Source: Noviherbaspirillum sedimenti
GTDB taxonomy: Bacteria; Pseudomonadota; Gammaproteobacteria; Burkholderiales; Burkholderiaceae_D
Length of the DNA: 64,000 nucleotides
Assembly: GCF_003590835.1 (NCBI RefSeq)
Contig: NZ_QYUQ01000002.1
Coordinates: 558,001 to 622,000 of the forward strand
Reading direction: 5' to 3'
Under the pieces are notes generated by a model. It saw nothing but the letters and a program-made list of their open reading frames with translations, ran no database searches and was not told the DNA's origin. The stretch's first letter is position 1, and the number at the start of each line of letters is the position of its first letter. Below are positions 1 to 64,000 of this stretch, in pieces. The translations under genes were made by a program, and so were the position numbers.

Positions 1-1
1 A

Positions 2-913
2 GACAAAATGGTCTCTTATATCTCCATGTTGGAAATGGACCGGTTGGCATCGGCACTACGCCAATTGCCTGGGGTGCTGGCGACCAATTCCATAGCCGAG
101 CGCGCAAGAGGCGCTACGTTGGGGATGTACGAAGGCGATCCACGCTGGCTGACGCTGCCGCGTGACGAAAAGACAATCTGGATGGCGGTGAAGAATGTCG
201 TCACGGACTCTCCCGAGCTGATCAATGCTAACGCAAGCGTGGCTCCCATGGTTGCTTACCTGAAGGATCATCGCGCTGACACGTTGAAGGAGATGGTCAA
301 GGCAACCGAGGCGTTCGCTGCAGAACACAATACCGAAGATCGCCAATTCCTGTTGGCGGCTGGCTCCGCCGGCATCGAGGCAGTCACAAACATTGTGGTG
401 CAGGAAGCAAATTACCGGGTGCTGGGGCTGCTGTATCTCTCCGTGATTGCATTCTGCTTCATTACGTTCCGCAGCTGGCGCGCAGTGATCGTTGCAATTG
501 TCCCCTTGTTGATCACGTCGTTTCTATGTGAGGCACTGATGGTGTTTCTCGGAATTGGGATCAAAGTGGCAACGCTACCAGTCATCGCGTTGGGTGTGGG
601 CGTGGGCGTGGACTACGCCTTGTATCTGATTAGCGTGCAGGTGGCTGCGCAGCGCCAGGGTGCAACGCTCAAGGAAGCTTATGGCCTGGCTTTGCGCTTC
701 ACCGGCAAGGTGGTCGCCCTGATTGGCGTGACAATGGCTGCGGGCGTCGTCACGTGGGTATGGTCGCCGATCAAGTTTCAAGCCGATATGGGCCTTCTAC
801 TGACCTTCATGTTCTTGTGGAACATGATCGGTGCGCTTGTGCTGATTCCGGCGCTTTCGCATTTCCTTCTAGGTGATTCGAAATTCATCGGCAAGCAATC
901 CATGAGCCGATAG
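2..913 (+). CDS. RND/MMPL-family exporter, C-terminal part (5' end outside window)
   Basis: The reading frame is already open at the window edge, so the first ATG at base 8 is probably internal and the gene begins upstream. The 300 visible residues are the second half of an RND/MMPL-type inner-membrane transporter: a periplasmic stretch (about 1-135), then five hydrophobic segments, including one containing GVGVGVDYALYL, a form of the GxxxDY transmembrane signature of proton-driven RND proteins. The family exports lipophilic molecules, or imports them in some catabolic clusters. Its position beside a cluster for hydrophobic-looking substrates suggests substrate or intermediate transport, but nothing here shows direction or ligand. 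A weak hairpin follows, so it is probably the last gene of an upstream operon. Confidence 0.8.
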   Translation, partial: DKMVSYISMLEMDRLASALRQLPGVLATNSIAERARGATLGMYEGDPRWLTLPRDEKTIWMAVKNVVTDSPELINANASVAPMVAYLKDHRADTLKEMVKATEAFAAEHNTEDRQFLLAAGSAGIEAVTNIVVQEANYRVLGLLYLSVIAFCFITFRSWRAVIVAIVPLLITSFLCEALMVFLGIGIKVATLPVIALGVGVGVDYALYLISVQVAAQRQGATLKEAYGLALRFTGKVVALIGVTMAAGVVTWVWSPIKFQADMGLLLTFMFLWNMIGALVLIPALSHFLLGDSKFIGKQSMSR

Positions 914-945
914 CGTCAATAGACTGTTGACGATGATTTTTATAT
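914..945 (+). terminator. Weak rho-independent terminator after the RND gene
   Basis: CGTCAA (914-919) and TTGACG (927-932) pair over a 7-base loop and are followed after a few bases by a T-rich run. The stem directly follows the stop codon. It is only 6 bp, so efficiency is uncertain. Confidence 0.4.
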
Positions 946-997
946 TAAAAAATTTTTTGTCAGGCGCAATATCCTGGAAGAAGTCAGAAAGTAGCCC

Positions 998-1040
998 TTG
1001 ACGCAAATGTTAAGGGTAAACTAAGATAACTACGTTATAT
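998..1040 (+). promoter_or_regulatory. Promoter with palindromic operator ATAAC-TAC-GTTAT
   Basis: TTGACG (998-1003) and TAAGAT (1022-1027) form a sigma70-like promoter with an 18-bp spacer. A second possible -10, TATAAT, lies at 1042-1047. The palindrome ATAAC-TAC-GTTAT (1026-1038) overlaps the first -10, the usual place for a repressor site. The 16 bases 1025-1040 recur exactly at 30301-30316, before the Baeyer-Villiger operon. The MarR gene at the end of this operon is the nearest candidate regulator (inference). Confidence 0.6.
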
Positions 1041-1081
1041 GTATAATCAGGCTTGCGCCTGTAAATCGGAGGAATTCTCGA

Positions 1082-3100
1082 ATGATCGCGCACCAACGCA
1101 ATACAGATAAAACGCTCTCAAGTGCAAACCTGCGTGACATATATCGCACTGCGTCCTTGATAAGGACGGCTGAAAACAAGATACTGAAACTCTTGCGTTC
1201 CGGTGCAATTTCCTTTCCGTTTTACCCGGTTACTGGGCAGGAGATCGCCCCGGCCGTACTCGCTCATTGCCTGGGAAAAGACGATCAGATGGTCACGATT
1301 TACCGTGGCCTCGCTGATCAGCTGGCAAAGGGCTTGAGTTTATTCGAAGTGCTCGGTGAATGCATCGGACACTCAGCCGGCCTGTGCGGCGGTACTGGTG
1401 GCGGCATGGGCATTGCCAAGCCCGAACTCGGCATAATGATGACTACCGGCATTGTAGGCTCCGGTGCGCCAGTGGCCAACGGGTTGGGCCTCGCATCGCA
1501 GTTGCAAGGTACAGGCAAAGTGGTGGCGGTGAGTTTTGGGGATGGCGCCACCAGCATTGGTGCTGTGCATGAGGCGATGCACATGGCTTCGCTTTGGAAG
1601 CTGCCTGTGATCTTCGTTTGCCATAACAATCAATGGGCGGAATCCACCCCCTTTGCAGAGTATTCGACGATTGACCGATTGTCCCGTCGCGCCGAAGCGT
1701 ACAGCATGGCTGGCGTTACTGTCGATGGCGCCGATCCGGTAGCGTTGCAGGCTGTTTTCGCCGAGGCGGTCGAACGCGCCAGTTCTGGCGCTGGGCCTAC
1801 CTTCATTGAATCGATGACCTACCGGTTGTGCGGCCACTACTATGCAGATCAGGGCCCATACATGGATAAAGAGCGCCTGGCGCAAGAACGCGATAAAGAC
1901 CCGGTTCCGGCGCTGCGTGCTCGTCTCATCGCAGAAGGCCATGCAAGCATCGACCAACTCGACAGCATTGACGCGCAGGTCGCCGCCATCGTCGATGCAG
2001 ATTGCGCGCGCCTGCTTGATACGCCCGACGACGCGCCTACGCGAAAAGCGCTGCGCAGGCATGTGTATGAGGATCCCGACTTCGTGCCGGTAAGCCGCCA
2101 TGCGGCGCCAGCCGATCCAGTCCCTGCAGCGGTGCGCAAAGGCACCATGCGGGATGGCTTTAATGAGGCGCTCAGTATCGCCCTTGAACGCGATCCGGGT
2201 GTCATTGCGCTGGGCGAAGATATTGCCGATCCTGCCGGTGGGGTAACCGGTGTTACGCGCGGCTTGTCGACGCAATATGGTCTTCATCGCGTGCGCTCAA
2301 CCCCGATCGCGGAGCAGGCGATTTTTGGTGCCGTTGTTGGCGCTGGCCTGGCGGGCATGCGGCCAGTGGGCGAATTGCTCATGATGGACTTCCTCCCGGT
2401 TGCCATGGATCAATTGATCAGCCATGCCGCCAAGGTGCGGTTTATGACTGGAGGGCAGGTGCATTGCCCAATGACGATGATTACCCTGATTGGCCAGGGC
2501 AATGGCGCGCAACACTCGCAATCGACAGAGGCATGGTTGATGCACACGCCAGGACTCAAGGTGGCCTATCCATCGACCCCTGCGGATGCAAAGGGACTGC
2601 TGCTGACGGCAATCTTTGACAATGATCCGTGCATCGTTCTTGAATGCATGAGCCTGTTGTATAGCAGCGGAGATATTCCGGAAGGGGACTATCGTATTCC
2701 CTTTGGCTCTGCTGCCGTGCGTCGCGAAGGCAGTGATGTCAGCATCATTAGCTATGGCGCGACCATGACCGATGCGCTGGCGGCAGCTGACCTGCTTGCC
2801 GCTGATGGCATCAGTGCGGAAGTGATCGATTTACGCTCCCTGGTGCCGCTGGATGGTCACACGATTTTGAAATCAGTAGCCAAAACGGGGCGCGCCGTGA
2901 TTGCGCATCGCGCTACGGAGTTTCTCGGTGCTTCCGCAGAAATTTCTTCCCTGATCAATTCCGAACTTTTCGGCCAGTTGAAGGCGCCGGTCCAGCGCGT
3001 GGCTGGCGACTACACCCCCGTACCCAAGAGCACGAAGCTTTTGGGTGTTTATTTCCAAGGTGCGGCAGCAATTGTCAGTGCCGCAAAGGAGACTCTGTAA
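1082..3100 (+). CDS. 2-oxoacid/acetoin-type dehydrogenase E1, alpha and beta fused
   Basis: Thiamine-diphosphate E1 component that would decarboxylate a 2-oxoacid (or cleave an acyloin/diketone) and pass the acyl group to a lipoyl domain. Residues about 15-330 are the E1-alpha half with the TPP motif GDG (153-155) ending at NN (182-183). Residues about 356-672 are the E1-beta half (starting MRDGFNEAL), giving one 672-aa chain where most complexes use two proteins. GGAGG precedes the ATG by about 9 bases. The next gene, a free lipoyl domain, starts on the last base of the stop codon, so the two are translationally coupled. The matching E2 core is at 14481-15245, in another operon; no E3 is in the window. 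Branched-chain 2-oxoacids, pyruvate or acetoin-like compounds are all possible substrates. Confidence 0.88.
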   Translation: MIAHQRNTDKTLSSANLRDIYRTASLIRTAENKILKLLRSGAISFPFYPVTGQEIAPAVLAHCLGKDDQMVTIYRGLADQLAKGLSLFEVLGECIGHSAGLCGGTGGGMGIAKPELGIMMTTGIVGSGAPVANGLGLASQLQGTGKVVAVSFGDGATSIGAVHEAMHMASLWKLPVIFVCHNNQWAESTPFAEYSTIDRLSRRAEAYSMAGVTVDGADPVALQAVFAEAVERASSGAGPTFIESMTYRLCGHYYADQGPYMDKERLAQERDKDPVPALRARLIAEGHASIDQLDSIDAQVAAIVDADCARLLDTPDDAPTRKALRRHVYEDPDFVPVSRHAAPADPVPAAVRKGTMRDGFNEALSIALERDPGVIALGEDIADPAGGVTGVTRGLSTQYGLHRVRSTPIAEQAIFGAVVGAGLAGMRPVGELLMMDFLPVAMDQLISHAAKVRFMTGGQVHCPMTMITLIGQGNGAQHSQSTEAWLMHTPGLKVAYPSTPADAKGLLLTAIFDNDPCIVLECMSLLYSSGDIPEGDYRIPFGSAAVRREGSDVSIISYGATMTDALAAADLLAADGISAEVIDLRSLVPLDGHTILKSVAKTGRAVIAHRATEFLGASAEISSLINSELFGQLKAPVQRVAGDYTPVPKSTKLLGVYFQGAAAIVSAAKETL

Positions 3101-3324
3101 TGGAACTGCGTATTCCCCAATCCGGTGATGCTGTCACCGAAGTTCAACTCGTCGAATGGCACGTCGCTGATGGTGCCGAAGTCAAGGAAGGCGATGTCGT
3201 GTACTCGATCGAGAGTGAGAAGGCGGTCATTGATATCGAGGCACCGGCTGCCGGCAAGGTGAAGATCATTGAGCAGGCCGGTGCTTTCCTCGCCATCGGC
3301 CATCTCGTGGGCAGTGTCGCCTGA
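3100..3324 (+). CDS. Free-standing lipoyl-domain protein
   Basis: A 74-residue protein that is nothing but a lipoyl (biotinyl/lipoyl attachment) domain. The lipoylation lysine is K41 in the hairpin IESEKAVID; the usual DKA is EKA here. It would carry acyl groups from the E1 just upstream, with which it overlaps by one base (TAATG), to an E2 acyltransferase core. Lipoyl domains are normally fused to the N-terminus of E2. Here the E2 core at 14481-15245 lacks one, so the pair looks like a split E2. A role as biotin carrier is less likely, because the adjacent gene is an E1. Confidence 0.88.
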   Translation: MELRIPQSGDAVTEVQLVEWHVADGAEVKEGDVVYSIESEKAVIDIEAPAAGKVKIIEQAGAFLAIGHLVGSVA

Positions 3325-3355
3325 TCAGGGTGATGAGAATTTGAGGGGCTATATG

Positions 3356-4519
3356 ATGAATTTTGCCGCCGACATGGAAGATGCCGAATATCGCGACCGC
3401 ATGCGAAAAATCGCTGATGATTACGATTGGCCTGCAATGCAGAGGATGCGTGCTGAAATGCAGTCTCTGGGAGTGGAAAAATACTCCATCGAGTTTTATC
3501 AGCGTATCGCCAAAGAGGGGCTGGTCGGGCTCAGCTGGCCGCAACCCTACGGTAAAGGCGTGCCGTTCATACGTGCATTCCTGTTTGCTGAAGAACTGGA
3601 AACCCAGGGTTTCGGTGGCTATGCATTGACGACCAATCAACGCGGCGGCGGGATGCTGATCCGTAGCGGCACGGACGAACAAATCCGGCAGCACTTGCCC
3701 CAGGTCGTAAACGGTACATGGCGATTCTGCCAGGGTCTTTCCGAACCCGGTGCCGGCAGCGATTTGCTATCCCTGAAGACGCGCGCTGTGCGGGAGGGCG
3801 ACGAATACATTGTTAACGGCTCCAAGCTCTGGACCTCCAATGCGCATATTTCAGATTGGACGGGACTGCTGGTACGCACGGATCCGGAGGCTTCAAGGCA
3901 CCGTGGCTTGTCAATGTTGCTTGTTGATCTGAAGTCGCCGGGGATTGAAATTCAGCCTGTATGGGTAATGGGAGGCTGGCGGGTCAACGCAGTGTTTTAC
4001 GATAACGTTCGTGTTCCCGCAGCCAATCTCATCGGTGAGGAAGGTAAAGGATGGGATGTCGTCACCGGCAATCTTGACGAAGAACGTGCCATGAGTTTCG
4101 GCGGTACCGAGACGCGCGCGCTGGCGGTGCGCTTGATTCATCGGCTTGAAGGCATGGCGGATCAACTGTCCGAGACGGATCTCGAGAAACTTGGCCATTT
4201 CATCATGGAACTGGAGGCCGACCGTTTGCTGTATCTGCGTGTCGCTCTTGCCGCCGGTCGCGGCGATGACACGAGCGGCATCGGCCCCATGAGTAAAGTC
4301 TTTGGATCGGAATTGGCCCAGCGGTTCATACAATGGGCAGCCGACGTCATTGGCGATGAAGTGCTGTTTGCCGATGCCGACGGCAGCGAGGACGTGCTTG
4401 CCAGTGATATGGAAGAGCAGCTGCGCGCGGCAACGGTATTGACAAATATCGGCGGCACGAGTGAGGTGCAGCGCAATATCATCAGCAATCGTTATTTTAA
4501 ACTACCCCGGGCCTATTAA
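3356..4519 (+). CDS. Acyl-CoA dehydrogenase, alpha-type subunit
   Basis: Flavoprotein that introduces a 2,3 double bond into an acyl-CoA and hands electrons to ETF. The frame is open further upstream, but GAGGGG (3343-3348) favours the start at 3356 (387 aa). The FAD/substrate region reads WRFCQGLSEPGAGSDL (122-137) and the C-terminus has IGGTSEVQRNII. The MCAD-type catalytic Glu before GT is replaced by Gly. Instead a Glu lies in LDEER (E243), matching the isovaleryl-CoA dehydrogenase position used by the alpha subunits of steroid-type alpha2beta2 enzymes. The next gene, 1 base away, is a shorter relative without this Glu, so the two probably form a heteromer. Confidence 0.88.
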   Translation: MNFAADMEDAEYRDRMRKIADDYDWPAMQRMRAEMQSLGVEKYSIEFYQRIAKEGLVGLSWPQPYGKGVPFIRAFLFAEELETQGFGGYALTTNQRGGGMLIRSGTDEQIRQHLPQVVNGTWRFCQGLSEPGAGSDLLSLKTRAVREGDEYIVNGSKLWTSNAHISDWTGLLVRTDPEASRHRGLSMLLVDLKSPGIEIQPVWVMGGWRVNAVFYDNVRVPAANLIGEEGKGWDVVTGNLDEERAMSFGGTETRALAVRLIHRLEGMADQLSETDLEKLGHFIMELEADRLLYLRVALAAGRGDDTSGIGPMSKVFGSELAQRFIQWAADVIGDEVLFADADGSEDVLASDMEEQLRAATVLTNIGGTSEVQRNIISNRYFKLPRAY

Positions 4520-4520
4520 T

Positions 4521-5519
4521 ATGCTAGACGAAAGATGGAGCAGCGATGCCGAAGAAATCGGCAATGCGCTACGGAAGTTACTTGCAGTTGAAAGCGCAAT
4601 TGAACGAGTCCGCATCGCCGAAGGTAGCACAGATGGGCGTGATCGCGCTTTGGAGGCGGCGCTTGATGCGTTTGGGTTATCCGATCTGGAAGCCGAACCT
4701 GACGTTCTGGCACGTATCGCCTATGAACTGGGGCGAGCGCTGGCACCGGTGGCAGTCGTGGAATCCCTGCCGGCGCTGACAGTACTGCGCCGAAATGATG
4801 TGGCGTTCGGGTTTGACGGTCTTGTACCCGCTGCATTGCCTTACGCTGCAGTGCAGCGCAGTGATGGCGTTTATATTGAGAAAGTTTTAGGAATGCCACG
4901 CAAATCTGCGGCAGGCGACTTTCTTGTTCAGCACCAATCCAATGGCGATGGGGAATTTATCGGCGATTCTGCTATCGCTGACCGTCTGCTTCGCTTGATG
5001 AACCTGCTGGATGCATCCAGGATGGTAGGCGCCGGTCAAGCCTTGCTCCAGTATGGTGTTGATTATGCTAATGAGCGCGAACAGTTTGGCAAAAAGATTG
5101 GCGGTTTCCAGGCTGTCGCGCACAAGCTCGTTGAAGCCGGTATCGTCCTTGAAGGTGCGGAATTGCTTGTGAGGAAGGCCGCATTCACAGCGTTAGAACG
5201 TGCGGGTGGGGATGGTGCGCCGGCGCCGGTGTTTTCGATGATGGTGCTTCCCAAAGCAATAGAGGCCTCCCGGCTGGTGGCGACGACGGTACACCAGGTA
5301 TTTGGCGGCAACGGATTTGCGATGGAGTATAACGTGCAGCTCTTCAGTCGTCGCCTGCGCAGTTGGGCTATGCGGCGAGAACGGCCTGGAAAGCAGCTCG
5401 CGGCGCTGGCCAGAACAATGCTGACCGCGGAAAAGCGCGATGCCGTCAAATATCTATGGAATCACGATAGTGGATTGCCGCTGCCTCGCTGGGCACGTGA
5501 GGCAGACAGAAAAGCCTAA
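4521..5519 (+). CDS. Acyl-CoA dehydrogenase, beta-type (non-catalytic) subunit
   Basis: A 332-residue acyl-CoA dehydrogenase homologue starting one base after the preceding gene, with no clear Shine-Dalgarno site, so translation is likely coupled. It keeps the C-terminal fold and the motif REQFGKKIGGFQAVAHKL, but has DASR where the alpha subunit has its catalytic Glu region, and it lacks the CxxxSEPxxGSD stretch. In FadE26/27- and FadE28/29-type alpha2beta2 enzymes, such partners complete the FAD site without catalysing. I infer the same here. Confidence 0.82.
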   Translation: MLDERWSSDAEEIGNALRKLLAVESAIERVRIAEGSTDGRDRALEAALDAFGLSDLEAEPDVLARIAYELGRALAPVAVVESLPALTVLRRNDVAFGFDGLVPAALPYAAVQRSDGVYIEKVLGMPRKSAAGDFLVQHQSNGDGEFIGDSAIADRLLRLMNLLDASRMVGAGQALLQYGVDYANEREQFGKKIGGFQAVAHKLVEAGIVLEGAELLVRKAAFTALERAGGDGAPAPVFSMMVLPKAIEASRLVATTVHQVFGGNGFAMEYNVQLFSRRLRSWAMRRERPGKQLAALARTMLTAEKRDAVKYLWNHDSGLPLPRWAREADRKA

Positions 5520-5537
5520 CTGGCCTGACAAAAAGTT

Positions 5538-6065
5538 ATGAACCAAATCGCCCCCCAGAATGCGTCAAGCCGACAGGGAAAATCCTCTGCTGTTGTGAAA
5601 AATCCGAAATCCAGGCGTACTCCCGAAGAGATAAACTGGGACACGCGTCTTGGCTTTCTGATGCATGACGTATCCCGACTCAGGCGAACTGTCTTTGATG
5701 AATTCATGAAACCGCTGGGGGTCACGCGCTCCCAGTGGTGGGTGCTGGCCTATCTTTCCCGCCATGACGGGATGATTCAAAGCGATCTGGCAGACATGCT
5801 GGAACTGGGCAAGGCGGCCCTGGGCGGCCTGATCGATCGCCTGGAATCATCAGACTTCATTCAACGCAGGGCCGATGCGACGGACAGGCGCGTCAAGCGA
5901 ATCTACCTGACTGAAAAAGGCGTTCAGATCATCAAGCAAATGCGCAATTCCAATCAGGATATGAGTGAGCGCATTTTGAATGGCTTGAATGAAGCGGAGC
6001 GGCAAAATTTGTTCGAGCTGCTGGCGCTTGTGAAAAAAAATCTTGTCACAATTAAGAGCGTCTAA
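5538..6065 (+). CDS. MarR-family transcriptional regulator
   Basis: A 175-aa protein with a MarR winged helix: N-terminal dimerisation helix, then LGVTRSQWWVLAYLSRHDGM, recognition helix around GKAALGGLIDRLE, and a wing with the typical DRRVKRIYLTEKG. The first 35 residues are Lys/Arg-rich and look disordered. It is the last gene of the E1/lipoyl/acyl-CoA dehydrogenase operon, 18 bases after the previous stop. MarR proteins usually repress their own operon and respond to aromatic acids or CoA esters. The palindrome at 1026-1038 is therefore its most likely target (inference), which would make it a candidate regulator of the operon at 30.4 kb too. Confidence 0.9.
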   Translation: MNQIAPQNASSRQGKSSAVVKNPKSRRTPEEINWDTRLGFLMHDVSRLRRTVFDEFMKPLGVTRSQWWVLAYLSRHDGMIQSDLADMLELGKAALGGLIDRLESSDFIQRRADATDRRVKRIYLTEKGVQIIKQMRNSNQDMSERILNGLNEAERQNLFELLALVKKNLVTIKSV

Positions 6066-6067
6066 GA

Positions 6068-6096
6068 GCTTTGAAAAATGGTGTCAAAGCGTCTTT
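6068..6096 (+). terminator. Possible short terminator after marR
   Basis: GCTTTG (6068-6073) pairs with CAAAGC (6085-6090) and is followed by a short TCTTTT run. The 6-bp stem is weak. It would separate the E1/marR operon from the reductase gene at 6187. Confidence 0.35.
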
Positions 6097-6186
6097 TCCG
6101 ATCCCGCCCCATTTCCATTTTGTTAGGCGTTCTTAATTTTATTGATGATTCCGCACACGATAGGGCGCAACCCACAAAGGAGCATT

Positions 6187-7272
6187 ATGGATTCTGATTT
6201 GCAGCGAAAGTCGGCGCGCTATAGGGTTGTTCAATGGGCTACGGGGCATATTGGCACAGAGAGCCTGCGTCAAGTCATCGATCATCCCGATCTTGACTTG
6301 GTTGGACTCTTTGTTTATTCGCCGAATAAGGTCGGGGTGGATGCCGGCCAGCTCTGTGGCAGACCGGATACCGGTATCCGGGCGACGAATCGGATTGAGG
6401 ATATCGTCGCGCTTGACGCTGATTTCGTGCTGCACATGCCGATGCTCGAACCGTCGCCGGAAAATAGTGACCGCGAAGTACTCTCCTTGCTCGAGTCAGG
6501 CAAGAACGTGATCTCGATACGCGGATATTTCTGGCCAGCCTGGCGTGGCCAGGCGTATGAGAAGAAGTTTCTCGATGCCTGCCGTAAGGGCAACGCCACC
6601 CTGCATGGAAATGGAATTTGCCCGGGTTTCGTGTTTGACCGGATGGGCCCCGTGCTTACAAGCTTTTGCACGGCCGTCAAGGAAGTGCATTTCATCGAAT
6701 ATTTCGATTTGCGGATGCGGCCCTGGCATACGATCCAGGATGTGATCGGTCTCGCCACGCCCCCGGGATCGATTACCATCGCGCATCAAACACCGCGGAC
6801 GCTGACGACGCTCTACAGCGAGATGTACCATCTCATGGCCGCGCAATGGGAAACCGAAGTGGTTTCGATTGATCTGAAGCTCGATTGGGTTCCCGCGGAA
6901 AAAGACGTGGTTTTATCCAGTGGAACGGTTCGTGCGGGAACATCCGTCGGCACCATCTGGACATGGACCATCAAGATGGCCAACGGCCTTCTGGTGACGC
7001 AAAAATCGCATTGGTATGTCGATGCAATACCGGGCTGGGACGAACGCAACGTGTGGATCGTCGATATCGTTGGCGAGCCGCGCTTCCGTTGCGAAATGCC
7101 GCTTGAAGTCATTGGCCCCGACTCGCTGACGGCGGGTGGCTACGATCCCAATGGCCGTGCGCTGGCGGCGTTATGCATTAACGCCATGCCCGAGGTCGAT
7201 GCTGCTCCAGCGGGCATCCTGAAGCCAACCATTTTTGCGCCGTGGCGCGCTCGATTTTTCAAGGAGGCATGA
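6187..7272 (+). CDS. DapB-like NAD(P)-dependent dehydrogenase
   Basis: A 361-aa protein of the dihydrodipicolinate reductase-like group (also called NAD(P)H-dependent amine dehydrogenase-like). The N-terminal Rossmann fold reads VVQWATGHIGTESLRQV, followed by a catalytic alpha+beta domain. The start at 6187 is chosen because AAAGGAG (6176-6182) precedes it; the frame is open further upstream without a ribosome site. Lysine synthesis is an unlikely role because true DapB is about 270 aa. Relatives occur in steroid and terpenoid gene clusters with unassigned function. Its stop overlaps the start of the next gene. Confidence 0.7.
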   Translation: MDSDLQRKSARYRVVQWATGHIGTESLRQVIDHPDLDLVGLFVYSPNKVGVDAGQLCGRPDTGIRATNRIEDIVALDADFVLHMPMLEPSPENSDREVLSLLESGKNVISIRGYFWPAWRGQAYEKKFLDACRKGNATLHGNGICPGFVFDRMGPVLTSFCTAVKEVHFIEYFDLRMRPWHTIQDVIGLATPPGSITIAHQTPRTLTTLYSEMYHLMAAQWETEVVSIDLKLDWVPAEKDVVLSSGTVRAGTSVGTIWTWTIKMANGLLVTQKSHWYVDAIPGWDERNVWIVDIVGEPRFRCEMPLEVIGPDSLTAGGYDPNGRALAALCINAMPEVDAAPAGILKPTIFAPWRARFFKEA

Positions 7273-8405
7273 TGAGCGATAGCGCACAGAAAAAACCAGT
7301 CGTCAATCCGCGACGGCCTACGACGCTGCCTTATCGCGTCGGTCTGTTGATCGACTGGGCTTATGAGACGGCACCAGTGAACGACTATGCGGACGCCATA
7401 ACGCTGGCATGCGAAGAAGCGCACGCAAAAGGATTGATCGATCGACCGGTCGAATTGGTGGTGCGACGTGTATACGGTGGCCCCAACGCATCAGCGCTGG
7501 ATGTCCTGGCGGCGTTCAGGGAACTGATCAATGAACGTGTATTGGCAGTGATCGGTCCGACCCTTCCGGATGACATGATGGCGTGCCGACAGGAGTTTGA
7601 TCGGGCGGCGACGCCGGTGCTGTCGTTCGGCGGCACCATGGGCATCAGCAGTCCGTACGTTTTTCAATTACCCAATGGCACCTACGCTGACGAGGTGCAC
7701 ATGATCGTGAATTATGCGCGCGCGAGTGGTTGCAAGTCGATCGGGTTATTGCGCGATCAGACGCTGATGGGGATGGAATATCAAGCCACGTTTGCATTGG
7801 CGACGCGTGACGCCGGTATCCGGGTCGCTGGTGTTCATGGTATCCGGCCTTCGCCAGACAACCCGGAGTTGCTTGAAGGGCTCAAGGCGCTACGTGATGC
7901 GGATGCAGATGCACTTCTGGTGATCTCCGTGAGCCTGCAGGCACCCATCGAGGCCGCACTTAAGCAACTGGACTGGTCTCCAATGAAACTGATGGTATGT
8001 AATTTCGTTGCATCGATTCCTGGCTTTGATGGCGCCGAACCGTTCGAGGGCTGGGTTGGCATCGACCAGTATCACGAAGAAAACCCGGTCTTCCGCAATC
8101 TCGTTGCCCGGTTTTCGGATCGTTTCGGACGCCATGCTGCCCACACCTATCAAGCGATCGGTTATGACATCGGTCGGGCGCTGTGCTATGCGTTTTCCAT
8201 GATGGCGCCGGCAACGCCGGAAGGCCTGCGTGAGGCTCTTGAGAAAGTGCGCATGTTGCCCGCTGCAGCAGGCGGGCCGGGCACGGTAATCAGCTTTAGC
8301 CAGAGCACGCGAAGAGGGTATCAGGGAAATTATCTCGTCTACCGGCGCGTCACCAACGGACGGAATGAAGCCATTGGCACCCTCGGCGATCACCTGTATA
8401 AATGA
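7272..8405 (+). CDS. Type-1 periplasmic-binding-fold protein without signal peptide (copy 1)
   Basis: A 377-aa homologue of branched-chain amino acid / amide ABC substrate-binding proteins. AAGGAGG (7261-7267) selects the ATG at 7272, which shares its first base with the stop codon of the reductase gene. The N-terminus is polar and proline/lysine-rich, with no hydrophobic signal segment, lipobox or Tat motif, so it should stay in the cytoplasm. Family hallmarks are RPVELVVRRVYGGPN (about 57-71) and EGWVGIDQYHEENPVF. Two paralogues lie at 59724 and 60837, and no ABC permease or ATPase gene is in the window. AmiC, a cytoplasmic sensor with this fold, is a precedent for a non-transport role (inference). 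Confidence 0.78.
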   Translation: MSDSAQKKPVVNPRRPTTLPYRVGLLIDWAYETAPVNDYADAITLACEEAHAKGLIDRPVELVVRRVYGGPNASALDVLAAFRELINERVLAVIGPTLPDDMMACRQEFDRAATPVLSFGGTMGISSPYVFQLPNGTYADEVHMIVNYARASGCKSIGLLRDQTLMGMEYQATFALATRDAGIRVAGVHGIRPSPDNPELLEGLKALRDADADALLVISVSLQAPIEAALKQLDWSPMKLMVCNFVASIPGFDGAEPFEGWVGIDQYHEENPVFRNLVARFSDRFGRHAAHTYQAIGYDIGRALCYAFSMMAPATPEGLREALEKVRMLPAAAGGPGTVISFSQSTRRGYQGNYLVYRRVTNGRNEAIGTLGDHLYK

Positions 8406-8445
8406 CAGCTAATCAAATCGAACTTGAATTTTGACTAACTGACAT

Positions 8446-9438
8446 TCAACTCATCGGTTGTATCCATGCCGCCTTGCGGTATTCCTTAGGGGGGATCCCG
8501 TGCCGGGTCCGGAAAACCCGGGCGAACGACGATTCGGACGCATAGCCGCTCTGGCGGGCAATTTCGCCAATCGGAAGAGTCGTGGAACGCAGGAGGACCG
8601 CGGCATGGTCGAGCCTGATTGCGGCCACATGCTGCATCGGTGGCAGCCCTAGACGGGCGACGTACTTCTCGGCAAAATTCGCCCGGGACATGCCAACGTG
8701 CTTGGCGAGCAACGCCAATGTCCATGGGTGTGCAGGATTTGCTGTCACCGCCGCGACGGCTTGCTCAATGCGGAAAGTTCTCAGCCAGACTGGCCCCAAG
8801 TGAGCAACGCGCTCCATGAGAGCGGGATCGCCGCGGACAACCTCGAGAAGCATCAATTCCGCCAGGCGCAACACTAGCGTACGCCCGCCGGGAGCCATCA
8901 GCGATGCCTTGAGCGCCGCCCCAAGTGTCACTACTTGCCTGTCTTTTCGTTTATAGCTCAGCAAGGGCGGCAACGCGGAAACAATCGGATTTGTGGTCAG
9001 CGGGGGAAAGCGGAACACGCCAGACAGTATTCGGAATGCAGGCGTCTCACCTGCGCAGAAACGCAGCAGCACGGGTACGTCGCGCTCCAAGGCGAGGGGT
9101 ACCCGCTCGGCTTCGCGGGCAGGTACGGCCTTCACCTCCGGACTGTCACTCAGGCTGTGGCGCCGGCCGTGAGGCACGACTATGAAATCGCCGGCTTCGA
9201 GCACGGCATTGATGCTGACGTCCTCGGCACTCAAGTGGCAACGACCATCGAGGACGAAGTGGAAAGTCGGTCGCATCGCCACGAACATGGCCCCGCGACC
9301 CGCCGCCACCTCGATCAGCGAGCACTCCAGCTCCGTTACGCGAACGTGTTGCAGGATTTCCGAGACAGTCGTCTTGTGCGTTTTCATGTCGTAGCCGGGA
9401 GATGGGAAAAAGGAATGAACAGGATGTCCATTAAACAT
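8446..9438 (-). CDS. AraC-family regulator with cupin-like N-terminus
   Basis: 330 aa. The N-terminal half is a cupin-type sensory domain (AraC_binding_6-like: AGDFIVVPHGRRHSLSD). The C-terminal 100 residues carry the two AraC helix-turn-helices (WTLALLAKHVGMSRANF and IGEIARQSGYASESSFARVF). A second in-frame ATG at 9387 could be the real start. It reads in the same direction as the Rieske/aldolase genes but lies downstream of their terminator, so it is transcribed separately and is the natural candidate for their control. It is convergent with the binding-fold gene ending at 8405. Confidence 0.88.
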   Translation of the reverse strand: MFNGHPVHSFFPSPGYDMKTHKTTVSEILQHVRVTELECSLIEVAAGRGAMFVAMRPTFHFVLDGRCHLSAEDVSINAVLEAGDFIVVPHGRRHSLSDSPEVKAVPAREAERVPLALERDVPVLLRFCAGETPAFRILSGVFRFPPLTTNPIVSALPPLLSYKRKDRQVVTLGAALKASLMAPGGRTLVLRLAELMLLEVVRGDPALMERVAHLGPVWLRTFRIEQAVAAVTANPAHPWTLALLAKHVGMSRANFAEKYVARLGLPPMQHVAAIRLDHAAVLLRSTTLPIGEIARQSGYASESSFARVFRTRHGIPPKEYRKAAWIQPMS

Positions 9439-9475
9439 AGAAGGTTACTACATCAACTGTGAGAAACACGTTGCC

Positions 9476-9522
9476 AAAAAAGAAAACCCCGACAGCCAAA
9501 TTCTGAAACTTGGCTGTCGGGG
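9476..9522 (-). terminator. Strong rho-independent terminator of the Rieske operon
   Basis: A perfect 13-bp stem, CCCCGACAGCCAA (9487-9499) with TTGGCTGTCGGGG (9510-9522), has a 10-base loop. Read on the minus strand it is followed by TTTTCTTTTTT (complement of 9476-9486). It lies 36 bases beyond the dioxygenase beta-subunit stop. Confidence 0.9.
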
Positions 9523-9557
9523 CTGGCAAGAATCGTCTTTCCCACTCGTGGCCAGGA

Positions 9558-10031
9558 TCAGATCAGGAAGGTCATGTTGTTCATGTAGCCGTCGTTGTTC
9601 ACCAGATAGACTGTTTTGCGCACGATTTTGAAGCCTCCTCCAATGGGCCGCAGATGATGGACAACCCGCGCTGCGAAGTTCTCCATCACGTTGCGGCGGA
9701 AAGCTGTGATGTTGAAAACCGACTTCGCTTCGACAAGTCCCTCGCCGATCTCGGCCACGCGGATGTTTCCTATGACGCGCACGACACGTGTTTGCGGCGA
9801 CTGGGTGTGGGCGTACCCGGTTGACAGTCGACGTACTCGGTCCTCGAGCCCTGTATAGTTTTCGTAGATCAGCGCGACGTGGTTCTCCGGGGCGGCATCG
9901 TCATCATTGCAAGGTAGCCAGTAGCGGCCGTCCTCTGCCCACAGGGCCAGCCATTCCGAATAGGCGTGACGGTCGGCAAGCTCGCCTTCTTCATAGAGAA
10001 ACGCCTCAACCCGCTCTTTCAGGACACGCAT
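9558..10031 (-). CDS. Rieske ring-hydroxylating dioxygenase, small (beta) subunit
   Basis: A 157-aa protein of the Ring_hydroxyl_B family (NTF2-like fold): YSEWLALWAEDGRYWLP near the N-terminus and a C-terminal strand region FKIVRKTVYLVNND. Beta subunits are structural partners in alpha3beta3 oxygenases. The gene overlaps the 3' end of the alpha-subunit gene by 13 bases, indicating coupled translation. No ferredoxin or reductase gene is in this operon; the nearest are at 35957 and 36316. Confidence 0.9.
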   Translation of the reverse strand: MRVLKERVEAFLYEEGELADRHAYSEWLALWAEDGRYWLPCNDDDAAPENHVALIYENYTGLEDRVRRLSTGYAHTQSPQTRVVRVIGNIRVAEIGEGLVEAKSVFNITAFRRNVMENFAARVVHHLRPIGGGFKIVRKTVYLVNNDGYMNNMTFLI

Positions 10032-11317
10032 GCTTTCCCTCCTTCGCTAGACTCGGTCATCAGTTCGCGCCAGCGCGCAAAGAAGGCACGGTTGGATAAT
10101 TCGTCGGTGATCTGGCCCGATACGGACCCGTCCTCGTGCTGCGTCTCGAGATGAATCCCCCGACTCAGCAGCGACCACGGATCCACCTCGGCGGCGAGCC
10201 CGATCTGATTGCGTTCGAACATTTCGATGTCGTCCGACTGGCCGCCGCCGGCCGGACCATAGAAGGCCTCGTGGTTACGCAGGCGTCGCGTATTGATCTC
10301 CTGCGGCGCACCCTTGAGCAGGATCGGGAACAAATGCACCCGGGTCTCGGTCGGTGTCATCGGCTGGATGAGGCGGAAATGTGCCCCTACGTAGCTGAAG
10401 TTCGGAAAGATGTAGAGGTGTGTGCCGCTCTTTGCGAGCAGGTACTCGGCGCGCTCCTTGCCGTAGCGCTCGATGAGTGCGTCGTGATAGGCTTTCGCAG
10501 CTTCCTCGCCCGGGCGATTGCCCGGGAAGGAGCGGGTTCCGCCCGCGAGGATGGAACTCGAATCCCACGTACAGTGACCATTGCCCAGGTGACGGATGCG
10601 TGCTGGCGAGGCGCTTGTGGTAAGCGTCGCGGGATTCTGCCCAGTGCGCGCCAGCACGTTCTCGAAATGGCTGCGGTGTACCGGGCCGGCATGGTACCCG
10701 TCGACCACATTCTCGATCATGAGCTTCCAGTTGCCCGCAAAGCCAACCTTGTGAACACCGGCGTTGACCATCAGTTCGCCCATTGGGGAGAGGTCCGCGA
10801 TATCGTCGAGCTCGGCGAGTACGAGAGGACCGAGATGCTCATCGAGCGGTACGTCGTCCGGATTGAGCGTGGCGAACACGAAACCGCGACGCGATTCTAC
10901 CTTGGCTACCTGACGCAGCCCGAGGGATTTCTTGTCGAAATCCTGGTCGTAGCGATCAGAGTATGGCACCACGGCGAGTTCTCCATCGAGCCGGAATCGC
11001 CAGCCGTGGTAGGAGCAGGTAAAGGCCTTGGCATTACCTCGCTCGTGGTGGCACACTGCGTTGGCGCGATGGGTGCAACGGTTCATCAGCACCCGCACGA
11101 CGCCTTTGTCGTCGCGCAGGAAAATGACTGGCTGCCGGCCAATGTGACGCTGCCGGTAGTCGCCGTTATTGGGGATTTCACCCTCGTGTCCGATGAAGAT
11201 CCAGTGCCGCGAGAACAGGATATCGAGCTCGCGCGCGAAGATTTCCGGATCGCGATAAACGTCCCCATGGACGCGATCCTTTTGCGCCAGACCGGCAATG
11301 TCGGTCATGCTCAGCAT
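10019..11317 (-). CDS. Rieske ring-hydroxylating dioxygenase, large (alpha) subunit
   Basis: A 432-aa oxygenase component. The Rieske [2Fe-2S] site is CTHRANAVCHHE followed by CSYHGW (C-x-H ... C-x2-H, about residues 81-105). The mononuclear iron site is in ENVVDGYHAGPVH. The start at 11317 has GGAG seven bases upstream; another ATG lies three codons in. With the beta subunit it should cis-dihydroxylate an aromatic or unsaturated ring carboxylate, using electrons from a ferredoxin/reductase encoded elsewhere. The class II aldolase gene immediately upstream may act on a later product. Confidence 0.9.
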   Translation of the reverse strand: MLSMTDIAGLAQKDRVHGDVYRDPEIFARELDILFSRHWIFIGHEGEIPNNGDYRQRHIGRQPVIFLRDDKGVVRVLMNRCTHRANAVCHHERGNAKAFTCSYHGWRFRLDGELAVVPYSDRYDQDFDKKSLGLRQVAKVESRRGFVFATLNPDDVPLDEHLGPLVLAELDDIADLSPMGELMVNAGVHKVGFAGNWKLMIENVVDGYHAGPVHRSHFENVLARTGQNPATLTTSASPARIRHLGNGHCTWDSSSILAGGTRSFPGNRPGEEAAKAYHDALIERYGKERAEYLLAKSGTHLYIFPNFSYVGAHFRLIQPMTPTETRVHLFPILLKGAPQEINTRRLRNHEAFYGPAGGGQSDDIEMFERNQIGLAAEVDPWSLLSRGIHLETQHEDGSVSGQITDELSNRAFFARWRELMTESSEGGKACVS

Positions 11318-11365
11318 GATTTATCTCCAGTTGATTTTTGATTAGTGCGAGCTAGGCAGTGCCCA

Positions 11366-12175
11366 TCAGGTGAGGACGCTGGGATCGGCCAGCACTTCGC
11401 GCCGGATCATTGCGTGGTACATGCGATTACCGGACTTGCCCCCAAGCGCCGCGCTCACCAGGCCATCCACGGCGGGCTGCGTCATTGGCAGCCCCCGCTC
11501 CGCGCCAAGTGCCTTCACGCGCCACGCCATGCGAGCGCGCGTCTCAAGTGCGACGCAACGCTGGTGGGCGCGGGCAATGCTGTCCCCAAGGATAAAGACG
11601 CCATGGTTGGCGAGGATCGCGGCGTTGCTGTTGCCCATGGCCCGCACGTTCAGTTCCGCGATTTCTTTGAAAGTGACATCGGCCTCATATTCGTTGTAGA
11701 GGCCCAACTCACCGACCTGTGCTGAATTCTGGTTGTAGATCCCGGGAATCTCCCCGAGCGCGCCCCACACGGTGCCCCACTGGCTGTGGTGATGGACCGC
11801 CACTTTGACGTCCGGCCGCAAGCGATGAGCGGCTAGATGTAGGGCAACCGCAGGCGTTACCGTCCAACGCCCCGAGAGCAGCTTGCCAGTGGTATCAATA
11901 CGCAGAATGTCGGATGCGCGTATCTCGTCCCAAGGCACTTCCCAGGGGTTGAGCAGGATCGTGCCATCGGGCTGCACGTAGGTGATGTGTCCCCAATTGT
12001 GGTCGTCGTATCCCTCGCGGTGCAACATGCGGGCAAGTACCGCCACTTCCGCCTCCGGTGAAAGCGAGAAGTACAGGGTCTTCTGCTCGCCCTCCTCATA
12101 GACGCGGACTGGACGGTTCGTATTTGCCGTCTGGCCCATCGGGGCACTCGTTTCCTTGGTCGATGTTTCTGCCAT
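11366..12175 (-). CDS. Class II aldolase/adducin-family protein
   Basis: A 269-aa metal-dependent aldolase/decarboxylase-type protein. Metal-binding histidines are visible in VAVHHHSQWG and in ANHGVFILGD. The N-terminal 30 residues are a Thr/Ser-rich extension. GGAG lies about 8 bases before the ATG. It is the first gene of the Rieske alpha/beta operon, 48 bases upstream of the alpha subunit. Members cleave hydroxy-oxoacids to pyruvate or decarboxylate ring diols' oxidation products; which applies here cannot be told. Confidence 0.85.
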   Translation of the reverse strand: MAETSTKETSAPMGQTANTNRPVRVYEEGEQKTLYFSLSPEAEVAVLARMLHREGYDDHNWGHITYVQPDGTILLNPWEVPWDEIRASDILRIDTTGKLLSGRWTVTPAVALHLAAHRLRPDVKVAVHHHSQWGTVWGALGEIPGIYNQNSAQVGELGLYNEYEADVTFKEIAELNVRAMGNSNAAILANHGVFILGDSIARAHQRCVALETRARMAWRVKALGAERGLPMTQPAVDGLVSAALGGKSGNRMYHAMIRREVLADPSVLT

Positions 12176-12601
12176 GCCTGTTTCTCCTAGTTATAACCGA
12201 TTGCCTTTGCCTACCGGGATAAAAGCACATTTGAAACGGGACTTTTGTGCTTGTTTTCCGGCCTTCGCCTCAGTCGTGCGGCATCGCTTGACGCGTGCCG
12301 CACGCCGATGTGAGAAGCATATTTCAATACATCAAATCAAGGTGGTAGAGACGGCGAGATATGGACGAACGCGCTACCATTTAAGACGTTCTGCACAGTT
12401 TTTCCGGATCTGATCCGCTGCGTCCCCGGACCGCCTCTTTGCCTCTCCTCGACGGCAAGGCCACTCTGCTTTCCGGCCACGATCTCGGTGAGTTCCGCTT
12501 GTGGCTGGAGCAGAAACTTGGCGGCGCCAATCCATCGCAAGATATTCCTGAGGGGCTCCCCAATGCTGGCTTCGCCGCGCTATTGGAGTGGGTTGCGACA
12601 G
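12176..12601. other. Intergenic stretch, no gene recognised
   Basis: 426 bases between the aldolase promoter side and the 3' end of the enoyl-CoA isomerase-like gene. Short open frames exist on both strands (for example 12439-12648 plus, 12337-12540 minus) but none has a ribosome site or resembles a known family. TGGTAG (12343-12348) and CTACCA (12374-12379) form a loose inverted repeat that could belong to the minus-strand promoter. The part 12400-12600 may be decayed coding DNA of unknown origin. Confidence 0.4.
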
Positions 12602-13366
12602 CTAGTTGTTTGCTGGAGCTGCCCGACGACGTTCCAGAAAGGCCTTGATGCCTGCCTGCGTTTCCGAACGGGTCAACATGGCGTCGAACTGACGAAGTTC
12701 CTGCCTGAATAGTCCATGCATGCTGGCGTAGAGCCGCTCTTTCAGCATAGCCTTGGCATTGATGACGGTTTCGCTCGGCAATGAAGCCAGCTTCATTGCA
12801 CGCTGTCGAGCAAAGGGAATCAGGTTGGCATTCTCGACGACCTGATTGACGATGCCCATCTCGCGTGCCCGATGAACATCAAAGGTTTCGCCGAACAGCA
12901 CGGCTTCGGAGGCAAGGCGATGCCCACTGAACAATGGCGCGAGCAGACTCGTGCCAAACTCGGGACATACGCCCAGGGGAACAAATGGCATGCCAAACCT
13001 GGCGTCCGGTGTGGCGTAGACGATATCGCTATGGTAGAGGATGGTCGTGCCCAGTCCGATGGCAGCGCCGCCTACGGCGGCGATCAGGGGTTTGCGCAAC
13101 GCCTGGACCGCATCCATCAATGCCAAGGCGGGGCGGGTTCCTTGCCCCTGCGGATCCAGAAATTCGCCCAGATCGTTGCCGGAGCAAAAAAGGTCCTCTT
13201 GCCCGCGTATCATGACGACGCGCGTGCCTGGATCCAGATCGGCCTTGAGCAGCGCCTTGGTTACGGCATCGTACGTGGCGGCATTAAGCGCATTCTTGAC
13301 TTCCCGGCGAAAAAGTTCGATTTCGGCGACACCGTCGGCAACGGTAATTCTGATATTGGTGTTCAT
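12602..13366 (-). CDS. Crotonase, delta3,delta2-enoyl-CoA isomerase-like
   Basis: A 254-aa crotonase-fold protein. The start at 13366 is chosen because GGAGG lies five bases upstream; the frame extends four codons further. The oxyanion-hole region is FCSGNDLGEF and GGAAIGLGTT. Both hydratase glutamates are missing: the GGGxE position has Thr and the PE position has Phe. Instead a Glu occurs in LGVCPEFGTS, the position used by peroxisomal-type delta3,delta2-enoyl-CoA isomerases. I therefore favour double-bond isomerisation over hydration. It is divergent from the GntR gene. Confidence 0.82.
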   Translation of the reverse strand: MNTNIRITVADGVAEIELFRREVKNALNAATYDAVTKALLKADLDPGTRVVMIRGQEDLFCSGNDLGEFLDPQGQGTRPALALMDAVQALRKPLIAAVGGAAIGLGTTILYHSDIVYATPDARFGMPFVPLGVCPEFGTSLLAPLFSGHRLASEAVLFGETFDVHRAREMGIVNQVVENANLIPFARQRAMKLASLPSETVINAKAMLKERLYASMHGLFRQELRQFDAMLTRSETQAGIKAFLERRRAAPANN

Positions 13367-13606
13367 TGAGACCTCCATGGCTATTAGGTTGGCTGATTAA
13401 TGCCGGATCGCGTTGTGCATGTGCGCAATCCCTTTTGTTGCATTTTTGAAACATCTTGTTGATGCATTGCTCTGCAAGAAAGCAGGCGGATGAAGGGAAG
13501 GCATACCTGACTTCACTTAATAAGTAAATCAGTTATGACTCGTTATCCCGTTTCCGCTAGAATTATGGCAATGCAATTCGTATTGTTCTTCGGCGATTGC
13601 AAGTAA
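13367..13606. promoter_or_regulatory. Divergent promoter region with palindrome, isomerase / gntR
   Basis: This 240-base region holds the perfect 11-bp palindrome ACTTAATAAGT (13515-13525) and, just after it, two GTTAT elements in the same orientation about 10 bp apart (around 13532-13546). It is a plausible autoregulatory region for the GntR protein encoded to its right. No clear -35/-10 pair can be assigned. Confidence 0.4.
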
Positions 13607-14449
13607 ATGTTGGCTGTAAAAACAGCAATTCCTTTAAAAGGTATGCCCCAAGTGAATGATTTGACGCTGTCGCAAATAAATGAACCGGAAGAGATCCGTG
13701 TCCAGAAACTTTCCCATGTCATCGCCGACCGATTGCGTAAGCAGATCATTTCCGGGCAACGCAATCCTGGCGATCGATTGCCGCCTGAGGCGGAGTTGCT
13801 GGAGCAGTTCCAGGTGTCCCGGCCGACGATTCGCGAAGCGCTGCGGATTCTGGAAGTCGAGTCCCTGATCACGCTGGGGCGAGGGGCGCGGACCGGGGCG
13901 ACAATCAAGGCGCCTTCGGTGGAGCGGGCAGCCGAATATGCCGCCATGGTCTTAGTGCGCGGCGGCACGACCATGATGGAATTGCACGTGGTGCGCACCT
14001 TGCTGGAACCCCCCATCGTGTATCGATTGACCGTGCAAGGCGAGACGCGCATATTTGACGACATGGAGCAGCATCTTGTCAGAGCAAAGCAATATCTGAA
14101 AGAATCCGATCTTCAGGCGGCAGTGGACGAGGCCAGCGCATTTCATGCGGCGCTTTCCAGTGGCAACAAGAACCAGGCGCTGAACCTGATTGTGGAAATG
14201 CTGCAGCTTCTCTCCCTCGACGCGACCGATATGCTGATGCAGAATCTGGGGGGCAACACGGCTGATCTCAAGAAGCGGTTGACCAAAGTGATTGGCAATT
14301 TCCAGAAACTGCTGGATACGATGCGGCAAGGCGACGCTGACGAAGCCCAGCAATTGTGGCATCGATACATGGTAAACGGTCAGAAACTCCTGCTGGATAC
14401 TGGGATTGGCAATAACAAATTGCGTTTCCGTCCGTCCAAGCAAGGCTGA
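13607..14449 (+). CDS. GntR-family (FadR/FCD type) regulator
   Basis: 280 aa. The winged helix sits at about 30-95, with GDRLPPEAELLEQFQVSRPTI typical of GntR proteins, followed by an all-helical FCD-like ligand domain (MMELHVVRTLLEPPIVYRL onward). FCD domains bind organic acids or acyl groups. The first 25 residues are less conserved, and ATG 13643, with AAAAGG close by, is an alternative start. It lies between minus-strand operons for crotonases, the CoA ligase and E2, which it probably controls. Confidence 0.88.
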   Translation: MLAVKTAIPLKGMPQVNDLTLSQINEPEEIRVQKLSHVIADRLRKQIISGQRNPGDRLPPEAELLEQFQVSRPTIREALRILEVESLITLGRGARTGATIKAPSVERAAEYAAMVLVRGGTTMMELHVVRTLLEPPIVYRLTVQGETRIFDDMEQHLVRAKQYLKESDLQAAVDEASAFHAALSSGNKNQALNLIVEMLQLLSLDATDMLMQNLGGNTADLKKRLTKVIGNFQKLLDTMRQGDADEAQQLWHRYMVNGQKLLLDTGIGNNKLRFRPSKQG

Positions 14450-14480
14450 CAAGTAGTTCACCAGTTTGCATCGTGGCGGA

Positions 14481-15245
14481 TTACGCAAGATCGTAATCCG
14501 CGATACATGGCGTCTCCAGTAAAGCCTGAAGCGTTTGCAGCAGTCTGGCGCCGACTGCGCCATCGACCACCCGATGGTCACATGTCAAAGTCAGGCTCAT
14601 GACTGTCGCGATACCGATCTGGCCTTCTTTGACAATCGGGCGCTGCTCGCCGACGCCGACAGACAGAATGCAGCCATGCGGCTGGTTCAGGATCGAGGCG
14701 AACTGGCGGATTCCAAACATACCCAAGTTGGAGATCGAGAACGTCCCGCCTTTGTAGTCGCGTGGTGAGAGTTTCATGGCTCTTGCGCGCGCGATCAAGT
14801 CTTTGCTTTCTATGCTCACCTGAATTAGTGACTTGGTGTCGACGCTGCGTAGAATCGGGGTAATTAAGCCGTTATCCAGTGCAACAGCCACGGCGATGTC
14901 AGCATGGTGGTGCCGTGCAATGCCATCTGGCGTGAAGCTGGCATTGGCCTCGGGTACCCGGGCCAGCGCCACGGCGCATGCGCGCACGATGACATCGTTG
15001 AGCGTGACCTTGAGACCGCTTCCTTCTGCTTTTTCCTCGTTGTATCGACTGCGAAAGCGGAGCAGCGCGTCAATTTCCACATCGATAGTCAGCGGAAAAT
15101 GCGGCACATCGCGGAAGCTTTCCGTCATGCGATTAGCAATGGTCTGGCGCAAACCATCAAGAGGAATCAGGTCATACGAACCCGGTGTGATGCCGATTTT
15201 GGTGAGCGCTGCGGACGTCGGCTTCGGGGCAATTGAATCGGTCAT
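14481..15245 (-). CDS. E2 dihydrolipoamide acyltransferase catalytic core without lipoyl domain
   Basis: A 254-aa protein consisting of the 2-oxoacid dehydrogenase acyltransferase domain alone (PF00198-like). The catalytic motif is DHRVVDG (223-229; H224, D228), with the substrate-site region FSISNLGMFG upstream. The N-terminal 25 residues contain neither a lipoyl domain nor a peripheral subunit-binding (E3/E1-binding) domain, whereas ordinary E2 proteins are 400 or more residues. The lipoyl domain appears to be the separate 74-aa protein at 3100-3324. It is the last gene of the operon crotonase / CoA ligase / E2, so acid activation and 2-oxoacid oxidation are co-expressed. Confidence 0.88.
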   Translation of the reverse strand: MTDSIAPKPTSAALTKIGITPGSYDLIPLDGLRQTIANRMTESFRDVPHFPLTIDVEIDALLRFRSRYNEEKAEGSGLKVTLNDVIVRACAVALARVPEANASFTPDGIARHHHADIAVAVALDNGLITPILRSVDTKSLIQVSIESKDLIARARAMKLSPRDYKGGTFSISNLGMFGIRQFASILNQPHGCILSVGVGEQRPIVKEGQIGIATVMSLTLTCDHRVVDGAVGARLLQTLQALLETPCIADYDLA

Positions 15246-15282
15246 TCGCTATCTCGCTAAATGGATTGATTTGGGAGTGACA

Positions 15283-16794
15283 TTACGCAGCGCCGTGCGC
15301 CTCAAGCAGTCGAAGTGCCTCTGGACGACTGATCTTGTCGGACACCGTGCGCGGCAGTTTATCGACGAAGACAAAGCGCGCCGGCACCTCGTAAGGCACC
15401 AGGTGCTGGCGCGCAAAGATGCCAAGATCGACCGGCGCTACGGGGTCTGCTCCGGGGCGGCGCTCAATCAGCGCGACGGGAACCTGCCCAAGACGTTCAT
15501 CGGCAACGCCCAGCACGATGGCATCCATGACATACGGATGCAGCCTCAATGCATTGGCAACTTTTTCAGCCATGATTTTAAAACCGCCGCGAATGATGGC
15601 ATCGTCAGCGCGGCCGGCAATGTAGAGAAAGCCATCCTTGTCGATGCGCGCCAGATCCGAAGTGCGCACCCAGGACTTGCCGCCGTCCAGACGGGCAACT
15701 CTGGCCTCGAGGATGCCGACCTGGTCCTGTTCGAGGGGCGCAAACGTGGCTGGATCAACAATGCGCAGTTCCACGCCGGCATTGGCGCGTCCGACACTGC
15801 CGCGCTTGGTCTTGCCCCATTCCTTGTATTCGTTAAGTGACCAGCCGGCAACGGTTCCGAGAAATTCGGTGGCGCCGTAATTGGTCAAAACGGGAACACC
15901 GAATTTGTTTTCAAAGCGTTCCTGGGTTTCAATTGGCAGAGGCGCAGTGCCGCTGCGTACGGCACTCAAGCTGGCGAGATCGGCGGGCGTGGCATCGCTA
16001 TCGAGCAGCATGCGCAACGCAGTCGGCGGCAATGCCGCAAATTTGGCGCGATGCGCAGAAAGTTTGCGGGCAAATTCCATGGCATCGAATTTTTCGAACA
16101 GCACGGTCGGACGTGCTTCAAACACTGACATCAGTAGCCCGAATGTGCCGCTGGTATGCACCAGCGGGCCAAACATCAGTGTAGGGGAGCGTTTGACGGT
16201 CAATTCGGCAGCGTCGGCCTCGCCATTGGCATTGCGCACGCCGCTTTGCAGCGAGCCTTCAAGGGTGCGACGCGAGATGGCAATCCGCTTGGGTGCGCCA
16301 GTGGTGCCGCTGGTCTGGATTTCGATGATGGTATTCTTGTCGCAGCGGCGAAACTCGATACCGGTGCGTCCCGCCAAAACCAACTTGGTCTGCAGAGCGG
16401 TGCCGCTGTCGCCGAGGGCGATCAGGGCTGTGCCTGCCGCTTGCGCCGCTGCGCTGATCTGGTCGCTAAAATCTTCCTCCAGGCCAATCAGGCATGCGAG
16501 TCGCAGATCGGCGACTTCCTGGGCAATCTGGTGCGCCGGGCGCATTGGATTCAGCAGCGTCACGCCACGCTCGAGACCAAGTAGCGCGACGTAAGCGGCC
16601 GCCAAGCATGAATGGTTCCGGGCCAGCAGGCCAACACTGAAAGCGGGATCGATCTTGTGATCGTCCAGCAGACGCCCCAGTTCGTTTTTTACGCCACGAA
16701 TATCGCGCCAAAGCAGGCGGCGGTCGCGATACTCGATTGCCCACGTGTCAGGGGATAGGCTCAGTACCTTGTCAATGCGCTGTGCAATGTTCAT
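15283..16794 (-). CDS. AMP-forming acyl-CoA synthetase
   Basis: A 503-aa member of the ANL superfamily that would activate a carboxylic acid as acyl-AMP and then acyl-CoA. The P-loop is QTSGTTGAPK (160-169), the A5 region NYGATE, and the A7/A8 hinge RTSDLARIDKDGFLYIAGR. The C-terminal catalytic lysine is K487 in RTVSDKISRP. It sits between a crotonase and the E2 core in one minus-strand operon. The acid specificity cannot be read from the sequence; the first half is divergent from medium- and long-chain ligases. Confidence 0.88.
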   Translation of the reverse strand: MNIAQRIDKVLSLSPDTWAIEYRDRRLLWRDIRGVKNELGRLLDDHKIDPAFSVGLLARNHSCLAAAYVALLGLERGVTLLNPMRPAHQIAQEVADLRLACLIGLEEDFSDQISAAAQAAGTALIALGDSGTALQTKLVLAGRTGIEFRRCDKNTIIEIQTSGTTGAPKRIAISRRTLEGSLQSGVRNANGEADAAELTVKRSPTLMFGPLVHTSGTFGLLMSVFEARPTVLFEKFDAMEFARKLSAHRAKFAALPPTALRMLLDSDATPADLASLSAVRSGTAPLPIETQERFENKFGVPVLTNYGATEFLGTVAGWSLNEYKEWGKTKRGSVGRANAGVELRIVDPATFAPLEQDQVGILEARVARLDGGKSWVRTSDLARIDKDGFLYIAGRADDAIIRGGFKIMAEKVANALRLHPYVMDAIVLGVADERLGQVPVALIERRPGADPVAPVDLGIFARQHLVPYEVPARFVFVDKLPRTVSDKISRPEALRLLEAHGAA

Positions 16795-16850
16795 ATTAGT
16801 CTGTAGTCAAGCAGGACGGCGTATAAAGGCCACGCCTGGGAATAATGAGA

Positions 16851-17645
16851 TCAGCGAACTTCAAAGGGCAGTCGCTTGCCTGTTTTCATCAGGTTTTCGG
16901 CGATTGCCAGACCGATCGGATTGCCGATCTGCGTATAGCTCAGCCCGCGTTCAAGCGCCTGGGTACGGCCCGCATCGAGCGCCTCCCAGATTGCCCTTAC
17001 TGTGCCTTGGGTCGACACGCTCGGCTTGCCGGCAATCCGGCGTGCCAGTTCGTGCGCGCGCTCGTGCAATTTTTCCGGGTCCACGACCTCTGATACCAAG
17101 CCAATCTGGCGTGCACGTTCGGCACTCATGCGTTCTTCCAGGCCGAGCAACGAAATGCGCAGCACTTCACCGAGCGGCATGCGCTGCATCATGCTGATTG
17201 GTTCGAGTGCAGCAACCAGGCCATAGTCGACATGGGGATCGAAGAAAGTGGCATCAGTTGACGCGATCACGATGTCGGAGCCCCCGACAAGATAGAAAGC
17301 GCCGCCGGCGCAGGTGCCATTGACTGCGCAAACCACTGGTTTCCAAACCTTGTGGTGCTTGGGATCCAGACTGGTACCCGGATCCGGCTTGTTCCATACA
17401 TTGTCTGGATATTTAAAGCCTTGCACCCGGTCCAGGCCGGTGCTGAATGCCTTTTCTCCGGAAGCACGCAAAACCACTGCATGAACCTTGTCGTCGTCAC
17501 GCACGACTTGCCAGAGCCGCTTAATCTCGGCAAGCATTTCGGCGTTCAATGCATTCATTTTTTCCGGGCGATTGATGGTAATTGTCGCAACGTGGTCTTC
17601 GCCTGCGTGGTAGCTCACCAAATCTGTACTGCTTGTCATTTGCAT
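16851..17645 (-). CDS. Enoyl-CoA hydratase/isomerase-family protein lacking both catalytic glutamates
   Basis: A 264-aa crotonase. The oxyanion-hole segments are AFSTGLDRVQG and GTCAGGAF. The usual hydratase Glu pair is absent (Phe in CAGGAF, His in DPHVDYG), and a Glu appears later in LVAALEP, a pattern of a separate crotonase subgroup of unassigned chemistry. It is the first gene of the operon with the CoA ligase and the E2 core, and diverges from another crotonase at 17773. Hydrolysis, isomerisation or C-C bond cleavage of a CoA ester are all possible. Confidence 0.82.
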   Translation of the reverse strand: MQMTSSTDLVSYHAGEDHVATITINRPEKMNALNAEMLAEIKRLWQVVRDDDKVHAVVLRASGEKAFSTGLDRVQGFKYPDNVWNKPDPGTSLDPKHHKVWKPVVCAVNGTCAGGAFYLVGGSDIVIASTDATFFDPHVDYGLVAALEPISMMQRMPLGEVLRISLLGLEERMSAERARQIGLVSEVVDPEKLHERAHELARRIAGKPSVSTQGTVRAIWEALDAGRTQALERGLSYTQIGNPIGLAIAENLMKTGKRLPFEVR

Positions 17646-17691
17646 GCCTCCATAGTCTGGTTATGAAAAGGTCGTATCAGTAATTTCTTGA

Positions 17692-17713
17692 TTAACCTAC
17701 ATACCGCGGTTAA
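17692..17713. promoter_or_regulatory. Inverted repeat TTAACC-N10-GGTTAA between divergent crotonase genes
   Basis: TTAACC (17692-17697) and GGTTAA (17708-17713) lie 10 bases apart in the 127-base gap between the divergent genes at 17645 and 17773. The half-site resembles the ATAAC half of the cluster's palindrome. It could serve both promoters; no -35/-10 pair is convincing. Confidence 0.45.
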
Positions 17714-17772
17714 CATGGTAAGCTAAGTTGTTATGGATGTCATCCTGTTTGAAATAAAATTTGGAGAAATAT

Positions 17773-18549
17773 ATGAATGGAGAACGCCAGAGAATTGCAA
17801 TCCGGCGCGAATCAGATGTGCTTGTGCTTATGCTGGATCGGCCTGATGCACGCAATGCCTTGGATCCGGATACGGTCCAGGAGCTTGGTCGCTGGATCCG
17901 CGAACCTGGAGAAGGGGTGCATGCGATTGTCATTACCGGGTCGCCGCCGGTATTTTGTGCAGGAGGCGATCTCGCCTATCTGCGCGACGTCATGACGCAG
18001 GACGCGATTCAGGCTGCCGATTCAATTTACAAAAATTTTCATGCGCTGGTGCGCACCATGCTGTCTTCAAAGATTCCGCTCATTGCCGCCGTCAATGGGC
18101 CAGCCTTGGGAGCCGGTCTGGATCTGGCGCTGGCATGCGACTTGCGCATCGCTGCCGCGAATGCTACGTTCGCCAGCACGTGGATACGGCTCGGTCTTGC
18201 AACTGGCATGGGTGGTTCATGGCTACTGGCGCGTGCCATTGGCGGGGGCCGCGCAGCGGAGATGCTGCTTCTTGGTGAGCCCATCACCGCAGAGCGCGCA
18301 GAGCAGATCGGTCTTGTCAATCGGGTGGTGCCTTACGAGCATGGCTTGCTGGAAGAAGCAATTGCCATGGCCAAAAAATTGGCCGCCTTGCCCCCGCGAG
18401 CGGTATCAGCAACTCGCGCGTCGTTGCGTCGTGCAGTTGATATGGGATTTGATATGGAGCTGCAGATGCTGGGTGTCGTTCAAGGCACGCTGTTCGCGAG
18501 CGAGGATTTTGCCAAAGCGGCCGACAAGTTCCTCAAGCCGCGCACATAG
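17773..18549 (+). CDS. Enoyl-CoA hydratase/isomerase-family protein with altered catalytic residues
   Basis: A 258-aa crotonase; GGAG (17763-17766) places the start at 17773. The fold signature is clear (VFCAGGDLAYLR and NGPALGAGLDLALACD). At the first catalytic Glu position there is Asp (GAGLD), and at the second Trp (FASTWIRLG), so ordinary water addition is doubtful. It is a single-gene unit, convergent with the acyl-CoA dehydrogenase operon and sharing a bidirectional hairpin with it. Confidence 0.85.
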   Translation: MNGERQRIAIRRESDVLVLMLDRPDARNALDPDTVQELGRWIREPGEGVHAIVITGSPPVFCAGGDLAYLRDVMTQDAIQAADSIYKNFHALVRTMLSSKIPLIAAVNGPALGAGLDLALACDLRIAAANATFASTWIRLGLATGMGGSWLLARAIGGGRAAEMLLLGEPITAERAEQIGLVNRVVPYEHGLLEEAIAMAKKLAALPPRAVSATRASLRRAVDMGFDMELQMLGVVQGTLFASEDFAKAADKFLKPRT

Positions 18550-18562
18550 TAATACGCCATGT

Positions 18563-18594
18563 TGCGCTTGCCCGATTTTGTCGATGCAAGCGCA
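18563..18594. terminator. Bidirectional hairpin between convergent genes
   Basis: TGCGCTTGC (18563-18571) pairs perfectly with GCAAGCGCA (18586-18594) over a 14-base loop, in the gap between stop codons of convergent genes. There is no clean U-tract on either side. Confidence 0.6.
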
Positions 18595-18607
18595 GTCATG
18601 TGCTTTA

Positions 18608-19687
18608 CTACCATCCTGCCATGCTTGCATAGCGTGCGCGATGCAATGACGGCCGTCCGAGATAGTTATGGTCAAAAACGGCGCGCTTGAGCCAGAGATG
18701 TGCGCCAAGCTCCCACGTATAGCCGATACCGCCGTGGAGTTCGATCATGCGGCGGCTCGCGGCAGTGTAGACGTCGGTGAGGTGAGCCTTGGCAAGTGCG
18801 GCAGCCTTGGACGCCTTATCAGGCCGCTCATGGTCGAAAGCATGAGCAGCGTACCAGTATAGGCCGGCGGCTGGTTCAACTTCGACCGCGAGGTCGGCAA
18901 GTTGATGCTTGACCGCCTGGAATTTGCCGATCTGTTGGCCGAACTGGACGCGCTGCCTGGCGTATTCCACGCTCATCTCGATGCAGCGTTTTGCACCACC
19001 GTAAGCGTCAGCTGCCAGCAGTACGAGACCAACATCACAAATGCGCTGAGCGCATTCCTGCGCTGCAGGCAGTAATTCTGCAGGCGTCGCATTGAAAGTG
19101 ACTTGGTAGAGGCGCCGGGAACCATCGAGGGAGGGCAGGGCGGTCAGTTCAAGACCGTTTGCGCCGCGTTCGACCACGGCCATCCGTCCTCCTGAGAGGC
19201 CAACGACGATCAAATCCGCATCGAGGGCGTCAGGTACATAGTGCTTGGCGCCATTGAGCGTATCGTCACAAGGCATATGCCAGTCTCCTGGCATCCAGCC
19301 TTCCTGGCCTTCAGTCAGTGCCACCGTGGCGCGCAATCTGCCGCTGGCCAGATCCGGCAGCCAGCGTGCTTGCTGTGCTTCGGTGCCGCCCAGACTGATT
19401 GCGTAGGCTGCCATGGCATGTTCAATCAAAGGGCCTGGCATGACGAAACGTCCGGCAGTTTCAACCACGGCTGCAAGATCCAAAAGTTCCAGGCCAAAGC
19501 CGCCGAATTGTTCCGGTATGGTCAATCCGCCAACCCCCAGCTCCATCAGTCCGGACCAGTATTGGAGTGCAGGCGGGGATTGGGCCTCGAATGTCGCCAG
19601 CACTGCGGGTATTGTGCACGCATCGTTCAAGTAGTTGGCAATCGAGTCTTGAAATGCGCGTTGTTCATCGGTAAGGTCGAAGTTCAA
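18608..19687 (-). CDS. Acyl-CoA dehydrogenase, beta-type subunit
   Basis: A 359-aa acyl-CoA dehydrogenase homologue. The C-terminal helical domain carries RVQFGQQIGKFQAVKHQLAD and HGGIGYTWE. The CxxxSEPxxGSD stretch is reduced to VALTEGQEGW, and the region of the alpha-subunit catalytic Glu is replaced. Its ATG overlaps the stop of the full-length partner gene at 19684-20877 by 4 bases, indicating coupled translation and a 1:1 heteromer, as in the 3356/4521 pair. Confidence 0.85.
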   Translation of the reverse strand: MNFDLTDEQRAFQDSIANYLNDACTIPAVLATFEAQSPPALQYWSGLMELGVGGLTIPEQFGGFGLELLDLAAVVETAGRFVMPGPLIEHAMAAYAISLGGTEAQQARWLPDLASGRLRATVALTEGQEGWMPGDWHMPCDDTLNGAKHYVPDALDADLIVVGLSGGRMAVVERGANGLELTALPSLDGSRRLYQVTFNATPAELLPAAQECAQRICDVGLVLLAADAYGGAKRCIEMSVEYARQRVQFGQQIGKFQAVKHQLADLAVEVEPAAGLYWYAAHAFDHERPDKASKAAALAKAHLTDVYTAASRRMIELHGGIGYTWELGAHLWLKRAVFDHNYLGRPSLHRARYASMAGW

Positions 19688-20877
19688 GATGCCTCTCCGG
19701 TTGGGTTTGCTGCGTCGCGGGGTAAGCCAAGGCCGCGCTCGGCAATGATGTTGCGTTGAATATTAGACGTGCCGCCGGCAATCGAGGATGCCAGCGAACC
19801 CATATACTGATTCATCCAGCGCTCGTTGCCGAGCTTGCGGCCTGGCGCGCCGGTAAGCAAGGCATCGTTTTGCACCAGATCGAGGCTGGTTTGTGCAACG
19901 AGATGACCAAAATTACTTTGGGAAAGCTTGTTTAGCATTTGTAACAGGCCGGCGCTTTGGCCACGCGATTCGCGGGTGAGCTGGATATAGTTCGAGTAAC
20001 GTTGCACTTCCAGGTGGCCGGCCAGCATGGCAAGACGGTCGCGTACCGCGCTGTCTTGCAGCGCCGGCGCGCCATCGCGCTGGACCCGGCGTGCCAGTCC
20101 CAACAGGCTGGCAAACAAGGCATCCGAGCGGTCCAGGCTGCCAATCATGTTGCGTTCATGCTTGAGCAGGGAACGTGAAACCTTCCAGCCACCGCCGCGC
20201 GGGCCGACTATCCAGGAGGCTGGCGTGCGGACGTTTTCAAGAAACACTTCGTTGAATTCGGTGCCGCCATTGATTTGCTTGAGCGGGCGGATGTCAATGC
20301 CAGGCTGGTTGAGGTCGATTAGCAGGTAAGACAGGCCAGCATGCTTGGGCGCCTCGGGTTCGGTACGCACCAGTGCAAACATGTAATTGGCGTCCCGGGC
20401 ATAGGAAGTCCAGACTTTTTGGCCGTTGATGACCCACTCGTCGCCCACCAGTTCGCCCCGGGTGCGCAGCGAGGCCAGGTCGCTGCCAGAGTTTGGTTCG
20501 CTATAGCCCTGGCACCAGCGATACTCGCCCTCGATGGTCTTGCGCACAAAGCGTTCTCGCTGCCATTCTTCTCCGCATTCAAGCAAGGTTGGCACGAGCA
20601 TCTGCGTGCCCACGCCAAGTACTTCGGTGGGGGCGCCTGCGCGGCGGAATTCCTGGGCGATGATCTGGGCCTTGAGCACATCGGCGGGCTGTTCGCCGCC
20701 GCCGTAGTTCTTTGGGACGCCACGGTAGAGATAGCCCTGTTCCGTAGCCAGTTGGCGGAATGCCTTGATGGCTTCCGGAGCGGGCTTTGCGTCTTTTTCA
20801 AATTGCCAGTTAGTGCTCAGGAATGCCTGAATTTCCTGGCGGAAGGTTTCATGCTCGGGGCTGAAATGCAAATCCAT
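19684..20877 (-). CDS. Acyl-CoA dehydrogenase, alpha-type subunit
   Basis: 397 aa with the complete family pattern: RWCQGYSEPNSGSDLASL (120-137), WVINGQKVWTSYA (148-160), and the C-terminal IAGGTSNIQRNIIAERGLG. As in the 3356 gene, the Glu before GT is Gly and the likely catalytic base is E241 in LLKHERNMIG. It lies between a crotonase and its beta partner in a three-gene minus-strand operon. Homologues of this form dehydrogenate bulky (steroid-side-chain-like) CoA esters; bulky substrate specificity is inferred from family resemblance only. Confidence 0.88.
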   Translation of the reverse strand: MDLHFSPEHETFRQEIQAFLSTNWQFEKDAKPAPEAIKAFRQLATEQGYLYRGVPKNYGGGEQPADVLKAQIIAQEFRRAGAPTEVLGVGTQMLVPTLLECGEEWQRERFVRKTIEGEYRWCQGYSEPNSGSDLASLRTRGELVGDEWVINGQKVWTSYARDANYMFALVRTEPEAPKHAGLSYLLIDLNQPGIDIRPLKQINGGTEFNEVFLENVRTPASWIVGPRGGGWKVSRSLLKHERNMIGSLDRSDALFASLLGLARRVQRDGAPALQDSAVRDRLAMLAGHLEVQRYSNYIQLTRESRGQSAGLLQMLNKLSQSNFGHLVAQTSLDLVQNDALLTGAPGRKLGNERWMNQYMGSLASSIAGGTSNIQRNIIAERGLGLPRDAANPTGEAS

Positions 20878-20930
20878 GTCAAGGGCTCTCGATGTTTTGG
20901 TTAGAATAAGGTGCCGCGTCGCGCCGGCGC

Positions 20931-21851
20931 TTACTCAAAACCCAGGTCTTCCCAGACCTTGTTCAGGTTTTTCATTGCGTCTTTGCCGCCCACGCGGTCG
21001 CGCTCGCGCAGGAAATTCTTTTCATCCTCACGCCAGACCACGTTGGTAAACAGCGGGTGGGCAACGGTGGCGAAGTTCTGGAATGCGGCAAAGCCAAGGC
21101 CATGCAGATATTGCTGATATGCGCGCTTTCCCAGCATCAGGTTATCTGTCGAATGTGCCGCCACTGCGCGTGCGTAACGCATCGCTTCATCCATCAGGTT
21201 TTCTGCCTTGACCACCGAGTTGGCAACGCCCCAATCAAGCAATTCCTTCGCCGTGATGGTGCGTCCGGTCAGCAATGCTTCCATTCCGCGATTCAAACCA
21301 AGTCGCAACAAGGTCATCGGCAATTGTGTGTCGAATGCGGCAAAGCCAATCCGGCTCTGCCGACGCGCCAGCTTGGCATCGTCGGCCAGCACAAGAAGAT
21401 CGGCCATCATGGCGAATGAAAATCCCTGGCCATAGGTGCAGCCCTGGCAAGCAGCAATAACAACCTTGTCGCCCCAGGTCATGCTTTCCTGGGTGCTGTT
21501 GAGCGTTTTTCTAAATCCGCGCATGCGCAATGACTGCGGTAAACGCTGGCCCTTTTTCAAGCCATAGGACTCAACAGGCGTCTTGGAAGTGTCTTCGCCA
21601 GAACAAAAGTCTGTGCCACTCCCCGCGAGGATGATGACCTTGACCGCATCGTCGTCTTGCGCCCGTAGGAACGTTTCCTGGAGCACGATATTCATTTCTG
21701 GTGTCAGGATGGCATTGCGGCGGTGCGGGCGGTTCAGTGTGATGATCGCAATGTGCTTTTCGACAATCTCATAGAGCACCATATCCTGCTCGCCGGAGAC
21801 GGCGGCCTTCTCGGCAGCAGGTGTAGCTGATAAAGCTTCAGATTTGTTCAT
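20931..21851 (-). CDS. Enoyl-CoA hydratase/isomerase-family protein with altered catalytic residues
   Basis: A 306-aa crotonase. The start at 21851 is preferred because AGGA lies upstream; the frame extends 11 codons further. The oxyanion-hole motif is FCSGEDTSK. The glutamates of hydratases are replaced (Ser in YGQGFSFA, Gln in ARRQSRIG). A 30-residue N-terminal extension and a longer C-terminus make it larger than standard 260-aa members. It is first in the operon with the acyl-CoA dehydrogenase pair and divergent from the Rieske gene at 22038. Confidence 0.82.
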   Translation of the reverse strand: MNKSEALSATPAAEKAAVSGEQDMVLYEIVEKHIAIITLNRPHRRNAILTPEMNIVLQETFLRAQDDDAVKVIILAGSGTDFCSGEDTSKTPVESYGLKKGQRLPQSLRMRGFRKTLNSTQESMTWGDKVVIAACQGCTYGQGFSFAMMADLLVLADDAKLARRQSRIGFAAFDTQLPMTLLRLGLNRGMEALLTGRTITAKELLDWGVANSVVKAENLMDEAMRYARAVAAHSTDNLMLGKRAYQQYLHGLGFAAFQNFATVAHPLFTNVVWREDEKNFLRERDRVGGKDAMKNLNKVWEDLGFE

Positions 21852-21946
21852 CCTGGGTTCCTGTATCGGTGTCGGTTGAAACATGGTGGACGTTAAGCAT
21901 CATTTCGCGATGAAACGCCTAACGATTGCTGTATTCTACAACATAG

Positions 21947-21971
21947 GTTACGATGTTATCTAGGTATACTA
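21947..21971. promoter_or_regulatory. Operator-like element between crotonase operon and Rieske gene
   Basis: GTTAC-GAT-GTTAT (21947-21959; on the other strand ATAAC-ATC-GTAAC) is a two-mismatch version of the ATAAC-N3-GTTAT palindrome. It is followed directly by CTAGGTATACTA (21960-21971), of which TAGGTATACTA recurs exactly at 57751-57761. The element sits in the 186-base gap between divergent genes, so it could control both. Confidence 0.5.
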
Positions 21972-22037
21972 TTACCTCATGCTTTGACCGAAACGTCAAG
22001 AAGTTCGCTGATCAATTACATCGAAGGAGGAGTACAC

Positions 22038-23411
22038 ATGCAAAACGCAGCTGCCGCAAAGGGTTCCGTAGAAATCGCGAAGAAAGAACCTACCCCAGTG
22101 AGTTGGATGGCAACAGATCCTCGGCAACCTCCGCAGGCTTATCAGGAAAAATCGTTTGTGGACCTTGGTACGAGCGGCCTTGCGATTTCCCGTTACATTG
22201 ACCGTTCATTCCATGAGCGTGAGATGAAGCAGATGTGGAGCAAGGTTTGGCAGATGGCTTGTCACGAGCATGAGATTCCCAACATTGGGGATAGTATCGT
22301 CTACGAAATCGGTGAACTGTCGTTTGTCGTGGTACGGTCAAGCGAAACGACCATCAAGGCATACCGCAATGCCTGTCTTCACCGTGCCATGCAGTTGCGC
22401 AGCTGTGATGGACACGTTACCAATCTGAGATGTCCATTCCACGGCTGGACTTGGGATCTTGAGGGTGCGCCGGTTCGTGTCGCGGAACAGTGGGATTTTC
22501 CTCAGGTCGACAAGGAAAATTTGCGTTTGCCCGAAGCTCAAGTTGCAACCTGGGGCGGTTTTGTCTTCATTAACATGGATCCGGATGCGCCGCCCCTGCA
22601 TGAATACATCGGCAATTTGTCGGAACACTTTAAAAGCGCGCCGCTGGAGCATCGCTATGTCGCTGCACATGTTGCCCGTATCGTGCCAAGCAACTGGAAG
22701 GTTGCAATGGAGGCATTCCTGGAGTCGTACCATGTGTCGCCGACGCATCCGCAATCCGTGACAGTGGCTGAGTATGCGGAAACCCAGTATGACACCTACG
22801 AGCACAGTCCCAACATCAGCCGGCTCTTGACAATTTCCGTGGCCGCTTCGGCGCCGACTACGAAAGCAATGTCCGAGCAAGAGCTTGCTGACTATGTGGC
22901 GAAAATGACCGAGCGTGAACCTGTCAAAGTGCCGGCAGGCTCAACTTTCAGGGCGACGCTTGCTGAGCAGCGACGTGCCGACGTTGGGCAGGCGCTGGGG
23001 ATCGATGTTTCGCATCTCAGTGATGTGGAAATGCTGGATGCAGTCGAGTATTTTGTTTTTCCGAATTTTTTGCCCTGGCATGGTTACGGCTTGCCGATTG
23101 TCTATCGTTTCCGTCCTTATCAGGACCATCATGACCAGTGTATTTTGGAAGTGTATCTGCTGGCGCCGCGCAAGCTGAGTGAACCAGCACCCAAGGCGGC
23201 GCCTTGTGTGTGGGTCCAGGAAGGGCAGCTATTTTCCGATATTCCGCAGTTGGGACGACTTGGGGTCATTTTCGATCAGGACTATGTGAATATTGTCGGC
23301 ATGCAGAAAGGAATGAAGGCGACAGAAAAATCCGAGATTATCCTTGGCCATTATCAGGAAAGCCGGATCCGCCATTATCACAAGCGCATCGACGATTTTT
23401 TAGCTAAATAA
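22038..23411 (+). CDS. Rieske [2Fe-2S] oxygenase, large subunit
   Basis: A 457-aa ring-hydroxylating oxygenase. AGGAGG (22025-22030) fixes the start at 22038. The Rieske site is CLHRAMQLRSCDG with CPFHGW further on (C-x-H and C-x2-H); the mononuclear iron site is in MEAFLESYHVSPTH. No beta subunit gene is adjacent, so it is probably a homo-oligomeric (alpha3-type) monooxygenase or dioxygenase needing external ferredoxin. The ferredoxin/reductase genes at 35957-37575 could supply electrons. It is followed after 94 bases by an alpha/beta hydrolase gene. Confidence 0.9.
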   Translation: MQNAAAAKGSVEIAKKEPTPVSWMATDPRQPPQAYQEKSFVDLGTSGLAISRYIDRSFHEREMKQMWSKVWQMACHEHEIPNIGDSIVYEIGELSFVVVRSSETTIKAYRNACLHRAMQLRSCDGHVTNLRCPFHGWTWDLEGAPVRVAEQWDFPQVDKENLRLPEAQVATWGGFVFINMDPDAPPLHEYIGNLSEHFKSAPLEHRYVAAHVARIVPSNWKVAMEAFLESYHVSPTHPQSVTVAEYAETQYDTYEHSPNISRLLTISVAASAPTTKAMSEQELADYVAKMTEREPVKVPAGSTFRATLAEQRRADVGQALGIDVSHLSDVEMLDAVEYFVFPNFLPWHGYGLPIVYRFRPYQDHHDQCILEVYLLAPRKLSEPAPKAAPCVWVQEGQLFSDIPQLGRLGVIFDQDYVNIVGMQKGMKATEKSEIILGHYQESRIRHYHKRIDDFLAK

Positions 23412-23437
23412 TTTGCGTGGGGCGGCCAGCGCCCGTG

Positions 23438-23470
23438 CGATCCTGCCACATGTGCAATGTGGCAGGATCG
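23438..23470 (+). terminator. 13-bp perfect hairpin between Rieske and hydrolase genes
   Basis: CGATCCTGCCACA (23438-23450) and TGTGGCAGGATCG (23458-23470) form a perfect stem with a 7-base loop. No U-tract follows, so it may be an attenuator or an mRNA-stabilising structure rather than a full terminator before the hydrolase gene at 23506. Confidence 0.6.
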
Positions 23471-23505
23471 AGTCAAGCTGCAAGAGGTAGGGGATACAGA
23501 AAAAT

Positions 23506-24390
23506 ATGGAAGTCATTGGAGAAGTTTTCGATGCGCCGGATTGGTTTCGACAGGCAATCTCAGTGCCGTCTTCGTCGCAGTCTATTCATGTTGACGGATG
23601 TAATGTGCATTACCGATGCTGGAACAGCATGGATCACGGAAAACCGCCACTACTGTTTGCCCATGGTTTTCTAGCGCACTCACACTGGTGGGATTTTATC
23701 GCGCCGTTTTTCATGGACCGTTATCGTGTCTTCGCGCTAGATTTTTCAGGTATGGGTGACAGCGAGCATCGCAGCGTGTATGACATTGCGATATGGCGCG
23801 ACGAGATTGCAGCCGTAGCAAGGCATCTGGATGATGGACCGGTTACCCTGGTTGCACACAGTTTCGGCGGCGCGCGCGCAGTCGAAGCCTGTGCCACTTA
23901 TCACGAATTGTTCAGGCAGCTGGTAGTGCTGGATAGTTATCTCCATTTTGAAGACAATACTAAACGCCAAAATAGATTCCAGTCGTCAGATTCTCCTCCT
24001 CGCCGGCATGTCGATCTCGCTTCTGCTATGAGGCGTTACCGTCTGATTCCAGATCAGGACGCGCCTGTATACATCAAGGAGCATCTGGCGCGACATTCTT
24101 TGCGCAGATATCAAGATGGATGGGGCTGGAAGTTCGATGAGCTAGCTTTGATTGCGCCTCGTAACGAGCCAGACAGTACAAAAATGCTTGCCAAGCTAGC
24201 ATTGCCAGTGTCGCTGGTATTCGCCCAACACAGTAGAATCGCGACAAGAGAACGTATGCAGCGAATTACCAAATTGTTGCCAAACTGCAATGCGGTTATT
24301 GAAATCCCCGCTGCCAATCATCATCTTTTTCTCGATCAGTCATTGGCTGTCGTCTCATGTCTGCGCACGCTCTTCGCTTTGCCGCGTTGA
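23506..24390 (+). CDS. Alpha/beta-hydrolase
   Basis: A 294-aa alpha/beta-hydrolase. The oxyanion motif is FAHGF, the nucleophile elbow VAHSFGG, the acid is probably in the LVFAQHSR region, and the histidine is in ANHHLFLDQ. No signal peptide is seen, so it is cytoplasmic. It is the second gene after the Rieske oxygenase, separated by a hairpin. Members hydrolyse esters, lactones, C-C bonds of ring-cleavage products or CoA thioesters; the sequence does not single one out. Confidence 0.85.
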   Translation: MEVIGEVFDAPDWFRQAISVPSSSQSIHVDGCNVHYRCWNSMDHGKPPLLFAHGFLAHSHWWDFIAPFFMDRYRVFALDFSGMGDSEHRSVYDIAIWRDEIAAVARHLDDGPVTLVAHSFGGARAVEACATYHELFRQLVVLDSYLHFEDNTKRQNRFQSSDSPPRRHVDLASAMRRYRLIPDQDAPVYIKEHLARHSLRRYQDGWGWKFDELALIAPRNEPDSTKMLAKLALPVSLVFAQHSRIATRERMQRITKLLPNCNAVIEIPAANHHLFLDQSLAVVSCLRTLFALPR

Positions 24391-24480
24391 GAACAGCGTA
24401 TCGCGGCGGTAGTGGCAGGCGCAGGCAACGCTATTGATAACGCTGACCCTGCAAACCGCGTTTACATGGGGGGTCGCATT

Positions 24481-25410
24481 TCAACAGTCTGTTAGGACAA
24501 ATTTGCGTCGCAGGCCTCCCTTTGCCATGAGGGAATGTGCATTTTCCGCGTCAGACAGAGCCAGCACATTTATGTCTGGCAGCGCAAATTTACCTCCGAC
24601 GACATCTTCGGCCAGTTTTGCCAGGCGGTCCGGGTCTGGCTTGACAGAATGACGTTCAATTGCCAGCCGATCCGGATCGGCGGGAGCAGTCGGTAGCGGC
24701 ACAACGGTAACGATCTTGCCGCCAGGCGCTACCGTCCCGTAGAGCGGGGCCAGTGCCGCGGGGCCTACTGTGTCCACGATACTCTGGATCGCCCCGGCCA
24801 GTTGCGCGACTGCGTCGGGATCGTCGATCGCAAGATAATCGTCCGCACCCAACTGTCTTGCCTCTGCCAGCCGGTTCTTGCGGACGCCGGCGATGACGCG
24901 AGCTCCGCGTAACTGCGCGGCATGCACGGCCGCCCTGCCGACGGCGCCAAGCGCGCCAGCTATCAGGATACGATCGCCCGGACGACAATCGAGCACCGTC
25001 TCGACTAATTGCACACCGGTCAGGCCTGCAATGGGCAGCGCAGCCGCGTCGACCGACGTCATATTCGAAGGGATCGGGCTTAGCCGCGACGCATCGGTCA
25101 CGACATATTCGGCATAGGCGCCGTCGGCCGCGAAATTGAGCATCCCGAATACTCGTTCGCCGACTGTCAGACGAGTGACGCCCACACCGGTTTCTACGAT
25201 CGTGCCAGCGACTTCCCACCCCGGAATGAAGGGCAGCGGCCGGGCGAAATGCGCTTTAAGATGGCCTGAACGGAACCATGCATCAACCGGATTGACGCCG
25301 CAAGCCTCAACCTTCACGAGCACCTGGCCGGCCGCTGGCGTCGGGATTGGGCAGTCCTCAAAACGCAGGTATTCTGGCCCGCCATATTCGTGGATCCTGA
25401 TAGCCTTCAT
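24481..25410 (-). CDS. Zinc-independent NADPH:quinone oxidoreductase-like alcohol dehydrogenase (MDR)
   Basis: A 309-aa medium-chain dehydrogenase/reductase. The start at 25410 (MKAIRIHEYG) is preferred over a frame extension of 20 codons; AAAGGCG lies upstream. The typical N-terminal segment VEACGVNPVDAWFRSG and the NADPH motif AGALGAVGRAAV are present, while the zinc-binding cysteines of true alcohol dehydrogenases are absent. It probably reduces an enone or quinone. It is the last gene of a minus-strand block starting with LysR at 29378. Confidence 0.85.
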   Translation of the reverse strand: MKAIRIHEYGGPEYLRFEDCPIPTPAAGQVLVKVEACGVNPVDAWFRSGHLKAHFARPLPFIPGWEVAGTIVETGVGVTRLTVGERVFGMLNFAADGAYAEYVVTDASRLSPIPSNMTSVDAAALPIAGLTGVQLVETVLDCRPGDRILIAGALGAVGRAAVHAAQLRGARVIAGVRKNRLAEARQLGADDYLAIDDPDAVAQLAGAIQSIVDTVGPAALAPLYGTVAPGGKIVTVVPLPTAPADPDRLAIERHSVKPDPDRLAKLAEDVVGGKFALPDINVLALSDAENAHSLMAKGGLRRKFVLTDC

Positions 25411-25460
25411 CGTGTTCGCCTTTTGGTTTTCCTCAGATAGTTGCTGCGGCAGGCTTGCCG

Positions 25461-26228
25461 TTAGCGCCACTTGACTCCGAGCTGTTCAGTCGTGGCGCTG
25501 CTCCTGCTGGCATGTGCGCGCGCCGTCTCCTCCACGGCTTGTTCCTCGGCGCTTGCGCGGGCGACGGCATCGCGCGTCAGATACGGCATCATCGGCACAT
25601 AACAGGACACAGCGCGGCGCTTGACGTACGGCGTGTCAGATTCGGCGTTCTGGGCGCGCCAGCTTGCCCGCGCAGTGTCGAGATCGCTGACGCGATAGAT
25701 CGCCATGTGCGAAAACTGCGGCTCGAATGCGAACATCTGTCCGTGCTGGGCAAAGCGCAGGAGTGATCCGGTCAAGTGGCCAGCGGTCGCCATGATCGCC
25801 GGCAAACGAATATCGCTATACCATCTCTCGAACGCTGTGGCTTCATTCTGATGGATGCGCAGCTGTTCGAGGATCAGCGGTTGCGTGTCCGGCATCAGCA
25901 GTTCCGGATCGTTGCTGCGGAAGCTGACAGGATTGTAATAGCCGTTGATGACATTTTCCTTGTCATGGGCATTTGTCACCACCATGCGTGGCGTGCCCAT
26001 CGCTTCCTTGTGTTCAAGCGACAGGAGAGCCGGATCGAACGTATCGTAAAGGGTGAAATACTTGTGCGATGGCGGTTCGATCTGCTGTTCGGCCGCGACC
26101 AGCCTTTGCACTCTGATCGATCCTGCGAAACGCATCACGTCGCGTATGTGTACATGCGTGTACCAACTATCGAAATCCGCTTCCTTGCCCGGCGTGGGAT
26201 TGATCAGGACCGTCAGCAGACTAGACAT
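25461..26228 (-). CDS. Double dimeric-alpha/beta-barrel (EthD-like) protein
   Basis: A 255-aa protein that looks like two tandem ferredoxin-like barrels: residues about 1-110 (LLTVLINPTPGKEADFDSWY) and 115-215 (LRIHQNEATAFERWYSDIR). Both halves repeat the pattern hydrophobic strand, then xxFxxWYxxxxxP/R. Single-domain relatives (EthD, Dabb) are small helper proteins or enzymes in aromatic catabolism. No catalytic residues can be named. The C-terminal 40 residues are Ala/Glu-rich and probably disordered. It sits between the 386-aa unknown protein and the quinone oxidoreductase. Confidence 0.6.
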   Translation of the reverse strand: MSSLLTVLINPTPGKEADFDSWYTHVHIRDVMRFAGSIRVQRLVAAEQQIEPPSHKYFTLYDTFDPALLSLEHKEAMGTPRMVVTNAHDKENVINGYYNPVSFRSNDPELLMPDTQPLILEQLRIHQNEATAFERWYSDIRLPAIMATAGHLTGSLLRFAQHGQMFAFEPQFSHMAIYRVSDLDTARASWRAQNAESDTPYVKRRAVSCYVPMMPYLTRDAVARASAEEQAVEETARAHASRSSATTEQLGVKWR

Positions 26229-26288
26229 GGTTTACTCCTCAAAAATGAAATCCTGCCGGTGGACCGATTTGCCGGCAAGAGGAATGGC

Positions 26289-27449
26289 TCAGGCGCCCTT
26301 GTACTGGATCGCGTAGATCGACCCGTCGGGCTCATGGAAATTGCCGGACGAATAGCTGTGGCGCACGTTGGTGATGATCAGCCGGTTGTTGGTGAAGCCG
26401 AGCAGATTCTGTCCTGCCTGCAGATTGGTGGCGAAGACATGTTCCTTGCCATCGGCGTCGCGCCGGATGATCTCCGCAGAGTAGGGCAACGCCTGCGGCT
26501 CGGCCGCCGTCCAGTGGACGGAGGAAATGAAGCCGTGATTTTCCGGCCGAAACATCTGACCAGCATAGTGTCCAAAGCCTGCCGGTGCGCGATGACCCAT
26601 TCCGCCCGATAGCGCGGCGACGGATTCGGGCTCCACCGTGCGTCCGACCACACGATAATGGCCAGGCTTGTAGGTCCGGTTCTGCACGCCGAAATGGGTT
26701 CCCCACGACCCCTCGACCACTAGCATATTGGGTTCGCCCGCGATTTCCGGATCGGCATAATAGAGGCGATAGGGCATCAGTGGCCCGGGGCCGTTGACCC
26801 CATCCATGACGATCCACGGTTCGATCGTCGCGTCGGGACGAACGGCATAAATTGTGCAGTTGTGCATGGAAATAATAAGCAGCAGGCCTTCCTCTGGCGT
26901 ACCGGGACGGCCGAACACGCCCGGCATCAGCGCACCCGAAATGCCGCCACCGAGGCTGCCAGCGCGTGGGGGAATGCCGAAGCCGTGCGGCTTGTCGTCA
27001 CCCGGCCCCAAGCGATAGATCATGTGATCGACGACAGCGCCACGGCGGCCCGGAATGATCTGGCTGCAGAAAAAGATATGGCCGCCCCAGTCGCCCCAGC
27101 CCTCCGGCGCGATGATTGGCCGAAACACGCCGGCCTGCCGACCGGCGCCAGGTGCCATGATTGTTTCGAGCCGGTTGTCGGCATGCAGGCGATACAGAGC
27201 GCCATGGCCCATGGCCGGATCCCAGCCCGGTTGCTGCTGGCCGCCGATGTCGGAGATCAGGATCGATCCTTCCGGCTTCCCCCAGGCGTTGTCCGGCTTC
27301 CAGTCCCAGAATACCTGCGGATCGTAGAGAAATTCACCGCCCGCCACGATCTCGACGACCTCATAATCGGGGTCAAGCACTTCAACCCGCATCGCGCACA
27401 TTTGCTTAAGTCGCACTGGGTCCATCATCGGTTCGGTCATTTTAGTCAT
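26289..27449 (-). CDS. Hypothetical 386-aa protein, beta-propeller-like
   Basis: I do not recognise a family. The protein has no signal peptide or transmembrane segment. It is rich in Gly, Pro and aromatic residues and shows repeated strand-like blocks each centred on a phrase of the type GxLYRLxxDxxxxTI or GSIYAIQYKG, which fits a beta-propeller (SMP-30/gluconolactonase-like or quinoprotein-like). Histidines in GDWGGHIFFC, ISMHNCTIYAV and GHRAPAGFGHYAG could bind metal. Its neighbours (SDR, EthD-like protein, quinone oxidoreductase, LysR) suggest a small oxidative pathway. Confidence 0.6.
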   Translation of the reverse strand: MTKMTEPMMDPVRLKQMCAMRVEVLDPDYEVVEIVAGGEFLYDPQVFWDWKPDNAWGKPEGSILISDIGGQQQPGWDPAMGHGALYRLHADNRLETIMAPGAGRQAGVFRPIIAPEGWGDWGGHIFFCSQIIPGRRGAVVDHMIYRLGPGDDKPHGFGIPPRAGSLGGGISGALMPGVFGRPGTPEEGLLLIISMHNCTIYAVRPDATIEPWIVMDGVNGPGPLMPYRLYYADPEIAGEPNMLVVEGSWGTHFGVQNRTYKPGHYRVVGRTVEPESVAALSGGMGHRAPAGFGHYAGQMFRPENHGFISSVHWTAAEPQALPYSAEIIRRDADGKEHVFATNLQAGQNLLGFTNNRLIITNVRHSYSSGNFHEPDGSIYAIQYKGA

Positions 27450-27485
27450 TTCATTATCCTTGGTTGAGCGTGAAAAATTCAGATG

Positions 27486-28271
27486 TCAGAGCGGCGCCGG
27501 AAACTTAATTCGCTGGAAACGCCCATCCTCAAAATCGGTGCGGCAAACCACATTGCCCGTGAATTCGCGGCGGCATTGCGCGAGCCAGACAATCGAAGGA
27601 CAAATCGATTCCGGCTGGGCGTAAGTGCTCAACTGCGACCGATCCAGCACGTGCTGGTGGCTGCTTTCTGTTAGTAGTTTCATCGGTCGGATTGCGTTTG
27701 CCGCGATGTTCGATTCGGCGAGTTCCTGTGCCAGCCCTCGCGTGAACTGCTCGACGCCCGCCTTGGCCGCCGAATAGGCGACGTTGAGCGCTGCGCGGTG
27801 CGTGGGGTCTGCGCCTGTCGAAGACATATTGATGATGCTGCCGCCACCGGCGGCGACAAGATGCGGAATGGCGAAGCGGGCGCACAGGAAAGTGCCGGTC
27901 ATGTGGGCCGTGATCGTCTCGTCCCACAGCGCGAGTTCAATTTCGGCAATTGTTTTGCGGGGGAAGTAAAGCCCGGCGTTATTCATTAACACATCGAGGC
28001 GGCCGAATTCTGCGACGGTGGCCGCGATGCTTGCTTCCACAGCGGCGGGATCGCGAATGTCGCAGATCAGCGGTAATGCCTGACCTCCGCTAGCCCTGAT
28101 CGCGGCAGCCGTTTCGCCCGCCGTGCCGGGCCCCTCGCCCGGCGTGCGCCCGGTCAGGCCGACTGCGGCGCCCGCCTTGGCCAGCCCGACCGCAATGGCA
28201 CGTCCAATCCCCTTGCTTGCACCAGTGACAAAGGCGACCCGCCCGGCGAGCGGTTTTTCGATTATCAGCAT
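27486..28271 (-). CDS. Short-chain dehydrogenase/reductase
   Basis: 261 aa with the SDR cofactor motif TGASKGIG (16-23), NNAG, catalytic Ser in MSSTGA and YxxxK in YSAAK. The C-terminal segment after RPMKLL departs from the usual PG-x-x-x-T pattern, so substrate loop and specificity are unusual. It probably oxidises or reduces an alcohol/ketone. It follows LysR by 33 bases in the same direction and may be co-transcribed with it. Confidence 0.86.
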   Translation of the reverse strand: MLIIEKPLAGRVAFVTGASKGIGRAIAVGLAKAGAAVGLTGRTPGEGPGTAGETAAAIRASGGQALPLICDIRDPAAVEASIAATVAEFGRLDVLMNNAGLYFPRKTIAEIELALWDETITAHMTGTFLCARFAIPHLVAAGGGSIINMSSTGADPTHRAALNVAYSAAKAGVEQFTRGLAQELAESNIAANAIRPMKLLTESSHQHVLDRSQLSTYAQPESICPSIVWLAQCRREFTGNVVCRTDFEDGRFQRIKFPAPL

Positions 28272-28304
28272 CTATTTCTCCATATGAAATCCACCTGACG
28301 AATG

Positions 28305-29378
28305 TTATGGATGCATGTCATATGCGTCAAATGACGAATTTTCAGGGTCGCTATGAGCCGATTTCATATGGTCATTCGGCCGATTTTCAGAATGACCTGT
28401 GACGGGCAATCCAGATGGAGGCATGGCGCAAAACCGATCGGCAATCACGCGGAGAGTTAGTTCGCGCAACCAAATGTGCGCTGCACTGTCTGTTCGATCC
28501 CGCGACCATAACATCGAAATTGTTACCGCATCAGTTGCCATTGGCACGTCGACGATGCGCAAGCCAAGTTCCAAGGCATGCGCCTGAACGAGTCGCCGAG
28601 GCAGAAATGCCGCCATGTTCGACCGGGCAATTATCTGCATGGCCGTGCGATTGTCGTAGACGGCCCCGCGGGCAGGGGGGACATGATAAGCCGCCGGCAT
28701 GTGCTTCATCAGGACTTCTTCCGGGTTGATCGTCAGGCGCCTCTCCAGACCGTCGACGTTGCTACCCATAAACTCATCTTCCGCGCTGTTCGCGGCCGAA
28801 ACGTTAAGGCGCGGCAGCGCGAGCAGGGCAGCGACGTCAATCGTTTCCGCCATCGGGTGACCTTTTCGGACGACCCACACCATGTCCTCAGTAAGCAGTG
28901 GCTGCGCTGCCAATTGTGCGGGAATCCTGCCGAAAGTCCCCAAAGTAAGGTCGATATTGCCCACGACAAGATCTTCTACGAGCCGGTCCGTATGTTTGCG
29001 AATCAGAAACTGCGACCGCGGAGCGGTAGTGATGGCGGCAATCAGAAGGTCCTGCGCTACCAGCTCGCAAAGATAGGGACCGGCGGCAATGGTGAAACTC
29101 CTCTCCGTAGTATGTGGATCGAAGTTTGTCCTTTCGCTGGATTGCATGAGGCTGCGAATAGCCTGACGCACCCGCGGTTCAATATCCAAAGCATATGGGG
29201 TGGGGCGCAGGCCGCTCGGCGACCGGGTAAAGAGGCGATCACCAAGTGTAAGTCGCAGACGATTGAGTGCATGGCTGACCGCAGGCTGGGTCACATTCAG
29301 ACGAGCTGCGGCTGCGCTGACGCTCCTCTCGTCGAAGACCATAAGGAAAAGACGATAAAGATTTAGATCGGGAGTCAT
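28305..29378 (-). CDS. LysR-family transcriptional regulator
   Basis: About 357 aa. The start is placed at 29378 (MTPDLNLYRLF), the usual beginning of NodD/PcpR-like LysR proteins; the frame extends 14 codons upstream into DNA that belongs to an IS relic. The HTH is SVSAAAARLNVTQPAVSHAL, followed by a periplasmic-binding-type effector domain and a 25-residue tail beyond the usual length. Unusually it lies upstream of and in the same direction as its likely target block (28271 to 24481) rather than divergent from it. Confidence 0.86.
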   Translation of the reverse strand: MTPDLNLYRLFLMVFDERSVSAAAARLNVTQPAVSHALNRLRLTLGDRLFTRSPSGLRPTPYALDIEPRVRQAIRSLMQSSERTNFDPHTTERSFTIAAGPYLCELVAQDLLIAAITTAPRSQFLIRKHTDRLVEDLVVGNIDLTLGTFGRIPAQLAAQPLLTEDMVWVVRKGHPMAETIDVAALLALPRLNVSAANSAEDEFMGSNVDGLERRLTINPEEVLMKHMPAAYHVPPARGAVYDNRTAMQIIARSNMAAFLPRRLVQAHALELGLRIVDVPMATDAVTISMLWSRDRTDSAAHIWLRELTLRVIADRFCAMPPSGLPVTGHSENRPNDHMKSAHSDPENSSFDAYDMHP

Positions 29379-29400
29379 TGGTGGCAATTGAAATATGAAC

Positions 29401-29689
29401 CGGACTTGGAAACCACGCACATGGTGCCGCGTCCTGCTGGTTGAGGACGAGACGGATTTGCTGCTTGCACTGGTTGCCCAAGCGGGTGCCGGAACTCAAT
29501 CCGATGGATACGCTCTGGGGACAAGGGATAGATGTGATCAACCCCAACCGGCAGTACGCCAGACTGGATGAGCAAGTCAAACTGTTCATCACGCATTTGT
29601 TCAGCCTGTCGAACAAGGAAGCATTGCAAACCTCGAGCGTACTGTCGAAGAGTTTTTGGTTGAAACCCGTTTTGTCAAAAAACTTTTGA
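29401..29689 (+). pseudogene. IS630-family transposase relic, internally deleted and frameshifted
   Basis: Bases 29431-29466 encode VLLVEDETDLLL, the segment around the first catalytic Asp of IS630-type DDE transposases. In another frame, bases 29468-29689 encode the C-terminus: LPKRVPELNPMDTLWGQG, then NRQYARLDEQVK and SNKEALQTSSVLSKSFWLK. The middle, about 90 residues in intact relatives, and the N-terminus are gone. The relic abuts the LysR start and the 3' end of the MaoC gene, so it marks an old insertion or recombination point. Confidence 0.75.
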
Positions 29690-30166
29690 TCACTTGCTTA
29701 GCCAGCGGCCGAGCATCCATCGCGCCACCAATGTCGGCCGTTGTTGGTTTTTAATCTCGACCGACACCATGTAAGTCACCAGGATGAACCGAGGTTTTGG
29801 CTCGCTTATCTCGGCGAGGTCAAATCGTGCACGTATCCGTGAGTTAACCGGCAGTGGTGTGACAAACCGAACCCGGTCAAAGCCGTAATTAATCCCCATT
29901 TTTGTGCCCTCAATCACAGGCACTGCCGTATGCATCAGCTTCGTCAATAGAGAAAGCGTCAGCAGTCCATGCGCAATCGTGCCACCGAAATGAGTCTTGG
30001 CCGCGCGCACAGGATCGACATGGATGAAGGCATCGTCTCCGGTTATAGATGCAAATTCATCGATCATTGCTTGCGTTACCAGTAGCCATTCAGAAGAATT
30101 TCCGCAAGCGCCAATGCTCTTGCGGTACTCGTCGATTGTAATTGTCTGTCGTGTTCGCTCTGTCAT
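29690..30166 (-). CDS. MaoC-like (R)-specific enoyl-CoA hydratase
   Basis: A 158-aa hot-dog-fold protein. GGAG six bases upstream favours the start at 30166; the frame is open 23 codons further. The hydratase-2 motif is present: ASITGDDAFIHVDPVRA with the Asp/His dyad, then GGTIAHGLLTLSLL. It would add water to a trans-2-enoyl-CoA, giving the (R)-3-hydroxy form. Because most crotonases here lack catalytic glutamates, this may be one of the true hydratases of the pathway. It diverges from the Baeyer-Villiger operon across the shared operator at 30302-30314. Confidence 0.87.
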   Translation of the reverse strand: MTERTRQTITIDEYRKSIGACGNSSEWLLVTQAMIDEFASITGDDAFIHVDPVRAAKTHFGGTIAHGLLTLSLLTKLMHTAVPVIEGTKMGINYGFDRVRFVTPLPVNSRIRARFDLAEISEPKPRFILVTYMVSVEIKNQQRPTLVARWMLGRWLSK

Positions 30167-30260
30167 CTGTTTCTCCATGTTTTTGATGGATTTAAAAAGA
30201 ATGCTGCGGGCGCTTGTAAATGTGTGATTTTGCAAATCAAATTTATTCTTGATTGTCGGC

Positions 30261-30316
30261 TTGACGCACCATTGAAATCAATCCATACTTTATTCTAAAC
30301 GATAACTACGTTATAT
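30261..30316 (+). promoter_or_regulatory. Promoter and operator of the Baeyer-Villiger operon
   Basis: TTGACG (30261-30266), a 17-bp spacer and CATACT (30284-30289) make a sigma70-like promoter. The palindrome ATAAC-TAC-GTTAT (30302-30314) lies near the expected transcription start. Bases 30301-30316 are identical to 1025-1040 before the E1 operon. The divergent MaoC gene shares the region. Confidence 0.65.
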
Positions 30317-30431
30317 ACGTTGATGTAGTTTGTTGATATTGATACTTGGGAATGGGATAACCACCCGCTGGTACGTGGCGGATTTCGGATCAATGAAGAA
30401 GAATTATTGATATAAAGAAGGAGACGTTTCA

Positions 30432-32069
30432 ATGCAATTATGTGAAGCAGATTATCGGAAAGACAACGAAAGCCAGGCTTGCGAGTTTGACGCCATTGTC
30501 GTTGGCGCAGGCTTTGGCGGCATGTACGCGCTACACAAGCTGCGTGGACTCGGGATGCGTGTGCGTGTACTCGAAGCGGCGCCCGACGTCGGCGGCACTT
30601 GGTACTGGAACCGCTATCCCGGTCTTCGGTGTGACGCAGAAAGCGTGGAATATTCCTATTCTTTTGATGACGGACTGCAACAAGATTGGGAGTGGACGGA
30701 AAAGTTCGCGACGCAACCAGAAATCCTGCGTTATGCAAAGCACGTTGCCGACCGGTTTGACTTCAGGCGCGATATCAACTTCGAAACACGCGTGAAGTCG
30801 GCAACGTATGACGAGGCCACCAAGCGCTGGTGCATAGTGACTGATCGTGACGAAGAGCTGACGGCACGCTTTTTTATCATGGCGACAGGATGCTTGAGTG
30901 TTGCCAGCGTACCTAAGATGAAGGGATTGGATAGTTTCAAGGGGCGCTGGTATCACAGCAGCAATTGGCCAGAGGGGGGAGTGAATTTCAAGGGATTGCG
31001 CGTCGGTGTTATTGGCACCGGTTCCACAGGCATTCAGCTAATTCCGGAGGTGGCCAAGGATGCAGCGCATCTCTACGTGTTTCAGCGTACGCCGAACTTC
31101 ACAGTGCCGGCTCAAAACGGACCACTCTCGCCTGATTTCAAAAAGTACGTTAAAGAAAACTACGCGGATATCCGTGCTCGTGCCAGACAACAGGGACTTG
31201 GCTTGCACACTCACGGCGATCAATCGGCATTTGGCGTCTCCGCTGAAGAACGCCAAAGGCGTTTTGAAGCTGCGTGGCAGCAGGGCGGTCCACAGTTTAT
31301 GTTTGTCTTTAATGATCAGCTAAAAAATCCAGAAGCAAACAAGGCTGCCGTTGATTTCGTGCATGGAAAAATTCGCTCTATCGTCAAGGATCCTGCAACA
31401 GCCGATACGCTTTGCCCAAAGGATTACCCAATAGGTGCAAAACGCATTTGTGTAGACACGAACTACTACGCGACGTTCAACCGTGAGAACGTCACTCTAG
31501 TCGATTTGCGCAAGTCACCTATTGAAGAACTAACTGAGGCGGGCTTGAAAACCAGTAATGGGGATTATGAGCTCGATGCCATTGTTTTTGCGACGGGATT
31601 CGACGCAATGACCGGTGCATTGTTGAAGGTTAATATCATCGGGCGCAACGGACTCAAGCTGGCGGACAAATGGTCTGCAGGCCCGCAAAATCTTCTTGGC
31701 ATCACGGTTTCTGGATTCCCGAATTTCTTCATGATTACCGGACCTGGAAGTCCATCCGTTTTCTCGAATGTCGTGATGTCGATTGAGCAGCATGTGGATT
31801 GGATGGTTGATTGCCTTAAATATATGAGAGAGCAAGGCTTCGCTGCGATCGAAGCCAGCGCAGAAGCCGAATCAAGCTGGGTGCAGCATGTGAATGATGT
31901 CGCCAATAATACGTTGCTGCCGCAAGCAAATTCCTGGTACGTAGGCGCCAATATTCCAGGAAAACCTCGAGTCTTCATGCCTTACGTTGGTGGGGTCGGT
32001 CAGTTCCGCAAGAAATGCGATGAAGTGGCGGAAAATGACTATAGCGGTTTTGCACTCGAAAGGGGATGA
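30432..32069 (+). CDS. Baeyer-Villiger monooxygenase (flavin-dependent)
   Basis: A 545-aa class B flavoprotein monooxygenase that inserts oxygen next to a ketone, giving an ester or lactone. The FAD motif is VVGAGFGGMY (23-32), the diagnostic fingerprint is FKGRWYHSSNWP (about 169-180, FxGxxxHxxxWP), and the NADPH motif is GTGSTG (about 195-200). AGGAG precedes the ATG. Its stop overlaps the start of an esterase gene by 4 bases, and alcohol and aldehyde dehydrogenases follow: the classical order for ketone to ester to alcohol plus acid to acid. Length and motifs match cyclohexanone/steroid-type enzymes; the substrate is unknown. Confidence 0.93.
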   Translation: MQLCEADYRKDNESQACEFDAIVVGAGFGGMYALHKLRGLGMRVRVLEAAPDVGGTWYWNRYPGLRCDAESVEYSYSFDDGLQQDWEWTEKFATQPEILRYAKHVADRFDFRRDINFETRVKSATYDEATKRWCIVTDRDEELTARFFIMATGCLSVASVPKMKGLDSFKGRWYHSSNWPEGGVNFKGLRVGVIGTGSTGIQLIPEVAKDAAHLYVFQRTPNFTVPAQNGPLSPDFKKYVKENYADIRARARQQGLGLHTHGDQSAFGVSAEERQRRFEAAWQQGGPQFMFVFNDQLKNPEANKAAVDFVHGKIRSIVKDPATADTLCPKDYPIGAKRICVDTNYYATFNRENVTLVDLRKSPIEELTEAGLKTSNGDYELDAIVFATGFDAMTGALLKVNIIGRNGLKLADKWSAGPQNLLGITVSGFPNFFMITGPGSPSVFSNVVMSIEQHVDWMVDCLKYMREQGFAAIEASAEAESSWVQHVNDVANNTLLPQANSWYVGANIPGKPRVFMPYVGGVGQFRKKCDEVAENDYSGFALERG

Positions 32070-32998
32070 CGATGCCACTTGACGATGCAACTACAGCATT
32101 CATTGCGCAAGTCAGTCAGGCCCGACCACGGCCATTGACGGAAATGGCGCCAGATGAAGTTCGTCTGGGAACTGCGCGCCTGCGTGCTCTTTATGGAACA
32201 GGGCCCGGCATGCAACGCACAGAAGATGTGCGCGTGGGTGAGGGCGAGCATGCTTTTGATGTCCGCGTGCTGGTACCAAATCAGGCGCCTTCTGGGGTTA
32301 TTCTCTATTTCCATGGCGGCGGCTGGGTCACCGGCGACATTGACGACTTCGATGTGTTGGGGCGAAAAGTCGCAGAGCGCACTGGATGCGCAGTGCTGCT
32401 AGTGAATTATCGCCTCGCTCCGGAACATCGCTTCCCTGCCGCAGTGAACGACGCCTGTGCTGCATTGCATTGGGCAGATGCCAATATCGAAGCTATAGCA
32501 GGTCGTCAGGTTCCGTTGGTTCTGCTAGGTGATAGCGCTGGTGGGAATCTTGCGGCCGTTGCGGCGCATCGCGCCCGTGATGCTGGCCTGTCCGTAGCCA
32601 TGCAAGTGCTTCTCTATCCTGTCACGGATTCGGATTTCAATCGTCCAACTTACACGGATCCGAAAAACCAGTTGCTTTTGAATCGCGCATCTATGGTCTG
32701 GTTTTGGGACCACTATCTTCCGGATGCTTGCATGCGCCTGCAGCCTGATGCCTCTCCACTGCGCAGCACAAACTTTCAGGTGCTGCCGCCAACCCTTATC
32801 CTGACAGCAGAATTCGATCCTCTGCGTGAAGAAGGTGAGGCGTATGCCGCGAAACTGGTTGCCGCAGGTGTACCTGTCGAATTTGAACGCTATGCCGGCC
32901 AAATGCATGGTTTCTTCTCGATGGTTAACGTTCTTCCCGGCAGTGAGCGTGCGATTAACCATGTGGCCCGCTTCATCCGGGAACGACTTTCCCGATAA
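32066..32998 (+). CDS. HSL-family esterase/lactonase (alpha/beta-hydrolase fold 3)
   Basis: A 310-aa hydrolase of the hormone-sensitive lipase group. The HGGG oxyanion motif is at 83-86 (YFHGGGWVTG), the nucleophile S157 in GDSAGGN, the acid in AEFDPLREE and the histidine in GQMHGFF. It is cytoplasmic. The ATG lies inside the stop of the monooxygenase gene (ATGA), so translation is coupled. It most probably hydrolyses the ester or lactone made by that enzyme. Confidence 0.92.
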   Translation: MTMPLDDATTAFIAQVSQARPRPLTEMAPDEVRLGTARLRALYGTGPGMQRTEDVRVGEGEHAFDVRVLVPNQAPSGVILYFHGGGWVTGDIDDFDVLGRKVAERTGCAVLLVNYRLAPEHRFPAAVNDACAALHWADANIEAIAGRQVPLVLLGDSAGGNLAAVAAHRARDAGLSVAMQVLLYPVTDSDFNRPTYTDPKNQLLLNRASMVWFWDHYLPDACMRLQPDASPLRSTNFQVLPPTLILTAEFDPLREEGEAYAAKLVAAGVPVEFERYAGQMHGFFSMVNVLPGSERAINHVARFIRERLSR

Positions 32999-33036
32999 TT
33001 ATTCCATTCACAATTTAGTATAAAAAAGGAGAAATT

Positions 33037-34128
33037 ATGCCTGTAACGTGCAAAGCAGCAGTTGCATTCGGACCTAATGAACCATTGCAGATCCGCGTGA
33101 TCGAGGTTGCCGACCCCGGCCCTAAGGAAGTCATGGTGCGCCTTGCCGCAACCGGATTGTGCCATTCTGATTTGTCCATGATGGAAGGGAAAGGGAATGT
33201 GACCTTCCCGATCGTTTTTGGCCATGAGGGATTCGGCGAAGTGGTCGCCTGTGGCGAGGGGGTGACCGAATTTGAAGTTGGCGACACGGTTATTCCTTAT
33301 CTGATTCCAGATTGCGGAGAATGCTTTTTTTGCAAATCCGGCAGAACCAATCTGTGTGTGCAGTTCGGGGCGCGACGTCAGTCGCCATGGACGCCGTTTT
33401 CCCTGGATGGGAAGCCAATCGCGACATTCATGGGACTTGGCACATTTGCCGAAATTACTGTTGTCAAAGAAGACATGCTGACCAAGGTGGACAGTAAGGC
33501 CCCGGCCGACTATGCCTGCTGCATTGGCTGTGGCGTGACAACTGGTATTGGCGCTGCACTCAACACAGCCCAGGTGAAGCCAGGGTCAACTGTAGGTGTC
33601 TTCGGCGTAGGTGGCGTTGGGTTAAGCGTTGTCCAAGGCGCGCGGCTTGCAGGCGCCGGCCGCATCATTGCCATTGACATGAATCCAGCGAAGGAAGAAG
33701 TTGCGCGCAGGATGGGCGCAACCGACTTCGTCAATGCGAAAGAAGTGGACAACCTGGTATCGCATCTGTTCCAGATGACTGGAATGGGCCTGGATTACGC
33801 GTTCGAATGTGTCGGCTCGCCTAAACTGATGGCATTGGCTCTGGAGGCGACCAATCCGGCATGGGGACTGGCGGTCAATATCGGAGTTGTGGAAGCAGGA
33901 AAAGAGCTCACCACACTGCCAAATACGCTTGTTACTGGACGTCGCTGGACCGGTTCCCTCATGGGCGGCGCAAAGCGTCAGGATGTATCCCGCTACGTCG
34001 ACATGTTCATGCGCGGTGAGATAAAACTGGATGATCTCGTCTCGCACAGGCTGGATCTGGAAGAGATTAATCATGGCTTTGACATGATGCGCAGCGGCGA
34101 ATCGGTGCGTTCCGTGATCATGTATTGA
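33037..34128 (+). CDS. Zinc-dependent alcohol dehydrogenase (class III-like MDR)
   Basis: 363 aa. Catalytic zinc ligands are C42 and H63 (GHE), with structural-zinc cysteines C93, C96, C99 and C107. The NAD motif is GVFGVGGVGLSV. A strong AAAAAAGGAG lies seven bases before the start. In context it would oxidise the alcohol released by the esterase. The family form resembles Rhodococcus/mycobacterial NDMA- or NAD-dependent alcohol dehydrogenases. Confidence 0.9.
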   Translation: MPVTCKAAVAFGPNEPLQIRVIEVADPGPKEVMVRLAATGLCHSDLSMMEGKGNVTFPIVFGHEGFGEVVACGEGVTEFEVGDTVIPYLIPDCGECFFCKSGRTNLCVQFGARRQSPWTPFSLDGKPIATFMGLGTFAEITVVKEDMLTKVDSKAPADYACCIGCGVTTGIGAALNTAQVKPGSTVGVFGVGGVGLSVVQGARLAGAGRIIAIDMNPAKEEVARRMGATDFVNAKEVDNLVSHLFQMTGMGLDYAFECVGSPKLMALALEATNPAWGLAVNIGVVEAGKELTTLPNTLVTGRRWTGSLMGGAKRQDVSRYVDMFMRGEIKLDDLVSHRLDLEEINHGFDMMRSGESVRSVIMY

Positions 34129-34191
34129 AATACCGATCGCTGGCTTCTCTGAACAAGATGAGGTTTGATCACTTTCGAAAAAGGAATTACA

Positions 34192-35640
34192 GTGAAATAC
34201 GCAAACAAATTGCTGATTGACGGCGAATTGGTCGGTACTGCTAAAGGTAAAACATTTGATGTCGAAGACCCGGCGACCGGGCAGGTAATCGCTCAGGCGC
34301 CTGCAGGCGATGCAGAAGACATTGACCGTGCTGTGCGCGCCGCGCGTCACTGTTTCGACTCCGGTGCCTGGACGAGCTACACGGCGGCAGATAGAGCTGC
34401 AACCATGTGGAAACTGTCTGATACCGTTGCGGCCAATATCGACCAGCTTTCGGAGTTGGAGGTTATCGACAACGGCATGCCTCTGGTGTTCGCACGTGCA
34501 AGCCTCAATAGTGCCATCAATGGCCTGCGTTACTATGCGGGCATGTGCACAAAGCTTAATGGTATTACCAGTAATATTTCTGGAGGCGGGCGGCAGATGC
34601 ATGCGTATACCCAGCGGGATCCGGTCGGAGTGGTCGGTGCAATCACGCCCTGGAATGCGCCGCTGGCTACCTTGATTAACAAGATTGCTCCGGCCATTGC
34701 CGCTGGTTGTGCCCTTGTATGTAAACCCGCGGAACAGACGCCGCTGACTTCACTCCGTTTTGCAGAGCTGATCGCTGCGTCCGGCCTGCCACGTGGGCTA
34801 ATCAATATCGTCACTGGCCTTGGCTCGGTTGCCGGCGCGGCAATAGCAAATCATCCAGGCGTGGATAAAGTTACTTTTACGGGGTCCACTGAGGTCGGCA
34901 AGGGGCTGGTTCAGGCTGCGTCGGGCAACCTCAAGCGGCTGACGCTGGAGCTGGGCGGCAAGTCCCCGGTTTTCCTGTTTGACGATGCGGATCTTGAGCG
35001 TGCTATTCCTGCTTGTATTATGGCCATTTTTGCGAACAGCGGCCAGGTGTGCTTTGCAGGATCACGTCTGTACGTACAGCGTCGAATCTTTGATGAGGTG
35101 GTCAACCGCATTGCCAAGGCAGCAAAAGAAATGCGTTTGGGCAGCGGGCTTGACGCCGCGACGCAGCTGGGTCCGCTGGTGTCACAAAAACAGATGGCAC
35201 GCGTCCTGAGTTACATAGAGAGTGGTATCACGGAAGGTGCTGAATTGTTAAGTGGTGGCGCCAGGTTCGGAGACAAAGGCTATTTTGTCGAACCGACCGT
35301 ATTTGCCAACCAGAATGCGCAGGATATTCGTATTGTGCGCGAGGAGATTTTTGGCCCCGTTCTGGTTGCCATGCCATTTGATAACCTGGATGACGTCGCC
35401 CATATAGCCAATAGTTCTCCGTACGGCCTCGGAGCGGGAATCTTTTCATCCAATGTGTCGACTGTACATAAAGCCGCACAAATTATCCGGGCAGGGAATA
35501 TCTGGATTAACTGCTACGGCATTCTTGATAAGTCCATGCCGTTTGGCGGCTTCCGTCAATCCGGCTGGGGGCGCGAACATGGTATTGAAGGGATTGAGCC
35601 TTATCTTGAGACAAAATCTGTCTACACAATGCTGGGATAA
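34192..35640 (+). CDS. NAD(P)-dependent aldehyde dehydrogenase
   Basis: A 482-aa ALDH-superfamily enzyme. I choose the GTG at 34192 because AAAAAGGA lies seven bases upstream and the protein then starts like its relatives (KYANKLLIDGELV). Key motifs are PWNAPLATLINK, FTGSTEVGKG, the catalytic Glu in LELGGKSP and the catalytic Cys in NSGQVCFAGSR. It is the last gene of the monooxygenase operon, before a strong terminator, and would oxidise the aldehyde to an acid ready for CoA activation. Confidence 0.92.
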   Translation: MKYANKLLIDGELVGTAKGKTFDVEDPATGQVIAQAPAGDAEDIDRAVRAARHCFDSGAWTSYTAADRAATMWKLSDTVAANIDQLSELEVIDNGMPLVFARASLNSAINGLRYYAGMCTKLNGITSNISGGGRQMHAYTQRDPVGVVGAITPWNAPLATLINKIAPAIAAGCALVCKPAEQTPLTSLRFAELIAASGLPRGLINIVTGLGSVAGAAIANHPGVDKVTFTGSTEVGKGLVQAASGNLKRLTLELGGKSPVFLFDDADLERAIPACIMAIFANSGQVCFAGSRLYVQRRIFDEVVNRIAKAAKEMRLGSGLDAATQLGPLVSQKQMARVLSYIESGITEGAELLSGGARFGDKGYFVEPTVFANQNAQDIRIVREEIFGPVLVAMPFDNLDDVAHIANSSPYGLGAGIFSSNVSTVHKAAQIIRAGNIWINCYGILDKSMPFGGFRQSGWGREHGIEGIEPYLETKSVYTMLG

Positions 35641-35668
35641 GTAGCTGGTAGTTGCGATGCGTATGGAG

Positions 35669-35707
35669 AATAAGCCTGCATGGATTCTGAATGCAGGCTT
35701 ATTTTCG
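35669..35707 (+). terminator. Rho-independent terminator of the Baeyer-Villiger operon
   Basis: AATAAGCCTGCAT (35669-35681) pairs perfectly with ATGCAGGCTTATT (35691-35703) over a 9-base loop, and TT follows the stem. It lies 28 bases after the aldehyde dehydrogenase stop. Confidence 0.85.
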
Positions 35708-35956
35708 TGCTCTTTGTGAACTTTTAGCTGCTTGTTTTATTTGTACCGTAGTAGGAAGTCTCATCGTACCTGATCAGATGTCGTTCCAATGTTGAACGGA
35801 AGGTTATCGCACGAAACCGACGGCGATAATGCTGAGGTACGGAAAAAGAAATAATCGAATTGCGCCATAACATAATTAACTAGGTTGACTAAGTGGTGTA
35901 TATGGCGTAAAGTTATTCATGCATTGTTGCATGTTTGTTTTTAAGAAAGGGTTCAA
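35704..35956 (+). promoter_or_regulatory. Promoter region of the ferredoxin operon
   Basis: No gene is seen in these 253 bases. TTAAC-TAG-GTTGA (35876-35888) is a degenerate version of the cluster palindrome and overlaps a TTGACT -35-like element (35885-35890). No good -10 at 17 bp can be named. AAAGGG precedes the ferredoxin ATG. Confidence 0.4.
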
Positions 35957-36280
35957 ATGCCGAATATTACTTTTATCCTTGCAAATGGGGAACTCAAGAA
36001 AGTTGCGGTAGCAGCGGGTGTTTCGCTGATGAAAGCTGCAATTGATGGCGGCACCGGGGGCCTCGATGCCGAATGCGGCGGCTGCCTGACGTGTGCGACC
36101 TGTCATGTATATATTGACGGACCTTTGGTCGACAAGATTCCGGCACCGAGCGAAGAAGAGAATGTCATGCTGGAAGGTGCCGCAGTTCACGTGAGGCCGA
36201 CTAGCCGACTGAGTTGCCAGGTGGTTCTTAGCGATGAGCTGGATGGTCTTGTTGTAGAACTACCAAAGTCGCAATACTGA
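35957..36280 (+). CDS. [2Fe-2S] ferredoxin, putidaredoxin/adrenodoxin type
   Basis: A 107-aa ferredoxin. The cluster ligands are C40, C46, C49 and C87 (C-x5-C-x2-C then C), in AECGGCLTCATCH and LSCQVV. An extra Cys sits at 43. Proteins of this type feed electrons from a FAD reductase to cytochromes P450 or Rieske oxygenases. The reductase gene follows 36 bases later. The window has two Rieske large subunits but only a broken P450, so the Rieske enzymes are the likely partners. Confidence 0.92.
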   Translation: MPNITFILANGELKKVAVAAGVSLMKAAIDGGTGGLDAECGGCLTCATCHVYIDGPLVDKIPAPSEEENVMLEGAAVHVRPTSRLSCQVVLSDELDGLVVELPKSQY

Positions 36281-36315
36281 GCCGTCATTATTAATTCTTT
36301 GCGCGAGAAGCGGTC

Positions 36316-37575
36316 ATGGATACATACGACGTATTGGTTGTTGGGGCTGGTCATGGCGGGGCGCAGATTGTTGCAAGTCTACGTCAGCAAGGATTCAAGG
36401 GTTCCATCGGTATGATTGGTGACGAGGTCGATGCGCCTTACGAGCGTCCGCCATTGTCAAAAGCTTATCTGGCCGGGGAGACTTCCGTGGACCAACTCTT
36501 GTTGCGCCCTCAGGCATTCTGGATAGAGCAAGAAATTGCTTTAAAGACTGGATTGCGCGTGACGTCAGTCGATGCGCAAGCGCACCAGGTGCGCTGTGCT
36601 AGTGGCGAACAATTCGGGTACAGGCATTTGGTTTGGGCAACGGGCGGGCAACCCAGGCGGCTTGTCTGCAAGGGTTCCGATCTGGCCGGCATCCATGTCG
36701 TACGCACACGTGCTCAGGTAGATGCCATGCGGGATGAGGTTGTCCACGCAAAGAATGTCGTGATCATCGGCGGCGGATACATCGGGTTGGAAACAGCGGC
36801 TATTCTCGCTAAGGCAGGAAAATCGGTGTGTGTCATTGAGGCGCAGGATCGCGTGCTTGCGCGGGTAACCTCCCCCGTCGTTTCGGCTTTTTACGAGGAA
36901 GAGCACCGGCGGCATGGCGTAAGAATCCTCACAAAGACATCGATCGAATCGCTGCTTGGTGACAAAGGACGTATCGCTGGTGTGCTTTTGTCGAACGGAG
37001 AAGTATTGCCGGCAGATATGGCGGTCGTTGGAATTGGTTTAATACCTGAAGTTTCCGCGCTGATGGATGCTGGTGCGGTCTGTACCAATGGCGTCGATAT
37101 TGATGCACAGTGCAGAACGACGCTCCTGGATGTGTATGCGTTGGGTGACTGTGTAAACTATGTCAATGCCTTTGCCGATGGCGCAAGAGTGAGGCTGGAG
37201 TCGGTTCAAAACGCCAACGATCAGGCAAAAGTCGTAGCGACAAACATCATTGGCATAGCGCAGGCTTCTTATTCTGCCGTACCTTGGTTTTGGTCGAATC
37301 AATACGATCTCAAGCTGCAGACCGTCGGATTAAATATAGGGTATGACCAAACCGTGGTTCGTGGCAATCCTGATAATCGCAGCTTCAGCGTGGTCTATCT
37401 ACGCAAGGGCAAGATTATTGCGCTCGACTGCATCAATGCGGCTCGTGATTTTGTTTTCGGAAAGAAGCTCGTCGCTCAGGGCGTTGTCGCGACTGCTGCG
37501 CAACTTGAGGATGTGCATGTCGACCTGAATAGCCTTGCAGCGAGTGCGGCAAGCGCGACGGTGGGAGTGCTGTAG
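36316..37575 (+). CDS. FAD-dependent ferredoxin reductase
   Basis: A 419-aa reductase of the putidaredoxin-reductase/BphA4 group. The FAD motif is VVGAGHGG (9-16), YERPPLSKAYLAGE is diagnostic for the group, the NADH motif is IIGGGYIGLE and the second FAD motif ALGDC. It would move electrons from NAD(P)H to the adjacent ferredoxin. Only a weak AGAAG precedes the ATG. The following FadB-like gene is 57 bases downstream in the same direction. Confidence 0.92.
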   Translation: MDTYDVLVVGAGHGGAQIVASLRQQGFKGSIGMIGDEVDAPYERPPLSKAYLAGETSVDQLLLRPQAFWIEQEIALKTGLRVTSVDAQAHQVRCASGEQFGYRHLVWATGGQPRRLVCKGSDLAGIHVVRTRAQVDAMRDEVVHAKNVVIIGGGYIGLETAAILAKAGKSVCVIEAQDRVLARVTSPVVSAFYEEEHRRHGVRILTKTSIESLLGDKGRIAGVLLSNGEVLPADMAVVGIGLIPEVSALMDAGAVCTNGVDIDAQCRTTLLDVYALGDCVNYVNAFADGARVRLESVQNANDQAKVVATNIIGIAQASYSAVPWFWSNQYDLKLQTVGLNIGYDQTVVRGNPDNRSFSVVYLRKGKIIALDCINAARDFVFGKKLVAQGVVATAAQLEDVHVDLNSLAASAASATVGVL

Positions 37576-37632
37576 CTGAGATAGGCAATTAGCGTCAGCA
37601 GATCCGGATCAATAATAAGTTTAAGGAACGAC

Positions 37633-39771
37633 ATGTACCAAGGTCACGCGCTACGCGTAATTAATCTGTTTGATGGTCTGGTAGAACTATGCTTTGATCG
37701 CACCCATAGCGCGGTTAACAAGTTCGATATGCAAACGGTAGCCGAGTTGAAAGAAGCGACTGACGCGATACGCAAGGCAAACGGTATTCGCGGCATTTTG
37801 GTGTCGAGCGCCAAAGAAAATTTCATAGTTGGTGCCGATATCTTCGAGTTTCCGCCTTTGTTCGCCGGCCAAGCCTCGAAGCTCGCTGAGCTTAATTGCA
37901 GTCAGAACGCCGTATTTTGCGGCTTCGAGGATTTGGCCGTCCCAATCGTCACGGCAATCAACGGACTTGCCCTGGGTGGTGGGTTCGAAATGGCACTGGC
38001 GTCGGACTACCGAGTGATCGCGGAGTCAGCCAAGGTGGGTTTGCCGGAAGTTGGCCTGGGTATTATCCCGGGCTATGGAGGCACGGTGCGCTTGCCCCGA
38101 CTTGCAGGTGCAAAAACTGCCATTGAATGGATTGTGACTTGCAAACAGCAGGGCGCTGAAACCGCGCTTCGTACCGGCGTGGCCGATCGGTCGGTACCGA
38201 TCACATTACTAAGAGAAGCGGCTTTGGCGCTGTTGGTGCGGGTTGCGGAAAGTGGAGAATGGAGAGCGAAGCGGGCCGCGCGCTTCGGTCCGGTAACGTC
38301 AGAGGCCACTGCTGCCGTTTTCGACCTGGCCAAAACTACCGCAGCAAAGGGTACCCGTCATTATCCTGCAAAATTGGCTGTTGTCGAATTGATTGAACGC
38401 GGCATTAACATGTCACGCAATGATGCGCTCATGCTGGAAAACGAGACTTTTGTCCGTGTTGCGACAACGGGCACCGCCCAGGCATTGACGCAAATCTTTA
38501 TCAATGAGCAAGCTATCAAGAAAAAGGGCAAAGGCTATACGACAATTGCATGCAAAGTCGAACGAGCCGGAGTGCTCGGAGCTGGCATCATGGGTGGCGG
38601 TATTGCCTATACGTCTGCTGTACGTGGCGTTCCGGTCGTCATGAAAGATATCGCCCAAGGCGCACTGGACCTGGGTATTGGTGAGGCGCGCAGGCTGCTT
38701 GCGAAGCAAGTCACCCAAGGTCGTATAGGCCAGTCCCGGGCTGACGCTGTACTGTCCTCTATTGAACCTACGCTTGAATTCAATGGTTTCGATTCCGTGG
38801 ATGTGGTTGTGGAAGCAATCGTTGAAAACCTGAATGTCAAAAAGAGTGTTCTGGCCGACGTGGAGCGTCGAGTCCAGCCAAGTACCGTGATTGCTACCAA
38901 TACGTCTTCGCTGTCAGTTGCGGAACTCGGTACGGCGCTGGTTCGGCCGGAAAATTTCGTCGGCATGCACTTTTTTAATCCGGTGGCCGCCATGCCCCTG
39001 GTCGAGGTCATCAAGGGACCGAAGACCTGTGATGAAGCTGCGGCAAGGATTGCTGGATATGCCATGGCGATGGGGAAAACGCCTGTGGTAGTCAAGGATT
39101 GCCCGGGATTTTTGGTCAATCGCATCCTGACCACTCAGTTCGTCTCATTTGTGACACTCCTCCGCGATGGCGCCGATTTCCGGCGCATCGACCAGGTCAT
39201 GGAAGACTTTGGCTGGCCGATGGGTCCTGCCTATCTTCAGGATGTGATTGGGATGGATACCAGCAATCACGTCATCGAGGTCATTACTGCGGGTTACGGC
39301 GACCGCATGAAAATCGGTTTTCGGCATGCTGTTGCCGTCATGGCGGAGCAAAAGCGCTATGGACAGAAATCTGGCGCTGGATTTTATCGTTATGAGGCCG
39401 ATGCGAATGGTCGTTTGCAAAAACATCTTGCAGCTGACAGCTATGCGCTTCTGGCAGAGATTCAGCCACTTGGTCAACGTGACTTTAGTGACGAAGAAAT
39501 CATTGACCGCATGATGTTGCCAATGGTGATAGAGGCGGCGCTCTGTCTTGAAGAGGGTATTGCCGAATCAGCAGCCGAAATCGACATGAGCCTGGTGCTC
39601 GGAATTGGCTTCCCACGGCATTTTGGCGGCGCCCTTAAATACGCCGATCTGGTTGGACTAGAACGCATACTTGAAAAATGTGCTGCATATGCCAGCTTGG
39701 GTGGTTGTTATGCACCGACGGAGCGCATGCGCGAGATGGCGCGCCTTGGCAAGCGCTTCCATCTATTATGA
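37633..39771 (+). CDS. FadB/FadJ-like bifunctional enoyl-CoA hydratase / 3-hydroxyacyl-CoA dehydrogenase
   Basis: 712 aa. Residues 1 to about 190 are a crotonase domain that keeps both catalytic glutamates (GGGFEMALASD and GLPEVGLG). From about 313 a 3-hydroxyacyl-CoA dehydrogenase starts with VLGAGIMGGGIAY; HFFNPVAAMPLVEV carries the catalytic His and Glu, and two C-terminal domains follow. It would hydrate a 2-enoyl-CoA and oxidise the (S)-3-hydroxy product. AAGGA precedes the ATG. It is one of only two crotonase domains in the window with the intact Glu pair. A strong terminator follows. Confidence 0.93.
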   Translation: MYQGHALRVINLFDGLVELCFDRTHSAVNKFDMQTVAELKEATDAIRKANGIRGILVSSAKENFIVGADIFEFPPLFAGQASKLAELNCSQNAVFCGFEDLAVPIVTAINGLALGGGFEMALASDYRVIAESAKVGLPEVGLGIIPGYGGTVRLPRLAGAKTAIEWIVTCKQQGAETALRTGVADRSVPITLLREAALALLVRVAESGEWRAKRAARFGPVTSEATAAVFDLAKTTAAKGTRHYPAKLAVVELIERGINMSRNDALMLENETFVRVATTGTAQALTQIFINEQAIKKKGKGYTTIACKVERAGVLGAGIMGGGIAYTSAVRGVPVVMKDIAQGALDLGIGEARRLLAKQVTQGRIGQSRADAVLSSIEPTLEFNGFDSVDVVVEAIVENLNVKKSVLADVERRVQPSTVIATNTSSLSVAELGTALVRPENFVGMHFFNPVAAMPLVEVIKGPKTCDEAAARIAGYAMAMGKTPVVVKDCPGFLVNRILTTQFVSFVTLLRDGADFRRIDQVMEDFGWPMGPAYLQDVIGMDTSNHVIEVITAGYGDRMKIGFRHAVAVMAEQKRYGQKSGAGFYRYEADANGRLQKHLAADSYALLAEIQPLGQRDFSDEEIIDRMMLPMVIEAALCLEEGIAESAAEIDMSLVLGIGFPRHFGGALKYADLVGLERILEKCAAYASLGGCYAPTERMREMARLGKRFHLL

Positions 39772-39866
39772 CGTCTGGCAATATTTAAGCATTGGTCAAG
39801 ATAATCGAGTAATTTGTTTTTTACGTGGACAGATGTCTCACATCCCTTCTCCTTTGGGGTGCTTTC

Positions 39867-39897
39867 GCGGGCCACTCTGGTGGTCCGCTTTTTTATT
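39867..39897 (+). terminator. Rho-independent terminator before etfB
   Basis: GCGGGCCAC (39867-39875) and GTGGTCCGC (39880-39888) form a 9-bp stem with one G-T pair and a 4-base loop, followed by TTTTTTATT. It ends the FadB-like operon only 15 bases before the etfB start codon, so etfB may depend on a promoter between 39780 and 39860 plus read-through. Confidence 0.85.
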
Positions 39898-39911
39898 CGC
39901 AGGAGTGTCAC

Positions 39912-40661
39912 ATGAAAGTTTTAGTTCCAGTCAAACGCGTGGTCGACTACAACGTCAAGGTGCGCGTCAAGTCCGATGGCTCGGGCGTCGAACTCGCCAA
40001 CGTCAAGATGAGCATGAATCCCTTCGATGAAATCGCCGTCGAGGAAGCCATGCGCCTGAAAGAAGCCGGCAAGGCGACTGAAGTCATCGTCGTGTCCTGC
40101 GGTGTTGCGCAATGCCAGGAAACCCTGCGCACTGCCATGGCGATTGGCGCCGATCGCGCCATCCTGGTGGAAACCGATGCCGAGTTGCAGCCGCTGGCCG
40201 TGGCCAAGCTCTTGAAAGCCCTGGCCGACAAGGAGCAACCGCAACTGATCATCCTCGGCAAGCAAGCCATCGATGACGACAATAACCAGACTGGCCAGAT
40301 GCTCGCCGCCCTGCTGGGCTGGGGCCAAGCCACCTTCGCCTCGAAGGTCGTGATCGAAGGCGATAAGGCGATTGTCACCCGTGAAGTCGATGGCGGCTTG
40401 GAAACCGTGTCGCTGGCCCTGCCGGCCATTGTCACCACCGACCTGCGCCTGAACGAGCCGCGCTACGTGACCTTGCCCAACATCATGAAGGCCAAGAAAA
40501 AGACCCTGGACGTGGTCAAGCCGGCCGATCTGGGGGTGGATGTGGCGCCAAGGTTGAAGACCCTGAAAGTGGTCGAGCCAGCCAAGCGCTCCGCCGGCAT
40601 CATCGTGCCGGACGTGGCCACGCTGGTCGCCAAGCTGAAGAACGAATCCAAGGTCATTTAG
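39912..40661 (+). CDS. etfB: Electron transfer flavoprotein beta subunit
   Basis: A 249-aa EtfB, with [20 protein letters not shown] at the N-terminus and the adenine-nucleotide region [22 protein letters not shown]. With EtfA it accepts electrons from acyl-CoA dehydrogenases and passes them to ETF:ubiquinone oxidoreductase. AGGAG fixes the start at 39912. Third codon positions are visibly richer in G and C than in neighbouring genes, like a highly expressed housekeeping gene. Confidence 0.96.
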
Positions 40662-40699
40662 CCCGCGTCATTTAGTTCTCTTCGCACTGCACAGGAACC

Positions 40700-40867
40700 A
40701 TGGTCATGGAAAACATTCACCAGCCCACCAAAGAGCAAATCCGGGAATGGCTTGCCAACCGGCGCAAAAGCCCGGCGCCGCTGCCCGATGCCAGGCAGAT
40801 CCGGCACCAGCTGGACTGGAAGCAGGTCGACCATGCCGATGAGTATCCCATTCAACAAGCCGCCTGA
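40700..40867 (+). CDS. Small hypothetical protein between etfB and etfA
   Basis: A 55-codon frame starting MVMENIHQPTKEQIREWLAN and ending IQQAA. AGGA lies just upstream of ATG 40700; a second ATG two codons on is an alternative start. Codon use is GC-rich at third positions, like etfB and etfA, and the 253-base gap between those genes is otherwise unexplained. The charged, probably helical sequence has no known motif. It is likely a real small protein co-transcribed with the ETF genes; function unknown. Confidence 0.55.
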   Translation: MVMENIHQPTKEQIREWLANRRKSPAPLPDARQIRHQLDWKQVDHADEYPIQQAA

Positions 40868-40914
40868 GCACCCGCGTCAATCTCGCTCAGACCAAACATT
40901 TCATCAGGAAAATC

Positions 40915-41844
40915 ATGACTGCACTCGTCATTGCCGAACACGATAATGTTTCTCTCAAGGGCAGCACCGCCCATACCGTCACCGCTGCCCTCCAGTGCGG
41001 TGGCGACGTCCACGTCCTCATTGCTGGCCACCATTGTGGTGCTGCTGCCGCCGCTGCCGCCCAGCTGGCTGGCGTCAGTAAAGTGCTGGTGGCCGATGCC
41101 GCGCACTTTGCCGATGGCCTGGCCGAGAATATTGCCGCGCAAGCCCTCGCCCTGGCGAAAGACTATGCGCACATCCTCGCCCCCGCCACCGCCTATGGCA
41201 AGAACATTGCCCCGCGCGTGGCGGCCAAACTGGATGTGGGCCAGATTTCCGAAATCACCAAAGTCGATGCGCCCGACACGTTCGAGCGGCCGATCTATGC
41301 CGGCAATGCGATTGCCACTGTGCAATCGATCGATCCGATCAAGGTCATTACCGTGCGCACCACCGGCTTTGACTCCGCAGCGGCTGGCGGCAATGCTGCT
41401 ATCGAAGCCATTCCGGCCGTGGCTGATTTCGGCAAGTCGGCGTTCATCTCGCGCGCAGTGGCGAAATCCGACCGTCCTGAACTGACCGCCGCCAAGGTGA
41501 TCGTCTCGGGTGGCCGTGGCATGGGTTCGGGTGAAAGCTTCAAGATCCTCGAACCGCTGGCCGACAAGCTCAATGCCGCCATGGGCGCTTCGCGCGCCGC
41601 GGTGGACGCCGGCTATGTGCCTAACGACTGGCAGGTGGGCCAGACCGGCAAGATCGTCGCACCGCAGCTGTATATCGCGGTGGGCATTTCGGGCGCCATC
41701 CAGCATCTGGCCGGCATGAAGGATTCGAAGGTGATCGTGGCCATCAACAAGGATGCCGAAGCGCCGATCTTCAGCGTGGCCGACTATGGCATCGTGGGCG
41801 ACCTGTTCGAGATCGTGCCGCAGCTGGTCTCGGCATTGAATTGA
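40915..41844 (+). CDS. etfA: Electron transfer flavoprotein alpha subunit
   Basis: A 309-aa EtfA. The N-terminal domain starts [10 protein letters not shown], and the FAD-binding C-terminal domain carries [28 protein letters not shown] and [10 protein letters not shown]. It partners EtfB. Having ETF genes inside this cluster fits the three acyl-CoA dehydrogenases that need an acceptor. The bias to GC-rich third positions ends abruptly after this gene. Confidence 0.96.
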
Positions 41845-41908
41845 GGATGTAAATTAATAGTCCCTCGACACCTCTGTCTGAAAGTGTGCTGGATGACGGA
41901 GGGAGAAT

Positions 41909-42046
41909 ATGCATGAAGAAGCGGGACGTAAATTCTCGCATGAGGCGTTGGAAGAACTGCGAATTAATGCTGTTCGAGTAGCCAAAGTACGGAAGATGAG
42001 GTGGCTTGACGCTTGCGCTCGATTCCCGCCGATGGCGCATGCGTGA
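41909..42046 (+). pseudogene. Probable IS630-type transposase N-terminal relic
   Basis: A 45-codon frame beginning MHEEAGRKFSHEALEELRIN resembles the start of one IS630-family transposase group; the similarity fades after about 28 residues and the frame stops. GGAGGGAG precedes the ATG. No inverted repeats or remaining transposase could be found in 41845-42139. The assignment rests on a short match from memory and is tentative. Confidence 0.4.
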
Positions 42047-42139
42047 TGACGCCTGACATTGATAGCGTTATCCGGGAGAGGGCGATGGCTCAGACAGAGC
42101 GTACGGTGTTCGCGTAATTGCAGGAGCTCTCGCTTCGCG

Positions 42140-43288
42140 TCACTTCATCATATACCGCATTACACCATTGGCGTCGGTCAGCCGGGTAATCTCTCTACGA
42201 GCTAATAAATAGTTCAGATGCGCCAGCGCTTCGCCTGTGGCTAATCCAAGCTCCTCACCGCTGTCGTTGATTTTGCGCGCGAATAGTGCGCCGAAGACGT
42301 CGACGACCCGTAGCGGTTCTGACAAACTTTGGCGCAGTCTGCTCAAGGAGTTTTGGTGGCCAGCTGTCATTCGGTCGAGCCGGGCATGCAGGCCCAGGAA
42401 GGGCTCTCCGTGGGCTGGCAGCACAAGCAGTTCGTTGCTAAGGGTCTTGCGCAGGCTGGCCACAGATGTCAGCCAGTCATTAAGTGGATTGGCTTCAGGT
42501 TCAGAGGGAAAAACTGAAACATTCGACGAGATGCGTGGTAGAACCTGATCGCCCGAGATCAGCAGGGATTGCTCTTCGTTGAGCAGGCACACATGCTCAG
42601 GTGAATGGCCTCGACCGATAATGACACGCCAATTCGAGCGTCCGAACTGAATGCAGTCGCCGTCGCTTAGCCGCATGAAGCTGTCAGGGAGTACATGCAT
42701 ATGCCGACCGAAGCCACCGAAACGCGCCCGGTAACGGTCCAATGCATCCTCCGCCCATCCGGCCGCGCGGTAAAAACGCACGGCGTCGTCGGGCGCTTCG
42801 CGGCCGGTGTCAGCCGCTAGAACACGGCAGGTGAGATATTCAAGCCGTGCCATCCATAATCGACAGCCAAATTTTCGCGTCAACCAGCCCGCCATGCCGA
42901 CATGGTCGGGATGCATGTGGGTCACCAATACGCGTGTGACGCGTGCGCCTTGTGTAGTGGCCGCCAGCGGACCATGCGGCGACAGTACCTTGCACCACGC
43001 TTCCGTGGCCTCGGATGTCATGATGCCGGTGTCGACAATCGCCCAACCTAGACCATGATCATCTTCATCGGCGATCGCCCATACGTTGATGTGATCGAGT
43101 GCGAATGGCAACGGCATGCGCAACCATAAGACTCCCGGCGCGACTTCAATCGCTTCGCCAACAGCCGGAGGTGCACCGATGGGATATTTCAGTCCCAGGG
43201 TCAGGTCCGGCCGGCCATCTGAAGTAGCCGGCTGGCTTGGTAGCACCGGATGTCCACTTGTTTGCTGCTGTTGAGGAACAAAAGTCAT
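42140..43288 (-). CDS. Metallo-beta-lactamase-fold hydrolase
   Basis: 382 aa. The metal motif is THMHPDHVG (HxHxDH), with further ligands in GRGHSPEH, ISGDQVLP and PAHGEP. A glyoxalase-II-like arrangement plus a long C-terminal helical domain is typical of MBL proteins found in fatty-acid and steroid clusters, where thioester or lactone hydrolysis is suspected. It is cytoplasmic. It is the last gene of a three-gene minus-strand operon with the fused acyl-CoA dehydrogenase and the nitronate monooxygenase-like protein. Confidence 0.87.
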   Translation of the reverse strand: MTFVPQQQQTSGHPVLPSQPATSDGRPDLTLGLKYPIGAPPAVGEAIEVAPGVLWLRMPLPFALDHINVWAIADEDDHGLGWAIVDTGIMTSEATEAWCKVLSPHGPLAATTQGARVTRVLVTHMHPDHVGMAGWLTRKFGCRLWMARLEYLTCRVLAADTGREAPDDAVRFYRAAGWAEDALDRYRARFGGFGRHMHVLPDSFMRLSDGDCIQFGRSNWRVIIGRGHSPEHVCLLNEEQSLLISGDQVLPRISSNVSVFPSEPEANPLNDWLTSVASLRKTLSNELLVLPAHGEPFLGLHARLDRMTAGHQNSLSRLRQSLSEPLRVVDVFGALFARKINDSGEELGLATGEALAHLNYLLARREITRLTDANGVMRYMMK

Positions 43289-43350
43289 AAGCTAAGAATC
43301 TTTCTGGCAGTTATCCGACAATACAGGATATGAATTCGATCCCCGTTGCT

Positions 43351-45594
43351 TCAACGCGGTAGTCCCAATCCCACCGTAGCAATGATGTTGCGCTGGATTT
43401 CGTTGGTACCGCCACCCACGACGTACATGATAGCCAGGCGCAATGCCCTCTCGAACAGTCCGTCACCAATGCTGCCTGGAGAACCGTGTGACAGAAGAGC
43501 GCCTGTGCCGAACAAATCCATTGCGCATTCGGCGATGCGTTCCATCAGTTCACCTGTCACGCACTTTGACATTGATGCCTCTGCGATCGGTACCTTACCG
43601 AGACTCACCAGCTGTACGTTGCGCACTGCAAGCATGCGTGCCGCCTCAATCTGGGCGGCCAGGCTGCCGATGCGGTGACGTACCAATGAGTCCTCGGCCA
43701 TGGGCTGTCCTCGACGCTGCCTGGCCTTGATGGCCACAAGCAGCTGATCGAACTGGGCCTGCACCGAAGCTACGGCGGCACCCATGAGGATGCGCTCATG
43801 CGCCAGCGCCGCAGTAATGATTTGCCAGCCGCCATGCAGCTTGCCGACGAGCGCATCTGCATCAACATGCACGTCGTCGTAGAACACTGCGCACGCCGTG
43901 CCACCATGCATTGCACGCATCGGACGTACGGAAATGCCAGGCGAATCCTTGGGGACGATGAATACGCTGATGCCGCGATGACCTGGCTGCTCCGGATCCG
44001 TGCGAACCGCCAACCATATATGGCTGGCATCTTCGGCCATGGTTGTGAACAGCTTGGATCCGTTGATGATCCAGCCGTCGCCCTCAGGTATTGCGCGGGT
44101 ACGCAGCGAGGCCAAGTCCGAGCCAGATTCTGGTTCAGAGTAGCCCAGGCAGAAGCTAACTTCGTGCTTGAGGATGCGAGGAATGAAGTGCTGTACCTGC
44201 GCAGGGGTTCCGAATTTCAGCAGTGCTGGTCCGATGATTGTCTCGGTGGCGCGTAGCAAGCCTAATGAAATACCATGGTAGGCAATCTCCTCAGCGAAGA
44301 CGAACTGCTCGGCAACTGATCGTTCTTGTCCGCCAGATGTTTTCGGCCATCCCAATCCGATCCAGCCCCGTTCGATCAAACCTTTCGAAATTGCTTGAGT
44401 GGCCAGCTGATCTGCTCCAGATCCGTGGTTCAATTGGGGTTGTATATTTAATGTGCGTGCCCAGGCCCGGACTTCGGCACGGAATGTATCGGCCTCCGGG
44501 CTCAGATGAATATCTGGCAAGCCCCCACGTTCGAGCGCGGCTTCGGCCAGAAGATTACAAGCACGATCAAGCCCGCCGAGTGCCACCATGTCTGCATGTA
44601 CGCGACGAAGATGCCGCGGAGCCTCATGTTCCTCGAAATAGCCCACTCCTGCAAATACATGATGCGCTTCCAGCGTGACCCGACGCATAGCCGGTCCGGC
44701 ATAGGCCTGGGCACAGGCAATCTGTATCTCTGCATCCATGTCGCCACGCTTGACCGCAGCGACCGCGCGTTCGATCAAGAGAGTAGAAGCATCGAGCAGC
44801 GTCGCAGCGTCTGCCAGCTTATGCTGAATGGCTTGGAAGCGACCGATTGGCTGGCCAAACTGTACCCGTGTCTTGGCCCATTCAACGGCCAGTTCAAACG
44901 TCCGGCGTGCTGCCCCCAATGCTCTCATGAGAAGCCCCAATCGCATTAGCAAGCCGACCGAGGAGTCATAGGGAACGACGGTTGCCGGCACGCTTTCAAA
45001 ATGCAGGCGATGCAGGACGGGCACGGCATAGCCAGGCGTCGCCACGTGCGTTAGCCCGGCCGCTGTTGCACTCACCAAGGCGGCACGGGCGGCGTCTTCA
45101 TCAATCACCAGGAAATCGGTAGCGAGTTGGATACCTTCTACGAAGTCGATTTGTCCGGATAGGTGTGTTTTACCCAACTCGGTTTGCCATGTGAGCGCTG
45201 CATTCTGTCCGTCCGATGTTGCAATTGCCACTGCAACAGCAGCCTGTCCAGTGGTCAATGCACTAGCGACACGGTGCAGTTCCGTACAGTCATGTTGCTT
45301 TTTAGCAATCTTGTGCAGTGTGTACGATTCGACCAGCGGCAGGGGACATGCTGCACGTCCCAGCTCTTCGATTAGCAGCATCAGTTCATCCAGGCCGCCG
45401 AGTTCGGCGTCATCCCCAATGGCAAGCCAGCCCTGCCGTGCAACTTGTTGCCATGCGCTTCCCAGTTTCGAATCTGTCTGTGCCCATGCCACAGCTTGTT
45501 CTGGCGGCCATTCCTGCGTCAGTAACCGACGGGCGGCATCGCGCAGGGCGTCAAGGTGTTCTTGACATGGCGTGCTGTTAGGGGATGCCGACAT
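43351..45594 (-). CDS. Fused beta-alpha acyl-CoA dehydrogenase (two ACAD modules in one chain)
   Basis: 747 aa, about twice the normal length. Residues about 1-365 resemble the beta-type subunits at 4521 and 18608 (TRVQFGQPIGRFQAIQHKLAD, no CxxxSEP stretch). Residues about 370-747 are a complete alpha-type enzyme (FCLGYSEPESGSDLASL, GGGTNEIQRNII) with the probable catalytic Glu E600 in LAHERILMG. The order is beta then alpha. This is a single-gene version of the two-gene heteromers elsewhere in the window, and supports the view that those pairs work as complexes. It follows the nitronate monooxygenase-like gene by 2 bases. Confidence 0.9.
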   Translation of the reverse strand: MSASPNSTPCQEHLDALRDAARRLLTQEWPPEQAVAWAQTDSKLGSAWQQVARQGWLAIGDDAELGGLDELMLLIEELGRAACPLPLVESYTLHKIAKKQHDCTELHRVASALTTGQAAVAVAIATSDGQNAALTWQTELGKTHLSGQIDFVEGIQLATDFLVIDEDAARAALVSATAAGLTHVATPGYAVPVLHRLHFESVPATVVPYDSSVGLLMRLGLLMRALGAARRTFELAVEWAKTRVQFGQPIGRFQAIQHKLADAATLLDASTLLIERAVAAVKRGDMDAEIQIACAQAYAGPAMRRVTLEAHHVFAGVGYFEEHEAPRHLRRVHADMVALGGLDRACNLLAEAALERGGLPDIHLSPEADTFRAEVRAWARTLNIQPQLNHGSGADQLATQAISKGLIERGWIGLGWPKTSGGQERSVAEQFVFAEEIAYHGISLGLLRATETIIGPALLKFGTPAQVQHFIPRILKHEVSFCLGYSEPESGSDLASLRTRAIPEGDGWIINGSKLFTTMAEDASHIWLAVRTDPEQPGHRGISVFIVPKDSPGISVRPMRAMHGGTACAVFYDDVHVDADALVGKLHGGWQIITAALAHERILMGAAVASVQAQFDQLLVAIKARQRRGQPMAEDSLVRHRIGSLAAQIEAARMLAVRNVQLVSLGKVPIAEASMSKCVTGELMERIAECAMDLFGTGALLSHGSPGSIGDGLFERALRLAIMYVVGGGTNEIQRNIIATVGLGLPR

Positions 45595-45596
45595 AC

Positions 45597-46730
45597 TTAA
45601 TCCTCAACTTGTTCATTGAGAAACATCAGGGCCTCAGCGAAATCGTTCTTGAAGCTGCGCATCACTTCGCTGGCCGAGGTAATGCTATGCACCAGACCAA
45701 CACCCTGGCCGACCCAATAGCTCAACAGCTCCATTGCTTTCGGATTGCCAGCTTCGGCTGCGCGTTCTATCTTGCGGAATGCTGGCGACGCGAGCAGGCT
45801 CATTACTGGCATTGGCAAAGTCCCCGGGCTATCGGAACCGTGCCAGGCGTCATGCCAGGCCGAATGCAGCTGGCGCGATGGCTTGCCAGTGCGGGCCGTC
45901 GAGCGGATCGTATCGCGCGAGGTGGCGGCCAACATCTTCTCTTGGAACGCTGGCGACGTTTCGGCTTCCGTGGTCGCGAGCCACACCGAGCCAGTCCATG
46001 CACCGGCTGCACCCATGGCCATGCAGCCTGCCATTTGCCGGCCGTTCATGATGCCGCCTGCGGCCAGTACTGGAACTTTTCGTACAGCTTCCACCGCCTC
46101 GATGACTTCAGGAACCAGCACCAGGGTCGATACTTCGCCACAGTGTCCACCCGCCTCGGTGCCTTGGGCGACGATCATGTCCACACCCGCAGCAACCTGT
46201 CGCAGGGCATGTTCCTTGGCCCCGACCAGTGCCGCGACGGGCACCCCATGCGCGCGCGCGCGTTCGATCATGGAAGGCGGTGCAATGCCCAAAGCATTGG
46301 CAATGAGGCGGATAGGGTGGCGAAACGCCACATCCATCAATGCTTCGCCAATTTCGGGCATCATGCCAGGCAAGGACTGCGGCAAGAGATCTGCCGGCTC
46401 GACCTGGATGTCATGTTGTCGGAGCAGCTCGACGGCAAAGGCCAGATGCTTTTGCGGCACTTGGGCGGCAAGGAAATCCAGCGTCAAGGGCTTGCCGGTA
46501 GGGAGTGCCTGATGCTCGGGCACCAGAATGTCTACACCATAGGGACGCCCGTCAATGTGCTGATCGATCCAGCGGAGTTCGAGTTCAAGCTGCTCCGGGG
46601 TAAAGCTGCTGCCCCCTAATACGCCGAAGCCACCGGCCCGGCTGACGGCTACGACAACGTCACGGCAATGTGTAAACGCAAACAGGGGGAATTCGCAACC
46701 GACCAACTTACATGCAGTATTATTCAACAT
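45597..46730 (-). CDS. Nitronate monooxygenase-like FMN protein
   Basis: 377 aa from the start at 46730, which has AAGG upstream; the frame extends 12 codons further. It has the TIM-barrel FMN-binding signatures of the 2-nitropropane dioxygenase family: SRAGGFGVLGG near the N-terminus, AQGTEAGGHCGE in the middle and PVLAAGGIMNGRQ. Proteins of this family recur in steroid and fatty-acid gene clusters, where the substrate is usually not a nitroalkane; enoyl reduction or oxidation is suspected. It is the first gene of the operon with the fused dehydrogenase and diverges from an AraC gene. Confidence 0.86.
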   Translation of the reverse strand: MLNNTACKLVGCEFPLFAFTHCRDVVVAVSRAGGFGVLGGSSFTPEQLELELRWIDQHIDGRPYGVDILVPEHQALPTGKPLTLDFLAAQVPQKHLAFAVELLRQHDIQVEPADLLPQSLPGMMPEIGEALMDVAFRHPIRLIANALGIAPPSMIERARAHGVPVAALVGAKEHALRQVAAGVDMIVAQGTEAGGHCGEVSTLVLVPEVIEAVEAVRKVPVLAAGGIMNGRQMAGCMAMGAAGAWTGSVWLATTEAETSPAFQEKMLAATSRDTIRSTARTGKPSRQLHSAWHDAWHGSDSPGTLPMPVMSLLASPAFRKIERAAEAGNPKAMELLSYWVGQGVGLVHSITSASEVMRSFKNDFAEALMFLNEQVED

Positions 46731-46846
46731 GGATATGCCTTTATATTTGGACTGAGAGTAAGGCAATGTTGCAGTCGATATGCTGCTCTGTGAAGGACAA
46801 TTGGTGACAAAAAATATCGCACAAACGATACGGCGAGACGAATATC

Positions 46847-47956
46847 ATGCAAACGATTAGTAACTTCCTGGTCAGTGAACCATCGAGTGCACCGGCGCAA
46901 GTCCGACCGGGGAAAGGGAAGAATTTCGCTGATCACGCAGTGCGTGTACTCAGAGCCGGAGCGCGCAGCCGGATTCGCCTTGTGGACTGTCTTGCTGCAG
47001 CGGGCGTGGCACTGCCGGCGCAAGACGCCAGCGAGGACAATGAATCGATCCTGCAAGCCCTGGCGCGGAGCTTCATCAGTCAACAGGAATGCTCGCGCCT
47101 GCTCAATAGCATCAAGGAGGCCTTGAATGACGAATGTTATGGCCTATGTGCTCACCCATGCCGCCGCGGCACATTTGCTTTTGCGGTCGAGATGGCCCTG
47201 CGCAGCGATACCCTGACCGGTGCTGTAGATGTATTTTTTCGATTCTATGGCGTTGTGACTGAGGATCTGTATTTCGAGAAAGTAGTGGTAGGCGATGACG
47301 TTGAATTGCGAGTAAGCCTCAACCAGCCCGAACTGGACCCCGACGGGATATTGTGCGACTACTGGCTCGTCAGCCTGCACCTGCTGCTGAGCTGGATGGC
47401 TGGATACATGTTTCCTGTAAAGCGGGTTGATATGACCCTGGACCAGGCATCCCTCAATGGTTGCCTCAGTCCCTTCCTCCGCGGTGAGTGTCGAACTGGC
47501 CAGACACAGAATGCTTTGGTGTTTAGCCGTAAGTACCTGACACTGCCAGTGATTCGCACACTAGCCGAGCTTCAGGAGCATCTGGCCCTGCTCGCTCTCG
47601 GCGTCCCGCAGTGGCCGAAAAGTTCCCCTGGATGGAGTTCTCGTGTGCGTGCGGTTCTGCGTCAAAGCTTGTCACAACGATTGCATTGGCCTTCGCAAGA
47701 TGAGGTCTGCCGGGATTTGGGTGTGACGTCGCAGACCTTGCGGCGTCACCTGCGAAGTGAAGGCGCCATCTATCAGGCGCTGAGCGACGAATTGCGACGC
47801 GATCTGGCGATTGAAAAATTATGTCTTCAACGCATGCCGGTTGCTGAAGTGGCCGCACAACTGGGGTATGCGGAGCCACGCTCGTTCAGTCGAGCGTTCA
47901 AACAGTGGACCCAGATGTCCCCCAGTACGTATCAACGGCGGCGCGAAAAGACCTAG
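46847..47956 (+). CDS. AraC-family regulator with Arabinose_bd-type N-terminus
   Basis: 369 aa. The N-terminal about 240 residues match the ligand domain found in OruR-like AraC proteins (FAFAVEMALRSDTLTGAVDV). The C-terminal HTH pair is VCRDLGVTSQTLRRHLRSEG and VAEVAAQLGYAEPRSFSRAF. It is divergent from the three-gene operon ending at 42140 and convergent with the acyl-CoA synthetase gene. A regulator of the same type lies at 62054-63064. Confidence 0.9.
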   Translation: MQTISNFLVSEPSSAPAQVRPGKGKNFADHAVRVLRAGARSRIRLVDCLAAAGVALPAQDASEDNESILQALARSFISQQECSRLLNSIKEALNDECYGLCAHPCRRGTFAFAVEMALRSDTLTGAVDVFFRFYGVVTEDLYFEKVVVGDDVELRVSLNQPELDPDGILCDYWLVSLHLLLSWMAGYMFPVKRVDMTLDQASLNGCLSPFLRGECRTGQTQNALVFSRKYLTLPVIRTLAELQEHLALLALGVPQWPKSSPGWSSRVRAVLRQSLSQRLHWPSQDEVCRDLGVTSQTLRRHLRSEGAIYQALSDELRRDLAIEKLCLQRMPVAEVAAQLGYAEPRSFSRAFKQWTQMSPSTYQRRREKT

Positions 47957-48022
47957 CGTGACGCAGGTCCCCAATGACGCCCACTTAAGCATGCGTCCGG
48001 GCCTGATCTGCTAGTGTCAAGA

Positions 48023-48062
48023 CTGAAAACCTCGCGCTGCTTCTTTGGCGCGAAGTTTTCAG
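48023..48062. terminator. Bidirectional hairpin between convergent araC and acyl-CoA synthetase genes
   Basis: CTGAAAACCTCGCGC (48023-48037) pairs with GCGCGAAGTTTTCAG (48048-48062) with one internal mismatch and a 10-base loop. The A/T block in the lower stem supplies short U-runs in both directions. Confidence 0.75.
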
Positions 48063-48112
48063 CCGTTCTCCGAAAGACTCTTGGCGGCTCGCAAACTAAT
48101 TCATATGTTTGA

Positions 48113-50242
48113 CTACGCCTGGGATGTCGGTTCTGATGCACTCCAAGTGGCCAGCGCATCGAGCGCCTCGATTTTGTCGGCATTAATGGACAAGGGGTTG
48201 ATTTCCAGTGAAGCCAACTCTGGGCCAAGGGCAATTGCCGCGCGCCCGACAGCCGCGACTACGACCGATAGGGCGGCCAGATCGACCGGTGGCGCGCCCC
48301 GATATCCCGTCAGCAACCGTTGCGCTTTCAATTCGCCGAACATTTCCAGTACCTCGTCGGGAGTCACCGGAAGCAGGCGCAACGCGGTGTCGTCGAGTGC
48401 CTCGATCCAGATTCCTCCAAGGCCAACCGCGATGGCCAACCCAAAGGAGGGGTCACGGACGATGCCGATAAACAGCTCGGTACCTTGGCTGCGCATCGGA
48501 GAAACGATGATGCCGTCAATGCGAGCATGGGGAGCGGCGCCTCCTACATTGCGCATAATCGTGTCGTAGCCATCTGCAGCCGCGGCGCCGCCGTCCACAT
48601 TCAGCATGACGCCGCCGACCTCGGTTTTGTGTGCAATATCGGGCGAAAGGATCTTGAGTACAACGACCCCGTTCATTTCCTGGGCGGCGCTTGCCGCTTC
48701 TTCTCGGGAGCGCACCACCCGAGCAGGAATCACTGGTACACCGTGACTTTGCAAGTACTCGAGCGTTTCGCGCTCTGAGCGGGGACGATTAATTCCCGCA
48801 ATCGGCTTAACGGTTGTACTGGTACCGGTCCGAGCAGTTCGCATCCGATCGGACCATTGGTATGCGCTACCGATGGCTTTCATCGCCGCGTCCATCCCGG
48901 GAACGAGGATTGGTACCGCGTGCTTTTTCAGCAATTCGCGCGCGTATTCTGTCGTATCTTTCATTGTTTGTTCGATCAACAGCGTCGGACACTTCGCCGT
49001 GGCCAGGCCGGCCAGCGATCGATCAAGCATGGTCAGTGTGAAGGAGTTTGTCTGCGCGGGCGTGCTCGCCATATCGAAAGTACAGGCCAGTAGGCCTACG
49101 TCAGGATCGGCGGCTAGTGCTGTCAGCACGTTCTCCAGGATCTCGGGCTTGACCAGTGCAGCGCCGGTCACATCCAGCGGGTTGTGGGCGGCGCCAAAGT
49201 CCGCCACTACGTCTTTCAGCCGTTCCATGGTCCGTGGTGCGAAGCGCGTGAACCGAATTCCTGCACTACTTCCGGCATCGGCCATGATTTCGCAGGCCCC
49301 GCCGGAGATGGACGCTACGGCGAATCCCTTTTGTTCCAGGGGGCCGACGTGTGCTATGACCGAAGCTGTGATCAGCAATTGTTCCAATGAATACACCCGG
49401 ACCAGGCCGTATTGTCGGCACACCGCATTAAACACACGATCGTCGCCGACCAATGCCCCGGTATGCGCTTGCGCAACTTCTGCAGTAAGTTCGCTGGTGC
49501 CGACTTTGAGGATGATGATCGCTTTTTTCAATGCCAGTGCGCGTTGCGCTGCTGCAAGAAAGCTTTCTGGCCGCCTGATTGATTCGGCAAATATCGCGAC
49601 CGCGCGCACCTCAGGCTGCTCAATCATATATTCGAGCACTTCGGTTAAGTCGATACAAGCCTCGTTACCCATGGCCACAACATGGCTCAGAGCGATGTTT
49701 TGGCGATAAGCCTGTTTCGTCAAGAGGCCGGCTGTAGCGCCACTCTGGCTGATCAGCGCCACCTTTCCATTGGGTAGGATTGGCAAATCCAGGGACATTG
49801 CCGAAAGTGCACAGCTATCTGTCAGGCTGATGCTGCCCAGGCTGTTCGGTCCCAGTAACTTCAAGCCGCGTGCGGCGGCGCGATCAAAGATACGTTTCTG
49901 TTCCGCCGCACCTGCAGGGCCGGTTTCTGCAAAGCCGGAGCTGACCACAACGCCATGCATGATACCTGCATCAGCCATGTCTTCCAGAGCGTCTTCCAAG
50001 GCTGCTGCCGGTACGGCTAAAAACGCTGCGTCTACCGGCTCACCGATGTTCCGGCACGAAGTGAAAGTCGCCTGGCCCATCACTTCGGCGCCGCGCTTGT
50101 TTACCAAATGCACCTTGCCGCTGAAACCCACCGACTTTAGGGTTCGGATGACCATGCCGGACCAGGGGTTGTTGTCGGATGCGCCGATGATCACGACGCT
50201 GCGCGGGTTGAATAAGCGCGAAAGGGGACAGCTAACAGTCAT
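48113..50242 (-). CDS. ADP-forming (NDP-forming) acyl-CoA synthetase, fused subunits
   Basis: 709 aa. The order is CoA-binding Rossmann domain (VVIIGASDNNPWSGM, about 16-30), ligase-CoA domain with the phospho-histidine in AHTGALVGDD (about 258) and ATP-grasp domain (about 490-709: VVLKILSPDIAHKTEVGGV, ending LASLEINPL). It makes an acyl-CoA from acid, CoA and ATP reversibly. The cluster thus has two unrelated CoA ligases. It diverges from the thiolase-crotonase fusion across a promoter with an ATAAC-type palindrome. Confidence 0.92.
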   Translation of the reverse strand: MTVSCPLSRLFNPRSVVIIGASDNNPWSGMVIRTLKSVGFSGKVHLVNKRGAEVMGQATFTSCRNIGEPVDAAFLAVPAAALEDALEDMADAGIMHGVVVSSGFAETGPAGAAEQKRIFDRAAARGLKLLGPNSLGSISLTDSCALSAMSLDLPILPNGKVALISQSGATAGLLTKQAYRQNIALSHVVAMGNEACIDLTEVLEYMIEQPEVRAVAIFAESIRRPESFLAAAQRALALKKAIIILKVGTSELTAEVAQAHTGALVGDDRVFNAVCRQYGLVRVYSLEQLLITASVIAHVGPLEQKGFAVASISGGACEIMADAGSSAGIRFTRFAPRTMERLKDVVADFGAAHNPLDVTGAALVKPEILENVLTALAADPDVGLLACTFDMASTPAQTNSFTLTMLDRSLAGLATAKCPTLLIEQTMKDTTEYARELLKKHAVPILVPGMDAAMKAIGSAYQWSDRMRTARTGTSTTVKPIAGINRPRSERETLEYLQSHGVPVIPARVVRSREEAASAAQEMNGVVVLKILSPDIAHKTEVGGVMLNVDGGAAAADGYDTIMRNVGGAAPHARIDGIIVSPMRSQGTELFIGIVRDPSFGLAIAVGLGGIWIEALDDTALRLLPVTPDEVLEMFGELKAQRLLTGYRGAPPVDLAALSVVVAAVGRAAIALGPELASLEINPLSINADKIEALDALATWSASEPTSQA

Positions 50243-50284
50243 GGAGATTCCTCTCGAAATTAAATGTTGGAGCTAAGGTGATGC

Positions 50285-50329
50285 TTGACAATTGAATTTT
50301 ATAATAGAATACTTCGATAACCTAGTGAT
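50285..50329 (+). promoter_or_regulatory. Promoter and operator before the thiolase-crotonase fusion
   Basis: TTGACA (50285-50290), a 17-bp spacer and AATACT (50308-50313) make a good sigma70-like promoter. ATAAC-CTA-GTGAT (50317-50329), one mismatch from the ATAAC-N3-GTTAT palindrome, sits just downstream at the expected start of transcription, as at 30302. Confidence 0.6.
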
Positions 50330-50453
50330 TTACGTATATATGTATTTTTTATGTTCTGTGAAATCTGGTGAATCTGCCTGTTTGCGATTCTGGCGTGAGG
50401 AGTTGCTGCAAATTGAAGATCCGCGACAGGCATAACTTGATCAATTAAAGGGA

Positions 50454-52826
50454 ATGAATATGAGCGTCAGTTCGAACACACCTATTATCGTGGGCGTTGG
50501 CCAGTGCACCAATCGTCTCGACGCTGCTGATTATCAAGCATTGTCTGCAGTGGAACTGGCAGTGCATGCCTCCAGAGAGGCTTTTGCAGATGCGTTGTCA
50601 CTGGAAAAATTGAAACCGTTTCTGGATACGATTGTCACCACACGAACGTTCGAGGATTCTATACCTGCGCGTGCCCAGCCTTTTGGTAAAAGTAACAATT
50701 TTCCACGCTCGATCGCGCAGCGTCTTGGTTTGGTGCCGCGTACCGCTGTGTGGGACCGGGCGGGTGGCGACACGCCCCAGCGCTTAATCAACGAGTTTTG
50801 CGAGAAGGTGGCCGCCGGCGAGGCGCGTATGGTACTGCTGGCTGGCGCTGAAAATATTTCCAGTGCACGCGCTCTGGTCGCAGCAGGCAAGACGGCTGAC
50901 TGGTCGGAGGCGGTGGAAGGCGAGGTTGAGGATCGGGGCATGGGATTGAAGGGCATGTTTACGATGCATACGAGGATACACAAACTGGCAGGTGCGCCGC
51001 CGTCATATGGACTACTGGAGAATGCAAGGCGGGGCCGGCTCGGGATGACGCGCGAGGCTTACGCTGACGAGATGGGCCGGTTGTTTTCGCCTTTTTCGGC
51101 GGTCGCGGCCGAGCATCCTTGCGCTGCATTTTCCGTTCAGCGTTACAGCGTCGCCGATCTGACCACGGTCACAGAACGTAATCGCATGATTGCAGACCCT
51201 TATCCACAGCGACTGGTCGCGCGTGATCAAGTCAACCAGGGGGCGGCGTTACTGATTACCACAGTCGGTTTGGCGCGTGAGCTCGGCATCCCGGAAGACA
51301 AATGGGTTTTTCTGCATGGCTACAGTGATCTGGCAGAACGTGATCTGCTCGAGCGCCAGGATTTAAGCCAGTCTCCGGCGGCGCAAATGGCGAGCAAGGC
51401 TGCTTTGGGTGCAGCTGGGATCGGCGTTGACAAGGTAAGGTGGTTTGACTTTTATAGCTGTTTTCCAATTGCTGTCTTTAATGTCGCCTGCGACGGACTG
51501 GGGTTGGCTGCTGATGACAAACGTGGCCTCACGGTGACTGGCGGGCATCCATTTTTCGGCGGCCCGGGCAATAACTATTCGACGCACGCGGTGGCAACAA
51601 TGGTCGAGAAGTTGCGCCGATCGCCTGGACAATACGGGTTTATCGGCGCCAATGGCGGCGTACTCTCGAAGTATTCGGTTGGCATTTACTCCACTCAACC
51701 CAAGAACTGGAAAACCTTTGACAGCCGAGTTCTGCAAGAGGAGATCGATAACCTCCCGGCGCCGGAGTTGTGCATGGAACCGGAAGGCCCGGGCACGATC
51801 GAGACCTACACTACGGTGTACGAGAAGGGGCAACCTGCCTATTCTATCGTCGTGGGCCGGTTGGAAAAGAATGGCGCGCGATTCCTTGCAACCACCCAAG
51901 ATGATGACAGAGATACGGTAGGGCGGATGCTTGAGGTTGATCCGCTTGGCAGCAGAATTTTCGTGACCTCCACAGCACATGGCAATCGATTCACTTTCAG
52001 CGAGCAACGGCTTGCGCAGTTGTTTCCGAAGTGCCCGCCGGTATTCCGGGAGCAGTACGAATTTTGCCTCGTCGAACGAAAGGGCCACCTGCTAGAAGTG
52101 ACCATTAATCGCCCGGAAGCGCGCAATAGCTTGCATCCGATGGCCAACGACGAGCTGGCAGCAATTTTTGACGCCTACGAGGCGGATACTGACTTGTGGG
52201 TAGCGATCATCACGGGCGCAGGCACAGAGGCTTTTTGTGCCGGAGCAGATTTGAAGTACAACGCCAGCGGAAAATCTTCCTGGCTGCCGAAAACCGGCTT
52301 TGGCGGCTTGACAAACCGGGTGCGCAGCAAGCCCGTCATCGCCGCGGTGAATGGTTTCGCGATGGGTGGTGGAACGGAAATTAGCCTGGCCTGTGACATC
52401 ATCGTGGCTGATGCGACTGCTCAGTTTGCGCTTAGCGAAGTGCGGGTAGGACTCTTTGCCGGTGCCGGGGGGGTGGTGCGGTTGCCACGACAGATTCCGG
52501 TGAAGATCGCGAATGAATTGATCTTGACCGGGCGAAAATTCTCGGCTGAGATTGCACTTCAGTGGGGAATGGTGAACCGGATTGAAGCCGCGGGCCAGGC
52601 GTTGCCAGGCGCGCGTACCCTCGCGGCCGAGATCCTCGAAGCATCGCCGACCTCGGTGCGTCTGTCGATGAAGGCCATGCGCGATGCCGGGAAATGGGCT
52701 TCGGCGGATGAAGCCATGCAGTATCGTGATCCAAAGCTTATCGATGAGTTGATTGCCAGTGATGATTACTTTGAGGGGCCTTCTGCATTCGCACAGAAAC
52801 GCAAGCCAGTGTGGAAGAACCGATGA
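50454..52826 (+). CDS. Thiolase-like protein fused to enoyl-CoA hydratase
   Basis: 790 aa. Residues about 8-415 are a thiolase-like (TLP/SCP2-type) domain with GGHPFFGGPGNNYS (363-376). The place of the nucleophilic Cys reads DRAGGDTPQ (101-109), and the second Cys site reads GANGGVLSKYS (398-408), so neither thiolase cysteine is present. Residues about 415-515 resemble the extra C-terminal domain of type-1 thiolase-like proteins. Residues about 535-790 are a crotonase with FCAGADLK (594-601) and both glutamates (E642 in GGGTE, E662 in SEVRVG). Fusion would let a hydration product pass straight to a retro-aldol or acyl-transfer site (inference). Confidence 0.88.
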   Translation: MNMSVSSNTPIIVGVGQCTNRLDAADYQALSAVELAVHASREAFADALSLEKLKPFLDTIVTTRTFEDSIPARAQPFGKSNNFPRSIAQRLGLVPRTAVWDRAGGDTPQRLINEFCEKVAAGEARMVLLAGAENISSARALVAAGKTADWSEAVEGEVEDRGMGLKGMFTMHTRIHKLAGAPPSYGLLENARRGRLGMTREAYADEMGRLFSPFSAVAAEHPCAAFSVQRYSVADLTTVTERNRMIADPYPQRLVARDQVNQGAALLITTVGLARELGIPEDKWVFLHGYSDLAERDLLERQDLSQSPAAQMASKAALGAAGIGVDKVRWFDFYSCFPIAVFNVACDGLGLAADDKRGLTVTGGHPFFGGPGNNYSTHAVATMVEKLRRSPGQYGFIGANGGVLSKYSVGIYSTQPKNWKTFDSRVLQEEIDNLPAPELCMEPEGPGTIETYTTVYEKGQPAYSIVVGRLEKNGARFLATTQDDDRDTVGRMLEVDPLGSRIFVTSTAHGNRFTFSEQRLAQLFPKCPPVFREQYEFCLVERKGHLLEVTINRPEARNSLHPMANDELAAIFDAYEADTDLWVAIITGAGTEAFCAGADLKYNASGKSSWLPKTGFGGLTNRVRSKPVIAAVNGFAMGGGTEISLACDIIVADATAQFALSEVRVGLFAGAGGVVRLPRQIPVKIANELILTGRKFSAEIALQWGMVNRIEAAGQALPGARTLAAEILEASPTSVRLSMKAMRDAGKWASADEAMQYRDPKLIDELIASDDYFEGPSAFAQKRKPVWKNR

Positions 52827-53170
52827 ACGGCAGGCTAACGCGAAGTGAATGAGTGCATGGTTTTGGCAAAACGCCATGAAAGCTGATGCGCTGTGTTACT
52901 TCGCGTTACAAAAGCGTCGCCATGGCTAGCGGGTGGGATAGCAAAGTTCAAGAAATATTTGGGACGATTTGCATGGAGTGAAGGTCCAGATCGAAGACCT
53001 GTGGTTGATCTACCAGATGAATCCTGACGCATCCTCCGTGAAGTTTAAGAACGGCCACACCACCGAAAGTATTTATTTTTTAGATACAAACCAAGTATTG
53101 ACGGCACGCATCGAATCCGACTTTCCGCCTGTGATCCATGCCATGGTCTATTGAAATCCTGGGGTAAACG
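52827..53170 (+). other. Intergenic region with nested inverted repeat
   Basis: TAACGCGAAGT (52836-52846) and ACTTCGCGTTA (52898-52908) are perfect 11-bp complements. Inside them CATGG (52856-52860) and CCATG (52874-52878), extended by TTTT/AAAA, form a second stem. The structure begins 10 bases after the stop of the fusion gene and could end transcription or protect the 3' end. A short frame (52969-53154) without a ribosome site follows; I do not call it a gene. Confidence 0.5.
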
Positions 53171-54364
53171 ATGGGAAAAAAAACTGCGGCGATCGTTGGA
53201 TTTAGCGAATGGAAACCGCAGAAAAAATGGCCTACATCGATGTTTTCTCTCGAAGCAATGGCGCAACTCGCAGCGGAAACATTGGCCGACGCAAAGTTTG
53301 AAAAGCACGAAATCGACGGCATTGTCATCGGTGGAGTACCGGAGTCGCCGGTGTTCGCGCCGTCAGCCGTTGCCGAATATCTCAACCTTCAAACGTCATT
53401 CAATGAAATAGTCGATCTTGGCGGCGCCTCTCCAGCCGGGATGATCTGGCGCGCGGCCGCAGCCATTGAAGTCGGTGTCTGTGAAAGCGTTCTTGTGCTA
53501 TGTCCTGGCGTGCCTTCACCTTCTTATCGGGATGCGAAATCAAAGCTTTTGCCGACGATGATCTACATGGGTGGTGACGCTTGGGGTTCGCCGCAATCGC
53601 AATGGGAAATTCCGGTAGGACTCGTTGCCGCAGTCCCAAGTTATGCGATGGCGGCACAACGTTACCGTGCTATATACGGCTACGATGAAGAAATTCTCGC
53701 GAAGATTTCGGTGCAACATCGCGATAATGCACAGGCAAATCCCAACGCCATTTTCTACGGCAAGCCGATTACCGTCGACGATGTAATGATTTCACGTTAC
53801 GTTGCCGACCCGATCAAATTGCTGGAAATCGTCATGCCTTGCGATGGCGGTGGCGCAATGCTGATCACATCCGCCGAGCGTGCTACACGTACACCCCATC
53901 GTCCGACGTTTGTCAGTGGTTATGGCGAATTCATGACGCACAAAAGCATCACCAATATGCCGGATTTTCTGCACTCGCCGCTCGCTGCTGCATCGGAGCG
54001 GGCGTTCCGCATGGCGGGAATGCGGCGCGAAGAAATAGATCTCGCATGTCTTTATGACAGCTTTACGATTACGGTCCTGCTCGCAATTGAGGGTGCCGGG
54101 TTTTGCAAACCGGGGCAAGGCCAGGCGTTCGTTCGCGAGCACGATCTGCGTTATCACGGTGACTGGCCGCTGAACACGCACGGCGGACAACTGAGCTTCG
54201 GACAACCGCGTCTCGCAGGCGGGCTGTCGCATTTCATCGAGGCAACGCGCCAAATACAGGGACGCGCTGATGCGCGCCAGATCGCGCACTGTGATCGTGC
54301 GTTCTGTAGTGGGTCGGGTGGTATGTTGTCCGAACAGATTGCTGTCATTCTGGAAGGGGCATGA
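53171..54364 (+). CDS. Ltp2-like thiolase-superfamily protein (probable retro-aldolase subunit)
   Basis: 397 aa, SCP2-thiolase/lipid-transfer type. The nucleophilic Cys position reads DLGGASPAG (82-90), so it is not an ordinary thiolase. The motif CLYDSFTITVLLAIE (293-307, Tyr295) and NTHGGQLSFGQP (335-346) are typical of Ltp-type proteins. Steroid-degrading Ltp2 pairs with a DUF35 protein and cleaves a tertiary beta-hydroxyacyl-CoA by retro-aldol reaction. Here a DUF35 gene overlaps the stop by 4 bases, so the same two-subunit arrangement is likely. The substrate need not be a steroid. Confidence 0.85.
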   Translation: MGKKTAAIVGFSEWKPQKKWPTSMFSLEAMAQLAAETLADAKFEKHEIDGIVIGGVPESPVFAPSAVAEYLNLQTSFNEIVDLGGASPAGMIWRAAAAIEVGVCESVLVLCPGVPSPSYRDAKSKLLPTMIYMGGDAWGSPQSQWEIPVGLVAAVPSYAMAAQRYRAIYGYDEEILAKISVQHRDNAQANPNAIFYGKPITVDDVMISRYVADPIKLLEIVMPCDGGGAMLITSAERATRTPHRPTFVSGYGEFMTHKSITNMPDFLHSPLAAASERAFRMAGMRREEIDLACLYDSFTITVLLAIEGAGFCKPGQGQAFVREHDLRYHGDWPLNTHGGQLSFGQPRLAGGLSHFIEATRQIQGRADARQIAHCDRAFCSGSGGMLSEQIAVILEGA

Positions 54365-54783
54365 TGCTGGCTTACGCTGAAAACGGCCGTCCGTTACCGT
54401 TGGTTGCGCCCATCTCGCAACCATTTTTCGATGCAGCACGCGAACAAAAGCTGTTGTTGCAGAAATGTCCGCGCGATGGTTTCTTTTTTTATCCGCGCAG
54501 CCACTGTCCGCACTGTCTCAAGACTGACTGGTCCTGGCAACCGGCGCGAGCCAGCGGCAAGGTTTATTCGTTCACTATCGAACGCATGGGGCAAGACCCC
54601 AGCCAACGCGCACGCATTCCGTTCGTAATTGCGGTGGTCGATCTTGATGAGGGAGTGCGCATAATCGGCAATATCGTCGATTGCGCGCATGAGGATGTTC
54701 GCGTCAGTATGGCGGTCAATGTGTGTTTTGAAATTATCGATAATATGCCGTTGACCTGTTTTCGATCGGTGTCAGCCACGTAA
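54361..54783 (+). CDS. DUF35 OB-fold protein with Zn-ribbon, Ltp2 partner
   Basis: 140 aa. The N-terminal rubredoxin-like ribbon has C36, C49 and C52, with Asp39 where the second Cys is expected. The C-terminal OB-fold includes ASGKVYSFTIERM and PFVIAVVDLDEGVRIIGNIV. DUF35 proteins bind CoA substrates and dock to Ltp/thiolase partners. Start and stop overlap (ATGA) couple it to the Ltp2-like gene. A 9-bp hairpin covers its stop codon. Confidence 0.85.
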   Translation: MMLAYAENGRPLPLVAPISQPFFDAAREQKLLLQKCPRDGFFFYPRSHCPHCLKTDWSWQPARASGKVYSFTIERMGQDPSQRARIPFVIAVVDLDEGVRIIGNIVDCAHEDVRVSMAVNVCFEIIDNMPLTCFRSVSAT

Positions 54784-54799
54784 GTGGCGCGGCTGACAC
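54769..54799 (+). terminator. Hairpin over the DUF35 stop codon
   Basis: GTGTCAGCC (54769-54777) and GGCTGACAC (54791-54799) pair perfectly over a 13-base loop that includes the stop codon; an alternative inner stem GCCAC/GTGGC is possible. No U-tract follows. Confidence 0.45.
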
Positions 54800-55108
54800 T
54801 GGCCCGCGCACTCAGGAGTCTCTGTGGAAGCGGCTTAAGCGAAGATTACATTGGCGAAGAAACTCTTTGCGTCTTGGATTTTCGATCAGTCTGAGCAAGG
54901 GGACTCTCAATGCGCCACCCATTTTGCTTGTCTTTTTAAAAAAATAAATTAGTGGCACTAAGTTATAGACGTTTATTATGAGGTGCGTGTACTATCTGTA
55001 AAAAATTATGCAAACAAGCTGCGCTGAAAGTTGGCATGGCTTTTCAGCAGGACGGGGTGCCAATTTCCCCATGAAAAGCTAGAGATTATATTAAGAGAGA
55101 GACAAAGC
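54800..55108 (+). promoter_or_regulatory. Leader of the MFS gene with interlocking hairpins
   Basis: No gene is seen here. GCTGAAA (55023-55029) pairs with TTTCAGC (55042-55048), and GGGG (55054-55057) with CCCC (55067-55070). The loop of the first contains TTGGCA (55031-55036) and the loop of the second TGCCAA (55058-55063), which are complementary. GCTTTTCA (55039-55046) can instead pair with TGAAAAGC (55072-55079). Such alternatives sit just before the ribosome site and could regulate the transporter. GTTAT/TAGTG around 54951-54966 is a poor match to the cluster palindrome. Confidence 0.4.
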
Positions 55109-56539
55109 ATGAGTGGACAAAAGATGAGTGCGCGGATGTGGCTGATGCTGTTTGCGATCGGTACCGCCGAGTTGGCTGGCGCGTTCGAAACCGGCATGAT
55201 CTACACCGCATTGGCGGTGTTTCTCAAGGAATTCGGTGATCCGATCGGGGTGGGCTGGTTATTGACAGGCTACTTGCTGGTTGGCGGGGCAACAGTTGCG
55301 ATCTGTAGCCGTCTGGGTGACATCTACGGACGTCGTCGCGTAGTGCTGATCATGTTGGCGATATGCGCGATCGGGTCTTTGGTTAGTGCCTTCGCGACGA
55401 GCCTGACGTGGGTAATCGTCGGGCGGTGTTTGCAGGGCATGGCTGCACCGATCTTGCCCTTGTGTTACGGGCTGGCGCGTGAACACATGCCGCCTGCACG
55501 CGTGCCGCTGGCGATTGGCGTGATCGGCGGCACCGCCGCTGCCGGGGTTGGTGCCGGCATTCTTCTGGGCGGCGTCATCGTCGATAACTTTTCCTGGCAT
55601 GCGCTGTTTTATTGGAGTACGGCCATCGTCATCGTGGGATGGCTGGTGGTTTTCACCATTCTGCCGCCGTCGCAACGCCAGCCAAGTACCAAGCCACTCG
55701 ATGTGGTTGGTGCGCTGTTGTTCGCGCCGGCGGTGGCTGCGCTGCTGTTCGCCGTGTCCAAGGGGGCGGCATGGGGGTGGTTCGATGCACGTACGCTTGG
55801 CTTGGCGTTCGGCGCCCTGGCCGTGCTGTCCTACTGGGTTTATTATGAATTGCAGCAGGAAGAGCCGATGATTGATGTGCGCTTGCTGGCCAATCGCCAG
55901 ATCCTGCTTGCCAACATCTGCATGGGGTTAGCCGCGTTTGGCGCCATGCAAGCCCAAGTGATCAGTTTGTTGCTGCAGCAGCCTACCTGGACCTTGGTGG
56001 GACTGGGTGCGTCTGCTACCTTGGCCGGCGCACTCAAGGTGCCCGGAAACATTGCTGGTTCGCTTAGTTCACCGGTGAGCGGCTGGGTGGCTTCCAAGTA
56101 CGGTGGCCGCATGGCCATGATGGTCGGCGCATTGATCTGTGCTGTTGGATGGACCGCACTGACCTTTGACCACAGCCAGTTGTGGATCGTTGCAGCTACA
56201 GTGCTCATCACAGGATCGGGCATCGTCTTTCTGTTTGCAGCCATACCGAACGTGATTGTCGAAGTATGTCCCAAGGAACGTACCAGCGAAGCCACCGGAT
56301 TGTCGGTCGTGGTTCGCACCACCTTCCATGCCGCCGGGGGGCAAATCCTCGCCGTCGTGATGGCCAGTTCTACCATCACGGACCCCGCTCGCGGCAAGGG
56401 CGTTTTTCCGACAGAACAAGCGTACACCACAGTCTTTGTAGTGATAGCGTTGTGTTGCTGGTTGTGTGTGCTGATCGCTTACATGTTGCCGCACCGCGCC
56501 CGGGCGCCGCTTGTTTTGCAGTCGGCCAGCAACCCATAG
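55109..56539 (+). CDS. MFS transporter (DHA2/EmrB-QacA-like)
   Basis: A 476-aa inner-membrane protein with about 14 hydrophobic segments. The loop motif A appears as SRLGDIYGRRRVV between segments 2 and 3. The start at 55109 has an AAGAGAGAGA purine run upstream; the frame is open 26 codons further. Proton-driven uptake of the growth substrate or export of toxic intermediates are both possible; DHA2 proteins are usually exporters. The next gene begins 10 bases after its stop. Confidence 0.88.
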   Translation: MSGQKMSARMWLMLFAIGTAELAGAFETGMIYTALAVFLKEFGDPIGVGWLLTGYLLVGGATVAICSRLGDIYGRRRVVLIMLAICAIGSLVSAFATSLTWVIVGRCLQGMAAPILPLCYGLAREHMPPARVPLAIGVIGGTAAAGVGAGILLGGVIVDNFSWHALFYWSTAIVIVGWLVVFTILPPSQRQPSTKPLDVVGALLFAPAVAALLFAVSKGAAWGWFDARTLGLAFGALAVLSYWVYYELQQEEPMIDVRLLANRQILLANICMGLAAFGAMQAQVISLLLQQPTWTLVGLGASATLAGALKVPGNIAGSLSSPVSGWVASKYGGRMAMMVGALICAVGWTALTFDHSQLWIVAATVLITGSGIVFLFAAIPNVIVEVCPKERTSEATGLSVVVRTTFHAAGGQILAVVMASSTITDPARGKGVFPTEQAYTTVFVVIALCCWLCVLIAYMLPHRARAPLVLQSASNP

Positions 56540-56549
56540 GAGCCACGCG

Positions 56550-57494
56550 ATGTCTTTGTTGATCCGCTCACCCAATCCTGACGTGATCGACCCGTTGTCC
56601 TGGAAAGAGGCTATCGCGTCCTTGATGCCCGATCTCGACATATGCGTCTGGCCCGATACCGGCGACTTGGAGCGGGTCGAGTGTTTCCTGGGACAGCGTG
56701 CTGAAGCCGCGTTATTCAAATCCATGACGCAGATAAAGTTCATGCAGCAATTCGCCGCTGGTGCCGATTACGCCTTGTCGGATCCGGCGATACCGCCAGG
56801 GTTGCTGGTGTCGCGCATGGTCGATCCGGCAATGGCGAATACCATGTCGCTGTTTGTTCTGGCAGCAGTGCTGCGCTACCACAGGCAGCTTGATGCTTAT
56901 CAGCGACAGCAGGTGTCCCATGTCTGGAAGCGGCTGCAGGTCCCGTGCGCGCAGGACCGCACGGTCGGCGTCATGGGCCTGGGTGCGCTGGGTGGTGACC
57001 TCTGCAGCAAGCTGGTGGCGCTTGGCTTTAAGGTCGCCGGTTGGAGCCGAACGGATAAATCTCTGCCCGGCGTAAAAATTTATCAGGGCCCGTCGAGTTT
57101 GGACGCCTTCCTGAAATGCAGCGAGATCCTGGTCTGTCTGTTACCGTTGACGCAGGCAACACGTGGCATCCTGAACCGTGAAAATTTGGCGAAAATGCCG
57201 CATGGCAGCTATCTGATCAACGTCGCACGTGGTGAACACCATGTGGTAGACGACGTGCTGGCTGCGCTCGACAGCGGGCAGTTGGCGGGTGCCACCATCG
57301 ATGTTCATGCCCATGACCCAAATCCACCGGCTGACGAAAGCCCGCTGTGGGATCATCCGCGCGTTGCTGTAACACCTCATGTCGCAACGCTGTCATCGCC
57401 TACCTCGGCGGCGGCCTATGTGGTCGAGAACATCCGGCGCGTACGTGCGGGCCTCAAGCCATTGAACGTGATCGACCGCGTGAATGGTTACTGA
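56550..57494 (+). CDS. D-2-hydroxyacid dehydrogenase, GhrA-like
   Basis: A 314-aa NAD(P)-dependent dehydrogenase closely patterned on glyoxylate/hydroxypyruvate reductase A. The cofactor motif is GVMGLGALGGDL, the catalytic Arg is in NVARGEHHVVDD, and the catalytic His in VTPHVATLS. AGGAG (56538-56542) fixes the start at 56550. It would reduce a 2-oxoacid to a D-2-hydroxyacid or the reverse. As part of an operon with the MFS transporter it could dispose of glyoxylate or oxoacid by-products. Confidence 0.88.
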   Translation: MSLLIRSPNPDVIDPLSWKEAIASLMPDLDICVWPDTGDLERVECFLGQRAEAALFKSMTQIKFMQQFAAGADYALSDPAIPPGLLVSRMVDPAMANTMSLFVLAAVLRYHRQLDAYQRQQVSHVWKRLQVPCAQDRTVGVMGLGALGGDLCSKLVALGFKVAGWSRTDKSLPGVKIYQGPSSLDAFLKCSEILVCLLPLTQATRGILNRENLAKMPHGSYLINVARGEHHVVDDVLAALDSGQLAGATIDVHAHDPNPPADESPLWDHPRVAVTPHVATLSSPTSAAAYVVENIRRVRAGLKPLNVIDRVNGY

Positions 57495-57740
57495 ACCAAG
57501 TCCAAGCTGACCGCACCAACCATCACGAATCGCTGAAACTACTGTACTGCCGCTGCTCGATGGCATGCTGTGCCTTGCCGGTCGACGTGGCCGTCTGCTT
57601 TTAATGCGTGGCTTCAAACCATCCGAACTGGGGGCTATGGCACGGTGAATAATTCATCTGCAACGTAGCGTTGATGGCTGCTGCAATGGCCAATCACGCG
57701 GCTGACAGCCGTTGGGCTTCTTATGGCCTTCTAATTTAAA
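57495..57740. other. Intergenic stretch, nothing recognised
   Basis: These 246 bases between the GhrA-like gene and the promoter at 57741 contain no convincing gene, repeat or terminator. The 143 bases 57792-57934 after the promoter likewise hold only an untranslated leader. Confidence 0.4.
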
Positions 57741-57791
57741 TAGTATAACTTAGGTATACTAGTTGACATTGTAAATTTTTTTGTCGATACT
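57741..57791 (+). promoter_or_regulatory. Strong promoter with 21-bp palindromic operator
   Basis: TTGACA (57763-57768), a 17-bp spacer and GATACT (57786-57791) form a near-consensus sigma70 promoter. Immediately upstream, 57741-57761 is a near-palindrome with TAGTATA and TATACTA arms around ACTTAGG. It includes ATAAC-TTA-GGTAT (57745-57757), one mismatch from the cluster motif, and TAGGTATACTA, shared exactly with 21961-21971. It should drive the P450-relic/SDR/binding-fold operon. Confidence 0.7.
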
Positions 57792-57934
57792 AAACATGTC
57801 AATTGTGATGTGAAAGTGGCGATGCTGGCGGATGCGTGCTGGAGTTTTTCGGTGCCATGCTGACGAGTCGCCGGTGACAAAAATTAATAGACTCGAGGCG
57901 CTCAGGCAGCCTCCAATTACTTTGTGGAGATATC

Positions 57935-58141
57935 ATGGAAATACCAACCATCGCCGCGCTGACCGAGCGGCCTCCTCACGTATCTTCGATCCTCGTGAAG
58001 CGTGAAGTTCGAGTGTTTCTGGGAAAATGGATTTCGCGCATCCCCGAGTTTCGCATCAAGCCTGAAACCAAGACGCAGCAATCGGTAGGCATGGCAAGCC
58101 AAGTTTCGGAGCTCCGGTTGTCCTGGGAGCTTTCAAAATGA
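57935..58141 (+). pseudogene. Cytochrome P450 C-terminal relic
   Basis: A 68-codon frame with GGAG upstream of its ATG. From residue 19 on, ILVKREVRVFLGKWISRIPE and then FRIKPETK match the helix L and tail that follow the haem-binding loop of bacterial P450s. The haem loop itself reads RPPHVSSI, lacking the Cys of the normal GxHxCxGS pattern, and everything upstream is missing. It cannot be an active P450. Its stop overlaps the SDR start (ATGA), so the remnant may now serve only as a coupling leader for the operon. Confidence 0.65.
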
Positions 58142-58914
58142 AGAAAATGGATCTGGAAGGGCAAGTAGCTCTTGTGACTGGGGCTAGCTATGGCCTCGGA
58201 CGCGCCATTACCGAAGAGTTGATTGCGCGAGGTGCCGCCGTCATGCTGACGGACATTGACCCGCGTCTGGAAACGACGACAGCCGAGCTAAAGGCGAATG
58301 GCCATCGCGTTGCGCAAGCCTCCTTAAATGTGCTTGAGCGCGACTCGATTTTCGCGGCAGTTGCGGCTGCCGTTCGCGAATTTGGCCGACTCGATATCTT
58401 CGTAAACAACGCCGGCTGGTCTAAGTCGATGAACTTCATCAAGGACATTACGCCGGAGGAGTGGGATCTCTACATGAATATCAATGTAAGAGGTAATCTC
58501 TTTTGTATTCAGGCAGCCTCCGAGGCTATGGCTGCATCAGGACGCGGCGGTCGCTATGTTGCCATCGCATCGACAGCGGCAGTCAAACCTTACAAACGTG
58601 CTGCTGCTTATTGCACAAGCAAGTCGGCGATCCCCATGCTGGTAAAGGCTGCCGCCCTGGAGCTTGCGGAGCATCGCATCACCGTGAATTGCGTCGCGCC
58701 GGGTCCGACAACGACCGAAACAAACTTGATGCACTCTTCCGGTACCCTCGATCCGGCGGTCGGGGAAGAGAAGCGTCGCAGGCAGGCACTGATTCCTCTT
58801 GGCATCAATGCGCCGGAAGACATCGCTACTGCTGTAGCATTTTTCTCCTCGCCAGCTGCGGGCCACGTTACAGGCCAGATGCTGGTGGTTGAAGGCGGCG
58901 GGCAGTTAATCTGA
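58138..58914 (+). CDS. Short-chain dehydrogenase/reductase
   Basis: A 258-aa SDR: cofactor motif TGASYGLG (14-21), acidic residue TDID for NAD preference, NNAG, catalytic Ser in ASTAAV, YCTSK and the C-terminal VTGQMLVVEGGG. It probably oxidises a secondary alcohol of a ring or acyl-CoA intermediate. The ATG lies within the stop of the P450 relic, and its own stop shares a base with the next ATG (TGATG). Confidence 0.9.
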   Translation: MKKMDLEGQVALVTGASYGLGRAITEELIARGAAVMLTDIDPRLETTTAELKANGHRVAQASLNVLERDSIFAAVAAAVREFGRLDIFVNNAGWSKSMNFIKDITPEEWDLYMNINVRGNLFCIQAASEAMAASGRGGRYVAIASTAAVKPYKRAAAYCTSKSAIPMLVKAAALELAEHRITVNCVAPGPTTTETNLMHSSGTLDPAVGEEKRRRQALIPLGINAPEDIATAVAFFSSPAAGHVTGQMLVVEGGGQLI

Positions 58915-59705
58915 TGGTTACGACGCTTTCTCTCGAGCTGTTTTCACTAGCCGGAAAAGTTGCCGTTGTCACAGGCGCTGGCGCCGGGATCGGCAAGGGC
59001 GTGGCAAGGCTTTTTGCAAAAGCCGGGGCTACGCTGGTCATCGCGGACCGCGACCTTGCTGCGGCCGAACTGGTTGCAGCCGAACTGCGGGCAAAAGATC
59101 GTGCTGCAATTGCACTCTGCTTCGATCTTGCTGACGAGGCCAGTGTCACCCGGTTGTTTGATGAGGTCGAACGCTCCTTTCACACTGTCGACATCCTGGT
59201 GAATAACGCCGGAATCTACCCGAAGTTCCCATTGGATTCGCTCACGCATGCGCAGTGGCTGGAGATGCAGGAAGTCAATGTCTGGGGATGTTTCGTTTGC
59301 ATGCGAGAAGCCGCACGCCGCATGCGCACGGGCGGCAAGGGCGGCCGAATCATCAATATTTCGTCAGTCGGAGCGGCCCGCACTGCCGTCCATCATCAAG
59401 TGGCTTATAACGCATCAAAAGCGGCGCTTGATTCGATGACCATGTCTGCCGCGCTTGAGTATGCCCCGGATGGCATCCTCGTGAATTCGGTGCTGCCAGG
59501 TGCTGTAAAGCCTTTGGACCCACGTCCTAAGGCGTACTCGCATGTAAGTCCTACTGGCCCCTTGATGGCGCCCGGCCGGATTCTTTTGGGGCGGGCGGCA
59601 GATGCGGCAGAAGTCGCCGGACCAATACTCATGTTGGCTAGCGCAGCCGGTGGATACATCACTGGACAGACAATCACCATAGATGGCGGATTTTCAATTT
59701 CATGA
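58914..59705 (+). CDS. Short-chain dehydrogenase/reductase
   Basis: A 263-aa SDR: TGAGAGIG (18-25), acidic ADRDL, NNAGIYP, Ser in NISSVGA, YNASK and GQTITIDGGF. It is only moderately similar to the SDR before it, so the two probably act on different hydroxyl/keto groups. One-base overlap with the preceding stop indicates coupled expression; the binding-fold gene follows after 18 bases. Confidence 0.9.
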   Translation: MVTTLSLELFSLAGKVAVVTGAGAGIGKGVARLFAKAGATLVIADRDLAAAELVAAELRAKDRAAIALCFDLADEASVTRLFDEVERSFHTVDILVNNAGIYPKFPLDSLTHAQWLEMQEVNVWGCFVCMREAARRMRTGGKGGRIINISSVGAARTAVHHQVAYNASKAALDSMTMSAALEYAPDGILVNSVLPGAVKPLDPRPKAYSHVSPTGPLMAPGRILLGRAADAAEVAGPILMLASAAGGYITGQTITIDGGFSIS

Positions 59706-59723
59706 AAACTGAAGGAGCTAAAC

Positions 59724-60827
59724 ATGTTACGCGCACCGTATAGGATATCGATTTACCATAACTGGGCAATTCAGCTGCAGTTGCTGCTTGATTGGGAAGA
59801 TGCCGCGCGTCTGGCCTTCGAGGAAGCCTTTGAAGCCGGCATTATCGATCGGCCCGTCGAGCTGGTTTCGCGCGAAGTTTGGGGCGCTCCCAACGGCTCT
59901 GCGCTCGAAGTTGGCGCTGCCATGCGAGATATCGTCGCAAATGATCGCGTGCATGCGATGATCGGATTGGCAATGACTGAAGATTGTGCAGTTCTGCGCC
60001 AGGAAATTAATGAAAAGATGAAAATTCCGGTCCTCACATTTGCTGCGACAACCGGTTTTGATGGGGAGTATTGTTTTTCGGCTCCCTGTGGCACATTCAT
60101 GGACGAAGCGCCAGTTATCGCCGCTTTTATCAAGTCTCAGGGGTTCGAGCGCTTTGCGATGATTCACGATACCTCTTTCCAGGGGGAAGAGTACGGGGAA
60201 GCATTGCGTGCAAGTGCCCGGCACGCAAATCTGGAAATTGCCTGCTGCGAAAGCATTAACTCTGTCGCTCCGGAAGCCGAGGTCATCGAAAAGCTGCAGC
60301 TTGCGAAAGCCGCTGGTGTGGAAGCGTTTGCGTATGTCGGCGTTGGTATGCAGTTCAAGCAACTTGCGGCGGCGTTCCGGAAATTGGACTGGAATCCAAA
60401 ACTGCGCATGACTGGGCTGACATTTTGTGGTGCCAATCCGGGTTTTGACGGCCCAACTCAGTACGAAGGATGGTATGGCTTGGATCAATACCACGAAGGT
60501 AATGAAACTCTGATGAAAATGGCGGTTGCATTTCAAAAGCGCTTTGGGCGTGATGGATCCCATATGTGGGCAGCGCATGGTTACGATGAGGGGCGCGTCA
60601 TGGCACTTGCCCTGGGTAATGCCAGCCCGCCGTCTCGCGCGGGCATACGCGCGGCAATGGAAAAGATCCGGATGTTGCCTGCGGCCGTCGGCTGCCCCGG
60701 CAACCATATCAGTTATGGCCCATACGACCACCGCGGATACAAAGGCGATTATTTCACCATTCGACGCATTAATGAGGGGCGAAATGAACTTGTCGGCGTG
60801 CCTTCCCAATTTCTCGCTTCGCTGTAA
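59724..60827 (+). CDS. Type-1 periplasmic-binding-fold protein without signal peptide (copy 2)
   Basis: A 367-aa paralogue of the 7272 protein. Shared landmarks are RPVELVSREVWGAPNGSALE, EGWYGLDQYHEGNET and a C-terminal RMLPAAVGCPGN. The N-terminus (MLRAPYRISIYHNW) is too short and polar for a signal peptide. GGAG lies upstream of the ATG. It is encoded directly before a third copy, in an operon with two SDRs. ABC transport partners are absent. A ligand-sensing or carrier role in the cytoplasm is the simplest inference. Confidence 0.78.
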   Translation: MLRAPYRISIYHNWAIQLQLLLDWEDAARLAFEEAFEAGIIDRPVELVSREVWGAPNGSALEVGAAMRDIVANDRVHAMIGLAMTEDCAVLRQEINEKMKIPVLTFAATTGFDGEYCFSAPCGTFMDEAPVIAAFIKSQGFERFAMIHDTSFQGEEYGEALRASARHANLEIACCESINSVAPEAEVIEKLQLAKAAGVEAFAYVGVGMQFKQLAAAFRKLDWNPKLRMTGLTFCGANPGFDGPTQYEGWYGLDQYHEGNETLMKMAVAFQKRFGRDGSHMWAAHGYDEGRVMALALGNASPPSRAGIRAAMEKIRMLPAAVGCPGNHISYGPYDHRGYKGDYFTIRRINEGRNELVGVPSQFLASL

Positions 60828-60836
60828 GGAGTATTC

Positions 60837-61889
60837 ATGAGTAATCAAAAACAACATCAAGGCAATAGCCGCCATTCTGTCATTACTCCCTATCAGGTTG
60901 GCATGTTGATGGACCGGAGTGATGCTGCCCATCAGGACTTGCACGATGCAGTAATGCTGGCTCTCGAAGAAAGCCGTGATATGGGCGAGCTCGACAGGCC
61001 CGTGAAACTCGTTGTGCGTGACGTCAATGGCGCTCCGGATGGCTCGGTTCTGGATGCGGAAGCGGCTTGGCGTGAACTCAATGATGGCGGCATGATGATG
61101 GCAATGATCGGTCCGTTCGATGAGGATAATGGTGGGACTGTCCGTGATCTCATCGAAGCGCACGCCATACCTACGCTGACTTACTGCGCAAGCGATGCCA
61201 TGACTGGGAAATACTGCTTTCAGCTGCCGCTTGGACATCCGGCTGACATTTCGCACCGCCTGCTTCGTCACGCGCGTAGCCTGGGGCATGCAAAAGTCGT
61301 TTTGGTACGCGAAACCGGGCCGCGCGGCGCAACCATTGAAGCAGCTTTCCGGCAGGCGGCCGCTCAGGACTGCTTTGAGGATGTTGAGGTGGCCGAGTAC
61401 GGGAAGAAGCTTGCTGCGCGTCTGGCCTTGTTTGGCTCTCGCGGTGCCGAAGTGCTGATTTATCTTGGGGGCGAACACCATGCCGAGATCAATGAAGTGC
61501 TTGCTTCCATCGGCTGGAATCCGTTACGGCTTACAGGACTGGAACTTGCCAAACGCCATCCCGTGTTTGGCAAAGCGTCATCGCTGGAAGGCTGGGGCGG
61601 CGTCGAGGCAGTACACCCGGAGAACAAGGTGTTTCAACGCTTCGTGCAAGCGTTTGAATCGCGCTATGGACGCAAGGCGGATCACGCGTATGCTGCGGTC
61701 GGCTACGACATTGGGCGAATGATCGCGGCAACGCTTGCTACAGTGCGGCCACCTTCGCCTGAAGGGGTGCGATCCGGCCTGGATCAGGTTCGCATGATGC
61801 TGTCGGCAGTTGGCGTTCCTGGCACTGTCATCAGTTTCGCCCGTTACGATCATCGCGGATTTAAAGGTGACCCATATTTGTTGGCATAG
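60837..61889 (+). CDS. Type-1 periplasmic-binding-fold protein without signal peptide (copy 3)
   Basis: A 350-aa third paralogue, 9 bases after copy 2. Landmarks are RPVKLVVRDVNGAPDGSVLD, EGWGGVEAVHPENKVF, YDIGRMIA and MLSAVGVPGTVISF. The N-terminus is Gln/His-rich and hydrophilic with no signal sequence. The side-by-side copies differ enough to suggest different ligands or a heterodimer; binding-fold domains of this type do dimerise. AAGGAG precedes the ATG. Two hairpins follow the stop. Confidence 0.78.
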   Translation: MSNQKQHQGNSRHSVITPYQVGMLMDRSDAAHQDLHDAVMLALEESRDMGELDRPVKLVVRDVNGAPDGSVLDAEAAWRELNDGGMMMAMIGPFDEDNGGTVRDLIEAHAIPTLTYCASDAMTGKYCFQLPLGHPADISHRLLRHARSLGHAKVVLVRETGPRGATIEAAFRQAAAQDCFEDVEVAEYGKKLAARLALFGSRGAEVLIYLGGEHHAEINEVLASIGWNPLRLTGLELAKRHPVFGKASSLEGWGGVEAVHPENKVFQRFVQAFESRYGRKADHAYAAVGYDIGRMIAATLATVRPPSPEGVRSGLDQVRMMLSAVGVPGTVISFARYDHRGFKGDPYLLA

Positions 61890-61927
61890 TCCTACAGAGA
61901 AGTATTATTGCCAAGTAATAGATGGCT

Positions 61928-61998
61928 TGCCTCGGCGAGGCAGGCTTGGATCATTTTCCTGTACCGAGAACCCGGCCATGCTTGGCCGGTTCTTCGGT
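61928..61998. terminator. Tandem hairpins between convergent genes
   Basis: TGCCTC-GGC-GAGGCA (61928-61942) is followed by a long imperfect stem with ACCGAGAACCCGGCC (61963-61977) and GGCCGGTTCTTCGGT (61984-61998), loop ATGCTT. Together they probably stop transcription from both sides. Confidence 0.6.
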
Positions 61999-62053
61999 GC
62001 AGGATTGCCGTAATCGTCAAGCTGCATCCGGTATTGCCTGAATTTTTACATTC

Positions 62054-63064
62054 CTACATACGCAGGGCGGCTTTTTGACGATAGTCGCCAGGCGTGTCTC
62101 CCGTCCATTGCCGGAAAGCTCTGGTAAAGCTCTTGTCGCTGGAAAAGCCGACGGATAAAGCGATTTGTTTGATTGGTTTATTAGTGCTGCACAGCAGCTT
62201 GATTGCACGCTCGCGGCGCACCTCATCCTTGATGTTTTGGAGTGAAGTGCCTTCTTCACGCAGTTGCCGGTACATGGTTCTGGATGAAACATGAAGCAGT
62301 CGCGCAACGGCGTCAGCATCATCGCTATCTATTGTGGTGTCGCTCATTAATTTGCGTACCCGTTGCACCAGCAGGCGATCACGGCGGTATGGCAGGATGG
62401 AAAGCGGAAGGGGGCGCTGCAGCATCACGCGCAGTGCGTTCTCATCTCGCTGATGTGCCAAGGTTAAATACTTGGCATCGAAGCTGAAGCAGGCGCGCGG
62501 CGCATTGAACTGGACCGGCCCTGCGAATAATAACGGATAAATATCGCCATGAAGCGGTCGGTCGAATGGCATGCTTGTCTGTAGCAACGGCATGCGCGAA
62601 TCGATGGCCCAGCAGGCATAGCCATGAACGAATCGCAGGTAAGAAAGCAGGCAAAGTTCGCGCATGTCGCCAAAGTCCTGATTTTCAAGCACCGAAACAG
62701 TCGCGACCCGATCCGAAGACACAATTAATGTCATTTCGATATCTTCGGTGATCAATAAGTGATGGCGAAACCAACGCCGAAGGGCAACGCCCAGATTGGG
62801 GGAAGACAAGGATGCACGGCAAAGCATTCCGTAGGTTCCCCAAGGAAGTTTGCGGGCAAACCAGCCAAGCGTTTCGTCGTTCAACTGCCGCATGGCACCT
62901 TCGGTGAAAATTTCCAGCTGCCTTGCAGTTATTCTGCCATTCCGCTCGCCTAGCAGTTCTGGCTGAATTTGTGCATGTTTCAGCATCTCGTCTGGGTCGA
63001 CGCCATACTTTTTATAGGCAAGAAGAATGGCATTAACAAAGGCTATGGGACTGGTCGCTGTCAT
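62054..63064 (-). CDS. AraC-family regulator with Arabinose_bd-type N-terminus
   Basis: 336 aa from the ATG at 63064 (AAGG eight bases upstream); a GTG 11 codons earlier is possible. The N-terminal domain resembles that of the 46847 regulator, and the HTH pair is DADAVARLLHVSSRTMYRQL and KQIALSVGFSSDKSFTRAFR. It diverges from the dienoyl-CoA reductase-like gene and faces the binding-fold operon, either of which it may control. Confidence 0.9.
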   Translation of the reverse strand: MTATSPIAFVNAILLAYKKYGVDPDEMLKHAQIQPELLGERNGRITARQLEIFTEGAMRQLNDETLGWFARKLPWGTYGMLCRASLSSPNLGVALRRWFRHHLLITEDIEMTLIVSSDRVATVSVLENQDFGDMRELCLLSYLRFVHGYACWAIDSRMPLLQTSMPFDRPLHGDIYPLLFAGPVQFNAPRACFSFDAKYLTLAHQRDENALRVMLQRPLPLSILPYRRDRLLVQRVRKLMSDTTIDSDDADAVARLLHVSSRTMYRQLREEGTSLQNIKDEVRRERAIKLLCSTNKPIKQIALSVGFSSDKSFTRAFRQWTGDTPGDYRQKAALRM

Positions 63065-63238
63065 GCCTCGAACCTTCGCTAGTTTCTTTTGCGTCACGAT
63101 GACTGAATATTTTAATGGCAGGATTTGTCACCATTATGGCGGCAAATGCGCCTCTTGGACAATTATTCTCTTACCTAGGAAAACACATGTGGTCAGTCGC
63201 AGCCATGGGGCTGCTGCCGGTAGCATTGGGAGGATATT

Positions 63239-64000
63239 GTGCAAGTCAATTTTGATTTCAAGGGTCAGCATATTTTCGTATTCGGCGGCACCACCGGCAT
63301 TAACTTTGGTATCGCACAAGCCTTTGCACGGCAAGGGGCGGATGTAACCGTCGCCAGTCGTAAGCCAGAGAATGTTGATGCAGCGTGTACTGAACTGGCG
63401 AAATTTGGCGGCCGTGTGCATGGTGTGTGTGCCGACGTGCGCGATTTCGATGCGGTGGGTTGGGCGTTTGCGGATGCTGTTGATCGATTCGGTCCAATCG
63501 ACGCGCTGGTCTCCGGCGCTGCGGGCAACTTCCTTTGCGAAGCAAAGGATATGTCCTCCAATGGCTTTAAAGTCGTGATTGACATCGATCTGATTGGGAC
63601 CTTTCATGTGCTGCGCCAGGCTTATGCGCATCTGCGCAAGCCTGGTGCGTCCGTGATTAACATTACTGCACCCCAGTCTTTTGTTCCCATGCGATTTCAA
63701 GCGCATGCTGGCGCTGCCAAGGCGGGTGTCGACCAATTGACGCGCATTCTGGCCCTCGAATGGGGCAGCGAAGGTATCCGTATCAATTCGATTTCGCCCG
63801 GTCCGATTGATGGTACCGAAGGTTTTCGGCGGCTCATGTCGCGCAATCCAGAAGAGCGCGCCGCGGCATTGGCAGCTGTGCCGGTCCAGCGTTTCGGTAC
63901 GCTGGATGATATTGCCAATCTCGCCCTTTTTCTTGCATCGCCCTACGCCAGCTTTGTTTCTGGCGCACTGATTCCATGCGATGGCGGTGGCGCGCTTGAA
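63239..64000 (+). CDS. 2,4-dienoyl-CoA reductase-like SDR (3' end outside window)
   Basis: 254 codons are visible and the frame is open at the window edge. GGGAGG (63228-63233) selects a GTG start. The protein shows FGGTTGINFGIA (15-26) instead of TGxxxGIG, GAAGNF (93-98) in place of NNAG, and AGAAKAGVDQLTR, which together typify DECR2/SPS19-type 2,4-dienoyl-CoA reductases and peroxisomal-type trans-enoyl reductases. It would reduce conjugated dienoyl-CoAs with NADPH. That need fits isomerase-type crotonases in the cluster. The end CDGGG suggests only about 10-20 residues are missing. Confidence 0.85.
   Translation, partial: MQVNFDFKGQHIFVFGGTTGINFGIAQAFARQGADVTVASRKPENVDAACTELAKFGGRVHGVCADVRDFDAVGWAFADAVDRFGPIDALVSGAAGNFLCEAKDMSSNGFKVVIDIDLIGTFHVLRQAYAHLRKPGASVINITAPQSFVPMRFQAHAGAAKAGVDQLTRILALEWGSEGIRINSISPGPIDGTEGFRRLMSRNPEERAAALAAVPVQRFGTLDDIANLALFLASPYASFVSGALIPCDGGGALE

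Follow-up and report, generated by a model that had tools for sequence, protein, structure and literature searches.

What signal do two operons share when they carry the same sixteen bases at their promoters? We addressed this question in a window of 64,000 nucleotides from Noviherbaspirillum sedimenti (contig NZ_QYUQ01000002.1, positions 558,001 to 622,000); plain positions below refer to this window. The 16-mer GATAACTACGTTATAT occurs exactly at 1025 and 30301, and exact copies of the 13-mer ATAACTACGTTAT span 1026-1038 and 30302-30314. The 15-mer core GATAACTACGTTATA has two exact copies in the 5.04-Mb genome, both inside the window. A sequence-only reading had reported the identical bases at these two operons and held that they were not expected by chance. 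Base composition agrees, since ATAACNNNGTTAT is expected 0.03 times per 64 kb and is seen twice, but six direct-repeated 16-mers in four groups lie in this window, so a repeated 16-mer alone is weak evidence. The one-mismatch versions of ATAACNNNGTTAT are present at 50317 and 57745 as claimed. Two mismatches separate 21947 and 39801 from it, and by eye there are three at 35876. The same reading placed each exact copy at a sigma70-like promoter. Plus-strand matches do precede both copies (998-1027 and 30261-30289, each 9/12; another, 10/12, lies at 50285-50313), but shuffles of short regions often give one (0.5-0.8 matches), so the promoter matches are weak evidence as well. Among 147 relatives, the sole exact match to the 14-mer ATAACTACGTTATA is at G068:C29:8858 (L004).

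The repeated word is not a complete operator. At both 1025 and 30301 it is a single 9-bp half-site, AACTACGTT, within a longer one. Neighbouring and comparison DNA comprised 19 stretches, with genes called by a simple script. A de novo motif search of 103 promoter regions from C2:502-702 kb returned an even palindrome of 18-20 bp, TAACTWnGTT/AACnWAGTTA, which consists of two 9-bp half-sites. The repeated word is the right half-site at 1018-1037 and the left half-site at 30303-30322. Written in 9-mers, operator 1 is AACTAAGAT AACTACGTT and the 30303 operator is AACTACGTT ATATACGTT GATGTAGTT; the word is therefore the same half-site in two registers. At 6.5-7.5 bp from its centre, the operator has its strongest bases, an outer AC...GT pair. 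Six of the seven places named in the sequence-only reading overlap an operator of this form, but 39801 overlaps none (best matrix score -1.8).

The operator had originally been described as an odd dyad, the 13-mer ATAAC-N3-GTTAT, acting by itself at the two main promoters. In favour of the dyad, two exact copies stand at promoters where 0.03 are expected in 64 kb, width 15 slightly outscores even width 14 (log-likelihood 46 vs 41), and the 13-mer could be the central half-site of a 9-bp array. However, even palindromes fit better from width 16 up, with log-likelihoods of 62, 76 and 82 at widths 16, 18 and 20 against 55 and 67 at widths 17 and 19. The two copies also occupy different registers of the longer site. 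Genome-wide, the dyad is not enriched, with 3 exact copies against about 2.2 expected and, at up to one mismatch, 41 against 68 in a reversed control. We consider it very improbable that the odd dyad is the operator.

The longer operator occurs at fifteen sites in fourteen intergenic regions across 87 kb, in one degradation gene island. Eight operators lie in the window (Table 1). Left of the window, operators precede genes for an alpha/beta hydrolase, an MFS transporter and a P450 with a divergent TetR, and further ones precede a GntR gene, another MFS gene (assigned by likeness to the MFS of the window) and a DUF1302 gene.

Table 1. Operators, operon genes and candidate regulators. Outside-only scores come from a motif learned from promoter regions outside the window.
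Feature	Position	Strand	Score	Outside-only score	Context
Operator 1	1018..1037		21.2	top of window (width 18)	half-sites 1019-1027 AACTAAGAT and 1028-1036 AACTACGTT; upstream of E1 operon 1082; overlaps -10-like TAAGAT 1022-1027
Operator	17711..17730		18.1	12.1	between divergent enoyl-CoA hydratase (ECH) genes 16851- and 17773+; missed by the sequence-only reading
Operator	21939..21958		16.8	11.8	between ECH 20931- and Rieske oxygenase 22038+; weaker second register at 21948
Operator	30303..30330		18.3 (30303-30322)	12.5	between MaoC 29690- and Baeyer-Villiger monooxygenase (BVMO) 30432+; three 9-bp half-sites
Operator, double register	35868..35896		13.8, 18.3	12.1, 10.4	upstream of ferredoxin 35957
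Operator	50309..50328		16.8	13.5	between ATP-grasp CoA ligase 48113- and thiolase-like/ECH fusion 50454+; overlaps -10-like AATACT 50308-50313
Operator, weaker	54955..54974		13.6	10.9	upstream of MFS transporter 55031/55109; missed by the sequence-only reading
Operator, double register	57737..57765		11.0, 18.3	12.5 at 57747	upstream of SDR/binding-protein operon 58138; three bases common with TTGACA 57763-57768 (-35 by eye)
Single-chain E1 alpha-beta dehydrogenase	1082..3100	+			first gene behind operator 1
MarR regulator	5538..6065	+			first candidate of the sequence-only reading; disfavoured
GntR/FCD paralogue	13607..14449	+			PF00392 + PF07729; about 43% identical to C2:539485-540366
BVMO	30432..32069	+			behind the 30303 operator
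GntR/FCD, principal candidate	C2:539485-540366 (L106:17485-18366)				18.5 kb left of window

The first operon of the window (1082-3324) encodes fused E1 alpha and beta (672 aa) and a 74-aa lipoyl-type protein, followed by two acyl-CoA dehydrogenase-like genes. An isolated E2 catalytic domain lies at 14481-15245. Among solved structures, the BVMO is closest in sequence to phenylacetone and steroid monooxygenases. In a parallel catabolic cluster at C2:3770001-3830000 (L102-L104), E1 alpha, E1 beta and the lipoyl protein each have a gene of their own. This cluster also carries two close paralogues of MarR 5538 and a GCATATCATATGC palindrome at 3800382.

The motif is intergenic and restricted to the island. 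Our own-genome matrix was trained on 14 sites of the C2 region around the window, so matrix matches within that region are no test. An earlier matrix test of the window gave nine intergenic matches above 12 and none in coding DNA (permuted mean 0.2, 0/500); these nine positions correspond to seven operators, and the training sites were chosen with the window promoters in view. The clean test used a motif learned only from 69 promoter regions outside the window. With a width of 18, this motif placed every one of the eight window operators within the 12 best window places. Above a score of 10, this motif gave nine intergenic and three coding matches in the window, and permuted matrices averaged 0.81 intergenic matches, with 0/300 reaching nine. 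At width 20, there were eight intergenic matches above 10 and none in coding DNA (permuted mean 0.99, 0/300). At width 16, a different word was returned, and its single intergenic match in the window was reached by 143/300 permuted matrices. A shared regulatory signal had been proposed for the E1, Baeyer-Villiger, thiolase-fusion and SDR operons. This proposal is supported: operators stand at all four and are found by the outside-only motif.

Across the 200 kb around the window, the own-genome matrix gave 18 matches above 12, and 17 of these fall between 528,976 and 615,765. A further 202 kb elsewhere in the genome gave one, and 80 loci of BVMO relatives gave five in 1.31 Mb (80 kept from 401 loci; best segment at most 59% identical). 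When the operator pattern was allowed up to one mismatch, it was found at seven distinct genome places, six of them at C2:530-608 kb. Two mismatches made the genome-wide search unselective (90 rows vs 242 in the control), and a looser pattern showed no genome-wide excess (22 forward vs 18 control). We also observed strong sites at C2:679931 (15.9), which lies 64 kb past the island and away from called promoters, and at L034:9508 (16.0) and L046:12914 (16.3), in BVMO-relative loci of other bacteria.

The sites are AT-rich and lie at promoters, as promoter-like similarity or chance would have it. This explanation is contradicted by the permuted matrices, which have the same composition, by the outside-only motif and by the other promoters of the genome, and we give it almost no credence. 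A regulon of fifteen sites, presumably bound by a common protein, is well supported by the sequence.

Which protein would read these operators? The regulator probably belongs to the GntR/FCD family. A GntR protein had been named as second candidate. The family appears right, but the likelier gene is C2:539485-540366, outside the window, and the gene at 13607 is a possible second reader. In the C2:539485 protein, FCD scores above cut-off, and both the GntR wHTH and FCD domains are in the precomputed annotation. Its promoter, TTGACA-N17-TATAGT, matches at 11/12 (one found vs 0.2 in shuffles), and an operator starts 3 bp past the -10 box. The genome has nine FCD genes, and 539485 alone has the best matrix match of its locus just upstream. 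The promoter of GntR 13607 has no good operator (best score 5.0). In L142, a matrix match of 13.0 falls within the FCD reading frame. At E<=1e-30, a search for the GntR protein across 399 genomes of the order hit its own genome and none of the other 398, and 53 genomes of another genus gave no hit either. Genes of Paraburkholderia phytofirmans and Pseudomonas encode GntR proteins of 45-57% identity. A search for the regulators at E<=1e-8 in the loci of BVMO relatives gave an empty output. We think it quite likely that the operators are read by a GntR/FCD repressor, most plausibly the product of C2:539485-540366 and possibly also that of 13607, and that a metabolite releases the island promoters.

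The motif recurs beside distant FCD genes. Twelve plasmid loci with FCD homologues, from eight plasmids, encode proteins 28-33% identical to the island GntR. With the own-genome matrix, these loci contained 12 intergenic matches above 10 (ten places) in 25,320 positions and 0 coding matches in 167,194 positions. Permuted matrices averaged 0.99 matches, and 0/300 reached 12. The first six loci, which were the source of the idea, gave 4 matches vs 0.67 permuted (1/300 reaches 4). The second six, fetched after the idea, gave 8 vs 0.28 (0/300). Matches are found in six of the loci (L132, L133, L135, L136, L138 and L141), and no intergenic match above 10 was found in the other 6/12 (L130, L131, L134, L137, L139 and L140). 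Six FCD/GntR genes, in L132, L133, L135, L136 (two) and L138, have a site scoring 8.9-14.7 at a distance of 25-190 bp upstream.

A de novo search that did not use the own-genome matrix returned ACttAGttaaCTaaGT from five Rhodococcus/Mycobacterium FCD loci. These five were selected for own-genome matrix matches and come from three plasmids, so they are not independent. The de novo consensus over all twelve loci, AnttAgttaacTaanT, is blurrier. Recognition helices, compared after the fact, read SRPTLREAV in the positive actinobacterial FCD proteins and REAL in our own proteins; the positive L135 has REAF, and the negatives have REAF (four), RESF and REAL. Separately, in L131 (a Massilia putida plasmid), around 11765-12926, the FCD regulator of a comparable acyl-CoA cluster seems by eye to have a different palindrome, AATCAT..ATGATT.

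The first candidate of the sequence-only reading was the MarR/SlyA-like protein at 5538. It is encoded by the last gene of the E1 operon, and NCBIfam ranks SlyA first for it, though below cut-off. The operator core TTAG-N4-CTAA also resembles the SlyA box, TTAGCAAGCTAA. A protein-database search at E<=1e-30 gave 3522 homologues of MarR 5538, counting the protein itself. The paralogues of MarR 5538 at 3.79-3.81 Mb are 79% and 70% identical to it. Six plasmid loci of MarR relatives (proteins 43-66% identical) gave 1 intergenic match above 10 in 11,860 positions, which 61/150 permuted matrices reach; were these loci as rich in the motif as the FCD loci, they should hold five to six. The 60-kb cluster at 3.8 Mb, with its two paralogues, has one operator-matrix match above 12, and the island motif is nearly absent from it. 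A de novo search of the six MarR loci together with this cluster returned another palindrome, GTATGC..GCATAC, in a search without permutation control. This palindrome is not enriched in the window at three mismatches (27 vs 29 expected). The likeness to SlyA is outweighed by the unenriched MarR loci, and we consider binding of the operators by MarR 5538 unlikely.

An equally doubtful regulator is the TetR protein encoded at C2:532073-532780 (L106:10073-10780). Its gene is divergent from a P450 gene, the site 532949 lying in the region that separates the two, and even palindromes such as this operator suit TetR proteins. However, excluding itself, it has just three protein-database relatives at E<=1e-20, and one distant TetR locus (about 26% identity) is without a site (best 6.3). 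No TetR gene is listed at the motif-bearing loci L132, L136 and L138, for which the PLSDB gene tables are incomplete.

Returning to the GntR/FCD reading, the half-sites around the operators are in 9-bp phase. For the fifteen own sites, secondary matrix matches up to 60 bp away lie at -18, -9 or +9 in 12/12 cases, and in the plasmid set 5/6 lie at -9 or +9. The 9-mer is nearly self-complementary, so part of this phasing follows from the main site. Flank half-site scores peak near multiples of nine. The top four offsets are 18, -9, -18 and 27 for our own sites, and the top offsets in the plasmid set are 18, -13 and -9.

These data suggest how the island may be controlled. A dimeric GntR/FCD-type repressor would bind two adjacent 9-bp half-sites, and additional subunits may be recruited where a promoter has a third half-site in 9-bp phase, as several do. 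Some operators overlap or abut core promoter elements (at 57746 the operator touches the -35 by eye), and the 30303 operator begins 14 bases past a -10-like box. A protein bound at the overlapping or abutting sites should therefore block RNA polymerase. The operator position favours repression, though activation may also occur. The repressor should be released by a metabolite of the pathway, for which a CoA thioester or a carboxylate is our guess. Release would switch on the promoters behind the fifteen sites, including the regulator's own. In this scheme, computation establishes the motif, its confinement to intergenic DNA and to the island, its recurrence beside distant FCD genes and the 9-bp phasing; we infer the binding, the identity of the regulator, the repression and the ligand. 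A broader and more tentative idea is that a GntR/FCD class common to Gammaproteobacteria, a sphingomonad and Actinomycetota uses 9-bp-phased AACTWnGTT half-sites. Dimers might then share half-sites in a polymer-like, graded occupancy, and the whole island could run on one element.

The repeat thus becomes a testable regulon, with one operator, two candidate proteins and fifteen sites. Among the genes at these sites are those for a Baeyer-Villiger monooxygenase, a Rieske oxygenase, a P450 and transporters. Finding this operator next to FCD genes in other phyla could allow regulators to be paired by sequence with the pathways of poorly known degradation clusters, and the 9-bp-phased half-sites raise the question of whether GntR dimers share neighbouring sites.

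In the open-licence literature, we found no paper naming the island operator and none with the exact 16-mer together with GntR. Known systems offer partial likenesses. In a survey of the FadR (FCD) subfamily, the box is TKGT/ACMA, with a spacing that is usually 3 nt and is 2 nt in several groups (PMC4494728). Like those boxes, the island operator has GT...AC near the palindrome centre, here with spacing 2 (GT-TA-AC). Unlike them it reads WAGT/ACTW, with extra half-sites in 9-bp phase. The G has a frequency of 0.82 and the T 0.48, as do their partners, and the K position of TKGT is mostly A. The island operator resembles the classical boxes only in part. The survey also describes weaker extra half-sites near many GntR-family sites (PMC4494728), so the 9-bp phasing would be a regular form of a known tendency.

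Two FCD/VanR proteins are precedents for FCD repressors of catabolism. AlkR of Pseudomonas aeruginosa represses alkane oxidation and is released by long-chain acyl-CoA (PMC12042122). Like the proposed island regulator, it is an FCD repressor of oxidative catabolism with a palindrome over -10 regions, but its operator is ATTGTCAGACAAT and a handful of targets are named for it, whereas the island has fifteen sites and another word. Atu1419 of Agrobacterium likewise represses a catabolic region from repeated palindromes at promoters (PMC7797058). It differs in being a tetramer and in its 10-bp ATGTATACAT sites, of which two are separated by 190 bp. Compared with these systems, the island operator is best regarded as a variant within the known FCD/GntR operators.
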